Of a stretch of DNA of 57,560 nucleotides, positions 1-57,560 are shown piece by piece. The position numbers and the translations under genes were made by a program. Each line of letters opens with the position of its first letter. Position 1 is the first letter of the stretch. Source of the DNA: Nitrosomonas sp. (GTDB lineage: Bacteria > Pseudomonadota > Gammaproteobacteria > Burkholderiales > Nitrosomonadaceae); NCBI GenBank assembly GCA_020890945.1, contig JAJHPK010000090.1, forward strand, positions 1 through 57,560, in the 5' to 3' direction. The notes under the pieces were generated by a model. It ran no database searches. It saw nothing but the letters and a program-made list of their open reading frames with translations, and had not been told where the DNA came from.

Positions 1-504
1 ATCTTATATGGTAATGAATGCAATGGCGTGATAATAGCCGAAATATTAATCTAAGAATAAAAAGAAAAAATGGGTAATAGCAATCTAATCATCTCAATCA
101 ATTCAATATTTATAATTTTTAACCAGCTAACTGACTGGGAATCATGAAAGATACATTTTTTACCAATGAAATGGATCATTAAAAAAAACACTTTGCGCTA
201 TGGATTTTGGAGCACTTAGTCCCATTGTTTTTGAGAAATTTTTTGATTCTTCGTTGCCAGTTTTATACGAGTATCATGAAAAAAACAACAATAATGTTGC
301 TTGTGTACAACAAAAGTGCCGTTTTTTTACAAAAAAAAGCTAATTTTTCTTGCAGTAGCTGATTGTGTTGTGCACAATCTAGTCAAACCTTCCGAAATGT
401 GAATTAAGTGTGGAGGGTCCAGATAATGAATGTTGTACATTTCACTTTTGTGATAGGTGTGGTTTGTATAGCTCAATTGTTTTAACATCAAAGGAGAACT
501 TCGA
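1..504. other. AT-rich non-coding region upstream of the porin gene
   Basis: I find no convincing gene in these 504 bases. The stretch is rich in A and T runs, notably around 181-190 and 322-350. It probably contains the porin promoter and long leader. The last 15 bases hold a strong Shine-Dalgarno sequence (AAGGAG at 491-496) correctly spaced from the ATG at 505. Small dyads lie at 361-379 and around 427-445. No tRNA-like or terminator-like structure was recognised. Confidence 0.6.
361..379. promoter_or_regulatory. 7-bp inverted repeat in the porin upstream region
   Basis: GATTGTG and CACAATC form a perfect 7-bp inverted repeat with a 5-base centre, about 125 bases before the porin start. 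This could be an operator for a dimeric regulator or simply a weak hairpin. No regulator family can be assigned from the sequence alone. Confidence 0.3.
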
Positions 505-1674
505 ATGAAGAAGAAACTTATTTCGCTGGCAGTAGCTGGTGCGCTGGCAACCCCGGTGGTTGCGTCAGCACAAGGAACAAACGTAACAATGTTTGGTAGC
601 GTGCAAGCTGAATATGCAACGGTTAATAAAGATGGACAAAGCAGTCAAGCTCACATCGGTGATGACACCGGTCGTTCAAAATTTGGTGCGCAAATCACTG
701 AAGAATTAGGTGGTGGTTTGAAAGCAAAAGCGCGTGTTGAATATGGTTTTGCTACAGGCGCTGATTCAATTGGTATTGCTCGGGAACGTTGGGCTGCATT
801 ATCAAACGATCAATGGGGTGAAATCAAATTTGGTCGCGTACAATCTCCGTTTAAAGATTTTGCCGGTGGTATGACGATTGATCCATTTGCTTACACAACT
901 CTGCAATCATCTGGTAGCGGCGGTATCATGACCGCATCAGCAAATGGTTATGGAGCGGGCGCTAACGGTTTCGTTAACAGCGCAATTCGTTATGATTCAC
1001 CTCGCGTTGAAGGTTTCAGCATGGCTGCATTATTAATGCCAGGAGACTCAAATCGATTAGATCCAGCAAATAGCAATAATCGTAATGCTGGTGGTGAGGA
1101 TGGTGAGTGGGATTTCCAAGTTGCCGGTAAGTACGATGCAAAAATTCAAGACCATAACGTAGGTGTTTTTGGTGGATACTCACGCGACAACATTAGCACT
1201 CGCCAAAGAACTAATTTTGGTTTGAACAACAACGAACATGTTTGGCGCGGTGGCGCATTCTGGAGTTTCCAAAACTTCAGACTCGCAGGCCAATATGAAC
1301 GTGTGAGCAATGCGGTTGGAGCAGCAACTTGTACGAATAACGCAATGTTAGGTAATCCTGACACAGGTAATCCTGATAGCAGATCACAATGTAATTCAGC
1401 AATGAATTTTGGTGGAAACGGTCATCTGTGGATGGCAAGTGCACAATACGACTGGGGCAATACCAGTATCATTGCACAAGGCGGTATGTCTCAAGCTAAT
1501 GCAACAGCAACTGCTGTGAAGCGTGAATTCAGCCAGTTTACGGTTGGTTTGATTCATAACTTGAGCAAACGTTCAAGCTTGTTCGGTGGTTACCAACGCG
1601 GTATGGTTGATAGCACAAATACCAACTTTAGAGATAGCAATACTTATACAGTTGGTATGCGTCACAATTTCTAA
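505..1674 (+). CDS. Gram-negative general porin (porin_4 / OmpC-like, betaproteobacterial type)
   Basis: Outer-membrane trimeric beta-barrel for passive diffusion of small solutes. Residues 1-22 are a classic Sec signal peptide (MKKK, hydrophobic core, cleavage after AVASA-type sequence at VVASA). The mature part begins with the family opening NVTMFGSVQ and contains the conserved GRSKFGAQITEELGGGLKA and WAALSNDQWGEIKFGR segments. The chain ends in NTYTVGMRHNF, with the terminal Phe used as the BAM assembly signal. At 389 aa it has the usual family length. A good AAGGAG ribosome-binding site precedes the ATG, and a strong terminator directly follows, so it is monocistronic and probably highly expressed. 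Substrate or ion selectivity cannot be read from the sequence. Confidence 0.95.
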   Translation: MKKKLISLAVAGALATPVVASAQGTNVTMFGSVQAEYATVNKDGQSSQAHIGDDTGRSKFGAQITEELGGGLKAKARVEYGFATGADSIGIARERWAALSNDQWGEIKFGRVQSPFKDFAGGMTIDPFAYTTLQSSGSGGIMTASANGYGAGANGFVNSAIRYDSPRVEGFSMAALLMPGDSNRLDPANSNNRNAGGEDGEWDFQVAGKYDAKIQDHNVGVFGGYSRDNISTRQRTNFGLNNNEHVWRGGAFWSFQNFRLAGQYERVSNAVGAATCTNNAMLGNPDTGNPDSRSQCNSAMNFGGNGHLWMASAQYDWGNTSIIAQGGMSQANATATAVKREFSQFTVGLIHNLSKRSSLFGGYQRGMVDSTNTNFRDSNTYTVGMRHNF

Positions 1675-1691
1675 TGTGATATAGCTTAGAT

Positions 1692-1719
1692 AAAAAAGGC
1701 ACCTTCGGGTGCCTTTTTT
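1692..1719 (+). terminator. Rho-independent terminator of the porin gene
   Basis: AAAAAAGGCACC, a TTCG tetraloop and GGTGCCTTTTTT form a 12-bp stem ending in a T run, 18 bases after the porin stop codon. The flanking A and T runs could let it act on both strands. Confidence 0.92.
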
Positions 1720-1816
1720 ATTGTTGTGAGAAAAATTATGATAGATTGTGTATTAATCGAGTTCTAAATTGATTGAAAAAATTACAAAAAATAATTAATG
1801 GTTAGGGGCTGTGTTT

Positions 1817-2224
1817 ATGAGTATGAAAAAATGGACTGATCAAGAATTGCTGACGACGCGCGATAATCTGGAAGCAGTTAAAAATCGTGAAAATGCCGGC
1901 CAAAATTCAAAACTGGGATTGTTAACCGCATTGATAGGTGCATTGGCGATATCGACCGGTGTTGCATTTATTTTTATCGATGGCGTCGATGTGTTCACCG
2001 TTATATTGATCATAATGGGAGTTCTGACGTGTTTCTCGTGGTTCAGGAACGACAAGCGGCGGAGGGACAATATTGCTTTGTTGTCGGAGATCAATAAAGA
2101 AATAAAATCACGTAAGTTAGATGAGTCTGCAAAAAAAGCTAACAAGACGAATCAGCAAAATTCGCCTATCGTTTCGGAGTCTAAATCGATTGAAAACGTA
2201 TCACAGTCTGATGAGAAGAAATAA
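1817..2224 (+). CDS. Hypothetical small inner-membrane protein
   Basis: About 135 aa. The family is not recognised. A charged N-terminal helix is followed by two hydrophobic segments (roughly residues 36-55 and 58-75 from the ATG). A long polar, Lys/Ser/Asn-rich C-terminal tail then looks disordered and cytoplasmic. I prefer the ATG at 1817 over the GTG at 1811 because it sits better behind the purine-rich TTAGGGG. The gene stands alone between the porin terminator and the convergent glycerate kinase gene. No function can be proposed. Confidence 0.6.
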   Translation: MSMKKWTDQELLTTRDNLEAVKNRENAGQNSKLGLLTALIGALAISTGVAFIFIDGVDVFTVILIIMGVLTCFSWFRNDKRRRDNIALLSEINKEIKSRKLDESAKKANKTNQQNSPIVSESKSIENVSQSDEKK

Positions 2225-2301
2225 ATGAGTCGGAAAGTATGAGTCATTAAATACTTAGTGCATGAATCTCAATGCATATTACCGTTTATTAAACGTTCTC
2301 A

Positions 2302-3567
2302 TTAAAACAAAAGAATCACTCGATAATCGTTGACATTGGTATATGTGGGGCCAGTTACGACTAAATCACCTAGTTTCGCAAAAAAAGAATGAGCATCGTT
2401 ATTGAATAATGATGATGCTGGATTCAATCCATTATTCATCGCTCTTGTTAAAGAATCCGGTGCGATAATTGCGCCGGCGTTGTTTTCACTCCCGTCAATG
2501 CCGTCGGTATCGCAAGCTAATGCGTGGACATTCGCCATTCCGTCAAGTGCGATCAGTAGAGAAAGTAGAAATTCGGTGTTGCGTCCACCTCTTCCATTTC
2601 CTTTAACCGTAACAGAAGTTTCACCACCTGATAAGAGCGTGATGGGTGCTTTCAGTCGTTGCGGATGAAATTTAATTTCTCGAACCAAAGCAGCGTAGCA
2701 TTTCGCAATTTCTCGTGCTTCTCCCGTAACGGTGTCACCCAATATCAACGAATCAATCCCAATTTCGCGAAAATACTGTGCAGCGGCATCCAATGAATGA
2801 CGTGCTGTTGCAATAATCCTATTTTCGACATGATCAAATACGCTGCTATTAGGCTTGGGAGTTTCATTCATTCCATTGGGTGCAGATAATGCTGCAATAA
2901 TATTCGAAGACACTTCAAGTTCGTAATGATGAATTATCGCTAATGCCTCGGCACATGTTGTTGGATCTGGTGCGCAAGGCCCCGATGCGACATGGGTTGC
3001 GGCGTCTCCGGTAACATCTGAAATAATTAATGCGAGAATAGGCGCCTTACAAATTGAAGCAAGCCGACCGCCTTGAATCATTGATAAATGTTTACGTATC
3101 ATGTTGATTTCCTGAATATTAGCGCCACAATTGAGTAATTGACGGGTAATATCTTGCAAATTTTTTAAAGTGATTCCCTGAATTGGCAAAGAAAGTAGAC
3201 TAGAACCACCACCGCTTAACAAACAAATCAAGAGATCATCATTGGTAAGCGTCTTAACAGCAGATAAAATTTGTTTTGCAGCGTATTCTCCATTGCTATC
3301 CGGAATCGGGTGGCCTGCTTCCATGACTTTGATTCTCTGGGTAGGCAGTGCATGTCCATAACGGGCGACAACAATTCCTTCTAATGGCTTGTCCTGCGGC
3401 CAGGCATTTTCCGTAGCAAGTGCCATAGCCGCCGCCGCTTTCCCTGCCCCCACGACAAATGTTTTTCCTTTTGGTGGATTTGGCAAATGCTGTGGAACAA
3501 GATTAAGAGGATCAGCGGCTTTTATCGCAGCAGTGAAACTGTTCAACAAATAATCACGCGGACTCAT
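2302..3567 (-). CDS. gckA: Glycerate 2-kinase (GckA/TtuD, MOFRL family)
   Basis: Phosphorylates D-glycerate to 2-phosphoglycerate with ATP in the cytoplasm, feeding two-carbon (glyoxylate/tartronate) overflow into lower glycolysis. The 421-residue length fits the GK-II/MOFRL family. The N-terminal DUF4147 domain shows [12 protein letters not shown] near residue 40 and [10 protein letters not shown] near 115. The C-terminal MOFRL domain shows [20 protein letters not shown] near 310-330 and [11 protein letters not shown]. Its ATG overlaps the uvrA stop in an ATGA quartet, so it is translationally coupled to uvrA, a pairing with no obvious functional logic. The name ttuD is also used for this family. 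Hydroxypyruvate reductase annotations of this family are historical errors. Confidence 0.9.
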
Positions 3568-6383
3568 TGTCCAAGAATAGGCTGGAGATAGTTTCCTGTA
3601 TAACTATCTTTGTTTGCCGCAACTGCTTCTGGCGTGCCTTCTGCGATGATTTGACCACCGCCGTCCCCGCCTTCAGGCCCTAAATCAATGATCCAATCTG
3701 CTGTTTTGATAACATCCAAGTTATGTTCGATGACTACTACCGTATTGCCATGATCTCGTAGTCGATGCAATACTTTTAACAATAAATCAATGTCTTGAAA
3801 GTGTAGTCCTGTGGTGGGTTCGTCAAGGATATATAAGGTGCGTCCGGTGTCGCGTTTAGAAAGCTCCAGCGATAGCTTCACACGCTGTGCTTCTCCGCCG
3901 GACAAGGTGGTGGCGGATTGTCCCAACGTGATGTAACCAAGCCCAACTTCTAACAGTGTTTGCAGTTTTCGAGCCACTACCGGAACAGCGGAAAAAAAAT
4001 CGTGAGCTTTTTCCACGGTCATTTGCAGCACTTCATTGATATTCTTACCCTTGTATTGAATTTCCAGCGTTTCTCGGTTATAGCGCTGACCATGACAAAC
4101 GTCGCATGTGACATAAATGTCGGGCAAAAAATGCATTTCTACTTTGATGACGCCATCGCCTTGACAAGATTCGCAACGCCCGCCTTTGACATTAAAAGAA
4201 AATCTGCCGGGCGCATAGCCGCGCTCGCGCGCTTGTGGCACACCGGCAAATAAATCGCGAATAGGCGTAAATAATCCGGTATAAGTTGCAGGATTGGAAC
4301 GAGGCGTTCGTCCGATTGGACTTTGATCCATATTGATGACTTTATCAAAGAAAGCCAAACCTTCTATATTTTTGTAAGCAGCCGGCTCTACATTGCTGCC
4401 GTACAAATGCCGGGCAACGACACGATAAAGTGTTTCATTAATCAAAGTTGACTTGCCTGAGCCGGACACGCCCGTCACACAAACAAATAGCCCAACTGGT
4501 AAATGCAACGTAACGTCTTTAAGATTATTGCCGGTAGCGCCTTCAATACATAACATACGGTCAGTGGCAGGTTGCTGACGCTGCGGTGGAATGGGTATTG
4601 AACGTTTGCCCGATAAAAACTGGCCTGTCAGAGAAGTCTCATTTTCTTGAATATCCTGTGGAGAGCCTTGTGCAATTACATATCCGCCATGTTCCCCCGC
4701 CCCAGGTCCCATATCGACCACGTAATCAGCAATTTCTATCGCATCTTGATCATGTTCAACTACGATGACACTGTTACTTAAATCACGGAGTTTTTTGAGC
4801 GTTTCCAATAAACGGCCATTATCACGTTGATGCAATCCGATAGAAGGTTCATCCAATACATACATAACCCCAGTGAGGCCTGATCCGATTTGGCTGGCAA
4901 GCCTGATACGTTGGGATTCTCCACCGGATAAGGTATCTGCTGATCGATCGAGCGACAGATAATCCAATCCGACATTATTAAGGAATTGTAAACGACTGGA
5001 AATTTCCTTGATGATACGGTCGGCAATGGATTGTTTGTGTCCAGATAACTGAATATGATCAAAAAAGTACTTGGCTTTTTTCAGGGGAATCGCACTAATT
5101 TGATAAATTGCTTGTCCGCCGACATGAACGTGACGCGCGGATTGGCATAACCGCGTTCCCTGACATTCAGGACAAACCTGCGCATTGAGGTACTTGGCCA
5201 GTTCCTCGCGTACCGTTTGTGATTCTGTTTCTTTATAACGTCTGGTTAGATTAGGAATGATTCCCTCGAATGCATGATGATCTTGAAATTTTTTCCCACT
5301 ATCGGTGTAGTAAGAAAAATGAATTTTCTCTTTGCCAGAACCATATAAAATAATGTTTCGAGTCGACTCCGTCAGATTCTCAAAGGGTGTTTCCAAATCG
5401 AACTGATAATGCTCGGAAAGTCCAACCAATAATTGAAAGTAGAATTGGTTTCGCTTATCCCAATTTTTGACCGCACCCGAAGCCAGCGATATGTGAGGGA
5501 AAGCGACGACTCTAGCCGGATCGAAAAAAGTAATTTGTCCCAATCCATCACATTTTGAACACGCTCCGAGCGGGTTATTAAATGAAAATAATCGCGGTTC
5601 TAATTCAGCTAATGAATAACTACAAACAGGGCAACTGAATTTCGCGGAAAAAAGATGTTCATTGCTATTGTCCATTTCTACCGCCAAGGCTCTTCCGTCA
5701 GAATGGCGCAGCGCAACCTCGAAAGATTCTGCCAGGCGTTGTTTGCTTTCAGAAGAAACTTTCAGTCGGTCGATAACGACTTCGATTGTATGTTTTTTGG
5801 TTTTTTGTAATTTTGGCAAAGCATCGATTTCATAAACCTCGCCATCAATTCGAACGCGGACAAAACCTTGCGCGCGCAATTCGTCAAATAACTCGTTTTG
5901 TTCGCCTTTGCGTTCCACGATCAATGGCGAAAGAATCATCAGGCGCGTATCTTCAGGCAATTGCATGACGTGATCAACCATTTGCGAAACGCTTTGCGCA
6001 GACAGCTTAATGTGATGCTCTGGGCAATGCGGATCACCGATGCGCGCAAATAACAAACGCAAATAATCGTGAATTTCCGTAACCGTACCCACGGTCGAAC
6101 GTGGGTTATGTGAAGTGGCTTTCTGCTCAATGGCAATCGCAGGTGAGAGTCCTTCAATCAAATCCACATCCGGTTTTTCCATCAATTGTAGAAATTGCCG
6201 TGCGTAAGCCGAAAGCGATTCGACGTAACGTCGCTGGCCTTCGGCATAGAGCGTATCGAAAGCGAGAGAAGACTTACCAGATCCTGATAATCCGGTAATC
6301 ACAACCAGCTTGTTACGAGGCAGATCAAGGTGAATATTTTTTAAGTTATGGGTGCGCGCACCACGTATTTTTATAAATTCCAT
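3564..6383 (-). CDS. uvrA: Excinuclease ABC subunit A
   Basis: DNA-damage sensor of nucleotide excision repair. A UvrA dimer loads UvrB on lesions. The 939 residues match the usual length (about 940). Two ABC ATPase modules are visible: Walker [11 protein letters not shown] near residue 31 and GVSGSGKST near 640. Each has an LSGGE(S/A)QR signature and a following Walker B ([22 protein letters not shown]). Zn-finger cysteines occur as CPVC...CSKC near 255-285 and CESC...CDVC near 740-770. It is divergent from the MFS gene, with only 66 bases between the starts. I saw no convincing LexA box there. Confidence 0.98.
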
Positions 6384-6449
6384 CGGCTATCTATGTGTCA
6401 GTCAACCTGTTAATATACCCAACTTTGTAGAAATATAACAATCTGATTC

Positions 6450-7835
6450 ATGTCTGTTTCATCTGAAAAAATGTCCCCAGCAGAATTACGAGCAACCATT
6501 GGCCTGGCAGGCGTATATGGTTTGCGGATGTTTGGGTTATTTATTATTTTGCCGGTATTCGCGTTTTATGCGGAAGATTTGCCTGGTGGTGATAATTACA
6601 CGCTTATCGGTATCGCTTTGGGCGCGTATGGTCTCACACAAGCGATATTACAAATACCGTTCGGCTGGTTATCTGATCGCATTGGCCGTAAACCAGTTAT
6701 TTACATTGGCTTAATCCTTTTTGCGCTGGGAAGTTTGATTGCTGCTTTCGCTGCTGACATCTACTGGATTATCATCGGTCGCATCGTTCAAGGTGCTGGA
6801 GCCATATCCGCTGCCATTATGGCGCTTGCTGCAGATTTGACGCGCGAAGAACATCGCACCAAAGCAATGGCAACGATTGGCATGACCATCGGAATGGTTT
6901 TTGCTCTTTCGTTGGCGATAGCGCCAACTTTGAATCAATGGATAGGCGTACCCGGAATTTTTGCAATGACCGGTATTTTGGCTGTTCTCGCGATGTTAGT
7001 GGTAAAAAAAATAGTTCCCGATCCTCAAATCAGCCGCTTTCATTCCGATACCGAAACCTCTGCGGACAGTTTTCGCGATGTGATACGCAATACGCAATTA
7101 TTGCGATTAAATTATGGAATTTTTGCTTTACACGCCACTTTGATGGCGCTTTGGCTGGTCGTTCCATTAACCTTGCGTGAAGCGGGATTGGTGGCGAATG
7201 ATCATTGGCAGATATACTTACCGGTATTGCTTTTGTCTGTGGTCTGTATTATTCCGCCTATTATTTATGCGGAAAAGAAAGCCAAATTGAAACCAGTTTT
7301 TATTGTGGCGATCGGTATCCTGTTATTAGGGCAACTATTGCTGGCTTTCACAACGGATTCGATTATGGCTACGGCAGCGGCATTATGGGTTTTTTTCACA
7401 GCTTTTAATCTATTGGAAGCAAGCCTCCCGTCACTGATTTCTAAAATCGCCCCAGTCGGAGCCAAAGGGACGGCGATCGGAATTTATAGTAGCACGCAAT
7501 TTCTCGGTGCTTTTGCAGGTGCTTCTATTGGCGGTTATTTGTTTGGTCACTATGGTAGTAGCGCATTATATGGTTTCTGTGGATTGCTGTTAGTGATATG
7601 GTTATTATTGGCGATAACAATGAAAGCCCCGGCTGCGGTACGTTCTAAAATGTATTCCGTGCAAAGCGACATGGATCTGAATCAATCCAAAGAATTGTCA
7701 CGCAGATTGGCGGAATTACCGGGCGTTTACGAAGCCCTAGTATTGGTAAATGAAAAAATTGCTTATCTTAAAGTCGATATGAAAGGTTTCGACGAAACCA
7801 ACGTAATTAAATTGCTTGAGGAAGGAGTCAAATAA
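6450..7835 (+). CDS. MFS transporter, YajR-like with C-terminal ferredoxin-fold (YAM) domain
   Basis: Inner-membrane major facilitator of the drug/H+ antiporter type with 12 predicted helices. The loop 2-3 signature GWLSDRIGRKP lies near residue 73-83, and the TM4 region GRIVQGAGA follows near 110. After the last helix, residues about 395-461 form a soluble domain (KMYSVQSDMDL to LLEEGVK) resembling the cytoplasmic YAM domain of Escherichia coli YajR, whose substrate is not known to me. The start lies 66 bases from divergent uvrA. The stop abuts the ssb ATG, and GAGGAAGGAG inside its last codons is the ssb ribosome-binding site, so the two genes are co-transcribed. This uvrA / MFS / ssb arrangement is common in Beta- and Gammaproteobacteria. 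Confidence 0.9.
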   Translation: MSVSSEKMSPAELRATIGLAGVYGLRMFGLFIILPVFAFYAEDLPGGDNYTLIGIALGAYGLTQAILQIPFGWLSDRIGRKPVIYIGLILFALGSLIAAFAADIYWIIIGRIVQGAGAISAAIMALAADLTREEHRTKAMATIGMTIGMVFALSLAIAPTLNQWIGVPGIFAMTGILAVLAMLVVKKIVPDPQISRFHSDTETSADSFRDVIRNTQLLRLNYGIFALHATLMALWLVVPLTLREAGLVANDHWQIYLPVLLLSVVCIIPPIIYAEKKAKLKPVFIVAIGILLLGQLLLAFTTDSIMATAAALWVFFTAFNLLEASLPSLISKIAPVGAKGTAIGIYSSTQFLGAFAGASIGGYLFGHYGSSALYGFCGLLLVIWLLLAITMKAPAAVRSKMYSVQSDMDLNQSKELSRRLAELPGVYEALVLVNEKIAYLKVDMKGFDETNVIKLLEEGVK

Positions 7836-8285
7836 ATGGCATCTGTCAATAAAGTGATATTGATCGGAAATTTAGGAAAAGATCCTGAAACGCGCTATAT
7901 GTCAAACGGTGAAGCGGTTACCAATATCACTCTGGCCACCACCGATACATGGAAAGACAAGAACGGAGATAAGCAAGAAAAAACCGAATGGCATCGGGTT
8001 ACTTTTTATCGAAAATTGGCGGAAATTGCTGGCGAATACCTAAAAAAAGGTCGTTCAGTTTATGTCGAAGGTCGACTAGAAACTCGAAAGTGGACAGATA
8101 AAAATGGCATGGATCGGTATACAACCGATATTATCGCGACTGATATGAAGATGTTGGGAACTCGATCAGGCAGCGGTGCTTTCGAGGCACCTCAGCACGA
8201 GGAAGATGCTCCTAGTCCTGTCACTTCAAACGCTTCTAGGAATGCCGGTAGTTTTGATGATATGGAGGATGACATCCCTTTTTAA
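7836..8285 (+). CDS. ssb: Single-stranded DNA-binding protein
   Basis: Coats single-stranded DNA in replication and repair and recruits partners through its acidic tip. The 149 aa contain an N-terminal OB fold ([20 protein letters not shown], then [21 protein letters not shown] and [16 protein letters not shown]). A short disordered linker leads to the canonical C-terminal tip DDIPF. It starts immediately after the MFS stop codon. Residues and length are those of a normal housekeeping SSB. Confidence 0.97.
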
Positions 8286-8313
8286 ATTGTTATAAAAGAC
8301 AAGCTACTTATAA

Positions 8314-8526
8314 TTAACCTTTATCAGGCATGCGAATAACGCTTTCACTGAGTCTAGCCCTGGAATTTGTTGATTTTTGCTGACGAGAAGATGGTAATGA
8401 AAACTCAATACTCTCGATATTGCCGCCAATTTCTCGAGCCATATTTCTAAAATCTACCGTTAGCATTCCTTTGGGAACGATAAATGTTTGTTTAAAACCC
8501 GATTTAAAATTTACAAGAATTTTCAT
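8314..8526 (-). CDS. Hypothetical 70-aa protein
   Basis: A small minus-strand reading frame lying in otherwise empty space, convergent with ssb. It starts with ATG (8526) behind a GGAAG ribosome-binding-like sequence. The peptide reads as a plausible small beta-alpha fold (MKILVNFKSGFKQTFIVPKG, then a helix near NMAREIGGNIESIEF) followed by a basic Ser/Arg-rich tail. It does not overlap another gene, which supports reality, but I recognise no family. Function unknown. Confidence 0.5.
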   Translation of the reverse strand: MKILVNFKSGFKQTFIVPKGMLTVDFRNMAREIGGNIESIEFSLPSSRQQKSTNSRARLSESVIRMPDKG

Positions 8527-8789
8527 CTTTTTCTTCCAGGCAAGTTTAGTTGATCAAGATTCCAATAACGCTGTTGTGATGTCATTATTCCTAGATTTTA
8601 ACGACTTGAACTCACTAAACTTTAATTGAATAATCGGGGATTATTAGACTTATTCTGAAATTCCCATAATCGGCCGAATGGCGTCTCGATCTGCTTGAAA
8701 GCTTGCGGTGTTGTTTCTTTGGCTGATTTCTCTGATAAACTTTATTTTTTTATAAAAGTAGCATTAGGTAATGAGAAGGAGCGTTTTGT

Positions 8790-9518
8790 ATGTTTGATAG
8801 GTCCAACCAAATTGTTTTTTATCTTAATAGCTTTATTGCTATTTTCGGCTTATTGGTGGCTTTATTAACGCCATATCCAGTGATTGGACTGTTTTTTGTT
8901 TTATGCGCATTAGCTTTAATTTATGATCAATTTAGACAGCATAGATCATCATTTTCCATCGGTAATTTAAACAAAACATTAACCGTCCACGATACCAGTG
9001 GAAATAAAGCAACAGTAAGGCAAATACAGGTCACAAGGGCTTTCCATGCCAGCAACACCGAATACTGGTTTAGAAATATTCGCGCGAGCGGAAATATTAC
9101 TCACATCAAAGTAAATGACAGCGATCCAGTCGAGAAAACGAATGTCGATGGCAGCTATGAAGTTTGTACAAAATTTCCTGCTGGAAGCAAAGTACCCGAT
9201 GGATATGACTTAGTTTTGTCGTATCGTTGCGAAGGCGCATATACTCGCCCAGAAGGATTTTTTTCTCATGTGGTCGATAGCATGACTCGACAGTTAAATC
9301 TGACGGTTGAGCTACCTAAAGGAAGACCCATTTCTTCTGCAAAATTGTGTTGTCAAAAAAATGGTATTGAAGAAGATCTGCTGCCACCCATTGTGACAGG
9401 ACAGACGAGAATCACAGCGGAAATTAATAATCCAGTAGAAGGTTGTGAATATTTCATCAAATGGAAATGGGGCGAACAAGGCTTTACCCAAAAACTGGGT
9501 CGCTTATTTACAATATGA
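8790..9518 (+). CDS. Hypothetical membrane-anchored protein
   Basis: 242 aa, family not recognised. Two hydrophobic segments (residues about 8-25 and 28-48) form an N-terminal hairpin anchor with the bulk at the C-terminal side. The remaining 190 residues alternate short hydrophobic and polar stretches typical of beta-sandwich domains. Paired cysteines (for example LCCQKNG near 188) and several Thr/Asn-rich turns are present. An AAGGAG ribosome-binding site lies 9 bases before the ATG. The gene stands alone between ssb and murJ. No catalytic motif is visible; a structural or binding role is only a guess. Confidence 0.75.
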   Translation: MFDRSNQIVFYLNSFIAIFGLLVALLTPYPVIGLFFVLCALALIYDQFRQHRSSFSIGNLNKTLTVHDTSGNKATVRQIQVTRAFHASNTEYWFRNIRASGNITHIKVNDSDPVEKTNVDGSYEVCTKFPAGSKVPDGYDLVLSYRCEGAYTRPEGFFSHVVDSMTRQLNLTVELPKGRPISSAKLCCQKNGIEEDLLPPIVTGQTRITAEINNPVEGCEYFIKWKWGEQGFTQKLGRLFTI

Positions 9519-9605
9519 CAATTTTGCAGTGCGGCTAGTGCTTCTTTTACTTCTCGATAGTTATTCTCAATCTTTAATGCTTGTTAAGCACTGCATCTAT
9601 AAACT

Positions 9606-11144
9606 TTGAATCTCGTCAAAGCATTGGCTGCAGTGAGCAGCATGACTTTCATATCGCGCATTCTCGGTTTTATACGTGACATGATTATCGCGCGAATTTT
9701 CGGTGCAGGTATTGCGACCGATGCTTTTTTTGTCGCGTTTCGCATTCCCAATTTGTTACGGCGCTTATTTGCCGAAGGTGCATTTTCGCAAGCCTTCGTT
9801 CCCATTTTGGCGGAATACAAAAATACTCGCACGGCGGAAGAAACACGTGATTTAATCGATCACATCAGCACGCTTCTGACAATCACGTTATTTGTCGTAA
9901 CGTTGATAGGTGTCGTTGCATCGCCATGGATTATTTATGCCAGTGCCCCAGGTTTTTTAGAGAATCCTGAAAAATTTGCACTAACAGTCGATTTATTACG
10001 CATTACCTTCCCCTATATTTTGTTTATTTCCTTGGTCGCGCTGGCTGGGGGTATTTTGAATACCTATGGAAAATTTAATGTTCCAGCAATCACACCGGCT
10101 TTTCTGAATCTGTCATTTATTGCTTGTGCCCTATGGCTAACCCCGTATATGCAACCGCCTGTTCTAGCTTTAGCATGGGCCGTTTTTATCGGCGGTATAT
10201 TGCAATTGGCTTTCCAGGTACCTTTTTTAATTCGTCTCGAGCGATTGCCGAGAATCCGATTCAATGTCAAGGAAAGCGGTGCATGGCGTGTTATCAAATT
10301 GATGGGTCCAGCAGTTTTCGGTGTATCAGTGAGTCAAATTAGTTTATTGATTAATACTATTTTCGCTTCATTGTTAGTGACCGGAAGCGTTTCTTGGCTT
10401 TATTATGCAGACCGTTTAATGGAGTTTCCTGCGGGCTTATTAGGCGTCGCGTTGGGAACAATTTTGTTGCCATCACTAGCGCGTCACTATAGCAACAATA
10501 GTAACGAAGAATATTCTCGCTTATTGGATTGGGGATTGCGCATGACGATGATACTGACGCTTCCTGCTGCGTTGGCTTTAGGATTGTTGTCGACGCCATT
10601 GATTGCTACTTTATTTCATCATGGTGCTTTTACCGATCATGACGTGTGGATGACTCGGGAAGCATTGACTGCTTACAGTATTGGACTGATCGGATTGATT
10701 TTAGTGAAGGTTCTAGCACCGGGTTTTTATGCGCGGCAAAATATCAAAACACCAGTAAAAATCGCGATTATAACGCTCATCGCGACGCAACTAATGAACT
10801 TGGCATTTATTTTCCCGTTTCAACATGCCGGATTAGCGCTTGCGATTGGATTGGGAGCATGCTTGAACGCAGGGTTGCTATATTACCAATTGCGCAAGCA
10901 AAATATTTATCAACCGCAAGCTGGATGGCTCGTATTTTTTCTTAAAATATCTGTAGCGTTGATCGTAATGGGTGGCGTGTTATGGTTTGCTGTGGGCGAT
11001 CACTCAAGCTGGTTAGTAGGCTCTACTTTGGAACGCGTTGCAAAACTGAGTTGGATTGTTTGTTTGGGAGCGGTCAGTTATTTCGCGGCGCTTTGGATAT
11101 TGGGATTTCGCTTAAAAGACTTTGCTAAACAACAAGTGTTATAA
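9606..11144 (+). CDS. murJ: Lipid II flippase MurJ (MviN)
   Basis: Flips undecaprenyl-PP-MurNAc-pentapeptide-GlcNAc (lipid II) across the inner membrane for peptidoglycan synthesis. The 512 residues form about 14 transmembrane helices of the MOP exporter superfamily. The family hallmark runs from residue 6: [20 protein letters not shown], then [27 protein letters not shown], with the essential arginines. The start is TTG at 9606; MNLVKAL is the expected MurJ beginning and no ATG is available in frame nearby. It is convergent with folE2, with 39 bases between stops and no hairpin recognised. Confidence 0.96.
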
Positions 11145-11183
11145 ACTAATTGATACTTTAAGCGAAATCCCCAGTTGTTTTGA

Positions 11184-11993
11184 TTAATGCGAACGTTTTT
11201 TCTTGTTTTTCTCAATCAACGCATAAGCAGAATGATTATGGATAGATTCAAAGTTTTCTGATTCCACCACGTAACCATCGATGCGCTCGTCGTGATTCAA
11301 TGTTTCTGCAATATCTCGAACAATGTCCTCGACAAATTTCGGATTGTCATAAGCACGTTCGGTGACATACTTCTCATCGGGACGCTTAAGCAGACCGTAC
11401 AATTCACACGAAGCATTGTTTTCAGCCACTCGAATCATATCTTCGATCCACACGAAACTGTTGGTTCGTACTGAAATCGATACATGCGAGCGCTGATTAT
11501 GCGCACCATAATTTGATATCTTTTTGGAACAGGGGCACAAACTGGTTACCGGCACGATGACTTTCATGGTGAAAAAATATTCATTTTTAATGATTTCTCC
11601 AATAAATGTCACTTCGTAATCCAGCAAGCTTTTAACTCCTGAAATCGGCGCAGATTTATTGACAAAATAAGGAAAACTCATCTCAATATGACCAGAATCG
11701 GTTTCCAGTCTCTCAATCATTTCGCGCAAAATGGATTCGAAAGATTCGACTGAAATTTCTCGTTCACGACTATTTAGGATCTCGACGAAACGAGACATGT
11801 GTGTGCCCTTAAAATTATGAGGCAGATTTACGTACATATTGAAAACCGCGATGGTATGCTGCACACCGCCATTTTTATCTGCTACCAATACCGGATGCTT
11901 GATCGCTTTAATGCCCACCCGATCAATCGCGATGCGCCGAGTGTCAGGTGAACTCTGGACATCGGCGATAGGTAGATCAATTTCTTTATTCAT
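11184..11993 (-). CDS. folE2: GTP cyclohydrolase FolE2 (type IB)
   Basis: Converts GTP to 7,8-dihydroneopterin triphosphate, the first step of tetrahydrofolate (and queuosine) synthesis. This is the FolE2/COG1469 type, which tolerates zinc limitation by using other metals, not the classical FolE. The 269 aa contain the catalytic region [21 protein letters not shown] around residues 150-175, with the metal-binding cysteine, and GTHMSRFVE near 60. The C-terminal part has the Glu/His-rich [17 protein letters not shown]. It is the last gene of the minus-strand set xseB-ispA-dxs-folE2, with a 78-base gap to dxs, so it may have its own promoter. Confidence 0.95.
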
Positions 11994-12071
11994 TTATTTG
12001 TTTTCCTAACGAGAAAGGAATTATGGTCATTGACCTCTTCAAATGACAAAAACTCGTAATAATGACTGAAT

Positions 12072-13913
12072 TTATAATGCTGAGTTTACTGACCGAACAA
12101 TGCCATCTTTATCCAAGCCGCAATTTGCTAGCATTTGAGCATGATCACCTTGATCAATAAAAGTATCAGGCAGTCCTAATTGTAGTACTTTAATGTAAAT
12201 TTTTTGTTTATACAGAGATTCGGTAACTGCACTGCCAGCGCCACCCATAATGGTGTTTTCTTCCACAGTTACCAACAAGTCATGCTTTGCCGCTATCGAG
12301 GCTATTAATTCTTCATCGAGCGGTTTGATAAAACGCATATTAACCACCGTGGCATTTAATTCTTCTGCAGCGGCAAGACAGGGTGCTAACATGCTACCAA
12401 AAGCTAACAATGCAACCTTTTCTCCTTGACGGCGAATCTCGCCACGTCCAATCGGCAACATTTGCATTTCTTTTTGTAATGGCACACCACTGCCGCTACC
12501 TCTGGGATACCTAACTGCTGTAGGTGAGTCGATCATGAAAGCGGTATACAACATTTGCCGACATTCGTTTTCGTCGGCTGGCGCCATGACGACCATATTA
12601 GGAATACAGCGCAAATAGCTCAAATCAAAACTACCAGCATGGGTTGGACCATCCGCACCGACCAATCCGGCGCGGTCGATAGCAAAGACAACCGGTAAAT
12701 TTTGGATAGCGACATCATGAATTAATTGATCGTAAGCGCGTTGCAAGAAAGTAGAATAAATAGCAACGACAGGTTTTAATCCTTCACAAGCAGCACCGGC
12801 AGCAAATGTGACCGCATGTTGCTCGGCAATACCGACATCAAAGTAGCGAGTGGGATATTCCTGCGAAAAACGAACCAAACCTGATCCTTCGCGCATAGCG
12901 GGCGTTATCCCTACCAAACGTGAATCTTGTGCCGCCATATCACAGAGCCAATCGCCAAATACTTGTGCATAGGTCGGTTTTGAAGCAGCTTTGGATGGAA
13001 CAATACCTTTCTTGGTATCAAATTTTCCAACGCCATGATAGAGAATAGGATCTTCTTCCGCTAATTGATAACCGGCGCCTTTTCGAGTAACAATGTGTAA
13101 AAATTGTGGTCCCTCTAACTGCTTGATATTGCCTAATGTCTTAATCAGAACATCCAGATCGTGACCGTCAATCGGCCCAATATAGTTGAATCCAAATTCT
13201 TCAAACAAAGTACTGGGCGTAACCATTCCTTTAACATGTTCTTCGGCGCGTTTAGCAAGTTCTAGTACTGGTGGCATAACGCCAAGCACTTTTTCACCCG
13301 CGCGCCGTGCGGTGGCATAAAATTGTCCAGACATTAATTTAGCCAGGTAGTTATTAAGAGCGCCTACCGGTGGAGAAATCGACATATCATTGTCATTCAA
13401 AATGACCAGGAGATTGGCGTCCATAACACCCGCATTATTCAACGCTTCGAATGCCATGCCAGCCGTCATTGCTCCATCGCCAATCACAGCAATAGAACGT
13501 TTTCCGGTTTTATTCAATCGCGCCGCTACCGCCATACCCAATGCCGCACTGATTGAGGTACTCGAGTGAGCAGTACCAAATGCATCATACTCACTTTCAT
13601 CACGTCGTGGGAATCCAGCAATACCGCCTTGCATGCGTAATTTGCACATGCCTTCGCGACGTCCCGTTAAAATTTTATGCGCATAGGTTTGATGCCCGAC
13701 ATCCCATACGATCTGATCATGAGGCGTGTTGAAAACATAATGCAAAGCGATCGTTAATTCAACCGTGCCCAAATTGGAAGACAAATGTCCGCCGGTTTTG
13801 GCTACTGACTCGACCAGAAAATCACGTAATTCTTTAGCGAATTTCGGTAATTTCTTCGGATCCAATTCACGTAAGTGTGAAGGCAAATTAATAGTATCTA
13901 GCAGTGGGTACAT
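12072..13913 (-). CDS. dxs: 1-deoxy-D-xylulose-5-phosphate synthase
   Basis: Thiamine-diphosphate enzyme condensing pyruvate and glyceraldehyde 3-phosphate. It is the first and flux-controlling step of the MEP isoprenoid pathway. The 613 aa are full length. N-terminal features include [21 protein letters not shown] near residue 40 with the conserved His, and [16 protein letters not shown]. The ThDP motif starts at [11 protein letters not shown] near 145. The transketolase pyrimidine domain carries [16 protein letters not shown] near 360, with the catalytic Glu. It lies 42 bases behind ispA, as in many Betaproteobacteria, so precursor and prenyl chain synthesis are probably co-transcribed. Confidence 0.98.
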
Positions 13914-13955
13914 TCAAAGAAAGTATAATAAATAACGAAACAATAGCGATAACAG

Positions 13956-14849
13956 CTAGAATTTGCGTTGGATAATGAAGTCAGTTACCTGACGTAATCT
14001 TAATGCGTCATTGCCAAAATGATCTAAAGCCTGGTATGCATCATGTTTTAATTTTTCTGCTAATTCGCGTGCTTGAGTAATTCCTAAAATACTGACATAC
14101 GTTGGTTTGTTGTTTTCTGCATCTTTTCCAGCCGTTTTACCGAGAGTAGCCGTTGTTGCTTCCGTATCGAGTAAATCATCAATGACTTGAAAAGCCAGAC
14201 CGATGCATTTGGCAAAATGATCTAACTTACTCAGTTGTTCGTCCGTCAAATGATTGCTGCATCGGGCTCCCAGCATTACGGCTGCGCGAATGAGCGCGCC
14301 TGTTTTATGAATGTGCATAAACTCCAGCTCTGGCAGGCTTAATGTTTTACCTACGCTATCAAGATCGAATGCTTGCCCGCCAGCCATACCACGCGAGCCA
14401 GCAGCTCGAGCTAATTGCGTAACCATTTCAAGTTGTATTTGCGGCGCATCGGTCAATTTTCTTTCTGTGAGTATTTCAAATGCTAATGTTTGCAAGCTGT
14501 CGCCAGTCAACAACGCTGTGGCTTCGTCAAATTCAACATGGCACGTTGGCTTACCTCGACGCAAAACATCATCATCCATACAAGGTAGGTCATCATGGAC
14601 AAGTGAATAAGCGTGAATAAGTTCAACGGATGCGGCTACAATCGTCACACAAGCTTTATCGGCATGACCCAATTCCCCTGCGGCGAAAGATAGCAAAGGC
14701 CGCACACGCTTTCCGCCGCCAAGAACAGAGTAGCGCATTGCTTTATGGAGTCGAATCGGGACACAATCGACAGCAGGAAGTCGAGTATCAAGGAAAGCTT
14801 CAATATGTGCCTGACAATCGGTGGCCCAATTCTGAAAATCAGTGGTCAT
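13956..14849 (-). CDS. ispA: Farnesyl diphosphate (polyprenyl) synthase
   Basis: Condenses DMAPP with isopentenyl diphosphate to geranyl and farnesyl diphosphate, precursors of undecaprenol and quinone side chains. The 297 aa match bacterial IspA. The first aspartate-rich motif is DDLPCMDDD near residue 87-95 and the second is IDDLLDTEA near 228. GGGKRVRPLL near 46 binds diphosphate. The start overlaps the xseB stop by 11 bases, indicating tight coupling. Confidence 0.97.
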   Translation of the reverse strand: MTTDFQNWATDCQAHIEAFLDTRLPAVDCVPIRLHKAMRYSVLGGGKRVRPLLSFAAGELGHADKACVTIVAASVELIHAYSLVHDDLPCMDDDVLRRGKPTCHVEFDEATALLTGDSLQTLAFEILTERKLTDAPQIQLEMVTQLARAAGSRGMAGGQAFDLDSVGKTLSLPELEFMHIHKTGALIRAAVMLGARCSNHLTDEQLSKLDHFAKCIGLAFQVIDDLLDTEATTATLGKTAGKDAENNKPTYVSILGITQARELAEKLKHDAYQALDHFGNDALRLRQVTDFIIQRKF

Positions 14850-15102
14850 CAGTATCAGCGGTATTAAAATTTTTTAACATATCGGCTTCAAGTATTTTAA
14901 CTTGTTGTTGTGCACTTTGAAGTTTTTTTTGACAATACTGCAAGAGGTAAGCTCCGCGTTGGTAAGCCAAGAGAGAAGCCTCAAGGGGCATTTGCCCTGC
15001 TTCCATATCCGCTACAATTTTTTCTAACTCTTCCGAAGCGGCTTCAAAACTCTCAGGTTCCGCTGCCACATTGGCAGTCGTGTTTTTCGAAGTTTTGGCC
15101 AT
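14839..15102 (-). CDS. xseB: Exodeoxyribonuclease VII small subunit
   Basis: Small subunit of the single-strand-specific exonuclease VII. Several copies bind each XseA to form the active complex. The 87 aa contain the family core FEAASEELEKIVADMEAGQM and LEASLLAYQRGAYLLQYCQKKL. It is first in the xseB-ispA-dxs set and overlaps ispA. Neither xseA nor another repair gene lies alongside. Confidence 0.95.
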   Translation of the reverse strand: MAKTSKNTTANVAAEPESFEAASEELEKIVADMEAGQMPLEASLLAYQRGAYLLQYCQKKLQSAQQQVKILEADMLKNFNTADTDDH

Positions 15103-15421
15103 AGAATATTAAAATCGACAATCCAAAAGATGAAAATGCATTTTGCGTAAAAATAAACAAAAATAGCGCAATTAACCCTGTAAGGTCAATGCAAATTTGA
15201 TGATGCAATGCAATTACTTCAATTCGTTATAAAAAACAGATTCATAAAAGAAGTCGCATTTTAAAATTCCTTTTTGTAATTAATTCATTATCTGATTTGT
15301 TCGAACGAATTTACGGGGTTATCCTCTTAAACTCGCCATGAGTTGATACATCAGGTTCACTGTGGCAAGATAGAACCTTGATCAAAGCTTAGCTCAACAG
15401 CAGTAATAGAAGAAGCGAGTA
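15103..15421. other. Non-coding spacer between xseB and the lipid-locus strand
   Basis: About 320 bases between divergent genes that must hold promoters for both the minus-strand isoprenoid operon and the plus-strand series beginning at 15.4 kb. It is AT-rich next to xseB. I could not identify a convincing promoter pair, hairpin terminator or RNA gene. Confidence 0.5.
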
Positions 15422-15937
15422 TTGATTTTCAACTATGTAAGCTCAATTAGGAATGAAATAACCTTGAACGAAAATATCACTCAAATCAGTACCTATTTGG
15501 AGATGGTGCCATCTTGGGCAATTGCTTTATTTACTTTTGCGATAGTGGTCGGCATTTTTATAGAAATAATCAATCGCAAACGGCGCTTTTATGCAATTGA
15601 TAATTTTCGTAATACTATTGAAACAGAATTTGCGGCTTTGTATCCGAACCATAAAGTTTGGCCGAAGAACATTCAAGAATTTTTTGCTGCGCGCATGCCT
15701 GAAATGCACCATAACTTTGAAGTCTTGCGTTTATTCATTCCGCAAAAGCGTTTGCTGGAATACAACACCGATTGGAACAATTTTCGTGATTTTTGCCGCA
15801 ATATTACCGACGAACAATGTGAAGCTAACGCATATAGACATCAAAAAACTGACCATGATCAAGAAGTGCGCACTGAAGATCCGAAAGTAGTTTTTCACCG
15901 ATTAATCGACAATTTGTTAAAACACACGCATATATAA
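15422..15937 (+). CDS. Hypothetical single-pass membrane protein at the head of the lipid locus
   Basis: 171 aa from a TTG at 15422, or 144 aa from the ATG at 15503; the choice is uncertain. One strong transmembrane helix (about residues 31-48, IALFTFAIVVGIFIEII) is followed by a basic stretch NRKRRF and a soluble domain. That domain is rich in aromatic and charged residues (WPKNIQEFFAARMPEMHHNFEVLR) with two Cys near FCRNITDEQCE. Family not recognised. It ends only 48 bases before the bCerS-like acyltransferase, so it may be part of that operon. Its role is unknown. Confidence 0.7.
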   Translation: MIFNYVSSIRNEITLNENITQISTYLEMVPSWAIALFTFAIVVGIFIEIINRKRRFYAIDNFRNTIETEFAALYPNHKVWPKNIQEFFAARMPEMHHNFEVLRLFIPQKRLLEYNTDWNNFRDFCRNITDEQCEANAYRHQKTDHDQEVRTEDPKVVFHRLIDNLLKHTHI

Positions 15938-15985
15938 ATTTCATTTGAAACGCACTACACTTCGCTTTAATTATATTTTGCTGTG

Positions 15986-17137
15986 ATGTCAAACCAATCC
16001 AAGCTAAGCAGCTCTGCGGTAGTTGTTCGTCCTGCCATGACCTACCATGAGGTAGGTAAGTTTATTGGTATCCCCTGGTTGATTTACGCAAACGATCCGA
16101 TGTGGGTGCCGCCGTTACGGTTGGAACGTCGATTTCATTTATCCCATTTCAATCCCTATTCTAAACACGGTGACTGGCAACTCTGGATCGCGTACCAAGA
16201 CGGACAACCGGTCGGACGTATTAGTGCGCAGATCGACAAGTTGCATCGCGAACGCTATGGTTTCGATACTGGTCATTTTGGTTTCATGGAATGCATTGAT
16301 AATCACGAGGTTTTTGCAGCATTGGCGTTGCATGCGGAAGCTTGGCTAGCTGCTCGCGGCGTTCGTCATATCACCGGACCCTATAATTTTTCCATTAATC
16401 AAGAAGTCGGAATTTTGGTAGCGGGTTTCGATACGCCGCCAATGATCATGATGACGCATTCAGCGCCTTGGTATGGAAAATTATTAGAAAGCCAGGGATA
16501 TCTTCCCGCTAAAGATATGTTTGCATACAAAATTAACACAGCATTTGAATTTCCTCCGGTCATGCAAGCGGTGATCAAACGGTTTTCGAACAAAATAAAA
16601 CTGCGTACGTTGAGGCGGAATCAACTGGCCCAAGAAATGGAAATTCTTAGGGATATTTTTAATGATGCTTGGGTGGATAATTGGAGATTTATCCCATTCA
16701 CGGAAGAAGAATTCGCTGAGTTGGGCAGTACGCTGAAATGGTTATTGCCCGATGAGTTTGTGCAAATTGCCGAAGTCGATGGCGTGCCAGCAGCATTCAT
16801 GGTGGGATTACCAAATATCAACGAAGCGTTATCTGAAATGAATGGTAATTTATTCCCTTTTGGTTGGATAAAGCTTATTAAACGCATCAAAAATAATGAA
16901 TTCACGAGTGGCCGCATTCCATTGATGGGAATTCGCAAACAGTATCAAAATACGCCATTGGGACTGGCTTTGGCCTGTTTGATCATTGATGCGCCGCGTC
17001 AGGCAGGAATCGCGTATGGTATCAAAGAAGTCGAGTTATCCTGGATACTGGAAGATAATTTACCCATGCGTCATATTCTCAAAAGTATTGGCAGTCAGGA
17101 ATACAAGCGGTATCGTATTTATCAGAAAACTCTGTGA
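15986..17137 (+). CDS. Bacterial ceramide synthase-like / YghO-type N-acyltransferase
   Basis: 383 aa of the YghO / BcerS-like family (GNAT fold), often misnamed dATP pyrophosphohydrolase. Characterised members include the Caulobacter bacterial ceramide synthase, which N-acylates a sphingoid base. Recognisable segments are YANDPMWVPPLRLERR near residue 35, QPVGRISAQIDKLH, HFGFMECIDNHEVF, GPYNFSINQEVGILVAGFD near 132 and the C-terminal hallmark ELSWILEDNLPMRHILKSIG with YKRYRIYQKTL. Two tandem GNAT-like halves are apparent. I start at the ATG 15986, though a GTG lies at 15983. The stop overlaps the next start in GTGA, so acyltransferase and nucleotidyltransferase are coupled. The family call is firm; the acceptor (sphingoid base or other amine/alcohol) is unknown, and no serine palmitoyltransferase is in the window. 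Confidence 0.85.
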   Translation: MSNQSKLSSSAVVVRPAMTYHEVGKFIGIPWLIYANDPMWVPPLRLERRFHLSHFNPYSKHGDWQLWIAYQDGQPVGRISAQIDKLHRERYGFDTGHFGFMECIDNHEVFAALALHAEAWLAARGVRHITGPYNFSINQEVGILVAGFDTPPMIMMTHSAPWYGKLLESQGYLPAKDMFAYKINTAFEFPPVMQAVIKRFSNKIKLRTLRRNQLAQEMEILRDIFNDAWVDNWRFIPFTEEEFAELGSTLKWLLPDEFVQIAEVDGVPAAFMVGLPNINEALSEMNGNLFPFGWIKLIKRIKNNEFTSGRIPLMGIRKQYQNTPLGLALACLIIDAPRQAGIAYGIKEVELSWILEDNLPMRHILKSIGSQEYKRYRIYQKTL

Positions 17138-17952
17138 TCACGCAAAATAACAATAACGATAAGCAATTTGCTGCCATCGTGTTAGCGGCTGACCGTACCG
17201 GCAAAGATCCAATCACCCAGTACACGAATGCTGCTTGCAAAGCCTTTGCTAGTGTTGATGGTATCCCTATGGTGATTCGTGTTTTAAATGCTCTGCAAGC
17301 CTGTCCGCAAATTTCATCGATTATCCTATGCGGTCCTCCAGAAACCCTTCATCATCATTGTCCTGAATTAAAACAGCGAATTGACTCAGGACAAGTGACT
17401 TGGATTCCCAATTTGGATTCACCTAGCCGCAGCGCAGATAGCGGTTTGAAACAAATACCGGAGAACGTATCGGTATTAGTCACCACGGCTGATCATGCCT
17501 TATTGACATCACAAATCGTACAGCAGTTTTTGCAGCAATCGATCGCGACAACGGCAGATGCAACCGTTGGAATTGTGCGGCAAGAACAAATTGCCGCTGC
17601 GTTTCCCGATTCGAAGCGCACAGTAATACGCTTACGAGATGGGGGATTTTGTGGTTGTAATTTATTTGCTTTCACACCAAACGGACGCAGTCTCGTTCAA
17701 TTCTGGCGACAGGCTGAAGATTTACGCAAAAAACCGTGGCAATTGATTGCACGAGTGCTGGGTTTTAAAACAGTATTTGCCTATTTGTTGGGAATCTTGA
17801 CCCGAGAACAAGGAGTGGCGGCTGTGTCACAAAAATCGGGCGTGAATATTCAAACAATTGAATTGGATGATCCCCGTGCCGGAGTCGATGTGGATAAAGT
17901 GGAAGATTTGAGGCTTGCCGAAGCCATTCTCAAAAATGAAAAACAAACGTAA
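17134..17952 (+). CDS. MobA-like nucleotidyltransferase family protein
   Basis: 272 aa with a Rossmann-like nucleotidyltransferase fold. The usual LAGG-x-S-x-RMG start is replaced by VLAADRTGKDP, with ACKAFASVDGIPMVIRVLNAL following. The metal-binding acidic site is VLVTTADHALL near residue 117-122, and a late acidic DDPRAGVDVDKVED resembles the MobA/IspD C-terminal motif. It starts at GTG overlapping the acyltransferase stop. Enzymes with this fold transfer CMP, UMP, AMP or GMP to a phosphate; here it could build a CDP-linked head group for the phosphatidyltransferase downstream (inference). It is unlikely to be the molybdenum-cofactor enzyme because the P-loop differs and no mo-genes are near. 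Confidence 0.75.
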   Translation: MITQNNNNDKQFAAIVLAADRTGKDPITQYTNAACKAFASVDGIPMVIRVLNALQACPQISSIILCGPPETLHHHCPELKQRIDSGQVTWIPNLDSPSRSADSGLKQIPENVSVLVTTADHALLTSQIVQQFLQQSIATTADATVGIVRQEQIAAAFPDSKRTVIRLRDGGFCGCNLFAFTPNGRSLVQFWRQAEDLRKKPWQLIARVLGFKTVFAYLLGILTREQGVAAVSQKSGVNIQTIELDDPRAGVDVDKVEDLRLAEAILKNEKQT

Positions 17953-18030
17953 TTGGTACAAGAATAGTTGGAGTTGTTAAAAAATTAACCAATATCTGTA
18001 GATTAGCTTACTGATTGATACTCTCGATGC

Positions 18031-19110
18031 ATGAAACTGTTTGACCGCTATATCGCACGTGAAATATTGCTGCCTTTTATGGTGGTCATACTTATTCTGG
18101 CTGGATTATTTGCCAGTTTCAGCAGCGCACGGCTGCTGGCAGGGGCTGTGACGGAATCGCTTGGAATTGCTGCGCTGTTTAAATTGGTTTTTCTCAAGAC
18201 GCTGATTTCTTTGGAAGTGCTGATCGCCATTGCACTATATATTTCCGTCATTATCGGACTGGGGCGGTTGAATAAAGATCACGAACTGACGGTGCTTCGC
18301 TCGATCGGTATCAGCAATACGCGAATCGTGCTGGTTGTTTTGGCAGTGGCCATTCCGATTGGAATTATCAGTGGCATTTTGTCATCTTATGTTCGACCTT
18401 GGGCTTACGCAGAAAGCTATTTACTCGATGCGCAAGCCGAGGCCGAACTCAATATCAATCGCTTTCAAGCAGGCCGTTTTCACGGTAGCGAACGTTCCGG
18501 TCGGGTAATTTATGTCGGGGAAAAAAACGATACCGACAAGAATATGTCGCAGGTTTTTCACTATGTTCAAAATGCGCATACCAGTGAAATCGTCATTGCT
18601 AAACATGCCTATCAAGTGCAACCCACTTCATCGGATCAAAAACCTTACATACAGTTGAGCGATGGTGTCATCTATAAACTCAGCAAAGATGCCAGCGTGG
18701 ATGATGTGATACGGTTTGAAAATATGACCTATTACATCGATAATGATTATGTATTGAGTTACCGCCGCAAAGCCGCTGCTACCCGTGACTTGTGGAAATC
18801 GGATCAACCACCCGACATTGCTGAGTTTCAGTGGCGCGTTTCACGTCCGCTAGCTACCATTTTGTTAGCACTGATCGCGGTAACTTTTATTCGCATTTCA
18901 CCGCGCCAAGACAAAACGGACAGCACTTATCTAGTCGCAGCGTTGCTGTTTGCGGGCTACTATAATTTGAGTGGATTAGCAAAAAATTGGGTCGCAAATG
19001 GTGTGGTTGGAAGCATTCCAGGAGTATGGTGGTTAGATGGTTTGATGATCATAGGGCTTGGATGCTATGCGTTTTTTGCGGGTTATCGTCAGCTTAGAGG
19101 TCGAACATGA
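18031..19110 (+). CDS. lptF: LptF-like permease (YjgP/YjgQ family)
   Basis: 359 aa. Three N-terminal transmembrane helices (about residues 12-35, 55-80, 100-120), a periplasmic beta-jellyroll region (about 135-265) and three C-terminal helices form the typical LptF/G layout. Family segments include DHELTVLRSIGISNTRI in the cytoplasmic coupling region and FQWRVSRPLATILLALIAV followed by RISPRQDK. LptF and LptG are the membrane subunits of the LptB2FGC extractor that passes LPS to the periplasmic bridge. The stop overlaps lptG in ATGA. The usual lptFG neighbour pepA is absent; instead the pair sits between nucleotidyltransferase and phospholipid enzymes. It may therefore be the canonical copy or a paralogue serving another lipid. 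Confidence 0.85.
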   Translation: MKLFDRYIAREILLPFMVVILILAGLFASFSSARLLAGAVTESLGIAALFKLVFLKTLISLEVLIAIALYISVIIGLGRLNKDHELTVLRSIGISNTRIVLVVLAVAIPIGIISGILSSYVRPWAYAESYLLDAQAEAELNINRFQAGRFHGSERSGRVIYVGEKNDTDKNMSQVFHYVQNAHTSEIVIAKHAYQVQPTSSDQKPYIQLSDGVIYKLSKDASVDDVIRFENMTYYIDNDYVLSYRRKAAATRDLWKSDQPPDIAEFQWRVSRPLATILLALIAVTFIRISPRQDKTDSTYLVAALLFAGYYNLSGLAKNWVANGVVGSIPGVWWLDGLMIIGLGCYAFFAGYRQLRGRT

Positions 19111-20168
19111 TCCTTTACCGTTACGTGCTCTTCCAAGTGCTATTGGGATTTTTAATTGCTACCGCAATTTTATTGCCGCTATTTAGTTTTTTTGATCTGC
19201 TCGATCAACTGGATGATGTCGGAAAAGGCACCTATCGTACCAAAGATGCTTTTTTTTATACCGCGATGCTGATGCCAAGGCGGTTAATACAAATAGCACC
19301 ATTTGTTGCTTTATTGGGTACTGTCATTGCGCTCGGTAAACTGGCCGTTCATTCTGAACTGATTGCAATGCGTGTGTCCGGTCTTTCGCCCAGCCGTATT
19401 AGTTTGGCGCCGTTAAATGCAGGTGCGTTGATGTTATTGAGCATTGTCGCGTTGGAACAATTTGTTGCACCGCAATTGCAACAGAAAGCCATCACCTATC
19501 GTGCGCTTGCGCTCAATTTGAGCGCGGAATTAGGAAGGAATTTGGGAATTTGGACGCGCAACGAACATAACATCATACGTATTGGCAAAGTACTGCATGC
19601 AAAATATGCGACCGGCATAGAAATTTTGCAATTTTCTCCAAACGGTCATTTGATTTCGCATATTTTAGCTGAAGCAGCGAACATCATCGATGATGATATT
19701 TGGGAGTTGCAAAATGTAACAACGCGGACTTTCAAAGAGGATGAAATGTCTGTAGCGCATTTAAATTCTCTGAATTGGCGTTCTTTTTTACGGCCGGACG
19801 ACATACGCACGTTGACCAAACCGCCAGAAAGCTTATCGCCCATCGAACTGGCGAAACATACTGAATTTTTACGCACCACAGGGCAAGATTTTGATTCTTA
19901 CCAACTGGCGTTATGGCGTAAATTGGGTAGTATCTTGATGACGGTCGCGATGGTATTGCTATCCATTCCGTTCGTATTTGGTTCTATTCGCACTGGTTTA
20001 AGTAACAAGCTGGTTTTTGCTGCGTTGATCGGCATAGGAGTTTATTTGCTCGACCAAATCATCGCGAATGCCGGATTGATTTTAAATATCAATCCAGCAC
20101 TGATTGCTTTTGCTCCGAGCATTACCATGATTATTGTTGCAAATGTGTGGCTACGAAGAGTTTTCTAA
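19107..20168 (+). CDS. lptG: LptG-like permease (YjgP/YjgQ family)
   Basis: 353 aa with the same six-helix plus jellyroll plan. Hallmarks of LptG are FSFFDLLDQLDDVGKGTY near residue 27-44, MLMPRRLIQIAPFVALLGT and the coupling segment HSELIAMRVSGLSPSRI. The C-terminal helices follow FDSYQLALWRKLGSILMTV. It pairs with LptF across the LptB ATPase dimer, and no ATPase is encoded here. It overlaps lptF by 4 bases. A 116-base gap precedes the next gene, so a separate promoter for the downstream phospholipid genes is possible. Assignment to LptG over LptF rests on the DDVGKGxY and PRR segments. Confidence 0.88.
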   Translation: MILYRYVLFQVLLGFLIATAILLPLFSFFDLLDQLDDVGKGTYRTKDAFFYTAMLMPRRLIQIAPFVALLGTVIALGKLAVHSELIAMRVSGLSPSRISLAPLNAGALMLLSIVALEQFVAPQLQQKAITYRALALNLSAELGRNLGIWTRNEHNIIRIGKVLHAKYATGIEILQFSPNGHLISHILAEAANIIDDDIWELQNVTTRTFKEDEMSVAHLNSLNWRSFLRPDDIRTLTKPPESLSPIELAKHTEFLRTTGQDFDSYQLALWRKLGSILMTVAMVLLSIPFVFGSIRTGLSNKLVFAALIGIGVYLLDQIIANAGLILNINPALIAFAPSITMIIVANVWLRRVF

Positions 20169-20284
20169 TGTAGAAGCAAACAGATAGCTTCTGTTACTAT
20201 GCAGGCTTACCATTTTTAATAATGATAATTTTTGTGATTTTAATGTGTTAATGTGAGTTCTTAAATTAATTCAATGAAAACAGT

Positions 20285-21514
20285 ATGCTAAAGGTTATCT
20301 ACATTTATCTATTTGGTAACGGTGAACCCAAAATTTGGGGACTAACCGGGCAGGAGCGTTTACGACGCATGCTCACAGCGCATTCCGACATTGTATTTGT
20401 GGAAAATGTTGAAAAAATACCTTCTGGCGCGACTACTCTATTTCTAAATGCTAATTTTTTGTTTGATGGCCGCGTTCTTTCAGCTTTACTAGGGTTGGAT
20501 AAAAAAGCGGCGCTGTATAGTGCCAGTGGTTCTCCGGCTGCGATACGAACGGATGGCGATTATGCGCAACAACTGGTTAGAAATCTCAGTAAAGATTCTG
20601 AGCAAAATTACAAATTTGTACCAATAGCCATTCCACATATCGGTTTAGATGATTTACACATTGATTATCAGCAAAATCTGAAAAAGAAAGACCCTCCTTA
20701 TATTCTGCCTATCAGTGAAGCAAACCGTGAGTTACTCGAGCAGGAATTATTTTCTGGCTCCTATAAAGGGGTAACCGATTTCATCACCAAATGGGTATGG
20801 CCAAAACCGGCCTACTGGGCGACGCATTATTGCGTGCGTAAAGGTTGGTCGCCGAATCACGTTACGTATCTCAGCGTAGTGCTCGCCATAACCGCAGGCC
20901 TAGCGTTTTGGGCTGGTTTTTTTGGCATCGGTTTGTTGATGGGATGGTTTATGACTTTCTTGGATACCGTCGATGGCAAATTGGCTCGCGTCACAGTTAC
21001 TTCCAGCCGATTCGGTGATGTCATGGATCATGGTTTGGATATTATTCACCCACCGTTATGGTATCTGGCTTGGGGAGCTGGCTTGATCGGTACACCAGAC
21101 GCGATTCCCGGTTTTGAAATCTTGATGTTCTTGATGTTCCTCGGTTATATCGGTGGAAGATTATGCGAAGGTGTTTTTCAGTTTTCTTTGGCGTCGTTTG
21201 ATATTTTTATCTGGCGCCGACTGGATTCATTTAATCGATTGATTACCGCACGGCGAAATCCAAATTTACTGCTACTGACTTTTTCATGGCTGATTGGACA
21301 ACCAGCATTGGGGCTTGCATTAGTGGTCGTATGGCATTTAATTTCAACCGGTGTATTGATTTGGCGTTTGATGGTTGCGTGGCTGACGAAACATAAAGAA
21401 GGAACGTTACGGTCTTGGTTGCAAGATATTGATCCTGCGCGTGACCGTGATCAATTGGCGGTGATGATTTTTACCCGTGCTCCGCTGGATTTAAGAAGTT
21501 TATCGTCGAAATAA
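20285..21514 (+). CDS. CDP-alcohol phosphatidyltransferase with N-terminal nucleotidyltransferase-like domain
   Basis: 409 aa, membrane enzyme joining a CDP-activated substrate to an alcohol with release of CMP. The catalytic signature D-xx-DG-xx-AR-x8-G-xxx-D-xxx-D is complete at about residues 227-252 (DTVDGKLARV to DHGLD), followed by further hydrophobic helices. Residues 1-150 form a soluble alpha/beta region (WGLTGQERLRRML, LFLNANFLFDGRVL, then EQELFSGSYKGVTDF). It resembles the cytidylyltransferase half of bifunctional IPCT/DIPP synthases but lacks an LxGGxGTR loop, so it is probably not catalytic. It is followed within 5 bases by the lipid kinase gene. The acceptor alcohol cannot be predicted. 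Confidence 0.88.
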   Translation: MLKVIYIYLFGNGEPKIWGLTGQERLRRMLTAHSDIVFVENVEKIPSGATTLFLNANFLFDGRVLSALLGLDKKAALYSASGSPAAIRTDGDYAQQLVRNLSKDSEQNYKFVPIAIPHIGLDDLHIDYQQNLKKKDPPYILPISEANRELLEQELFSGSYKGVTDFITKWVWPKPAYWATHYCVRKGWSPNHVTYLSVVLAITAGLAFWAGFFGIGLLMGWFMTFLDTVDGKLARVTVTSSRFGDVMDHGLDIIHPPLWYLAWGAGLIGTPDAIPGFEILMFLMFLGYIGGRLCEGVFQFSLASFDIFIWRRLDSFNRLITARRNPNLLLLTFSWLIGQPALGLALVVVWHLISTGVLIWRLMVAWLTKHKEGTLRSWLQDIDPARDRDQLAVMIFTRAPLDLRSLSSK

Positions 21515-21519
21515 TCGCA

Positions 21520-22557
21520 TTGATAGCACTTGACTCCGCCAATCCATCCTTGCTGTCGCAACGGATTGACCGATTAACAGCAGGTTCGGCTAAAATCGGT
21601 TGCCTATTCAATCCAAACGGTGGACAAGCACGCAAAAAATTACCCGAAATCCGGCAGGTGTTAGCACAAATTCCCGGCATCATGGTGCGTGAAGGCACTG
21701 ATGCCGCGACGTTTAAAACTGCGCTGGAATCTTTGCTGCAAGCTGAAATCGATTTATTAGTGATTGTCGCCGGTGACGGCACTACTCATGCGATTCTTGC
21801 GCACTTATTCCGAATTTTTCCTGCTACTGATAATTGGCCTGTTTTAATGATTGCACCGGGTGGCACGACCAACATGACGCCGTTCGATCTCGGCATCACT
21901 GGAAAACCAGACCAAGTATTGCGTCGCCTGCAAACCTATCTAACTAGTAGGCCATCGTCAATCCAATTGCAAAAACGCTCGGCATTTTGTATCCAGCAAG
22001 CCGGTATCGAAAAAATGTATGGCATGTTTTTCGCCGTGGGTTTGGTAGCGCGTGGCGTAAAATTTTCCAGAAGCCCGGTTAAACAAGTGGGCATCACAGG
22101 TAATAGCTATACCTTCTTGATCATGCTGCATTCTGTGATAACCGCATTAACCGGTATTTTCACAGGACGGCATCACGCAGATTGGAAACCGGTCACGATG
22201 ACACTCACTGAAACGGATGGAAAAATACACCAAGGTACTTTCTTGTTTGCTTTGATTAGCGCATCGCACCGGATATTGTTGAATATGCGCCCTTATTGGG
22301 GAAAAGAAGCGCTGCCTTTACATGTCACCTGGGTCAAACAACAACCCAAGCGGCTTTGGCGTTCGTTGTGGCCCTTATTAACGGGGCAAGGCGATAAACT
22401 AACAGAATCCGATGGCTATTTCAGCCACAATATGCAGGAATTATCGCTTTCTCTGGATGATGAATACGTGGTCGACGGGGAATTGTATCGTTCCAATCAC
22501 GCCAATGAGCCTTTGCGCATCTCCGCGACCGCTCCAATTACGTTTTTAGTGGTATAA
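21520..22557 (+). CDS. Diacylglycerol/sphingosine kinase-like lipid kinase (LCB5/DagK domain)
   Basis: 345 aa, DAGK catalytic fold. The ATP-binding motif is VAGDGTTH at about residues 83-90, where the common GGDGT reads AGDGT. NPNGGQARKK near 28 and APGGTTNMTPFDLG near 116 complete the site. The C-terminal beta-sandwich ends in DEYVVDGELY, the substrate-side D-G-E motif of the family. It probably transfers phosphate from ATP to the free hydroxyl of a diacylglycerol, ceramide or related lipid. It starts at TTG 5 bases after the preceding stop; no in-frame ATG fits. The next gene begins 7 bases after its stop, so the three phospholipid genes form one transcription unit. Confidence 0.85.
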   Translation: MIALDSANPSLLSQRIDRLTAGSAKIGCLFNPNGGQARKKLPEIRQVLAQIPGIMVREGTDAATFKTALESLLQAEIDLLVIVAGDGTTHAILAHLFRIFPATDNWPVLMIAPGGTTNMTPFDLGITGKPDQVLRRLQTYLTSRPSSIQLQKRSAFCIQQAGIEKMYGMFFAVGLVARGVKFSRSPVKQVGITGNSYTFLIMLHSVITALTGIFTGRHHADWKPVTMTLTETDGKIHQGTFLFALISASHRILLNMRPYWGKEALPLHVTWVKQQPKRLWRSLWPLLTGQGDKLTESDGYFSHNMQELSLSLDDEYVVDGELYRSNHANEPLRISATAPITFLVV

Positions 22558-22564
22558 CACAGGC

Positions 22565-23551
22565 ATGAAAACGAATAACCTAACAAACAATAATGAATTG
22601 CCAACCGAGTTGATCGACGAAGTGGCCGCGCAATGCAATACGCCGGTTTCTTCGGAGTTAGACTCGTTCGTCGCCGCTTTAACAGAACGCTTCGCCAATT
22701 CGCTGGATGCCGTGCTGTTATATGGTTCGTGCTTGCATTCCCATTGTAGTTTGGAAGAAGGTATCGTCGATTTGTATGTATTGGTGGATGAATACCGTAA
22801 CGCGTACCCGCAGCAACGATTGCTGGCGTTGGGTAACGAATGGCTGCCACCGAATGTGTTTTATATCGAAGTACGGCACCAAGAAAAAACCTTGCGCGCG
22901 AAATACGCGGTCATTTCCACGGTGGATTTTGAATACAGCGCTCAGTTCTGGTTTCATTCCTATATCTGGGCGCGTTTTGCGCAACCGTCACGGCTATTAT
23001 TTGCACGCGATGATACGATTCGTTCGAGCATTTATCATGCGATTACGCATTCGATCATTACCTTCCTAAAATCCGGTATTGCTGCAATTGAAGCGGGCGT
23101 ATTGAGCGTTGAAGAAATCTGGACACGGTGTTTGATGCTGACTTACGCCTCTGAATTACGCGCGGAGAAAGAAACCCGAGCACGTCATCTGGCGCAAACC
23201 AATCTCATCGCATTCACCCGTTTAACACAAGCGGCAAGCCCAATGCTTACAACCCTCATACAGCAAAAAGAAGGTGCTGAAGAGAATCTTTACCAATGTT
23301 TAACGACCCCCGCAATGCAACGACAAGCACAATGGCGTTGGCGGTTGCGCCGTTGGCAAGGCCGGATTTTATCGCTGCTGCGGTTAGGGAAAGCGGTGTT
23401 TACGTTCGCCAACGGCGTGGAATATGCCGTTTGGAAAATCGAGCGGCATACCGGCGTGCGTGTTGAAATCACGCCGATGCTGCGCCGTCACCCGATTCTG
23501 CTGGGATTGGTCGCGTTGCGTCAATTGCTGCGCCGTGGCGTGTTGCGTTAA
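22565..23551 (+). CDS. Tam41-like phosphatidate cytidylyltransferase (predicted CDP-lipid synthase)
   Basis: 328 aa. It resembles the mitochondrial CDP-diacylglycerol synthase Tam41/Mmp37, which is soluble or peripheral and unrelated to membrane CdsA. Visible family features are the pol-beta-type nucleotide-binding YGS at residues 53-55, metal-binding aspartates at D69 (VDLYVLVDE) and D75, PNVFYIEVRH near 98, KYAVIS at 113-118, and an SAQFWFHSYIWARFAQPSRL segment near 125-140. A winged-helix-like Arg-rich C-terminal half follows. Gene order kinase, cytidylyltransferase, CDP-alcohol transferase fits a complete route from lipid alcohol to phospholipid. I recognise the family by motif order only; overall similarity was not computed. 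Confidence 0.72.
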   Translation: MKTNNLTNNNELPTELIDEVAAQCNTPVSSELDSFVAALTERFANSLDAVLLYGSCLHSHCSLEEGIVDLYVLVDEYRNAYPQQRLLALGNEWLPPNVFYIEVRHQEKTLRAKYAVISTVDFEYSAQFWFHSYIWARFAQPSRLLFARDDTIRSSIYHAITHSIITFLKSGIAAIEAGVLSVEEIWTRCLMLTYASELRAEKETRARHLAQTNLIAFTRLTQAASPMLTTLIQQKEGAEENLYQCLTTPAMQRQAQWRWRLRRWQGRILSLLRLGKAVFTFANGVEYAVWKIERHTGVRVEITPMLRRHPILLGLVALRQLLRRGVLR

Positions 23552-23564
23552 TGATTGAAAACAA

Positions 23565-23581
23565 CGTGACATTGAGTCACG
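23565..23581 (+). terminator. Possible weak terminator after the lipid locus
   Basis: CGTGAC, ATTGA and GTCACG make a 6-bp hairpin 13 bases after the Tam41-like stop, followed by GATTATTTT. The stem is short and the T run is broken, so termination here is uncertain. Confidence 0.35.
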
Positions 23582-23631
23582 GATTATTTTGCGTATACAA
23601 TTTTTAGATACATTTTTTGGGAGATAACTCT

Positions 23632-24279
23632 ATGAATCGTTCGTATCGTTTATTGATGGTTACCTTTATTGTCCTGTTAAGCGCTTGTTCCACCATGTAT
23701 TTGGAAGGTTTGGAAAAAATCGGCATTCCCAAACGCGACGTGATGGTGCATCGCGTCGAGAAAGCGCGCGACACGCAAGGAGAAACCAAAGAACAATTCA
23801 AATCGGCGTTGGAACAATTTACCGCCGCCACCAATTTCAAAGGTGGTGATTTGGAAGACACCTATAAACGCTTGAACGATGCGTATGAAGAAAGCAAAGG
23901 TAAAGCCGACGAAGTAAAAGGCCGCATTGCTGATATCGAAAGCGTGTCGGAAGCGCTATTTGCCGAATGGAGGGAAGAGATTACCCAATACAGCAATCAG
24001 AGCATGAAACAAAGCAGTCAGCAAAAACTCGTGGCAACGCAAGCGCATTACAAACAGTTGATCGCATCGATGAAACAAGCCGAAGCGAAAATCGAACCGG
24101 TGCTGCGGGTATTCCAAGACCAAGTCATGTTCCTCAAACATAACCTAAATGCCCGCGCGATTGCATCGCTCAAAGGTGAACTGGGCAACATCCGTTCCGA
24201 TGTTTCCACCTTGGTTGCATCGATGGAAAAATCCATCAACGAAGCGAATTCGTTTATTAAGACGATGGAAAATAAGTAG
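23632..24279 (+). CDS. DUF2959 family lipoprotein
   Basis: 215 aa from the ATG at 23632, which sits behind a GGGAGA ribosome-binding site. The signal peptide ends in the lipobox LLSAC at about residue 15-19, so the mature protein is lipid-anchored. The rest is predicted as long alpha-helical coiled coil (EKARDTQGETKEQFKSALEQ, RLNDAYEESKGKADEVKGRI, KLVATQAHYKQLIASMKQAE), as in DUF2959. The function of the family is unknown. It follows the lipid locus by 80 bases in the same direction, with a possible weak hairpin between; membership in that locus is uncertain. Confidence 0.85.
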   Translation: MNRSYRLLMVTFIVLLSACSTMYLEGLEKIGIPKRDVMVHRVEKARDTQGETKEQFKSALEQFTAATNFKGGDLEDTYKRLNDAYEESKGKADEVKGRIADIESVSEALFAEWREEITQYSNQSMKQSSQQKLVATQAHYKQLIASMKQAEAKIEPVLRVFQDQVMFLKHNLNARAIASLKGELGNIRSDVSTLVASMEKSINEANSFIKTMENK

Positions 24280-24314
24280 TTTCGACTATGTAGATTTGTG
24301 AGACGACCTCCTTT

Positions 24315-24529
24315 ATGAGCACGCAATCTCCAGACGAATGGCCTGATGAGCTATTCCACTATACGAATATCAACGGATTGAAGGGAATTCTGGAAACTCA
24401 AACGTTGTGGGCCCATCCCCATCAGCCGAGGAAAAATCAAAACGAGTCAGATCAGTTGAAATTTTTTTAGAACAACTAGGGCTCGATGATATTAAAGTCA
24501 CAGCGTCTGACATTCCTTTTTTGGGTTAA
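24315..24529 (+). pseudogene. Decayed DUF2971-like gene remnant
   Basis: The ATG at 24315 opens a frame reading MSTQSPDEWPDELFHYTNIN, then GLKGILETQTLWA, the typical start of DUF2971-like proteins (HYT, gl-gIL, lWa). It stops after 51 codons. In another frame, SAEEKSKRVRSVEIFLEQLG and KVTASDIPFLG up to the stop at 24527 looks like the C-terminal end of the same family. The two ends lie next to each other, so the middle has been deleted with a frame change. Intact members usually exceed 200 residues. DUF2971 function is unclear; some are defence- or abortive-infection-associated. Confidence 0.65.
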
Positions 24530-24618
24530 ATAAAACAAATCCTTGCAGGATCGCCACCTTGGTTAATCATTTGAATTGATACAGTCTTATTTCTAATCTC
24601 CCTTAATCCTTGATATTC

Positions 24619-25545
24619 ATGGCTATGCTGCAAAAACTGACTTTACTGTTTCCATTGTGGATGCTGATATCGGCAGCTTTCGCGCTGTTCAATCCCGCAT
24701 GGTTTATATCGCTCAATCAAGGATCGACTGTGGTGTTTATTTTGGCGTTTGTCATGCTATGTATGGGATTGACGCTGACTGTCGATGATTTTCGCCGCAT
24801 TGCCCGCATGCCCAAGGCTGTTGCAACTGGTTTTGTTGGGCAATATACTATCATGCCGTTGCTCGCTTGGGGAATCGCAACCGTATTGGATTTGCCGGTT
24901 CATTTCGCGGTTGGCCTGATTTTAGTCGGCTGCTGTCCCGGGGGAACCGCTTCCAATTTGGTGTCGTACATTGCCAAAGCCGATGTTGCGTTATCGGTCG
25001 TCATGACGGTTTGTTCGACACTCGCGGCCATTGTACTCACGCCGCTACTCACTCAATTATTCGCCGGTACATTAGTGCCAGTTGATACTTGGATGCTATT
25101 CACACAAACGCTACAAGTGGTCATTTTACCGGTCGCACTCGGCATCACATTCAATCACTGGTTCCCAAATACCGTGCAACGCATCTTGCCTTTTGCACCG
25201 TTATTGGCCGTGATCGGTGTGTGCATGATCTGCGCCACCGTTTTTGCTGGACAAGCAGAAGGAATCCGCAGTTATATCGGAGAACTCATTTTGGCCACGG
25301 CATTGCTCCATGCAGGTGGATTTTTCTTAGGTTATGGACTGGCCAAACTATTCAACCACAATGAGTCGAGTATGCGTACTATTTCGATCGAAGTCGGCAT
25401 GCAAAATTCCGGTTTAGCCATTGTGCTATCGAAACAAGCATTTCCACTGCTGCCCCTTGCGCCTGTAGTCGGTGCGATTTCAGTTCTGATGCACTCGTTA
25501 TTAGGCAGCCTTCTTGCGGTCATCTGGCGTAGTCAGAAATCGTAG
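24619..25545 (+). CDS. Bile acid:sodium symporter (BASS) family transporter
   Basis: About 308 aa, 9-10 predicted transmembrane helices. Family motifs are MLCMGLTLTVDDF near residue 50, GFVGQYTIMPLLAW, LILVGCCPGGTASNLVSYIAKADVALS near 100-125 (the crossover sodium-binding region) and ISIEVGMQNSGLAIVLS near 255. I start at the ATG 24619; a TTG lies 9 bases earlier. Bacterial members carry organic anions such as pantoate or keto acids with Na+; the substrate here cannot be inferred. It is convergent with rng. Confidence 0.9.
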   Translation: MAMLQKLTLLFPLWMLISAAFALFNPAWFISLNQGSTVVFILAFVMLCMGLTLTVDDFRRIARMPKAVATGFVGQYTIMPLLAWGIATVLDLPVHFAVGLILVGCCPGGTASNLVSYIAKADVALSVVMTVCSTLAAIVLTPLLTQLFAGTLVPVDTWMLFTQTLQVVILPVALGITFNHWFPNTVQRILPFAPLLAVIGVCMICATVFAGQAEGIRSYIGELILATALLHAGGFFLGYGLAKLFNHNESSMRTISIEVGMQNSGLAIVLSKQAFPLLPLAPVVGAISVLMHSLLGSLLAVIWRSQKS

Positions 25546-25588
25546 AAATCATTGTACGGTTCAGCCGCAGTTTTGAATGTGTGATTAT

Positions 25589-27046
25589 TTACATCAATAT
25601 TACATCGTATTGTTCTTGTGTATACGATTCTTCAACCTGCAACCGAATCGGTTTTGCAATAAAATCCCCTAATTGTGCCAAGCTTTGTGATTCTTCATCC
25701 AAAAATAAATCAATAACAGGTTGCGATGCCAAAATGCGAAATTCGTTGGCTTCGAATTGCCTTGATTCGCGCAATAACTCGCGCAAAATCTCATAACAGA
25801 TCGTTTGAGCTGTTCTTATCTCACTTCGACCCTGACAAGTGGGACAAGTTTCACAAAGTACTTGAGCCAGACTTTCTCGAGTTCGTTTACGAGTCATCTC
25901 AACCAATCCTAACGCACTGAACCCATTAACATTGACACGAACACGATCCTTCGACAACGCACGATTGAATTCTGCCAAAACCGCATTGCGGTGTTCCTCA
26001 GAATCCATATCAATGAAATCGCAAATAATGATACCGCCAAGGTTTCTAAGTCGCAGTTGACGCGCAATCACTTGCGCGGCTTCCAGGTTAGTTTTCAGAA
26101 TCGTGTCGTCAAAGTTACGGATACCAATAAATCCACCCGTATTGACATCCATTGTTGTGAGCGCTTCGGTTTGATCGATAATTAAATAACCTCCGGATTT
26201 TAGATCTACTCTTCTAGCCAGAGATTTTTCAATTTCTTCCTCTACACCATGCAAATCAAATAATGGCCGATTACCCGTATAAATGGTTATCCTTTCAGCA
26301 ATATAAGGCATGAAGTGCTGCGCGAACTTCACCAATTTCTGATAATTCTCACGAGAATCAACGAATATGCGAGCAGTATCTTCATCGACCAGATCACGCA
26401 GCACGCGATGACTCAGATCTAAATCCTGATATAACAACTCCGGTGCCGACAAGATAGAACATTTCTGTTGAATATCGTGCCACATTTTATGCAAATACTC
26501 TAAGTCAGAGATCAGGTCTTTATCATCGGCTGTCTCAGCCATAGTGCGAATGATATAACCACCCTTTTCTTCTGCCGGCAAAAGTTGCTGCAATTTCTCT
26601 CGCAACAGCTCTCGCTCGCTATCATTTTCAATACGTTGAGAAATTCCGATGTGTGATTCTTGCGGCAAATAAACCAACAACCGTCCGGCCAAGCTAATCT
26701 GTGTGGATAACCGCGCGCCTTTTGTACCGATGGCATCTTTAACAACTTGTACCAGTATATTGCTACCTTCATATAGCAATTTTTCAATCGGTTTTGTATC
26801 TGCTGTTTCGCTCTGCTGCAACCCCCAAATATCAGCAACATGCAAAAATGCCGCGCGGTCTAGACCAATATCAATAAATGCCGATTGCATTCCGGGTAAT
26901 ACGCGACTGACACGGCCATTATAAATATTGCCGACAATACCGCGTCCACTGGTTCGTTCGATATGAAGTTCTTGGGTGACACCTTGTTCCAGGATCGCAA
27001 CACGGGTTTCTTGCGGGGTGATATTGACAAGGATTTCGTTGTTCAT
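25589..27046 (-). CDS. rng: Ribonuclease G
   Basis: Endoribonuclease that matures the 5' end of 16S rRNA and degrades some mRNAs. The 485 aa are the usual length for RNase G, without the long RNase E tail. An N-terminal S1 domain (GIVGNIYNGRVSRVLPGMQSAF, HVADIW) is followed by an RNase H-like catalytic core. The catalytic aspartates lie in TMDVNTGGF near 300 and CDFIDMDSEEHR near 344. The zinc link is CETCPTC near 400. It is last in the nadD-rsfS-rlmH-maf-rng series and starts 9 bases after maf. Confidence 0.97.
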   Translation of the reverse strand: MNNEILVNITPQETRVAILEQGVTQELHIERTSGRGIVGNIYNGRVSRVLPGMQSAFIDIGLDRAAFLHVADIWGLQQSETADTKPIEKLLYEGSNILVQVVKDAIGTKGARLSTQISLAGRLLVYLPQESHIGISQRIENDSERELLREKLQQLLPAEEKGGYIIRTMAETADDKDLISDLEYLHKMWHDIQQKCSILSAPELLYQDLDLSHRVLRDLVDEDTARIFVDSRENYQKLVKFAQHFMPYIAERITIYTGNRPLFDLHGVEEEIEKSLARRVDLKSGGYLIIDQTEALTTMDVNTGGFIGIRNFDDTILKTNLEAAQVIARQLRLRNLGGIIICDFIDMDSEEHRNAVLAEFNRALSKDRVRVNVNGFSALGLVEMTRKRTRESLAQVLCETCPTCQGRSEIRTAQTICYEILRELLRESRQFEANEFRILASQPVIDLFLDEESQSLAQLGDFIAKPIRLQVEESYTQEQYDVILM

Positions 27047-27055
27047 CGTAAGTAA

Positions 27056-27676
27056 TCAAACAAAAATCTCTATGCCTGCTTCCTCTAGTAATTGCGCTGT
27101 TTCATATAAAGGCAATCCCATCACGCCACTATAGCTTCCGGATATTTCAACGATAAATACCGCAGCTAATCCTTGAATGGCATAGGCACCGGCTTTATCT
27201 AAAAAGTTATGCGATTCCAAGTATCTGCGAATTTCACGCTCAGAAATCTCTCGGAAACGAACCGTTGTTGTCGATAAACGAATTTGCACTTGATCTTTGA
27301 TGCCTAATCCGATCGCAGTCAAAACCTGATGCGATCTACCGGATAAAGATTTCAACATTTTTTCGGCTTCAAAAGTATCTTTGGGTTTTCCCATGATCGA
27401 TCCATCCAAAATCACAATGGTATCTGCAACGAGCACAGGTAAAACCGGAAATTTACGCTGGATTATTCTTTTATACCCTTCACTGGCTTTGGCACGAACG
27501 ACTCGGTAAATGTAATCAGCCGGTGTTTCGCCTAGAATGGGCGTTTCATCAACATCAATAGGGCGTCCTATTGTTTCTCGCATTAACAATAGGTTAAATT
27601 TGATGCCAATTTGCTTAAGTAATTCACGTCGTCTCGGGCTGCGAGATGCCAGGTATATTTGTCGGTCAGGAAACAT
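27056..27676 (-). CDS. maf: Maf family nucleoside triphosphate pyrophosphatase
   Basis: Hydrolyses non-canonical or dTTP/UTP-type nucleotides to monophosphates, a house-cleaning role. The 206 aa show the family start IYLASRSPRRRELLKQIG near residue 7, VLVADTIVILDGSIMGKPKD near 84 and DKAGAYAIQG near 160. It is co-directional and 9 bases upstream of rng. The subfamily (YhdE or YceF type) cannot be settled by eye, although partnership with rng favours the YhdE type. Confidence 0.94.
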   Translation of the reverse strand: MFPDRQIYLASRSPRRRELLKQIGIKFNLLLMRETIGRPIDVDETPILGETPADYIYRVVRAKASEGYKRIIQRKFPVLPVLVADTIVILDGSIMGKPKDTFEAEKMLKSLSGRSHQVLTAIGLGIKDQVQIRLSTTTVRFREISEREIRRYLESHNFLDKAGAYAIQGLAAVFIVEISGSYSGVMGLPLYETAQLLEEAGIEIFV

Positions 27677-27785
27677 TACTTCAATACGATTGATAAATAT
27701 TATTTGAATGATCTACGATAGCTATTATCGCATGATCGGAACAACCAAGAGTTTAACTGATTAATATAAAAAATATAGTGTCTGA

Positions 27786-28256
27786 TTAATTTCGGTGATA
27801 AGGATGCCCTTGTAGCAAGGTAATAGCCCTATAGATCTGTTCCGCCAATAAAAGGCGTACCATTGCATGCGGCAAGGTCAGTTTAGATAAAGCAAGTAGC
27901 TTGTAGGCATTACGTTTGATATCCAGATTCAATCCGTCTGCGCCACCAATGATAAATGCAATAGGTGTTCCGTCTAACATCCATTGCTTGACGGTTTGAG
28001 AAAACTCCAACGTCGTATATTGATGACCATTTTCATCTAAAACGACCATTTTGCATACAGCGGGAAGTTCAGCAAGAATGCGTTGAGATTCGATTAAAAG
28101 CAATTGTTCAACTGTTTTTCCAGTACTACGTTTTTCGGGTTTTACTTCGATCAAATGTAGTGATATTTCGCGAGGCAAGCGTTTGATGTATTTATGAAAT
28201 CCTTCTTGAATCCAATCGGGCATTTTATTACCGACTGCGATGATGTAGATTTTCAT
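27786..28256 (-). CDS. rlmH: 23S rRNA pseudouridine-1915 N3-methyltransferase RlmH
   Basis: SPOUT methyltransferase modifying pseudouridine 1915 in helix 69 of 23S rRNA. The 156 aa match RlmH exactly in length. Conserved pieces are IIAVGNKMPDWIQEGFHKYIKRLP at the N-terminus, LDENGHQYTTLEFSQ, FIIGGADGL near 103 and the knot region ALSKLTLPHAMVRLLLAEQIYRA ending in HPYHRN. It lies 51 bases behind rsfS and 109 bases ahead of maf. Confidence 0.97.
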   Translation of the reverse strand: MKIYIIAVGNKMPDWIQEGFHKYIKRLPREISLHLIEVKPEKRSTGKTVEQLLLIESQRILAELPAVCKMVVLDENGHQYTTLEFSQTVKQWMLDGTPIAFIIGGADGLNLDIKRNAYKLLALSKLTLPHAMVRLLLAEQIYRAITLLQGHPYHRN

Positions 28257-28307
28257 ACTCGATCAATAAGAATCAAAACAACAATCTTGCTGATCGAAAA
28301 CACACAA

Positions 28308-28628
28308 TCACCGCGACCATAACGCTTTTAAATTATAATATTCGCGGATTGCAGGCAGCATCACATGCACAATCACATCCCCTAGATCCACCAATAACCA
28401 TTCACCCGTTTGTTCGCCTTCCACGCTATAAACAGTACCTCCGGCTGCTTTAGCTTTTTCTTCGACATTGCGTGCCAGTGACTTAGCTTGACGCGTCGAG
28501 TCTGCGCTAGCAATGACGATATATTCAAATAGCGAAGTTATTTTAGCTACGTTGATGACATCAATGTCATAACCTTTAATATCTTCAAGCGCATCGACCG
28601 CTGTCTTTAGCAATTTTTCGGAATTCAT
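28308..28628 (-). CDS. rsfS: Ribosomal silencing factor RsfS
   Basis: Binds ribosomal protein L14 and blocks subunit joining in slow growth. The 106 aa contain the DUF143 core: ALEDIKGYDIDVINV, SLFEYIVIASADSTRQAKSLA, EGEQTGEWLLVDLGDVIVHVM and REYYNLKALW. It overlaps the nadD stop by 4 bases (ATGA). Confidence 0.96.
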   Translation of the reverse strand: MNSEKLLKTAVDALEDIKGYDIDVINVAKITSLFEYIVIASADSTRQAKSLARNVEEKAKAAGGTVYSVEGEQTGEWLLVDLGDVIVHVMLPAIREYYNLKALWSR

Positions 28629-29299
28629 TTTTTTTCTATATAGAGTTGATTCTTTACGATGTAATCAGAAATGGTACTTGGAAGCAAATAGCGAATGCTT
28701 TTATTGATACCAACCAGATGACGGATATGAGAAGCGGATATTTCTAATAGTGATGTATGAGCGATATAGATCAGTCCTGTCGCTTGTTTCGATAAATCAT
28801 CCGTCGACACAGCACGTCGCAACGCTAATTCCTGCGCAACTTCCTGCGGCAATGTCCGATGATCACTGATTGAACCATAACCCGGTCGCGCCACAACAAC
28901 TAAATGGCACAAGTTAAATAGTTCGCGCCATTGAATCCAATGATTAATATGAATAAAAGTATCGATACCCACGATAAAACAGAGAATTCTATTGGGTATC
29001 GATTCAGATTGAAACTCACGTAATGATTCAACCGTTGCAGTAACCCCGGGCCGGTGTATTTCTCGCTCATCAATGGCAAAATGAGGATTATCCTGAATCG
29101 CCAACCGGACCATCTCTGCTCGTTGATCTCTTGATCCGAGAGGCGTATTACGCAAACGTGGAGTGCCGGAAGGCACAAAGATGATTTGCTGAAAATTTAC
29201 TTCATCAGCCAATTCTTCGGCAACGCGAAGGTGGCCATAATGAATAGGGTCAAACGTTCCACCGTAAATTCCTACTAAAGAAGGTTGATCAGTAATCAC
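28625..29299 (-). CDS. nadD: Nicotinate-nucleotide adenylyltransferase
   Basis: Adenylates nicotinate mononucleotide to deamido-NAD+, a central NAD synthesis step. The 224 aa show the HxGH nucleotidyltransferase motif in GIYGGTFDPIHYGHLRVAEEL near residue 9-28, FIVGIDTFIHINHWIQW near 107 and the C-terminal ISASHIRHLVG near 187 (variant of ISST-x-IR). It is first in the minus-strand series ending in rng. About 48 bases separate it from aceF upstream, with no terminator seen. Confidence 0.96.
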   Translation of the reverse strand: MITDQPSLVGIYGGTFDPIHYGHLRVAEELADEVNFQQIIFVPSGTPRLRNTPLGSRDQRAEMVRLAIQDNPHFAIDEREIHRPGVTATVESLREFQSESIPNRILCFIVGIDTFIHINHWIQWRELFNLCHLVVVARPGYGSISDHRTLPQEVAQELALRRAVSTDDLSKQATGLIYIAHTSLLEISASHIRHLVGINKSIRYLLPSTISDYIVKNQLYIEKK

Positions 29300-29347
29300 T
29301 AACTAAGAAACACTCGCTTTTTCAAAATTATCTTTTTGCTAAACAAA

Positions 29348-30688
29348 TCATAACAAAGCCAAGCGCATATCAGTCAAAACTTCAGCAAGATGCGTGGTAA
29401 AGCGCGCCGCTGCTGCGCCGTCAATTACTCGATGGTCGTAAGATAGTGACAATGGCAGCATCAGTCTAGGAACGAATTGCTGATCTCGATAAACTGGCTG
29501 GATACGAGCTTTTGAAACCCCAAGAATCGCGACTTCCGGCGCATTAATAATAGGCGTGAATGCCGTTCCACCGATGCCTCCCAAGCTAGAAATCGTAAAA
29601 CTCGCACCTTGCATATCCGTAGGTTTTAATTTTCCTTCGCGTGCTAAAGTCGCTAATTGCGACAATTCATCCGCAATCGCAATAATACCTTTCTGGTCTA
29701 CTTGTTTAATAACAGGAACCACCAATCCATTCGGAGTGTCGACGGCAAATCCAATGTGATAATAATGCTTGATAATAAGCCCCACATTGCCTTCAACAGA
29801 ATTGTCCAACGAAGCATTAAAGTGCGGAAATTTCTTCAACGGCGCAATCAATGCTTTCATCAAAAATGCCAGAAAAGTCAGTTTGACTTTGTTTTTCTTG
29901 TCGCTTTCGTTGAATTCTTTGCGCATTTCTTCCAAATCAGTAATATCCGCTTCATCAAACTGCGTCACATGTGGAATCATGACCCAGTTTCGATGTAAAT
30001 TCGCTCCAGCAATCTGTTTGATTCGAGATAATGGTTGCGGCTCAACCGGGCCAAATTTAGCAAAATCAACCTGCGGCCAAGGCAACAAATTCAATCCCGC
30101 ACCAGAATTATTAGGGTTTTGCGATTTAGCTAGTGCAGCTTTAACAAAAGCTTGCACATCTTCTTTTACGATTCTTTGCTTTGGCCCACTGCCCGTAATT
30201 AGCTCCAAGTTAACGCCCAATTCACGCGCAAAACGCCGAACGGAAGGGCTTGCGTGTGCCTTCAGCGTACTTTTAAATTCGGAAGAACTCTCTGCCTTTT
30301 GAATGAATTCGGTTGGTTTTACGGACTGTTCCAATTGCGCAGACGACAATTGATTGTTGTCACTTGCCGCTATTTTTATGGGCTGATTCGTTGATTTTTC
30401 TTGCGCTGTATTAGCATCAGCTCGACTATCTTTATTGGCCGCATCCATTGCCGCTTCAATAGCCATAATTGCGCTGCCTTCTGATACCTTATCACCGGCT
30501 TTGATCAATATTTCTTTGATGACACCCGCATGAGGTGAAGGAATTTCTATCGTCGCCTTTTCTGACTCGAGCGTAACCAATGAATCTTCTACGTTTACCG
30601 TATCGCCCACTTGAACTAATACCTCAATCACGGGAACATCTTTAAAATCCCCAATGTCTGGTATCAATATTTTTTTTAATTCAGCCAC
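29348..30688 (-). CDS. aceF: Dihydrolipoyllysine-residue acetyltransferase (pyruvate dehydrogenase E2)
   Basis: Core subunit of pyruvate dehydrogenase, transferring acetyl from lipoamide to CoA. The 446 aa contain one N-terminal lipoyl domain with lipoyl lysine K44 (LESEKATIEIPS). A Ser/Ala/Gln-rich linker leads to a peripheral-subunit-binding domain at about 150-185 (SPSVRRFARELGV, GSGPKQRIVKEDV). The catalytic domain ends in SLSYDHRVIDGAAAARF with the active His/Asp. A single lipoyl domain is fewer than the three of E. coli. The start is GTG at 30688 behind AAGGA. It follows aceE by 22 bases; lpd (E3) is not in the window. Confidence 0.96.
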   Translation of the reverse strand: MAELKKILIPDIGDFKDVPVIEVLVQVGDTVNVEDSLVTLESEKATIEIPSPHAGVIKEILIKAGDKVSEGSAIMAIEAAMDAANKDSRADANTAQEKSTNQPIKIAASDNNQLSSAQLEQSVKPTEFIQKAESSSEFKSTLKAHASPSVRRFARELGVNLELITGSGPKQRIVKEDVQAFVKAALAKSQNPNNSGAGLNLLPWPQVDFAKFGPVEPQPLSRIKQIAGANLHRNWVMIPHVTQFDEADITDLEEMRKEFNESDKKNKVKLTFLAFLMKALIAPLKKFPHFNASLDNSVEGNVGLIIKHYYHIGFAVDTPNGLVVPVIKQVDQKGIIAIADELSQLATLAREGKLKPTDMQGASFTISSLGGIGGTAFTPIINAPEVAILGVSKARIQPVYRDQQFVPRLMLPLSLSYDHRVIDGAAAARFTTHLAEVLTDMRLALL

Positions 30689-30710
30689 ATCCTTTCCTTA
30701 CTTTATCAAT

Positions 30711-33368
30711 CTAGACCGTAGTCGGATTCGGTTTGTCGGGATCAATGCCAAATTGCCGGATTGCTTGAGCAACTTTTTCATTAGCAATCTTTCCATCTTC
30801 GGCAAGTGTTTTGAGCGTCGCAACGACAATATAGTATCGATCAACTTCAAAGAAATGGCGCAATTTTTCACGCGTATCCGAACGCCCAAAACCGTCGGTT
30901 CCAAGCACGCGATATTTTCCGGGTACGAATTCGCGGATTTGATCGGCATAAATTTTCATATAATCGCTCGCCGCAATAACTGGGCCGTGGCTGCTCTTCA
31001 AACAATTGCCAACGTGCGACAATTTTTCCGGCTGGTCAGGATGCAGCATATTCCACCGTGAAACGTCTAATGCTTCGCGTCTTAGCTCATTAAAACTGGT
31101 AACACTCCAGATATCCGCAGTAATGTTGTAATCTTTTTCGAGTATTTCTGCTGCTGCGATTACTTCACGCAAAATAGTGCCAGCGCCTAATAATTGAACA
31201 TGCAATGCCTTATTATTTTTACTCTCGCGCAACAAATACATGCCTTTCAAAATATCTTTCTCAGCGCCTTTAGGCATGGCTGGATGTGCGTAATTCTCAT
31301 TCATTACCGTAATGTAATAATAAATGTCTTCTTGTTCTTGATACATACGGCGCAGCCCATCTTGAACAATCACTGCGAGTTCATAACCAAATGCTGGATC
31401 ATAAGAAACGCAGTTAGGAATCGTCGATGCCAGCAAATGACTGTGACCATCTTCGTGCTGTAGTCCTTCTCCATTCAACGTGGTGCGTCCAGCCGTGCCG
31501 CCCAATAAGAAGCCGCGACAGCGTAAATCACCTGCCGCCCAAGCCAAATCACCGATGCGCTGAAAACCGAACATCGAATAAAAAATGAAAAAAGGAATCA
31601 TCTGTACGCCGTGTGTACTATAGGACGTAGCCGCTGCGATCCAGGAAGACATAGCGCCAGCCTCATTGATACCTTCTTGCAGGATCTGACCATTTTTATC
31701 TTCTTTATAATACATGAGCTGATCGGCATCTTGTGGCGTGTATAACTGCCCAACCGATGACCAGATACCCAATTGCCGAAACATCCCTTCCATGCCAAAA
31801 GTGCGCGATTCATCCGCCACGATAGGCACAACATGTTTACCAATCTGCTTATTTTTAACCAAAATATTGAGTATTCTTACGAAAACCATGGTGGTCGAGA
31901 ATTCATGACCCTCTCCACTTGCTTTCAACAACGCCTCAAAATCAGACAAAGCTGGAATTTTTAACGGCTCTGCCTTCGTATTGCGCCGGTGCAACGGTCC
32001 TCCCAATGCTTCTCTGCACTTCTGCATATAAAGATACTCGGGAGAATCCTTGGCCAAAGTCAAATACGGAATTTCATCAATCTCTTCATCCGGAATCTCC
32101 AAACCGAAACGATTACGGAAAGCCTTCAGTGAGGTAGTCCCCATTTTCTTTTGCTGGTGAGTAATGTTTTGGGCCTCCCCAGCTTCACCCATTCCATATC
32201 CTTTAATGGTTTTAGCCAGAATTACAGTCGGTTGACCGGTATTTTTCACTGCCTCAGCATAGGCTGCATAGACTTTGTAAGGATCATGACCGCCGCGATT
32301 AAGACGCCAAATATCATCGTCCGACATATTGGCCACCATTTCCAGAAGCTCTGGATATTTACCGAAAAAATGCTCACGCACATAGGCGCCATCGCGGGAT
32401 TTAAACGTTTGATATTCGCCATCGACGCATTCCATCATGCGTTTCTGCAATAATCCTCGGGTATCTTTCGCTAACAAAGGATCCCAATACGACCCCCAAA
32501 TAACTTTGATAACATTCCAGCCGGCACCACGAAAAGCTCCTTCTAATTCTTGAATAATCTTGCCATTGCCACGTACCGGACCATCCAATCGTTGCAAGTT
32601 GCAATTGACCACAAAAATGAGGTTATCTAATTTCTCTCGCGACGCTAAAGAAATAGCTCCCATGGATTCTGGTTCATCCATTTCACCATCACCCATAAAG
32701 GCCCAAATTTTTCGATTTTCCGCTTTGATCAATCCGCGACTATTAAGATATTTCATAAAACGCGCTTGATAAATCGCCATCAATGGCCCCAATCCCATTG
32801 AAACAGTTGGAAATTGCCAAAAATTCGGCATCAACCAGGGATGTGGATAAGAAGACAAACCATTTCCACCGGTTTCCTGGCGAAAATTGTCTAATTGTTC
32901 CTGACTCAATTGACCAAGTAGAAAAGCATAAGAATAGATACCCGGCGAAGAATGACCTTGTACATACACCAAGTCACCTCCATGCTGTTTTGATGGAGCA
33001 TGCCAAAAATGATTGTAGCCAATGTCATAAAGCGTTGCTGCTGAAGCAAAACTGGCAATATGACCACCCACATTGGTGTTTTTATTGGCTCGCAAAACCA
33101 TTGCCATTGCATTCCAACGCACATAGGAACGAATCCGATGCTCGATCGCATTGTTACCTGGCGAACGAACTTCTTTACCGACGGGAATAGTATTGATATA
33201 GGCTGTGGTCGCACTATAAGGCAAATATGCGCCAGAGCGACGGGCTTTTTCGATCAATCTTTCCAACAAAAAATGAGCGCGCTCGCCACCCACGTTCGCA
33301 ATCACTGAATCTAATGCATCCAGCCACTCTTGCGTTTCTTGTGGGTCAATATCCGGTTGTTGTTCCAT
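30711..33368 (-). CDS. aceE: Pyruvate dehydrogenase E1 component (homodimeric type)
   Basis: Thiamine-diphosphate enzyme that decarboxylates pyruvate and acetylates the E2 lipoyl group. The 885 aa are typical of the single-chain gammaproteobacterial/betaproteobacterial E1. Features include the N-terminal QEWLDALDSVIANVG, GGHIASFASAATLYDIGYNHF near 100, and WAFMGDGEMDEPES near 227 as ThDP-binding motif. NCNLQRLDGPVRGNGKIIQELE and GRTTLNGEGLQHEDGHSH near 640 carry active-site histidines. It opens the aceE-aceF unit, 21 bases downstream of folD. Confidence 0.98.
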   Translation of the reverse strand: MEQQPDIDPQETQEWLDALDSVIANVGGERAHFLLERLIEKARRSGAYLPYSATTAYINTIPVGKEVRSPGNNAIEHRIRSYVRWNAMAMVLRANKNTNVGGHIASFASAATLYDIGYNHFWHAPSKQHGGDLVYVQGHSSPGIYSYAFLLGQLSQEQLDNFRQETGGNGLSSYPHPWLMPNFWQFPTVSMGLGPLMAIYQARFMKYLNSRGLIKAENRKIWAFMGDGEMDEPESMGAISLASREKLDNLIFVVNCNLQRLDGPVRGNGKIIQELEGAFRGAGWNVIKVIWGSYWDPLLAKDTRGLLQKRMMECVDGEYQTFKSRDGAYVREHFFGKYPELLEMVANMSDDDIWRLNRGGHDPYKVYAAYAEAVKNTGQPTVILAKTIKGYGMGEAGEAQNITHQQKKMGTTSLKAFRNRFGLEIPDEEIDEIPYLTLAKDSPEYLYMQKCREALGGPLHRRNTKAEPLKIPALSDFEALLKASGEGHEFSTTMVFVRILNILVKNKQIGKHVVPIVADESRTFGMEGMFRQLGIWSSVGQLYTPQDADQLMYYKEDKNGQILQEGINEAGAMSSWIAAATSYSTHGVQMIPFFIFYSMFGFQRIGDLAWAAGDLRCRGFLLGGTAGRTTLNGEGLQHEDGHSHLLASTIPNCVSYDPAFGYELAVIVQDGLRRMYQEQEDIYYYITVMNENYAHPAMPKGAEKDILKGMYLLRESKNNKALHVQLLGAGTILREVIAAAEILEKDYNITADIWSVTSFNELRREALDVSRWNMLHPDQPEKLSHVGNCLKSSHGPVIAASDYMKIYADQIREFVPGKYRVLGTDGFGRSDTREKLRHFFEVDRYYIVVATLKTLAEDGKIANEKVAQAIRQFGIDPDKPNPTTV

Positions 33369-33389
33369 AGTTAAGTATAAGGTTTTAAG

Positions 33390-34250
33390 TTATCTTTCCG
33401 CACTCTCAGCTCGTTCTGCAGCCAAAATGGTATTGCTCAGCAACATGGTAATTGTCATCGGTCCCACGCCTCCCGGAACAGGAGTAATGTAACCAGCAAC
33501 GGCTTTAACCGATTCGAAATCAACATCGCCGCAAAGTTTTCCGTCAGGTAATCGATTAATACCGACATCAATGACAACAGCATCGGGTTTTACCATATCA
33601 GCAGTAATCATGCGAGGCTTTCCAGTTGCCACAACTAGAATATCCGCATTGCTGGTAAATTGCGATAAATTCCTCGTTTTAGAAGTGCAAATAGTTACCG
33701 TCGCACCTTGTTCCAACAATAGGAATGCCATCGGTTTACCGACAATATTACTCCGTCCTACTACGACAGCATGACGACCTTCTATGGCAATATTGTTGCG
33801 TTGCAACATCACCATGACACCCGCTGGCGTACACGGAGAAAACACGCTATTCCCGGTTACTAAAGCGCCCACATTATAAAAATGAAATGCATCAACATCT
33901 TTTGTAATCGCAATGGCACTAATGACTCGATTATTATCGATATGTTTCGGTAACGGCAATTGAACTAAAATGCCGTGAATATGCGCATTTTCATTTAAGG
34001 AATGAATGCATTGTAGAATCTCATCTTGCGAAGCATCCTTTTGGAAACGATGAACTTCTGAATAAATTCCTATGTCACTACAGGCTTTTGCTTTGTTTCT
34101 GACATAAATACTCGAAGCTGGATCATCACCAACAATAATGACTGCTAAACCGGGTTTTATTCCACGCTGAATCAAACTTTCGACGTGAGATTTCAATTCC
34201 TGACGCACTATCCCAGCTAATTCCTTGCCGTCAACTATATGTGCACTCAT
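33390..34250 (-). CDS. folD: Bifunctional methylenetetrahydrofolate dehydrogenase / methenyltetrahydrofolate cyclohydrolase
   Basis: Interconverts 5,10-methylene-THF and 10-formyl-THF, supplying one-carbon units. The 286 aa match FolD. The catalytic lysine lies in [17 protein letters not shown] near residue 52, followed by [13 protein letters not shown] near 95, the NADP-binding [18 protein letters not shown] near 160 and the C-terminal [19 protein letters not shown]. It lies 21 bases ahead of aceE and downstream of metF, so one-carbon genes are grouped here. Confidence 0.97.
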
Positions 34251-34318
34251 CCTTAGGCAGTACAGTAAGTTTTAAATGAATTATTTTAGTGCTTATTCGA
34301 AGTGTAATACTGGAAAAA

Positions 34319-35023
34319 TTAGGTGCTCTGCTTACTCTGTTGCACTTTCTTGATTTTCGAGCGATACATCAGAATACCAATCAAAAATACCGGAATCACA
34401 AATAATGCGGCGGCAATCAAACCCGCAGCCAGAATAGTAATCGCGCTATTGCCTGGCATAAATAAGGTAATGAACCAAATGACAACGAAAGAAATCGATA
34501 ATCCGCCATACAGCATGATTTTTCGGAAGCGATTATAAACACGCCAGAAATCACCCGAAACCTGCATGTCCTCAACATAATGATCCAGCACCTCTGCCAA
34601 ACTATCATCGCCTGGTTCAGATTCATAACCAACCGCAACCGGTAACGCGGTACGACCGTCTTCCATTTTTGACATTTTCCTCAAAAACTCAATGCGTTTA
34701 GTTGCTTTTGATAGCGTTAATCCTTCTTGAACCAAGAAAACCTTTAACGCTGAAAATGCTAATTCATAGGCATGTTCTGATTTACTATCCAAAGTTTCAG
34801 CATGCCGCCACATCACTCCCAGTAAATAAAGCTGAATCGTCATCGATTCAAATTCTGGCGCAAAATCGTATCCTTTTGCTTTAATGCGTTCAAGTTGATT
34901 TGTTTGAATTTCTCTAGCATGTGCCACGCATTGATCAACGGTTGAGGCATCTGCTGATACCGTGACATCTGCCTTAGATTGTTCTACTTTTGATTTTTCC
35001 GCATCCTTGATTGTTTCGTTCAT
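34319..35023 (-). CDS. Hypothetical membrane protein in the one-carbon gene cluster
   Basis: 234 aa, family not recognised. The first 170 residues are hydrophilic and mostly helical with a Lys/Ser/Val-rich disordered start. There follow ECAHARE-type helices (QCVAHAREIQTNQLERIKAKG, YLLGVMWRHAETLDSKSEHA). Two transmembrane helices follow at about residues 172-192 and 196-222, then a short basic cytoplasmic tail. It lies between metF and folD, with 176 and 68 bases of spacing. Neither a catalytic motif nor a signal peptide is visible. Proximity to folate genes may be accidental. Confidence 0.78.
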   Translation of the reverse strand: MNETIKDAEKSKVEQSKADVTVSADASTVDQCVAHAREIQTNQLERIKAKGYDFAPEFESMTIQLYLLGVMWRHAETLDSKSEHAYELAFSALKVFLVQEGLTLSKATKRIEFLRKMSKMEDGRTALPVAVGYESEPGDDSLAEVLDHYVEDMQVSGDFWRVYNRFRKIMLYGGLSISFVVIWFITLFMPGNSAITILAAGLIAAALFVIPVFLIGILMYRSKIKKVQQSKQST

Positions 35024-35199
35024 TTAAAAACCCTATGCCTTACCTTTATCTGAAAATTGCCTTTATTATAACTGGCACAATAGCGAACTCGCTAAAAAAC
35101 TTATTTTGGTCTGTGAATCTGCGATAAAAGGACAGGTAAAACTGAACAAATAACCTGCGGTAACTAAATATAATAAAAATCAATCTAGGATGCTATTGA

Positions 35200-36057
35200 T
35201 CAGACTTTGTTATCAAGATTGAGCCGTTGCCACACAGCACATGTCAAATCAGCAGAATTCAATGTATAAAAATGTAATCCCGGAGCACCTGCGGACAATA
35301 AACGTTGGCATAGATCGGCAACAATATCTAACCCGAAAGCGCGAATCGAATCAACATCATCAGAATAACTTTCTAATTTGCGACGAATCCATCGAGGAAT
35401 TTCTGCACCGCAAGTATCTGAAAATCTTACTAACTGTGAAAACTTGTTAATCGGCATGATGCCCGGCACGATCGGAATGTTTAGGTGAGCAGATTCACAG
35501 AGATCGACAAAATGATAATACGCATCTGCATTATAAAAATATTGCGTAATAGCCGAATTAGCTCCTGCTTCAATTTTTCGCCTAAAATTATCGAAATCAG
35601 CTTGAGCCGAACGAGCTTGCGGATGATATTCAGGATAAGCAGCCACATCAATATGAAACCAAGAGCCAAATTCTTGCCGAATAAATGTGACTAATTCGCT
35701 GGCATATCTAAACTCTCCAGCCTGTGCCATACCTGATGGCAAATCTCCTCGTAATGCAACGACATGCTTGATCTTAGCTTGATAATATTTTTCCAGTATC
35801 TCACGAATATTATTTCGCGTCGAACCGATGCATGATAGATGCGGGGCAACCACATACCCTTCGGCTTTCATCTCCAGCACTGTTTCCAGCGTACGCTCAC
35901 GAGTCGACCCTCCGGCTCCGAAAGTAACTGAAAAAAATTTAGGATGATATTGCGCCAACCGACCGCGTGTTACACGAAGCTTTTCAATCCCCTCAGGAGT
36001 TTGAGGAGGGAAAAGCTCAAAACTATATGTCACAGGAAATTTTTTCTGCGATTCCAT
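35200..36057 (-). CDS. metF: 5,10-methylenetetrahydrofolate reductase
   Basis: FAD enzyme reducing methylene-THF to 5-methyl-THF, the methyl donor for methionine synthesis. The 285 aa form a single TIM barrel. YSFELFPPQTPEGIEKL near residue 11 contains the catalytic Glu. SVTFGAGGSTRERTLETV near 44, SCIGSTRNNIREIL near 75 and HVVALRGDLPSG near 94 follow, and GANSAITQYFYNADAYYHFVD binds the flavin region. It is 145 bases downstream of ahcY, completing metK / ahcY / metF, and may be under the same SAH riboswitch. Confidence 0.97.
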   Translation of the reverse strand: MESQKKFPVTYSFELFPPQTPEGIEKLRVTRGRLAQYHPKFFSVTFGAGGSTRERTLETVLEMKAEGYVVAPHLSCIGSTRNNIREILEKYYQAKIKHVVALRGDLPSGMAQAGEFRYASELVTFIRQEFGSWFHIDVAAYPEYHPQARSAQADFDNFRRKIEAGANSAITQYFYNADAYYHFVDLCESAHLNIPIVPGIMPINKFSQLVRFSDTCGAEIPRWIRRKLESYSDDVDSIRAFGLDIVADLCQRLLSAGAPGLHFYTLNSADLTCAVWQRLNLDNKV

Positions 36058-36202
36058 TTTCCCCTAAGCCTTTTCATAGCACTTGCTTTAATAGCAATTA
36101 CATGATTAATTTAGCAAAAATAACGATTATTGTGTCACTGATCAGCTTACAATCGATGGTTCTAATGCGATCAAGCCAATCAGTAGTTACAAAATACACC
36201 AA

Positions 36203-37636
36203 TCAATATCGATACATTGCCGGCTTATAAGGTCCATTTTTATCTAAACCAAGATATTTGGCTTGTTCATCGGTGAGCTCGGTCAACTGCGCCCCTAATT
36301 TCCCAAGATGTAAGCGCGCCACTTTCTCATCTAAAGATTTAGGCAACACATAGACATTTTTTTCATATTTTCCACCATGTTGCCATAGCTCCATTTGCGC
36401 CAATACTTGGTTGGTAAATGAGCTAGACATTACAAATGAAGGATGACCCGTGGCGCAACCCAAATTAACCAAACGCCCCTGCGCTAAAACAATAATGCGA
36501 CGCCCTGTTGGAAATATGACATGATCGACTTGTGGTTTAATATTTTCCCAGGTGTATTTCTGGATCGAAGCGATATCAATTTCCGAATCAAAATGACCGA
36601 TGTTGCAAATGATCGCTTGATTTTTCATTTTCAACATATGATCATGGGTAATGACTCGCAAATTACCTGTCGCAGTGACGAAAATATCGGCTTGTTCACA
36701 GGCTTTATCCATCGTCACAACACGATAGCCTTCCATAGCTGCTTGCAAAGCACAGATAGGATCAATTTCGGTAATCCAGACGGTTGCTCCTAAACCTCGC
36801 AGTGATTGCGCGCAGCCTTTACCCACATCACCATAACCGCACACTACCGCAATTTTTCCTGCAATCATCACATCGGTTGCACGTTTAATGCCATCAACGA
36901 GTGACTCTCTGCAACCGTACAAATTGTCGAATTTTGATTTGGTAACTGAATCATTGACATTAAACGCAGGAAAAGGCAATTCACCATTTTTTTGCATTTC
37001 ATACAACCGATGCACCCCCGTGGTGGTCTCTTCAGTAACACCACGAATTCTCGCCAGATTCTGCGAATACCAATTGGGATGCGAAGCGAGCTTATTCTTT
37101 ATGGAGTTAAACAGCGCCGTTTCTTCTTCATTATTAGGATGCGCAATAACGTCAGGATTTTTCTCGGCCTTGGTGCCCAGAATCAGCAACAAAGTAGCAT
37201 CGCCGCCATCATCCAAAATCATGTTGGCGCCACTTTCCTGCCCATCAACCATCCATTCAAAAATGTGATGCGCGTAATCCCAGTAATCTTTGAGAGATTC
37301 ACCTTTGTAAGCAAAAACGGGTATACCTTTTGCCGCAATCGCGGCAGCAGCGTGGTCTTGTGTCGAGAAAATATTGCAAGATGCCCAACGAACTTGCGCA
37401 CCAAGCGCCACAAGCGTTTCGATCAGCACAGCGGTTTGAATGGTCATGTGCAAGGAACCCGCAATACGTGCACCTGCTAATGGCTTTTGATTCGCGTATT
37501 CGGCACGTAACGCCATCAAACCGGGCATTTCCGTTTCTGCAATGGCGATTTCTTTTCGCCCCCATTCAGCCAATGAAATATCGGCTACTTTATAGTCAGT
37601 GAATGAACCAACGCCAGAATTGAGCACAGCGTTCAT
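36203..37636 (-). CDS. ahcY: Adenosylhomocysteinase (S-adenosyl-L-homocysteine hydrolase)
   Basis: NAD-dependent enzyme splitting SAH, the product inhibitor of methyltransferases, into adenosine and homocysteine. The start chosen is the ATG at 37634-37636 ([12 protein letters not shown]). It has AAGGAG (37644-37649) in front, and a longer in-frame opening at 37693 lies inside the riboswitch. That gives 477 aa, with the insertion typical of proteobacterial enzymes. Motifs are [20 protein letters not shown] near 58, [35 protein letters not shown], the Rossmann [20 protein letters not shown] near 255 and the C-terminal [10 protein letters not shown]. Expression is expected to rise with SAH through the leader element. 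Confidence 0.98.
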
Positions 37637-37661
37637 AATTAATCTCCTTAACAATATGAAC

Positions 37662-37728
37662 GAGCGCCGTTGTAACGATATCCTCAATGCCAAGCCTCAC
37701 GGGAAAAACCGTTGCAGCGCTCCTTAGC
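37662..37728 (-). promoter_or_regulatory. S-adenosylhomocysteine (SAH) riboswitch in the ahcY leader
   Basis: Read on the minus strand, the leader contains the family-specific blocks AAGGAGCGCTGCAACGG, then GAGGCTTGGC and finally AACGGCGCTC. P1 pairs GCTAAG with CTTGGC, P2 pairs ACGG with CCGT, and the pseudoknot pairs GAGCGC with GCGCTC. These match the architecture of the SAH riboswitch known upstream of ahcY in Beta- and Gammaproteobacteria, a genetic ON switch. The 3' end lies 12 bases before the AAGGAG of ahcY, so ligand-dependent exposure of the ribosome-binding site or readthrough is possible. Confidence 0.93.
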
Positions 37729-37785
37729 ATAGGGGACTAGAAAAACTCTAACTTATATTAACTCATTGCATTACCTATTAAAAAC

Positions 37786-38949
37786 TCACAATCCCGCATC
37801 GGCACGAAGTTGATTAGCCTTATCAGTACGTTCCCAAGTGAACTCGGCTTCATCACGACCGAAGTGTCCATAAGCGGCTGTTTTGGCATAAATGGGTCGC
37901 AATAAATCGAGTGCGTAAATAATACCTCTCGGACGCAAATCAAAATGTTTTTCTATGAGCTGTACTATTTTGTCATCGTCGATCTTACCTGTTCCAAACG
38001 TATTGACCATTAACGAAACAGGTTTTGCAACACCTATCGCATAAGCGACTTGAACTTCGCATTTGCTAGCAATACCTGCGGCTACAATGTTTTTAGCAAC
38101 ATAACGACCAGCATAGCTCGCTGAACGATCCACTTTTGAAGGATCTTTACCAGAAAACGCACCACCACCATGAGGAGCAGATCCACCATAGCTATCGACG
38201 ATAATTTTCCTTCCGGTCAAACCGCAATCTCCCATCGGCCCGCCAACCACAAAACGACCCGTCGGATTAACGAGATAATTCGTGTCACTACTTATCATTT
38301 CCTTGGGTAATACAGGTTTGATAATTTCCTCGATAACGGCTGCTTTCAAGTCTTGATAGGCTATCTCTGGATCATGCTGGGTTGAAATCACAACGGTCTC
38401 AATTTTTGTTGGCTTACCATCCACATAACGAACCGAGACTTGTGATTTTGCATCAGGTCTCAACCACGGTAACCGCCCACTTTTCCTCAGCTGTGCTTGT
38501 CGCTCAACCAGGCGATGCGCATAATAAATCGGCATCGGCATAAGTTGCGGCGTTTCGTCACATGCAAAACCAAACATCAATCCTTGATCACCGGCCCCTT
38601 GGTCCATTTCCTCCTCTTTCGAGCGATTAACGCCTTGAGCGATATCAGGAGATTGTTTATTAAAAGCCGTCAAAACTGCACAGGTTGTGGAATCGAACCC
38701 GATATTTGAACTGGTATATCCTATGTTTTTAACCGTTTCACGCGCGATAATATTGTAATCGACGGATGCATGTGTGGTAATTTCCCCGGATAACACAATC
38801 AATCCAGTGCTGCACAATGTTTCACAAGCCACTCTGGCGTTTTTATCTTGACTAAGAATTGCGTCTAAAACCGCATCAGAAATTTGATCGGCAACTTTAT
38901 CAGGATGTCCCTCTGAAACAGACTCTGAAGTAAAAAGGTAATTCTTCAT
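37786..38949 (-). CDS. metK: S-adenosylmethionine synthetase
   Basis: Makes SAM from methionine and ATP. The 387 aa are full length. [22 protein letters not shown] at the N-terminus carries the ATP-binding His. [23 protein letters not shown] near 118, [26 protein letters not shown] near 230-255 and [23 protein letters not shown] near 260 complete the active site. It lies directly upstream of the SAH riboswitch and ahcY. No SAM-responsive leader was recognised before metK itself. Confidence 0.98.
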
Positions 38950-39091
38950 AAAATATAGTGTTAGTTACACAAAAAAATAAAAAAAGACCGGATAGTATAC
39001 CGCTCATTTATTTTTGTGTACGTTAAAGTATCTAGGCAAATAGGTTCTAATTTGCACAAAAGCATTAAGAGACTGCATAGATTACCTCAAG

Positions 39092-39127
39092 TACATAACC
39101 CCGCTGCTTTTGCAGCGGGGTTATGTA
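39092..39127 (-). terminator. Perfect 16-bp hairpin after the TIGR03032 gene
   Basis: TACATAACCCCGCTGC, a four-base TTTT loop (AAAA on the minus strand) and its exact complement form a perfect palindromic hairpin. It starts 13 bases after the stop of the minus-strand TIGR03032 gene and before the metK promoter region. No T tract follows on either strand, so it may stall or protect RNA and not act as a classical intrinsic terminator. Confidence 0.55.
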
Positions 39128-39140
39128 TTTAATCTCGCCA

Positions 39141-40226
39141 TCAGTTTTCAATACTCAATAAGCGACGAATTTCGTCTGTTTTAAAACCGAGCGCTTTAGG
39201 TCGCCTAATCCCTGGCAACGGAATTACGTCGTACAATTCATTAACCACACCTTCCATACGGAGCCAATGCACCATATCACCCGTCCGTAAATCCACGACC
39301 TGGATCCCGCAACGCGCCTCGACCTGATGTGATTTAAGATTGTCATCTAACGCCAAGCCACTAAAGGTTTTATTTTCGCGTGATTTGGATAGCCCGATTA
39401 ACGCAAAATCACCGTGAAAACTCAATCCGCGCATATAACCAGGACAGAAGCACACTGTTTCAAAACGTCCAGTATGCAAATCGACAAAACCAAAATCGCC
39501 CGTTCCAGAATTAAGAACCCACAATTTTCCTTGATGCCAACGCGGCGAATGAGGCATGGATAATCCTGAACAGACTATTTCATTGCGCGCAACGTCTATG
39601 ACAACACCGCCGTTAGCACGATGCTCTCGCCAGCCATCGGCAATGTTACTTTGACTAACTGCTGTAACATAAGCGGGTTGGCCATTCTTCATGGCCAGAC
39701 CATTCAAATGACAGCGATCTTCTGCTGCTAACTTGTTCAAAAAGAATGGTTGCCATAACGGTTTAAAACTGTGCGTTTCACTCAAAGTGGCCAAACAACC
39801 AAAGAGTGTATTGACGAATATCAAACGACCATCGCTATCCACCGCCATATCATGGATATCCAAATCACCCGTGGTATAACCTACCTGCGGCACATACAAT
39901 CGATCATACTCATCTTGCTGCTGTCCAGGTTCCAATACATTTTCAAAGCGCCATACTTGATACAAACTGCTCATGTATAGACCGTTGGTTGACGCACATA
40001 ACCCCATGCAACGATTAAAACTACGTTCAAAAACCGATAAATCGTTGCCTGCTTTTAAACCAATAAAATAGATCTTACCGATTTGATAGGTTGTAAATGA
40101 AATCGAAAGGCGTTGCTCTGCCATCCAGGATAAAAATTGGCGAGAAGTGCTGATTTCAAGTGTGGGCGTGGGTGTAGGCGTGGTTGAGGGAGGAATCGAA
40201 GATGGGGCAGTATCACTTGTATTCAT
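39141..40226 (-). CDS. TIGR03032 family protein
   Basis: 361 aa of a beta-propeller-like family of unknown biochemistry. Characteristic segments are FTTYQIGKIYFIGL near 42, NRCMGLCAST, YQVWRFENVL, GDLDIHDMAVDSDGRLIFVNTLFGCLATL near 136-165, AEDRCHLNGLAMKNGQPAYVTA near 190, GLSMPHSPRWHQGKLWVLNSGTG near 240 and VVDLRTGDMVHWLRMEG near 318. The N-terminus is Pro/Thr-rich and looks disordered. It lies 65 bases downstream of the FG-GAP/RTX protein gene. In my recollection this family often sits beside large surface or repeat proteins, but its role is not known. Confidence 0.9.
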   Translation of the reverse strand: MNTSDTAPSSIPPSTTPTPTPTLEISTSRQFLSWMAEQRLSISFTTYQIGKIYFIGLKAGNDLSVFERSFNRCMGLCASTNGLYMSSLYQVWRFENVLEPGQQQDEYDRLYVPQVGYTTGDLDIHDMAVDSDGRLIFVNTLFGCLATLSETHSFKPLWQPFFLNKLAAEDRCHLNGLAMKNGQPAYVTAVSQSNIADGWREHRANGGVVIDVARNEIVCSGLSMPHSPRWHQGKLWVLNSGTGDFGFVDLHTGRFETVCFCPGYMRGLSFHGDFALIGLSKSRENKTFSGLALDDNLKSHQVEARCGIQVVDLRTGDMVHWLRMEGVVNELYDVIPLPGIRRPKALGFKTDEIRRLLSIEN

Positions 40227-40290
40227 TAAAAAATCCAGATAGGTTTATTTTTCTAAGCAATGTCAGCGTACTGCCCATTATAGAATGATT

Positions 40291-42186
40291 CTAAACAAAA
40301 TCCACCATGACATTTACACCCACTACCAATTGAACATCTGCGTTGGTATAGGTGTGCATACCATTGTAAATTCCTTTATCTTGCCATCCGCTATCGGTAA
40401 TGTGCACATAATCGCCGTGATTGCCATTGACGATCAGTTTATTAGTAGTATCGGATAATGCTTTTAATTGTGTTGCATTGAGCGTTACACCATTATCGCT
40501 ACCGGATGCTCCATATAAAGAAATTTTTTCAATTCCCTTGATTTTTCCAGAAAAATTGGTCAAATCCAGATTTGCATCTACGGCAGCTATAGCTAATGTA
40601 TCGCTATTTCCATTGCCGCCATCAACCAGTTTGAAATTCAAATCGCTCACCCGAATGTAATCGTTGCCGTTGCCCGCAAGATAGGTATCTGCCCCGCCTT
40701 TTCCGATGAGGGTATCGTTGCCATTACCCGCTTCAAAACGTTCGGCTGCTTTAGTGCCTACAAGCATATCGCTTTTATTGGTGCCTTTAATGACTTTTTC
40801 TGGATTCGAGAAGAAATCACTACGTCCGAAAATGACAGAGTTAGCCACCGTAAAATCATCAAAACCATCCTTATTGATATCGCCTGCAGCACTGAAGCTT
40901 GTTAACTGATCTCCAGCATGTAATCCATCGACACGAAAACCGGCATCACTAGCCAAATTAGCCAAATCCAGTGTGGCGCTAAAACCGGTCGATTTGCCGA
41001 AAATAACATAGACAGAACCAGAATCTACGCCATGATTATCTGCTCCTCTAGCACCGATCAATATGTCGCCAAAACCATCGCCATTGACATCGCCTGCGTT
41101 ACTGACTGAACTACCCAATTCATCTCCGGCGAGGCCATTCATGGCAAAACCATTGGTGCCATCCAGGTTGGCCAAATTCACCACTGCATCAAACCCAGAA
41201 GCTTTGCCAAACACGACATAACTGGAACCTGATTTATTTCCATTGATATCAGTGCCAGGAGCGCCAATCAACACATCTGAAAAGCCGTCATCATTCACGT
41301 CGCCTGCATTGCTAACCTCGTAACCTGCAAAATCATACTCATTGATGCCATCCAAGCGAAAACCATTCGTACCATCGAGCGAGGTCATAAGGAATTTTCC
41401 ACTCATTCCAGAAGCCTTGCCAAATACGACATAAGCAGACCCGGCACTTACCAATTTATTATTCGAAGCATCATAGCTTACACTGATACCTGACCCCACG
41501 ATCAAGTCATCATAGCCATCATTATTGATATCGCCAGTACCTCTGGCCAAACTACCAAAGCCATCAGACGTGAATTCGTCGTCGGTAGCTTGCAATGTAA
41601 AACCTTTCGTGCCATTCGAACCAATTTGTATGGTATCGTTGACAAAGCTACTTTGGCCAAATATTACCTTGCTCAGGTGTGGACCGTAACCAGCGGTGCT
41701 ACTCAAAATAATATCATTCATACCATCGCCATTGATATCACCCGCATTCATTGCAGCAATATTCACATCGTAATTAGCATTTTGGAGAGCACGAACATTG
41801 ACACCGCCATCATTTAAACTTTCAATGCTTTTAAAGCCCGTGCCTTTGCCAAAGAAAATTGAGGCGCTGTCATTCGAAAACGTAGTCGAAGGAAGAATTA
41901 AATCATCGAAGCCATCGCCGTTAAAATCCCCAATCGCTGCACCTGGGCCATTTCCATAAGGGTTAGGAAGGTCTGGTTTTATAGAAAAACCATTTTTCCC
42001 ATTGAGTATCGATGGATCAATCGTTGCACTAAATGGCGTATTTTTACCAAAGATTACCGACGATCCTGATACTAAATCATCGTAACCATCACCATTCATA
42101 TCTCCTGCATTACGAACAGTGGAAAAACCATTTACTTTAAAACCATTGCTACCATTGAGTGTAGTTAAATCAAAAACTTGTGTCAT
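40291..42186 (-). CDS. FG-GAP (integrin-alpha-like) seven-repeat protein with RTX calcium-binding tail, probable type I secretion substrate
   Basis: 631 aa without a Sec signal peptide. Seven FG-GAP repeats carry the calcium loop GD-x-N-x-DG-xx-D (GDMNGDGYDD, GDFNGDGFDD, GDINGDGMND, GDINNDGYDD, GDVNDDGFSD, GDVNGDGFGD, GDINKDGFDD), the number needed for a closed seven-blade propeller. Residues about 465-520 hold RTX nonapeptide-like turns (GNGNDTLIGKGGADTY, GNGNDYIRVSD). The last 100 residues, ending in VGVNVMVDFV, look like an uncleaved type I secretion signal region. A good AGGAG precedes the ATG. The TIGR03032 gene follows. Likely an adhesin or extracellular matrix-binding protein; no ABC exporter is nearby. 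Confidence 0.85.
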   Translation of the reverse strand: MTQVFDLTTLNGSNGFKVNGFSTVRNAGDMNGDGYDDLVSGSSVIFGKNTPFSATIDPSILNGKNGFSIKPDLPNPYGNGPGAAIGDFNGDGFDDLILPSTTFSNDSASIFFGKGTGFKSIESLNDGGVNVRALQNANYDVNIAAMNAGDINGDGMNDIILSSTAGYGPHLSKVIFGQSSFVNDTIQIGSNGTKGFTLQATDDEFTSDGFGSLARGTGDINNDGYDDLIVGSGISVSYDASNNKLVSAGSAYVVFGKASGMSGKFLMTSLDGTNGFRLDGINEYDFAGYEVSNAGDVNDDGFSDVLIGAPGTDINGNKSGSSYVVFGKASGFDAVVNLANLDGTNGFAMNGLAGDELGSSVSNAGDVNGDGFGDILIGARGADNHGVDSGSVYVIFGKSTGFSATLDLANLASDAGFRVDGLHAGDQLTSFSAAGDINKDGFDDFTVANSVIFGRSDFFSNPEKVIKGTNKSDMLVGTKAAERFEAGNGNDTLIGKGGADTYLAGNGNDYIRVSDLNFKLVDGGNGNSDTLAIAAVDANLDLTNFSGKIKGIEKISLYGASGSDNGVTLNATQLKALSDTTNKLIVNGNHGDYVHITDSGWQDKGIYNGMHTYTNADVQLVVGVNVMVDFV

Positions 42187-42746
42187 ATTAAAAACTCCTA
42201 GAAAAAAATTAGCAAAGAAAACATTTGTGACATGACCATTACAAAATTATTAATACAAATAAATACTTGAACCATGTTGCAATGTCATTCTTTCAGAGTT
42301 ATTAGAAAAAAGATATAGGACCAACCTGTGATTATGGTCCTATGAAATAGGCAACAATTTCTCAAGAATGGCGCCCTAAATCTATCTCCTTAACTGGTTA
42401 TACATCGTTTCTCTATCTATACCGCACTCAACTTCTAAAAGCTTAATTTTGAAATAAAAGCAAAAATTCTGACAATCTTGATTTCAGGTAATCAAAGATA
42501 AGATCCATTGATTCGATAGCTACGGACTCTATACCGCTCATTTGTCAGATTTTCAACGAAAAATCGCAACGCAAGGAAGATTTAAGTCAAATTATCTTTT
42601 TCGCAATATCTTTGCTATCGATTGATCACTTCAAGGATAAGACAGATCGTTTGAAAAATCACTGAAATGAGAAATCCATGTGCTTTTGCAAAGATTTCAT
42701 TGTATTTTAGCTTTTGAACAGGTATTTGTAATATTTAAGAATATTT
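42187..42746. other. Long non-coding region upstream of the FG-GAP gene
   Basis: About 560 AT-rich bases between ygjP (ending at 42747) and the FG-GAP gene (starting at 42186), both on the minus strand. It contains a terminator-like hairpin at 42305-42343. Apart from that I see neither a gene nor an RNA, and no recognisable operator. The promoter of the FG-GAP gene should lie in the last 120 bases. Confidence 0.6.
42305..42343 (-). terminator. Rho-independent terminator on the minus strand
   Basis: On the minus strand, ATAGGACC pairs with GGTCCTAT over a 13-base loop, and the stem is followed by ATCTTTTTTC. The stem is 8 bp with four G:C pairs and a proper T run. It separates the lnt-to-ygjP operon from the FG-GAP gene. 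Confidence 0.6.
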
Positions 42747-43439
42747 TTAAAAAAACTTCTTTAATTCCATTCGGGCTGAAAGATATTGAGGATAAATACG
42801 CTCGACTAAATCCCAAAATGCTTTGGAATGATTCAATTCAATTAAATGGCATAGTTCGTGTGCGATTACATAATCAATTAAATGTAATGGTAATTGAATC
42901 AACCGCCAATTTAAGTGAATTATCCCGCGGCTGGTGCAACTGCCCCACGAAGTTTTGGCGTGGGATAGGCGAAAAACAGTTTTTTCGACGTGTAATTTTT
43001 TTGCAAAGCAATCGATTCGCTCGCTAAAACAAGTGATCGCTTGTTCGTGATACCAGGTCATTACGAATTTTTCTATCTGTTGAGGCATCAATGCTCGGAT
43101 AGATGGATGCAAAATCATTGTGTCGGTTTTGCGCGCCATCACGATTTCTTCTAATTTCCCGCATGAAATAACCCAAGGTTCGCCAAATAAAGGGTAGGTA
43201 TTATCTGCTGTCCATTGCAAGGATAGGTTCTGTTTGTTATTCCATTGTTTGAGTTTTTGCGTGATCCAATCAGCTTTTTCTTGCAGCACTGTTTCGATTT
43301 GCGTTAAAGGTGCTTGCTGTGGAATCGTGATGCTTAAACCTTGATGATCAATTTTTAATCCTATTGACCGGCGTCGGCTACGATTTAACGTATATGTGAT
43401 AGTTTGTCCATTGAGGACAGTTTGTTGGTTTGTTTTCAA
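42747..43439 (-). CDS. ygjP: YgjP-like (M48/DUF45) metallopeptidase
   Basis: 230 aa of the YgjP/SprT-like family. The zinc motif is HELCHLIELNHSKAFW near residue 197, where HExxH plus the downstream His are metal ligands. RLSHAKTSWGSCTSRGIIHLNWRL before it is the other family hallmark. Physiological function is unclear. It begins at TTG overlapping the plsC stop (TTGA), so it is coupled to plsC and ends the lnt-glyQ-glyS-gmhB-plsC-ygjP series. Confidence 0.9.
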   Translation of the reverse strand: MKTNQQTVLNGQTITYTLNRSRRRSIGLKIDHQGLSITIPQQAPLTQIETVLQEKADWITQKLKQWNNKQNLSLQWTADNTYPLFGEPWVISCGKLEEIVMARKTDTMILHPSIRALMPQQIEKFVMTWYHEQAITCFSERIDCFAKKLHVEKTVFRLSHAKTSWGSCTSRGIIHLNWRLIQLPLHLIDYVIAHELCHLIELNHSKAFWDLVERIYPQYLSARMELKKFF

Positions 43440-44161
43440 TGCGACGAATGCGTGCGGGTGCTAATACGTTGCACTTCGGTTTCGATCCAGTTTTCGACTT
43501 GCACATTTAAATCGTTGGCTTCCATACCGGTTGGATCAATCGGTTTGCCAATGCTGACAGTAATCGTCCCCGGTTTTTTTACAAACGAATTTCTCCCCCA
43601 GAACTCTCCTGCATTGTGCGCAACCGGCACTACGTTAAAGCCGGTATGCGTGGCCAACCAAGCGCCTCCAATACGGTATTTTCCACGGTTGCCTGGTGCA
43701 ATGCGCGTGCCTTCAGGAAACACCACCACCCAAAAACCTTCTTTTAAGCGGTCTATGCCTTGTTCAACGATTTGTTCCAGGGCTTTTTTACCTGATTTTC
43801 GATCAATGGCAATTGGGTTAGTCATGGCAAGTCCCCAGCCAAAAAAAGGAATCAACAGAAGTTCTTTTTTTAACACCCATACTTGTGGCGGAAAAATTTC
43901 CTGAAAGGCGAGCGTTTCCCAAGCGGATTGATGTTTGGAAAGCACAATGCTGGGTGTTTTAGGAATGTTTTCTGCACCCACAATTTGATAGCGTAACCCA
44001 CACAAGTGCCACAGCAAAAACAACATCGTTTTTGTCCAAGTCGAAGTCACTCGATAACGTTGCATGGGTGTTAACGGAAAGCACATTAACGTGGCCAATG
44101 CGAATGGTGGGGTGATGATGATTTGCAGCAGCATATAAATGGTTGATCGTAAGGCGGCCAT
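43436..44161 (-). CDS. plsC: 1-acyl-sn-glycerol-3-phosphate acyltransferase
   Basis: Adds the second acyl chain to lysophosphatidic acid, producing phosphatidate for all phospholipids. The 241 aa have an N-terminal membrane helix (about 5-25). The catalytic motif is SKHQSAWET near residue 93, with His and a Glu in the place of the usual Asp of H-x4-D. FPEGTRIAPG near 150 is the substrate motif. I believe HQSxWE variants are common in this proteobacterial subgroup, so activity is expected. It follows gmhB by 1 base. Confidence 0.93.
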   Translation of the reverse strand: MAALRSTIYMLLQIIITPPFALATLMCFPLTPMQRYRVTSTWTKTMLFLLWHLCGLRYQIVGAENIPKTPSIVLSKHQSAWETLAFQEIFPPQVWVLKKELLLIPFFGWGLAMTNPIAIDRKSGKKALEQIVEQGIDRLKEGFWVVVFPEGTRIAPGNRGKYRIGGAWLATHTGFNVVPVAHNAGEFWGRNSFVKKPGTITVSIGKPIDPTGMEANDLNVQVENWIETEVQRISTRTHSSH

Positions 44162-44162
44162 A

Positions 44163-44702
44163 CTAGAGTTCCCCGACTAATGCATCCGCGGCTGTTGCGA
44201 GACTGTCATATATTTGTGTGTTGGCAGGCAGTTCATTTTGACTACGAGTCTCCTGTCCTTTACCAGTCAAAACCAAAACTGGCACTGCGCCAGCGGTAGC
44301 GGCGGCTTGTAAATCGCGTAGTGAATCGCCGATTGCTGGAACATTTTTCAAATTAGTGCCATAGCGTTGCATGATTTCGGAAAATAAACCGGTTGCTGGT
44401 TTGCGGCAATTACATTGAGCTGTTTTTGCATGCGGACAGAAGAATATCGCATCAATGCGTCCGCCAACTTGGCTGACAGCCTGATGCATTTTTTGATTGA
44501 TGGCATTGTAAGTACTCATGTCTAACAATCCACGCCCAATGCCGGATTGGTTGGTCGCGATCACCACTCGATAACCTGAGTGTGTTAAACGCGCAATCGC
44601 CTCCAAACTACCTGGTATCGGAATCCATTCTTCCGGAGTTTTGACAGTGGTATCGCTGGCCTGATTGATAACGCCAGCTTGGTCTAAGATAATCAGTTTC
44701 AT
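44163..44702 (-). CDS. gmhB: GmhB-like D,D-heptose 1,7-bisphosphate phosphatase with altered HAD motif I
   Basis: 179 aa HAD phosphatase; GmhB normally removes the C7 phosphate of D-glycero-D-manno-heptose 1,7-bisphosphate for the LPS inner core. Zinc ligands are all present (CPHAKTAQCNCRKP, near residue 90-104), as are IATNQSGIGRG (motif II) and IGDSLRDLQAA (motif IV). But motif I reads LDQAGVIN: nucleophile Asp7 is kept while the second Asp (general acid/base, expected in D-x-D at residue 9) is Ala, and the following N-x-DS is NQAS. It lies between glyS and plsC, with 1-base gaps on each side. The chain is otherwise intact, so the loss looks recent or compensated. Confidence 0.88.
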   Translation of the reverse strand: MKLIILDQAGVINQASDTTVKTPEEWIPIPGSLEAIARLTHSGYRVVIATNQSGIGRGLLDMSTYNAINQKMHQAVSQVGGRIDAIFFCPHAKTAQCNCRKPATGLFSEIMQRYGTNLKNVPAIGDSLRDLQAAATAGAVPVLVLTGKGQETRSQNELPANTQIYDSLATAADALVGEL

Positions 44703-44703
44703 A

Positions 44704-46842
44704 TCATGTTGCCAATTTGGAGAGGTCGGCTACTCGGTTCATTGCATCACGTAATAATGTCAATAGTTGAAGCCGATTAGCTCGCAAATCTTCGTCTTCG
44801 ACATTAACCATTACGCTGTCAAAAAATGCATCAACAGGTTCCTTGAGTGCAGCAAGCAACTGCAGTGACTGAGTATAATGACCTGTATCGAATGCCTCGT
44901 CGGCCTGAGGTTTTATACTATTCAGCGCATTAAATAAGGTTATTTCAGCGGGCTCTTTCAGAAGATCGATATCAATAAACAAATTTCTGATAGAACCAAC
45001 CCCGGGCACAGGTCCTTTCTTCATATCTTTTTCCAGAATGTTATGAATTCGCTTATAAGCAGCTGCCAAGCTAGCTGCTTCGGGCAATTCTGCAAAAGCG
45101 CGCACTGCCTCCAATCGCCTAGGAATTTGAATTAAATATGGCGGCAAGAAACTTAAAACAGCTTCTACCTCTTGTGGACGGTATCCCTGTTCTCTTGAAA
45201 TACTATTCAATCGATCAAAAATAAAAATTTTAAGATCAAAAATAAAATCATTATCCTCAAATAACTGAGCAGCAAAAGCATCTTTGGCTTGTTTCAACAG
45301 CATATCCAGAGATAATGGCAATTCTTTTTCGATCAGAATACGAATTACACCTAAAGCATGGCGACGAAGTGCAAAGGGATCTTTGTCACCTGTAGGTATT
45401 TGTTGAATACCGAACAAACCTACCAATGTCTCCAGTTTATCGGCCAAAGCAACACAAACGCCAATGGGGTTGCGGGGTAGCATATCGCCGGCAAAGCGTG
45501 GTTTGTAATGATCTTCAATTGCCTGTGCTATGGACTCACTAAATCCATCATGGCATGCATAATAATTCCCCATGATTCCTTGTAACTCAGGAAATTCGCC
45601 AACCATTTCCGTGAGTAAATCTGCTTTGGCCAGTCTCGCAGCTTGATCAGCCAAATTAGCCAATGCTTCACCATCGAGCTCAAGACCAATGGCTCTTGCA
45701 ATTGCAAGAACTCTTTTGGAACGCTCGCTCTGTGTACCGAGCTTGTTGTGATAAACTACCTTATCCAGTTCGGGCAAGCGAGATTCGAGTGTTTTTTTCC
45801 GGTCCTGATCAAAGAAGAATTGCGCATCGGCTAAACGGGAACGTACCACGCGTTCATTGCCCGAGATAATCAAACTTGGATCGGCAGGCTTGATATTTGA
45901 TACCAACAGGAATTTATTGGCTAATTTTCCTTCTTCATCCAACAATGGAAAATATTTTTGATTCGCTTTCATGGTCAGAATCAAACATTCTTGTGGCACT
46001 TGCAAAAAAGATGGATCAAATGTTCCTACCAAGACATTAGGATGCTCGACTAACGCTGTCACTTCATCTAGCAATGCCGCATCTTCAATTGGAGTAAGGT
46101 TTTCATGGCTTGCAGCGGCTTTCATTTGGCGCACAATTTCCTGTTGCCGTTCTGCAAAACTGGCAATGACAGCGCCTTCCTCCGCCAATTGCTGCGCATA
46201 ACTATCCGCATCGTTAAGGATAATGGGGGCGTTTTTGGCTTCAAAACGATGTCCTTGCGTCTCTCGTTTCGACTGTAATCCCAGGATATTGACTGCTACA
46301 ACGTTGCTTCCATATAGGGCGACCAAACCATGTGCAGGACGCACGAAATTGACGCTCTGCCAACCGTCTGTCAATTGATAGGTCATTATTTTGGGAATAG
46401 GCAATTGCCGAATCGTTTCTTGCAATGCCAATTGTAGTCCACTGGATAATGTTGTTCCTTTGATTGTCATATCGAAAAACAGTGTCTCTGTTTTTCCATC
46501 CATGGTGCGCTTCAATTGCGGAACAACCGAAGCGTCGGCGCCTAAACTTGCAAGTTTTTTTAATAACGGCGGTGTTGCTTCACCCTGTGCATTGAGTCCC
46601 ACGGTAACCGGCATCAATTTTTGCACGACTGATTTATCCGCAGCTTGAGATGCAACGTGCGTAATATGTACCGCTAATCGTCGTGGTGAAGCATAAGAGG
46701 TGATTTTTGAATCTTTTGTGACTAAATCGTGTGATTGTAAATGTGCAAAAAGCAAATCCGCGAAGCTGTTACCAAGCTGTTTCAATGACTTCGGCGGTAA
46801 TTCTTCAACCAACAGTTCCACTAGCAAATTTTCAGACATCAT
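44704..46842 (-). CDS. glyS: Glycyl-tRNA synthetase beta subunit
   Basis: Large subunit of the heterotetrameric bacterial glycyl-tRNA synthetase, with anticodon-binding and HD-like domains. The 712 aa (near 690 usual) begin [20 protein letters not shown]. They contain [13 protein letters not shown] near 170, [19 protein letters not shown] near 330, and [27 protein letters not shown] near 455. The C-terminal helical domain with [15 protein letters not shown] and [19 protein letters not shown] binds tRNA. The first ATG overlaps the glyQ stop (ATGATG), giving coupled subunit synthesis. Confidence 0.97.
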
Positions 46843-47765
46843 GCGTTTTCCGAAAGATTAGGCATTTGTGCGACCCATTCGCGTGGTGCCATTGGAAAAG
46901 GCGGATTCAAATTCGCGCGGCTATCGAAATAGGCTTTCGCTACTTGACGAGACAAGTTGCGGATTCGTCCGATATAGGCTGCGCGTTCGGTGACTGAAAT
47001 CGCGCCACGCGCATCCAGCAGATTAAAAGTATGAGCTGCCTTGAGGATTTGTTCATAAGCCGGCAATGCAAGCTTTTCTTTAATTAAGTGATTGGCTTGT
47101 TGTTCGTATTGTCTGAAAGCTTCGAACAAAAATGCAGCGTTACTGTGTTCAAAATTATAAGTCGATTGTTCCACTTCGTTTTGATGATAGACATCGTGAT
47201 ACGTGAGTTGATTCGTCCATTGCAAATCAAAAACACTTTCAACGCGCTGGAGATACATTGCCAGACGTTCTAAGCCATAAGTAATTTCACCCGTGGCAGG
47301 TTTGCAATCAATGCCGCCGACTTGTTGGAAATACGTGAATTGAGTGATTTCCATACCGTTGAGCCAAGCTTCCCAACCTAGCCCCCAAGCGCCCAATGTT
47401 GGATTTTCCCAGTCATCTTCGACTAAACGTACATCGTTTTGCGTCAAATCCAATCCGAGTTCGCGCAAGGAAGCAAAATATAAATCCAAGATATCTCGAG
47501 GTGCGGGTTTGAGAACCACTTGAAATTGATAATAGTGCTGCAGACGGTTCGGATTATCACCGTACCGACCATCTTTAGGACGGCGTGATGGTTGAACATA
47601 GGCAACTTTCCACGGTTCGGGACCGAGTGCACGTAAAAAAGTCGCGGTATGACTGGTTCCCGCGCCAACTTCCATGTCGTATGGTTGTAAAATAGCGCAA
47701 CCCTGCTTAGCCCAGAAATGTTGCAAGGTAAAAATAATGTCTTGAAATGACGGTGTAGTGGTCAT
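46839..47765 (-). CDS. glyQ: Glycyl-tRNA synthetase alpha subunit
   Basis: Catalytic class II subunit forming glycyl-adenylate. The 308 aa match Gly[11 protein letters not shown]-like start, [31 protein letters not shown] near 20-50, [27 protein letters not shown] near 56-82, and [23 protein letters not shown] near 130. The late segment [22 protein letters not shown] is also conserved. It lies 63 bases downstream of lnt and overlaps glyS. Confidence 0.98.
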
Positions 47766-47828
47766 GCGTCAAATAATTCCAATCAAAGATAGCTAATAAA
47801 TGGGAATTCTACAGGTTTTTTAAAATTT

Positions 47829-49322
47829 TTATGATTTCGCGCGTAGCACAGTGCTAAGCCCTAAAAGCAACATTACGCCTGCCAGTAGCAGGATTGGATA
47901 ATTTCCCCAACGTACATACGGTGTAATTCCAGCGAACCCTTGCACGGTTGTATGCAATGCTGCGGTAGTAAAAATATCGAGACTTTGCAACACTTGACCA
48001 CGTTCATTGATAACCGCAGTCACACCGGTATTGGTTGCGCGTAACATATAGCGCCCGGTTTCCAAAGCGCGCATTTGTGATATTTGCAAATGTTGCTGTG
48101 GCCCAATCGAACGGCCAAACCACGCATCGTTACTCACATTGACTAATAGCGTGGCTTCGGGAAGCTGTTTGATAATTTCTTCGCCAAATACGTCTTCATA
48201 GCAAATATTTACGGCAACGCGTTGACCAGCTAAATGCATCGGTTTTTGTTCGAGGCTGCCGCGTGAAAAATCCGATAATGGAATTTTGAGCACATTGATG
48301 ACCCATCCAAAAACCGACTTTAAAGGAATGTATTCACCGAACGGTACCAAGTGATATTTCCGATAGCTTTGTTCAGTCCCCGAACCAAAACTAAACATAG
48401 TATTGTAATATTCACCTTCATTGATGCCGCGTTCCGCTAGACCAATCAATACATCGCCATTATTGCGCCGCGCATGCTCGGCTAACTCGGCCAAATAATC
48501 TGGCGGTACGACATTGTTGAATAAGGGAATAGAAATTTCCGGCGTGACGATGAGTTGGCTTGGGCTATTCAAAATCAAGTCTCGATAAATTAACATCGTG
48601 TTTTCAATATGATCTTCACGCCATTTCATATCTTGCGCGATGTTGCCTTGCAACAAACTCACCGTTACTGGCTCTCCTTGTGGCTGTGTCCATTCAATCA
48701 TCTGCAACATGGAGCCAAGTAACAGAATTGAAAGCGACAGTACGCCATAACGCCATGCTTTGAGTTTACTGTCAAACCATAGGAAAAATAGGGCAGCATT
48801 GCATACTGCTAAAAAGGAAATTCCATAAACGCCAATGAACGGTGCAAATCCAATTAATGGACTGGAGGGAACTTGTGAATATCCAACCGTTAACCAAGGG
48901 AAGCCAGTAAACAAAGTACCGCGCAGCCATTCGCACAACATCCATAGCGAAGCGGCGATAACCGACCAAAGCAAATGAGACGAAATACCAAGCCGAGCTA
49001 AAATACCCATCGCCGCGGCAGGGAAGAGTGACATATAAGCACACAGTATCATTAATGCAACAACTGCAACTGGCATCGGCATTGCACCAAAATCATGTAA
49101 ACTAACATAGAGCCAAGTGACCCCGCAGGAAAACAACCCCATGCCAAAACTGAAGCCCAGCATGCTCGCTTGCCTTGTGGTTTGGCTGTCACGAACTAAC
49201 TTCAGTAACAATGCCAGCGTGATAATAGGAACGGGGAAAAAGTAAAATGGCGCGAAGCCCAAAACAGTAATTGCGCCTAATAATGCAGCGCCAATCCATT
49301 TTATAAGATAAAATTTCGCCAA
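47829..49322 (-). CDS. lnt: Apolipoprotein N-acyltransferase
   Basis: Adds the third acyl chain to the N-terminal Cys of lipoproteins in the inner membrane. The 497 aa have about six N-terminal transmembrane helices, then a periplasmic nitrilase domain and a last helix. The catalytic triad is visible: Glu in IVTPEISIPLF near 262, Lys in YRKYHLVPFGEY near 325 and Cys in NICYEDVFGE near 375. The start is TTG at 49322, as no ATG is in frame before an upstream stop. corC, the frequent partner upstream, is absent. It opens the lnt-glyQ-glyS-gmhB-plsC-ygjP series. Confidence 0.96.
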   Translation of the reverse strand: MAKFYLIKWIGAALLGAITVLGFAPFYFFPVPIITLALLLKLVRDSQTTRQASMLGFSFGMGLFSCGVTWLYVSLHDFGAMPMPVAVVALMILCAYMSLFPAAAMGILARLGISSHLLWSVIAASLWMLCEWLRGTLFTGFPWLTVGYSQVPSSPLIGFAPFIGVYGISFLAVCNAALFFLWFDSKLKAWRYGVLSLSILLLGSMLQMIEWTQPQGEPVTVSLLQGNIAQDMKWREDHIENTMLIYRDLILNSPSQLIVTPEISIPLFNNVVPPDYLAELAEHARRNNGDVLIGLAERGINEGEYYNTMFSFGSGTEQSYRKYHLVPFGEYIPLKSVFGWVINVLKIPLSDFSRGSLEQKPMHLAGQRVAVNICYEDVFGEEIIKQLPEATLLVNVSNDAWFGRSIGPQQHLQISQMRALETGRYMLRATNTGVTAVINERGQVLQSLDIFTTAALHTTVQGFAGITPYVRWGNYPILLLAGVMLLLGLSTVLRAKS

Positions 49323-49680
49323 TTAGGCCGCCGTATCAAATTGTGTTTTTGTAAACATATCGTAATTAATTTAAGCCGATGCAGTCGTTTGTGACTTTCT
49401 TTGAATTATCATGATGATGTAATGAGATTAATTTGAGTAAAGCATACGATAAAAATTAAATCCCAATCAATCTTAAACCTATAATGGGCCATTGTATGCA
49501 ATCTTTGTTACAAAGATGATCTAATACACCGGTTAATAGCAATTTATTCGCTTTATTGTCAATAAAGAAATAGGATATGCTGATGCCTAAATATTTGTTT
49601 ATTCGTAAATGATGAATTGATTTTGACCTTTATTCGATACACAAGATATTTTTCTAACTTGTACAGCCATCTGATTTCCC
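49323..49680. other. Non-coding region between lnt and the TPR lipoprotein gene
   Basis: About 358 AT-rich bases between divergent genes. It must carry both promoters. No RNA gene, hairpin terminator or clear promoter pair was recognised. Confidence 0.5.
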
Positions 49681-51432
49681 ATGAAATTTAAAAATTTATT
49701 GGTATTATTTTTATTTGGATTCCTTTATGCCTGCGCTCATTCTCCTACAATTAAAGAAGATGTTGAAGAGAAGAAAGAAGTTGCTGAACAAGAAGAAATA
49801 AATCAAAAGAATTTACCGAATCAAGAATTGACCGCTGCGATTCTGTTTGATTTTCTCGTAGGGGAAACGGCATTGCAACGGGGCAGCCTTGATGTTGCGC
49901 TGAACCGCTATCTTAAATTGGCTAAGTCCACTCGAGATTTGCGTCTAGCCAAACGGGCCAGCGAAATTGCGTTACATACCGGAGATCCTAATGCCGCGGT
50001 GTTAGCCACCTCGTTGTGGGTTGAGCTGGATCCGGAATCGATTGAAGCCCGTCAAACCATGGCTGCGTTAATGGTTAACTTGGGTAATCTGGATGCCGCC
50101 CGGCCACATCTTGAAAAACTCTTACAATCAGAAAAAGAAAAAGGAAGCGTTGCAAATGCTTTCATGCAATTGAATCAGATATTTGCGCGCAATCCGAATA
50201 AAGCAGCGATTCACCAGTTAGTTCAGCAACTTGCAATGCCCTATAAGGATATCCCTGAATCGCATTTTGCAGTTTCTCAGGCCGCATGGTTTGCGAATCA
50301 GCATGAAGCGGCACTCGATGCCATGGAAGAATCACTGAAGCTCCGTCCGGATTGGGAAATTGCAGCAATTCACAAAGGTAGAATTCTGCAGCGTACGAGT
50401 ACTCCAGAAAATGTTCATCAATTTTACCGTGATTATTTAGCAAAATATCCCAAAGCCAATGAAACTAGAATCGCTTATGCACGCACATTGATCACTGATA
50501 ATCACAATGAATTGGCGAAGGAGCAATTAAATTTGCTCATTGATAAAAAGCCGACCGATCCTGAGATTATGCTGGCGATTGGATTGCTGGCAACTGAAAT
50601 GACTGATTTCGACATGACGGAGAAAAGTTTCAAAAAAGCGCTCGAGTTAGGCTACAAAGATCCGGATGCAGTACATTTTCATTTGGCGCAAATTTATGAA
50701 GAAACGAAACGCAACGATATGGCGATGGAATCCTATCAGTCCGTGAAAACAGGTTCACGTTATATTCCTGCGCAAATTCGATATGCGGATTTATGGGCAT
50801 CCAAAGGTCAAATTAATGAAGCACGTGAATATTTGAAAAAATTACCGGCATCAAATGATCAGCAAGCTGCACATTTGATTTTGGCCGAAGCACAAATACT
50901 TCGTAAATCAAAATCTTATCAAGAAATTTATAACGTTCTGTCCGATGGTTTAAAGAAACTGCCTGATTATCCGGAGCTATTGTACGACCGAGCATTGATT
51001 GCCGATAAACTGGGCAAGTTTAATGTGCTTGAAAAAGATTTGCGTAAACTCATACAACTTAAACCTGATAATGCGCATGCTTATAATGCCTTAGGCTATA
51101 GCTATGTAGAACGGCGCGAGCATTTGCCCGAAGCGCTTAAATTAATCAAAAAAGCGGTTGAACTGGCACCTGAAGATCCATTTATCATGGATAGCTTAGG
51201 ATGGGTTTATTATCGTATGGGCAACTTATCCGAAGGATTGAATTATTTAAATCTGGCTTTTGCAACGCGACCTGATCCAGAAATTGCGGCTCATTTGGGA
51301 GAGGTTTTGTGGGTTCAAGGTGCAAAAGATAATGCTAAAGATATCTGGCGTTCTGCATTAGAAAAAGATCCAGATAACGATGTTTTGTTGGAAACGATTG
51401 AACGGTTAACCAAAAGCAGAAAATTAGATTAA
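49681..51432 (+). CDS. TPR-repeat lipoprotein
   Basis: 583 aa. Residues 1-18 form a lipoprotein signal peptide with cleavage before Cys18 (FLYAC). A charged Glu/Lys linker (EDVEEKKEVAEQEEINQK) follows, then roughly a dozen tetratricopeptide-type helical repeats to the end. Clear units occur at LGYKDPDAVHFHLAQIYEET near 320, NAHAYNALGYSYVERREHLPEALKLIKKA near 465 and MDSLGWVYYRMGNLSEGLNYLNLA near 505. Such proteins act as outer-membrane scaffolds. In many Betaproteobacteria the homologue precedes lolB, ispE and prs; here it is followed directly by convergent tyrS. Confidence 0.9.
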   Translation: MKFKNLLVLFLFGFLYACAHSPTIKEDVEEKKEVAEQEEINQKNLPNQELTAAILFDFLVGETALQRGSLDVALNRYLKLAKSTRDLRLAKRASEIALHTGDPNAAVLATSLWVELDPESIEARQTMAALMVNLGNLDAARPHLEKLLQSEKEKGSVANAFMQLNQIFARNPNKAAIHQLVQQLAMPYKDIPESHFAVSQAAWFANQHEAALDAMEESLKLRPDWEIAAIHKGRILQRTSTPENVHQFYRDYLAKYPKANETRIAYARTLITDNHNELAKEQLNLLIDKKPTDPEIMLAIGLLATEMTDFDMTEKSFKKALELGYKDPDAVHFHLAQIYEETKRNDMAMESYQSVKTGSRYIPAQIRYADLWASKGQINEAREYLKKLPASNDQQAAHLILAEAQILRKSKSYQEIYNVLSDGLKKLPDYPELLYDRALIADKLGKFNVLEKDLRKLIQLKPDNAHAYNALGYSYVERREHLPEALKLIKKAVELAPEDPFIMDSLGWVYYRMGNLSEGLNYLNLAFATRPDPEIAAHLGEVLWVQGAKDNAKDIWRSALEKDPDNDVLLETIERLTKSRKLD

Positions 51433-51439
51433 TGTGACA

Positions 51440-51475
51440 ATGAAATTCCTCACTTCAAAAAGCAGGGAATTTCAT
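51440..51475. terminator. Possible bidirectional terminator between the TPR gene and tyrS
   Basis: ATGAAATTCC and GGAATTTCAT form a perfect 10-bp stem with a 16-base loop, 8 bases after the TPR gene stop and 24 bases from the tyrS stop. The stem is AT-rich and lacks a clean T tract, so it is only a probable transcription end for the convergent pair. Confidence 0.45.
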
Positions 51476-51498
51476 GCGTAGACTTAAAATTGAAGTTG

Positions 51499-52701
51499 TT
51501 ACTGAATTAGAATGCGGGCAAATTTACGTTTACCCACTTGCAAAACAACCGTTTCACCTTGCGATAATTTAATATTTTTGTCTGTTACCTTTTGTTCATT
51601 TAATTTCACGCCGCCTTGATTTATCATGCGCATTGATTCGCTTGTGCTTGCGGTCAAATTAGCCAACTTAAGCAATTGCACTAATAGTATGTCTTTTTCG
51701 TGAATCGCTATGGTAATTTCGGCGATGTCCTCGGGCAATACGCCATGCTTGAAGCGCGTCTCAAAATCACTCAAGGCTTCATCTGCGTCTTTTGGGCTAT
51801 AAAAACGCGTGACGATTTCCTGTGCAAATTGCACTTTGATATCACGAGGGTTACGACCTTGCTCAACCTCAAGGCGCCATTGATTAATGTTCTCCATCGA
51901 TTCGAACGACAACAACTCTAAATACCGCCACATGAGTTGATCTGAAACCGACATGATTTTGCCAAAAATTTCCTTCGGGGAGTCGGTAATACCGATGTAG
52001 TTATTAAGCGACTTGGACATTTTGTTGACGCCATCCAATCCCTCTAGCAGCGGCATAGTGAGAATGCATTGTGGAGATTGACCGTAATGTTTTTGCAATT
52101 CCCGGCCCATCAGTAAATTGAATTTTTGGTCCGTGCCTCCCAATTCTAGATCTGCTTTAAGTGCAACAGAATCATAGCCTTGCACTAATGGATAAAGAAA
52201 TTCATGAATGGCAATCGGTTGATTATTTCGATACCGTTTATCAAAATCATCTCGTTCCAGCATGCGTGCTACTGTGTGAGTAGCGGCAAGTTTGATCATG
52301 TCGGCCGCATTTAATGAATCCATCCAAGAAGAATTGAATACCACTTCGGTTTTATTCGGATCAAGAATCTTGAAAACTTGAGTCGTATACGACTGTGCAT
52401 TTTGTGACACTTGCTCTCTCGTGAGTGGCGGTCGTGTTGCATTTTTTCCGGTCGGATCGCCTATCATTCCCGTGAAATCACCAATCAGAAACAGAATATG
52501 GTGACCCAAATCTTGCAATTGTTTTAATTTGTTAATTAATACGGTGTGACCTAAATGCAAATCCGGTGCAGTGGGATCGAAACCGGCTTTGATCCGCAAT
52601 GGCCTATCTTTAGCAAGCTTAATTTCCAGCTCGGACTCGAGGAGAAGCTCGGTACAACCACGTTTTATGATACCTAATTGAGAGTTTATTGAGTTTTTCA
52701 A
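51499..52701 (-). CDS. tyrS: Tyrosyl-tRNA synthetase
   Basis: Class I synthetase charging tRNA-Tyr. The 400 aa correspond to the shorter TyrRS group (TyrZ-like length). The HIGH motif is HLGH in [20 protein letters not shown] near residue 45, and the KMSKS motif is intact in [15 protein letters not shown] near 225. The tail from about 335 is an S4 RNA-binding domain ([19 protein letters not shown]). The start is TTG at 52701 ([10 protein letters not shown]); this fits the family start distance to the HIGH motif. It is divergent from the M23 peptidase gene, a common betaproteobacterial pairing. Confidence 0.97.
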
Positions 52702-52847
52702 TTTTTATTAATCTTTTGATTTTTAATGAGTTATGAGCTTAATGTAGAATTTTCTTTAAATTTCAATTGTACTTTAGTACATATTCTGCACTTTTTCGTG
52801 TTAGACTCGCGCCTGTTTGCAATGACGAATCACTGGAGGCCTAATCC

Positions 52848-54203
52848 ATGCTTGATGAAACGACGTTTCAAAATGAACCGCCTGTAAGCAATCAACAAAA
52901 AATTCTAGCGCAAAAATCTTTTAACATCACACATAAATCTATTCGTTGGTTAGTCGCATTATCCAGCATTCCCCTTTTTGGTTTCGTCACGGCATTTGGT
53001 ATTGCGCCAAATGTACCATCTTTAGAGGATATACAAGTCGAAGATGTCGTCCTTGATTTGTCTATTCCGGATGTTATTCACGATACTCAGGAAAATCAAA
53101 TTTTTTGGCATCAGGAGAATATTCGTCGCGGAGATACCATTGCGGCCGTTTTAAGTCGATTAGATATTAGCGATCAGGATTCAAATGATTTTTTGCAAGC
53201 TGTTCGCGGCAGTCGTGCAATGAAGCATTTAAAACCCGGTAAAACCATTTATGCGCAGACTTCTTCAGAAGGAGAGTTATTAGGCCTGCGGTATGTTTTT
53301 GGTAACGAAGAATTATTTTTGATGGAAAAAAACGATGATGAATTCAAAATCATCGAACAATCCTTTGAGCTTGATAACCGTATCCAAATGAAAGCCGGTG
53401 TTATCAGCAGCTCTTTATTTGCCGCGACTGATATCGCAGGCATACCCAATAATATAGCGGCACAATTGGCACAGATATTTGCATCGCAAATCGATTTTCA
53501 TCGTGGACTACACCGCGGTGATCGTTTCATTGTCGTGTATGAAATGCTTAATAACAACGATGGAAAACGTGCCAAGACAGGGCGTATTTTAGCCGCCGAA
53601 TTTGTTAATAAAGGAAAGATTCACCAAGCAGTATATTTTAATCCTCCCAATGGTACAGATGGTTATTACACGCCCAAGGGAGAGAGTTTGCGTAAAGACT
53701 TCTTACTTGCACCTTTGGACGTATCGCGTATTAGCTCAGGTTTTAGTCATGGTCGTTTTCATCCCATTCTAAAAGAATGGAGAGCACACAAAGGAATTGA
53801 TTATGCCGCACGCACGGGTACGCCTGTCAAAGCAACGGCGAGCGGTATTGTTGACTTTTCCGGCTCGCAAAGAGGCTACGGGAATTTAGTGGTATTAAAA
53901 CATAACGGAAAATTTGAAACAGCCTACGGTCATTTATCCAGATTCGCACCAGGCGTAAGTAAAGGCAAGCGAGTCAATCAAGGCGATGTGATTGGATATG
54001 TCGGCTCTACTGGCATGGCAACCGGACCGCATCTGCATTATGAATTACGCATTGATGGCGTACAGCGCGATCCTACTAAAGTTGCGTTACCGACCGCAAC
54101 ACCGCTTGGCAAAAAAGAATTAATTGCTTTTCACAAAGAAACACAACCATTTATTTCACGTTTAACCGTCATGCGTAATATTCATTACGCAGCATTGGAA
54201 TAA
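52848..54203 (+). CDS. M23 family peptidoglycan endopeptidase (MepM-like)
   Basis: 451 aa, murein D,D-endopeptidase-like and anchored in the inner membrane by a single helix near residues 40-60. An OapA/LysM-like segment (WHQENIRRGDTIAAVLSRL near 87) comes next, then a middle domain. The C-terminal LytM/M23 zinc domain at about 300-420 has HKGIDYAARTGTPVKA (His and Asp ligands) and GPHLHYELRIDG (HxH), with YGHLSRF between. All metal ligands are present, so it should be active in cell-wall growth. A GGAGG ribosome-binding site precedes the ATG. anmK follows by 92 bases, linking two cell-wall functions. Confidence 0.93.
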   Translation: MLDETTFQNEPPVSNQQKILAQKSFNITHKSIRWLVALSSIPLFGFVTAFGIAPNVPSLEDIQVEDVVLDLSIPDVIHDTQENQIFWHQENIRRGDTIAAVLSRLDISDQDSNDFLQAVRGSRAMKHLKPGKTIYAQTSSEGELLGLRYVFGNEELFLMEKNDDEFKIIEQSFELDNRIQMKAGVISSSLFAATDIAGIPNNIAAQLAQIFASQIDFHRGLHRGDRFIVVYEMLNNNDGKRAKTGRILAAEFVNKGKIHQAVYFNPPNGTDGYYTPKGESLRKDFLLAPLDVSRISSGFSHGRFHPILKEWRAHKGIDYAARTGTPVKATASGIVDFSGSQRGYGNLVVLKHNGKFETAYGHLSRFAPGVSKGKRVNQGDVIGYVGSTGMATGPHLHYELRIDGVQRDPTKVALPTATPLGKKELIAFHKETQPFISRLTVMRNIHYAALE

Positions 54204-54295
54204 CGGATTCAGCTTACACTGAAACAAGTCGAGTCAACATGATTTCGATTCTCGTGTTCTCGAACTTTAAGTTTATTGATTAGCTGTTTGCTAGA

Positions 54296-55402
54296 ATGAA
54301 GCCGGATTATTATATTGGCCTCATGTCTGGCACCAGCTTGGATGGTATTGATGCCGTTCTTGCTGATTTCAGCCAACCGAAACCTGTTTTGATTGAAACA
54401 GTGTTTCAGCCTTACGATAGTAATCTTCGCACGCATTTATTAAAACTGCATCATGCCGATTTTGATGAGCTTAATCGAGCCGCATTGCTGGGTAATGAGC
54501 TTTCATCCCGTTATGCGGATGCAGTTTTAGCGTTGCTGACAAAATCGACGATCAATGCGCAAGAAATTACCGCGATTGGTTGTCATGGACAAACGATTCG
54601 CCACTGTCCTGAAAAAGAAAAACGCTACACGATACAACTGGTCAATGCGGCATTATTGGCGGAACTCACCCATATAACCGTGGTAGCGGATTTCAGAAGC
54701 CGCGATATCGCGGCTGGAGGACAGGGCGCACCGCTCGTTCCAGCGTTTCATCACGCATTATTTAGCGATGACTCTAAACACCGCGTTATCGTCAACATTG
54801 GTGGGATTGCGAATATTACTAGTCTCGATCCAAAGGGGAGCGTCATAGGGTTTGATTGCGGGCCTGGCAATATGTTGATGGATGAATGGTGCTTGCGTCA
54901 TACGGGGAAAAACTATGACGCTCAAGGCGAATGGGCAAAAAAAGGAACCATTATTCATCCGCTGTTAGCAGCAATGATGAACGAAGATTTTTTTTCATGC
55001 CCTCCACCAAAAAGTACGGGACGGGATCTCTTTAACGGACAGTGGCTTGAAAGAAAGTTATCGCACTATACACATGAACCTGCTGAAAATGTGCAAGCCA
55101 CTTTATTGCAATTAACCGCAACAACCATTGCTAGCGCAATTGAAAATTATTGCCCCACCGCAAGTGAAATTTATGTGTGTGGCGGAGGCGCGCATAATAC
55201 GCAGCTTATCAATCAGTTATCAAACATACTGTCGAACCGTACCGTTACATCGACTCAAGAATTAGGGGTTGATGCAGATTGGGTAGAAGCCTTTGCGTTT
55301 GCTTGGTTAGCGCAACAAACAATGTTACGTAAGCCAGGCAATCTGTGTGCTGTGACAGGCGCACAAGGCGAACGAGTTTTGGGCGCAATTTATCCTGCGT
55401 AA
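54296..55402 (+). CDS. anmK: Anhydro-N-acetylmuramic acid kinase
   Basis: Phosphorylates and opens 1,6-anhydro-MurNAc released in peptidoglycan turnover, giving MurNAc-6-phosphate for recycling. The 368 aa contain GLMSGTSLDGIDAVLAD at residues 8-24, GCHGQTIRHCPE near 96, DFRSRDIAAGGQGAPLVPAFH near 130 and VNIGGIANIT near 165. FDCGPGNMLMDEW near 184 and VCGGGAHNTQL near 298 complete the ASKHA-type active site. It lies behind the M23 peptidase. The usual downstream erpA is absent here. Confidence 0.97.
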   Translation: MKPDYYIGLMSGTSLDGIDAVLADFSQPKPVLIETVFQPYDSNLRTHLLKLHHADFDELNRAALLGNELSSRYADAVLALLTKSTINAQEITAIGCHGQTIRHCPEKEKRYTIQLVNAALLAELTHITVVADFRSRDIAAGGQGAPLVPAFHHALFSDDSKHRVIVNIGGIANITSLDPKGSVIGFDCGPGNMLMDEWCLRHTGKNYDAQGEWAKKGTIIHPLLAAMMNEDFFSCPPPKSTGRDLFNGQWLERKLSHYTHEPAENVQATLLQLTATTIASAIENYCPTASEIYVCGGGAHNTQLINQLSNILSNRTVTSTQELGVDADWVEAFAFAWLAQQTMLRKPGNLCAVTGAQGERVLGAIYPA

Positions 55403-55603
55403 CTTAACTTTAACTGACTTGAAGTAATGTGCATGCAAAAAAGTGTTTGCTGCCGAGCGCTTTTTGTTATTCTGTGATGAGCTTTAATAAAGTATCTCCG
55501 CTGCCAGCATAAAAGTATTAGATAATCTCTTCAAGCTATTTGGTTTGCGATAAACCTTCGTGCCAAGAGGTGAGGAATTAAACCCGGAATCGTTAAATTC
55601 ATC

Positions 55604-56494
55604 ATGAATATACTCGTTAAAAAACTGCTCGTGCCGACACCCTCGGTGGATAATATACCGCGCAAGCCTCGTCACATTGCTTATACCGATTGGGGAAATC
55701 CCAAAAATCCTCATGTGGTTATTTGCGTACATGGTTTAACCCGCAATTGCCGTGATTTTGATTATTTGGCACATGCCTTAGAATCTGAATGCAGAGTGAT
55801 TGCTGTCGATGTGGTCGGCCGTGGTCACAGTGATTGGTTGGAGCACGCTGATGATTATAACTTTTATCCTCTCTATCTATCCGATGCCACGTCGCTGATG
55901 GCGCATCTGCAATCGCAATATGACACAACCATCACACTCGATTGGGTAGGGATTTCGATGGGTGGATTGATCGGTATGATGATGGCTATTCAACCAAAAA
56001 GCCCTGTATCGATTCGAAAATTAGTCATGAGCGATATTGGTCCGTTAATTCCTGCCACAGCATTAATGAGAATTTCTGATTATGTTGGTCGTGATCCACG
56101 TTTTGACACTTTTGAAGAATTCAAAGCATACATGAAAAAGATCTCGGCTCCATTTGGAATATTAACCGATGAGCAATGGACGCATATGGCAATTCATAGC
56201 ATGCGCCAATATGAAGATGGCACCTGTGGGTTTCGTTATGACCCCCAAATCGGGCTAAGCTTAAAGGGACTCAAAATCAAGGATATCGATTTATGGCAAC
56301 AATGGGATCAGCTAACGATTCCAACCATGATTTTACGCGGTGTTGAATCAGATCTTTTGTCCGCCGATACTGCAGCTCAAATGAAAATACGCGGTCCAAA
56401 AGCGCAGATCGTTGAATTTCCTAACGTTGGTCATGCACCTACCATTATGAATGAACAACAAATTCAAATTGTGCGTGATTTCATTTGCGCTTGA
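55604..56494 (+). CDS. Alpha/beta hydrolase
   Basis: 296 aa with the canonical fold. The oxyanion-hole strand is VVICVHGLTRNCRDFDYLA near residue 43. DVVGRGHSDWL lies near 70, the nucleophile elbow is GISMGG near 112-117, a likely acid is the Asp in RGVESDLLS near 250, and the catalytic His lies in NVGHAPT near 275. No signal peptide, so it is cytoplasmic. The substrate is unknown; a close family includes esterases and 3-oxoadipate enol-lactonase-like proteins. It is separated from anmK by 201 bases and is convergent with the M28 peptidase. Confidence 0.88.
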   Translation: MNILVKKLLVPTPSVDNIPRKPRHIAYTDWGNPKNPHVVICVHGLTRNCRDFDYLAHALESECRVIAVDVVGRGHSDWLEHADDYNFYPLYLSDATSLMAHLQSQYDTTITLDWVGISMGGLIGMMMAIQPKSPVSIRKLVMSDIGPLIPATALMRISDYVGRDPRFDTFEEFKAYMKKISAPFGILTDEQWTHMAIHSMRQYEDGTCGFRYDPQIGLSLKGLKIKDIDLWQQWDQLTIPTMILRGVESDLLSADTAAQMKIRGPKAQIVEFPNVGHAPTIMNEQQIQIVRDFICA

Positions 56495-56529
56495 TTTTCT
56501 GTTTCTGCTCGAGCGTTTTTGAGCCAGTT

Positions 56530-57560
56530 TCACCTTTCCATAGGCGTAATTTCTACCGTCACCAATTCTTTATCGCGCTGATATTGTAGTTCTACTTTTT
56601 TTCCTGCCGGTAGTGATTTTAATATCATCGAATAACCTGCTAAGTCATTAATTGAGTTGTCATTTAACTTCAAGATGATATCGCCCTTTTGCAATTGCGC
56701 GAGTTGTGCGGGAGAATCAGGTATTACATCGTCAATACGCACACCGTTTCCGGAATACGAAAAATCGGGCACAGTACCGAGGCTAACCTTACGTTTTGCC
56801 TGAGTTTCTGAAGATTTTCCTTCAGTAGGTTGAGATTTTAAAGTGACGGTCAATGGCTCAATGCGATTGGCTAAATATTCAACGCCTTCTTTGAGAATCG
56901 CAGCGACTTTAACCAAGCCTGCCGTATCGATTTTATCGATGGTATCACCAGGCGCATGATAATCTTCATGCGCAGTCGCAAAAAACTGTACGGCCGGAAC
57001 GCCTGCTTGTATGAAAGCAGCTTGGTCGCTAGAACCAAAATCATCCTGCACGGAATTGACAGGAATTCCGGTGACAAAACTGGCCCCACGAAAAATATGT
57101 ACCAGCTCGCGCGCAGTTCCTGTACCAAAAACAGTGACTGGATGGTGATTTAATCTTCCGACCGTATCTAAATTGAGCATCGCGGTCATTTTTTCGACCG
57201 GATATTTTTTTGCGTGAGCAAGATAATAGCGGGAGCCGATCAAGCCAGCTTCTTCTCCAGTAAAAGCAATAAAAATGATAGTGCGCTCGGGTTGCCATTT
57301 AGCGGCAATGTGGCGTGCCAATTCGAGCATCACCGCGATACCGCTGGCGTTATCGTCAGCACCCGGGTGAATTTTGCCGCGATGAGCGGCACGCGCGTCA
57401 GGCCAACCTGTTCCCAGGTGATCATAGTGCGCACCAACGATTAAACTTTGCCCGGCTAACTGTGGATTCGTACCCGGTAAAATGCCGATGATATTGCGTA
57501 AAGTAACTTGCCCTTTTGGTGCGCCGACATCTTGTTGCCACGTTTGAAAATAACCGTTGT
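56530..57560 (-). CDS. M28 family zinc aminopeptidase with C-terminal PDZ domain (5' end beyond window)
   Basis: Partial: the reading frame runs off the right edge, so the N-terminus and any signal peptide are missing. The visible 342 codons contain every zinc and catalytic residue of the M28 family. These are VGAHYDHLG (His), PGADDNASG (bridging Asp), [11 protein letters not shown] (catalytic Glu), LNLDTVGRL (Asp) and [10 protein letters not shown] (His). After a Lys/Gln/Ser linker, the last 90 residues form a PDZ domain ([37 protein letters not shown]). The M28-PDZ fusion suggests an exported peptidase with peptide-end recognition. A substrate is not predictable. Confidence 0.93.

Follow-up and report, generated by a model that had tools for sequence, protein, structure and literature searches.

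Organisation and conservation of the locus

Seven consecutive plus-strand genes lie within the window, the whole 57,560-nucleotide stretch of Nitrosomonas sp. DNA that was analysed. The first (15983..17137) is the counterpart of CC_1154 and encodes a bCerS/YghO-type N-acyltransferase (ceramide synthase), assigned from its open reading frame, from matches annotated as YghO (47.2% and 48.5% identity) and from a profile applied to the clusters; it gave no Pfam match and no informative NCBIfam match, and a sequence search of the PDB returned a best E value of only 0.06. It overlaps by GTGA (17134–17137) with a MobA/CofC-like nucleotidyltransferase gene (17134..17952; NTP_transf_3, E 2e-13), the counterpart of CC_1153 (PMC11324152). 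After 78 bases follow LptF (18031..19110; TIGR04407, 313 bits; Pfam LptF_LptG, E 6.9e-65) and LptG (19107..20168; TIGR04408, 317 bits; E 6.8e-67), which overlap by ATGA (19107–19110). A further 116 bases separate this pair from a CpgA-like CDP-alcohol phosphotransferase whose N-terminal domain resembles a nucleotidyltransferase (20285..21514; CDP-OH_P_transf, E 2.4e-8; CC_1159 counterpart), which is followed, across gaps of 5 and 7 bases, by a CpgB-like ceramide kinase (21520..22557; DAGK_cat, E 4.5e-13; CC_1160 counterpart) and a CpgC-like Tam41-fold cytidylyltransferase (22565..23551; CC_1161 counterpart). The gene families, overlaps and short gaps given in an earlier note on this DNA are thus borne out by the open reading frames, Pfam and NCBIfam. 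A small unclassified plus-strand ORF upstream (15422..15937), for which family-profile searches found no family above cut-off, is a putative member and stands beside the locus in many Nitrosomonas.

Among the best 80 of 193 relatives, the exact seven-gene order is kept in 45 loci, six genes without the CDP-alcohol gene occur in 10, and the other 25 have different arrangements, many of them truncated by contig ends; the kinase is fused to the Tam41-like gene in 17 of the 80. Because 45 of 80 loci keep all seven genes in order, the order is conserved in Nitrosomonadaceae beyond chance, and the co-occurrence of the genes removes the chance neighbourhood that the earlier note had allowed for. The same order is present in two genomes of the same class and a different family (L346, L347). 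For these comparisons, the kinase and Tam41 profiles were rebuilt from members shorter than 430 aa, earlier versions having been built partly from fused proteins; the rebuilt profiles were applied to the Nitrosomonadaceae loci, the densely sampled within-class regions and regions L090, L091, L220, L297 and L298, and regions L206–L219 and L221–L225 were annotated with the earlier ones.

Proposed ceramide backbone and head-group chemistry

An aasR-cerR-acpR-spt operon is present on another contig of the same genome (C35), where spt scores 580.7 bits against the 500-bit cut-off of the NCBIfam serine palmitoyltransferase family (NF047599) and acpR, cerR and aasR were assigned by Pfam. The earlier note had left the lipid backbone open and proposed a search for spt and cerR homologues elsewhere in the genome; the presence of this operon answers in favour of ceramide, as judged from gene content. 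AasR, AcpR, Spt and CerR would supply a sphingoid base, which bCerS would acylate to ceramide, and the CpgB-like kinase would convert ceramide to ceramide-1-phosphate.

The protein of the last gene has no Pfam match at E <= 1, and a relative reaches 21.8 bits for Tam41 (PF09139), below the 24-bit gathering threshold. The fold predicted for the window protein most resembles Tam41 (best PDB matches 6ig4, 6ig2 and 7ecd; E 3.7e-9; TM 0.46–0.51 by query and 0.52–0.60 by target), a PDB profile agrees with this assignment, and YGS and D motifs are conserved. The enzyme would activate ceramide-1-phosphate, most likely as CDP-ceramide. Phosphoglycerate groups would then be added, the second by the CpgA-like enzyme of the CDP-alcohol family, which would take CDP-glycerate supplied by a CpgD-like gene on contig C57. 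The latter gene adjoins HIT and fatty acid desaturase-family genes, and its likeness to Caulobacter CpgD (CCNA_01210) is drawn through the copies inside the G360 and Roseomonas clusters, to which it is 42% and 47% identical. The Caulobacter work places CpgA late in the pathway and proposes that it draws on the CDP-glycerate which CpgD produces; the activities of CpgB and CpgD, together with the mutant lipid phenotypes, are published (PMC11324152).

The same ceramide and CDP-activation chemistry could serve a head group other than phosphoglycerate in Nitrosomonadaceae, such as a sugar or another alcohol. The closest folds of the CDP-alcohol enzyme are inositol-type synthases (AF2299, IPCT-DIPPS), L173 and L174 have a PMT_2 glycosyltransferase close to the cluster, and the CDP-alcohol gene is missing from the 10 six-gene loci, so that CPG2 may not be made there. 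We nevertheless regard a different head group as unlikely, given the CpgD-like gene on C57 and the published expectation of both CPG and CPG2 in Nitrosomonas eutropha (PMC11324152).

LpxC not found, and the probable cargo of LptFG

LpxC, the sole lipid A gene searched and hence the marker by which lipid A synthesis was judged, turned up in none of 42 Nitrosomonadaceae genome entries (at most 37 distinct); the same search found it in all six other genomes of the same order. Exactly two LptF/G genes are present in 51 of 61 genomes of the genus. Outside the genus, 32 genomes carry the last gene: all 11 that are LpxC-positive have four or five LptF/G genes, and of the 21 without an LpxC hit, 20 carry two and a single one carries three. 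The number of LptF/G genes tracks LpxC, a rule that was forecast in advance for 14 of the 32. Among the 57 genus genomes showing both LptFG and the last gene, 50 have them no more than 10 kb apart on a single contig; in the remaining seven they are on separate contigs (five) or far apart on one contig (two; G226 and G249). The Nitrosomonas genome also has a third, unpaired LptF on contig C64. This copy was ruled out as a missing LPS-type LptF: it groups inside Nitrosomonadaceae and lacks the same LptF residues as the window copy, as described below.

In the trees, Nitrosomonadaceae LptF and LptG belong to a clade of copies from beta/gamma sphingolipid clusters (100/100, 100/97), which is separate both from LPS-type copies and from the alphaproteobacterial cluster copies. 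At a broader level the window pair joins the beta/gamma LPS-type proteins, not the alphaproteobacterial cluster copies (LptF 100/98, LptG 100/99), and common descent with alphaproteobacterial LptF2/LptG2 was not recovered; for LptF, an AU test rejected a single clade of all cluster copies (p 0.007), a group chosen after the tree had been seen. The possibility that a native LPS-type pair was kept and relocated into the cluster was rejected when denser within-class sampling gave a separate cluster clade. Window LptF lacks R212, R223 and Y230 of the LPS hand-off site, which was defined from PMC9972910. Because R212 and Y230 are mixed even in LPS-type LptF from genomes of another class (3 of 6), this residue signature is limited to beta/gamma. 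A corresponding LPS-binding signature in LptG was discarded, as K34, K40 and others also vary among LPS-type copies.

These data bear on whether LptFG is an ordinary LPS-type exporter that stands by chance among sphingolipid genes and moves LPS or a related glycolipid. Both window proteins pass the NCBIfam LPS-exporter cut-offs (313 against 230 bits for LptF, 317 against 240 for LptG), lptC, lptA and lptB keep the customary order, and lpxK has been reported in N. europaea (PMC3087551). The combination that would mark an LPS exporter, grouping with LPS-type copies together with lipid A synthesis, was not found, however: LpxC was detected in none of the Nitrosomonadaceae entries searched, the pair sits in the cluster clade with the LPS hand-off residues lost, and genomes that have both LpxC and the cluster retain a second LptFG pair. 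We consider this explanation highly improbable.

A sphingolipid might also be made here and get to the outer membrane by another route while LptFG carries a different cargo. The enzymes occur without LptFG in the stretch in 6 of 20 cluster regions, in each of two region sets, and transport lay outside the scope of the Caulobacter study, as its authors state (PMC11324152). Against this, LptF/G copy number tracks both LpxC and the locus, and LptFG forms cluster-specific clades, which makes a different cargo very unlikely.

Instead, we consider it likely that the locus covers the decoration and export steps of a Caulobacter-type CPG/CPG2 pathway and that the window LptFG, in a lineage that gave up lipid A synthesis along with its LPS-type pair, serves the sphingolipid. 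LptB2FG would lift the anionic lipid out of the inner membrane and the ordinary LptC-LptA bridge would carry it onward; contig C92 keeps lptC-lptA-lptB in the usual order, and one LptC was found in the genome. The observations behind this reading are gene content and order, the lack of an LpxC hit, LptFG copy number, tree position and predicted folds; CDP-ceramide, the Nitrosomonas head group and transport are inferred. In Nitrosomonadaceae, loss of lipid A synthesis and of the LPS-type pair would leave a sphingolipid-dedicated Lpt exporter, and the sphingolipid probably stands in for LPS in the outer leaflet. The earlier reading of one locus that assembles, and probably exports, a special anionic amide-linked (sphingo-) lipid by way of a lipid kinase, CDP activation, CDP-alcohol transfer and LptFG therefore stands, but a view of this lipid as an addition to a normal LPS outer membrane is not supported, because LpxC was not found and the LptFG pair is the sole one in most Nitrosomonas genomes searched. 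Nor is the locus new, as that note had proposed: its Caulobacter counterpart has been described with N. eutropha named (PMC11324152).

A broader picture, which we advance tentatively and give, as a whole, slightly less than an even chance, is that Nitrosomonadaceae are naturally LPS-free, with an outer leaflet of anionic sphingolipid, delivered by Lpt machinery no longer working on LPS; that a sphingolipid-dedicated LptFG arose at least two times (alpha; beta/gamma), spreads as a mobile module and allows lineages to drop lipid A and the LPS-type pair; and that the Tam41-fold enzyme makes CDP-ceramide, for which we found no earlier report. Among the matches listed from the open-licence literature, none linked Nitrosomonas, lipid A loss, sphingolipids and Lpt. 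If correct, ammonia oxidisers, a large and ecologically important group, would be a natural experiment in LPS replacement, and the LpxC-to-LptFG copy-number rule would provide a genome-level test for lineages that have replaced LPS.

Comparison with known systems

The kind of locus is already known; the present findings on the exporter were not met with in print among the papers listed. The ceramide phosphoglycerate (CPG/CPG2) locus of Caulobacter crescentus (CC_1152–CC_1168; CpgA–D, CerS, LptC2/F2/G2) matches the window in its enzyme families, and orthologues have been reported in N. eutropha, which is said there to lack CC_1168 (LptC2), CC_1167, CC_1166 (flippase) and CC_1158 (phosphoesterase) (PMC11324152). 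Shared are ceramide synthase, the MobA/CofC-like nucleotidyltransferase, the CDP-alcohol enzyme, ceramide kinase, a CDP-DAG-synthase-like enzyme and an LptF/LptG pair; the gene set corresponds to CC_1152–CC_1165, matched by family or fold and via other genomes. Unlike Caulobacter, the Nitrosomonas genome has no detected LpxC and no second LptFG pair, and its LptFG traces to the beta/gamma and not to the alphaproteobacterial line.

With the mitochondrial and bacterial CDP-DAG synthase Tam41, the last gene's protein shares its predicted fold, whereas it is about 13% identical, has no Pfam match and has ceramide-1-phosphate as its proposed substrate. The LPS exporter LptB2FGC (E. coli LptF/LptG) has the permease families in common with the window pair, and the lptC-lptA-lptB order is kept on C92; the window pair differs in its separate clade, in the loss of LptF R212, R223 and Y230, and in a genome in which LpxC was not found. 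Modules on a Pseudomonas plasmid and in E. coli PN43 bring together spt-acpR-cerR-aasR, a gene of YghO type and an lptFG pair, as here; P. veronii is counted among these yghO-lptFG modules on tree position, and one of the modules sits on a plasmid predicted to be conjugative. The kinase and the last gene adjoin the module in Pseudomonas sp. BYT-5 and were not seen in the E. coli PN43 stretch.

Gene content of the locus and ceramide genes elsewhere in the genome

The locus spans positions 15983–23551 of the window and comprises seven ORFs, all on the plus strand; the ORF call bears out the gene order, overlaps, and short gaps described in the earlier note. Pfam and NCBIfam name five of the seven proteins (NTP_transf_3, LptF, LptG, CDP-OH_P_transf, and DAGK_cat). 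Neither Pfam nor an informative NCBIfam model matches the acyltransferase, which is 47.2% and 48.5% identical to YghO-annotated proteins in plasmid-collection records. The last protein (encoded at 22565–23551) has no Pfam match; its structure model (40 sequences, mean pLDDT 86.3, pTM 0.86) has Tam41 as top fold match (6ig4, E 3.7e-9; 7ecd, E 2.7e-8), and a PDB sequence search gave, at E ≤ 1, only two Tam41 entries (E 0.03 and 0.04). The CDP-alcohol protein model (pLDDT 82.2, pTM 0.78) combines an N-terminal nucleotidyltransferase-like domain with a membrane CDP-alcohol domain; its nearest fold is AF2299, with IPCT-DIPPS matched too. A small unclassified ORF upstream (15422–15937) and a DUF2959 gene downstream (23617–24279) are neighbors kept in many Nitrosomonas.

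The window makes up all of contig C51; the genome totals 2.68 Mb. Both spt and cerR, which the earlier note had proposed to seek elsewhere in the genome, lie on contig C35 in the run aasR-cerR-acpR-spt, where spt scores 580.7 bits against a serine palmitoyltransferase cut-off of 500. Contig C57 carries a CpgD-like gene adjoining HIT, fatty acid desaturase-family, and histidine phosphatase genes (L354, 3472–6502); the desaturase-family gene may be a counterpart of the ceramide hydroxylase CC_0202. The question of the backbone is therefore answered by gene content, and on sequence grounds the genome encodes a ceramide pathway.

Conservation and arrangement of the locus

Of 61 genus genomes, 58 contain the last gene, including all 50 with completeness ≥ 90% and contamination ≤ 5%; the gene is present in 8 of 200 genomes of the order (six of the eight from the genus), and in 33 of 396 genomes of a phylum sample (three of the 33 from the genus). 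A named scan found 193 relatives, of which the best 80 loci were retained, mostly Nitrosomonas, Nitrosospira, and Nitrosovibrio records. Among these best 80 of 193, the co-occurrence on which the earlier note had staked its proposal was found as the exact seven-gene order in 45 loci; 10 have six genes and lack the CDP-alcohol gene, and 25 are otherwise arranged, many ended by a contig boundary. Because the kinase and the last gene form a single ORF in 17 of these 80 loci, they point to consecutive steps.

The CDP-alcohol gene is missing between LptG and the kinase in L141, L143, L145, L146, L149, L151, L158, L162, L168, and L175, eight of which are titled Nitrosospira or Nitrosovibrio; the gap left is 160–289 bases (five measured). 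Such loci may stop at CPG.

Of the 57 genus genomes showing both LptFG and the last gene, 50 have them on the same contig no more than 10 kb apart, five on separate contigs, and two (G226 and G249) on one contig but distant from each other. In regions from other-family genomes, LptF and LptG were near the last gene in 14 of 20 and absent nearby in 6 of 20, so the linkage is not universal.

Search for LpxC and number of LptF/G genes

Lipid A capacity was assessed by LpxC alone (PF03331). It had no match in any of eight Nitrosomonas genomes (four being single-contig assemblies), in 17 additional genus genomes, or in the 17 genomes behind named loci, including N. europaea and N. eutropha; these 42 Nitrosomonadaceae handles represent at most 37 distinct genomes, as five named genomes share coordinates with other handles. 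LpxC was found in 4/4 genomes of the order that lack the locus and in 2/2 with an alpha-type cluster. For N. europaea, PMC3087551 reports lpxK as the only one present of nine lipid A genes and discusses this together with genome reduction.

Exactly two LptF/G matches were found in 51 of 61 genus genomes. A third full-length copy occurs in the window's own genome and in G218; the remaining eight have fragments, sub-cut-off matches, or too few. In the own genome the third LptF is unpaired (L028, 1055–3877, contig C64), beside a PMT_2 glycosyltransferase weakly similar to ArnT, with neighbors we take to be NeuB-like and NeuA/KdsC-like; the lipid that is exported might be modified by this glycosyltransferase, which also sits close to the sphingolipid cluster of L173 and L174. 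In G218, a single-contig genome, an extra LptF and a MobA-like copy lie apart from the main cluster (L092, 4127–6114).

Outside the genus, LpxC and LptF/G were compared in 32 genomes, all with the last gene. Of the first 18, eight LpxC-positive genomes have four or five LptF/G genes and ten LpxC-negative genomes have two, save G370 with three; the remaining 14, for which the prediction was written beforehand, comprise three LpxC-positive genomes with four and 11 LpxC-negative with two, although 14 of the 21 LpxC-negative genomes are of one family and genome-level counts overstate independence. At family-code level, five LpxC-positive and seven LpxC-negative families (Nitrosomonas included) do not overlap (Fisher p 0.0013). 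A single LptF/G pair is present in six genomes of the order that lack the locus. We consider it probable that the sphingolipid replaces LPS.

Descent of the LptFG pair and comparison with the Caulobacter pathway

We take Burkholderiales to be the window's order, beta/gamma the rest of its class, and alpha another class of the phylum (GTDB ranks); the labels agree with named anchors (Roseomonas, Alphaproteobacteria, among alpha; E. coli and Pseudomonas among beta/gamma). Across the class, 33 of the 370 genomes searched have bCerS; LptF and LptG lay inside the stretch in 14 of 20 bCerS regions fetched and were absent in six, and two regions (L346 and L347) share the window's seven-gene order. 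In G360 (same class, LpxC-positive), bCerS, a MobA-like gene, LptF, and LptG adjoin aasR and cerR, and a separate LPS-type pair is present.

First trees hinted that Nitrosomonadaceae group with the beta/gamma LPS-type pair; later trees, to which twelve pairs from bCerS regions and the G360 pair were added, gave a separate cluster clade instead. Rows were thinned by hand (11 names for the tree with bCerS-region pairs, eight for the anchor tree), and the final anchors were E. coli K-12, an E. coli PN43 record, two Pseudomonas plasmids, and Roseomonas. The anchor trees unite Nitrosomonadaceae with the beta/gamma cluster copies in one clade (LptF 100/100, LptG 100/97, both starred); LPS-type copies fall outside it, yet not as one clade, with E. 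coli K-12 and G360 apart at weak support. The alpha cluster copies group separately (LptF 100/100, starred; LptG 85/88, not starred); in two f6 genomes of the order, cluster copies of the alpha type accompany the genome's own LPS-type pair. A single clade of all cluster LptF was rejected (p 0.007; LptF only, with the group named post-tree and long branches present).

Ceramide genes, lptFG, and the kinase occur together on Pseudomonas sp. BYT-5 plasmid pBYT5-2 (L352, NZ_CP097491.1), which is predicted conjugative, so the module is probably able to move between strains; a hypothetical gene there occupies the last gene's place beside the kinase. In E. coli PN43 (L351, NZ_MG591698.1), listed as a plasmid yet with glc genes, a cluster-clade lptF/lptG pair adjoins spt-acpR-cerR-aasR and yghO; the kinase and the last gene are not among the annotations of that stretch.

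A column scan for residues conserved in one set and lost in the other, in either direction, compared 10 LPS-type beta/gamma LptF copies with 27 cluster-clade copies, the latter including the unlinked C64 and G218 copies, and returned 16 columns, including E. coli positions 212, 214, 223, and 230. R212 occurs in 10/10 vs. 0/27, R223 in 9/10 (plus one K) vs. 1/27, and Y230 in 9/10 vs. 0/27. Positions 212 and 230 had been examined beforehand; the scan was independent of that choice. Alpha LPS-type copies are mixed (R212 3/6, Y230 3/6, R223 0/6), so the signature does not carry to alpha. According to PMC9972910, R223 and Y230 lie in the LPS site at the LptF–LptC interface, with R212 adjacent, and E. 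coli R212 substitutions bypass LptC (also in PMC4986956). The rest of the Lpt bridge looks ordinary: the own genome has one LptC by PF06835, in an apparent rpoN-lptB-lptA-lptC run on contig C92, with a nadA-like gene rather than kdsC/kdsD upstream. The other names in this run are presumptive, assigned from length, order, and sequence start.

Among the papers listed from open-licence literature, we found none reporting that lipid A loss goes with cluster LptFG as sole pair, that this pair is of beta/gamma descent, or that its LptF residues have changed. The locus, which the earlier note had put forward as a candidate new one, is itself already known: PMC11324152 describes it in Caulobacter, where counterparts of these genes are required for the ceramide phosphoglycerates CPG and CPG2, and lists for N. 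eutropha at least 13 of 17 orthologues, spread over three regions. The C35 and C57 sites may be the other two of these regions, and the locus is very likely of the CPG/CPG2 type. The Tam41-fold enzyme would form CDP-ceramide, as fold and kinase fusion suggest; phosphoglycerate would be added to the activated ceramide, and LptB2FG would extract the lipid to the outer leaflet. Published work on Caulobacter covers the ceramide kinase, CpgD, and the lipid phenotypes of mutants, and the LptF and LptG genes at its locus are termed second versions (PMC11324152).
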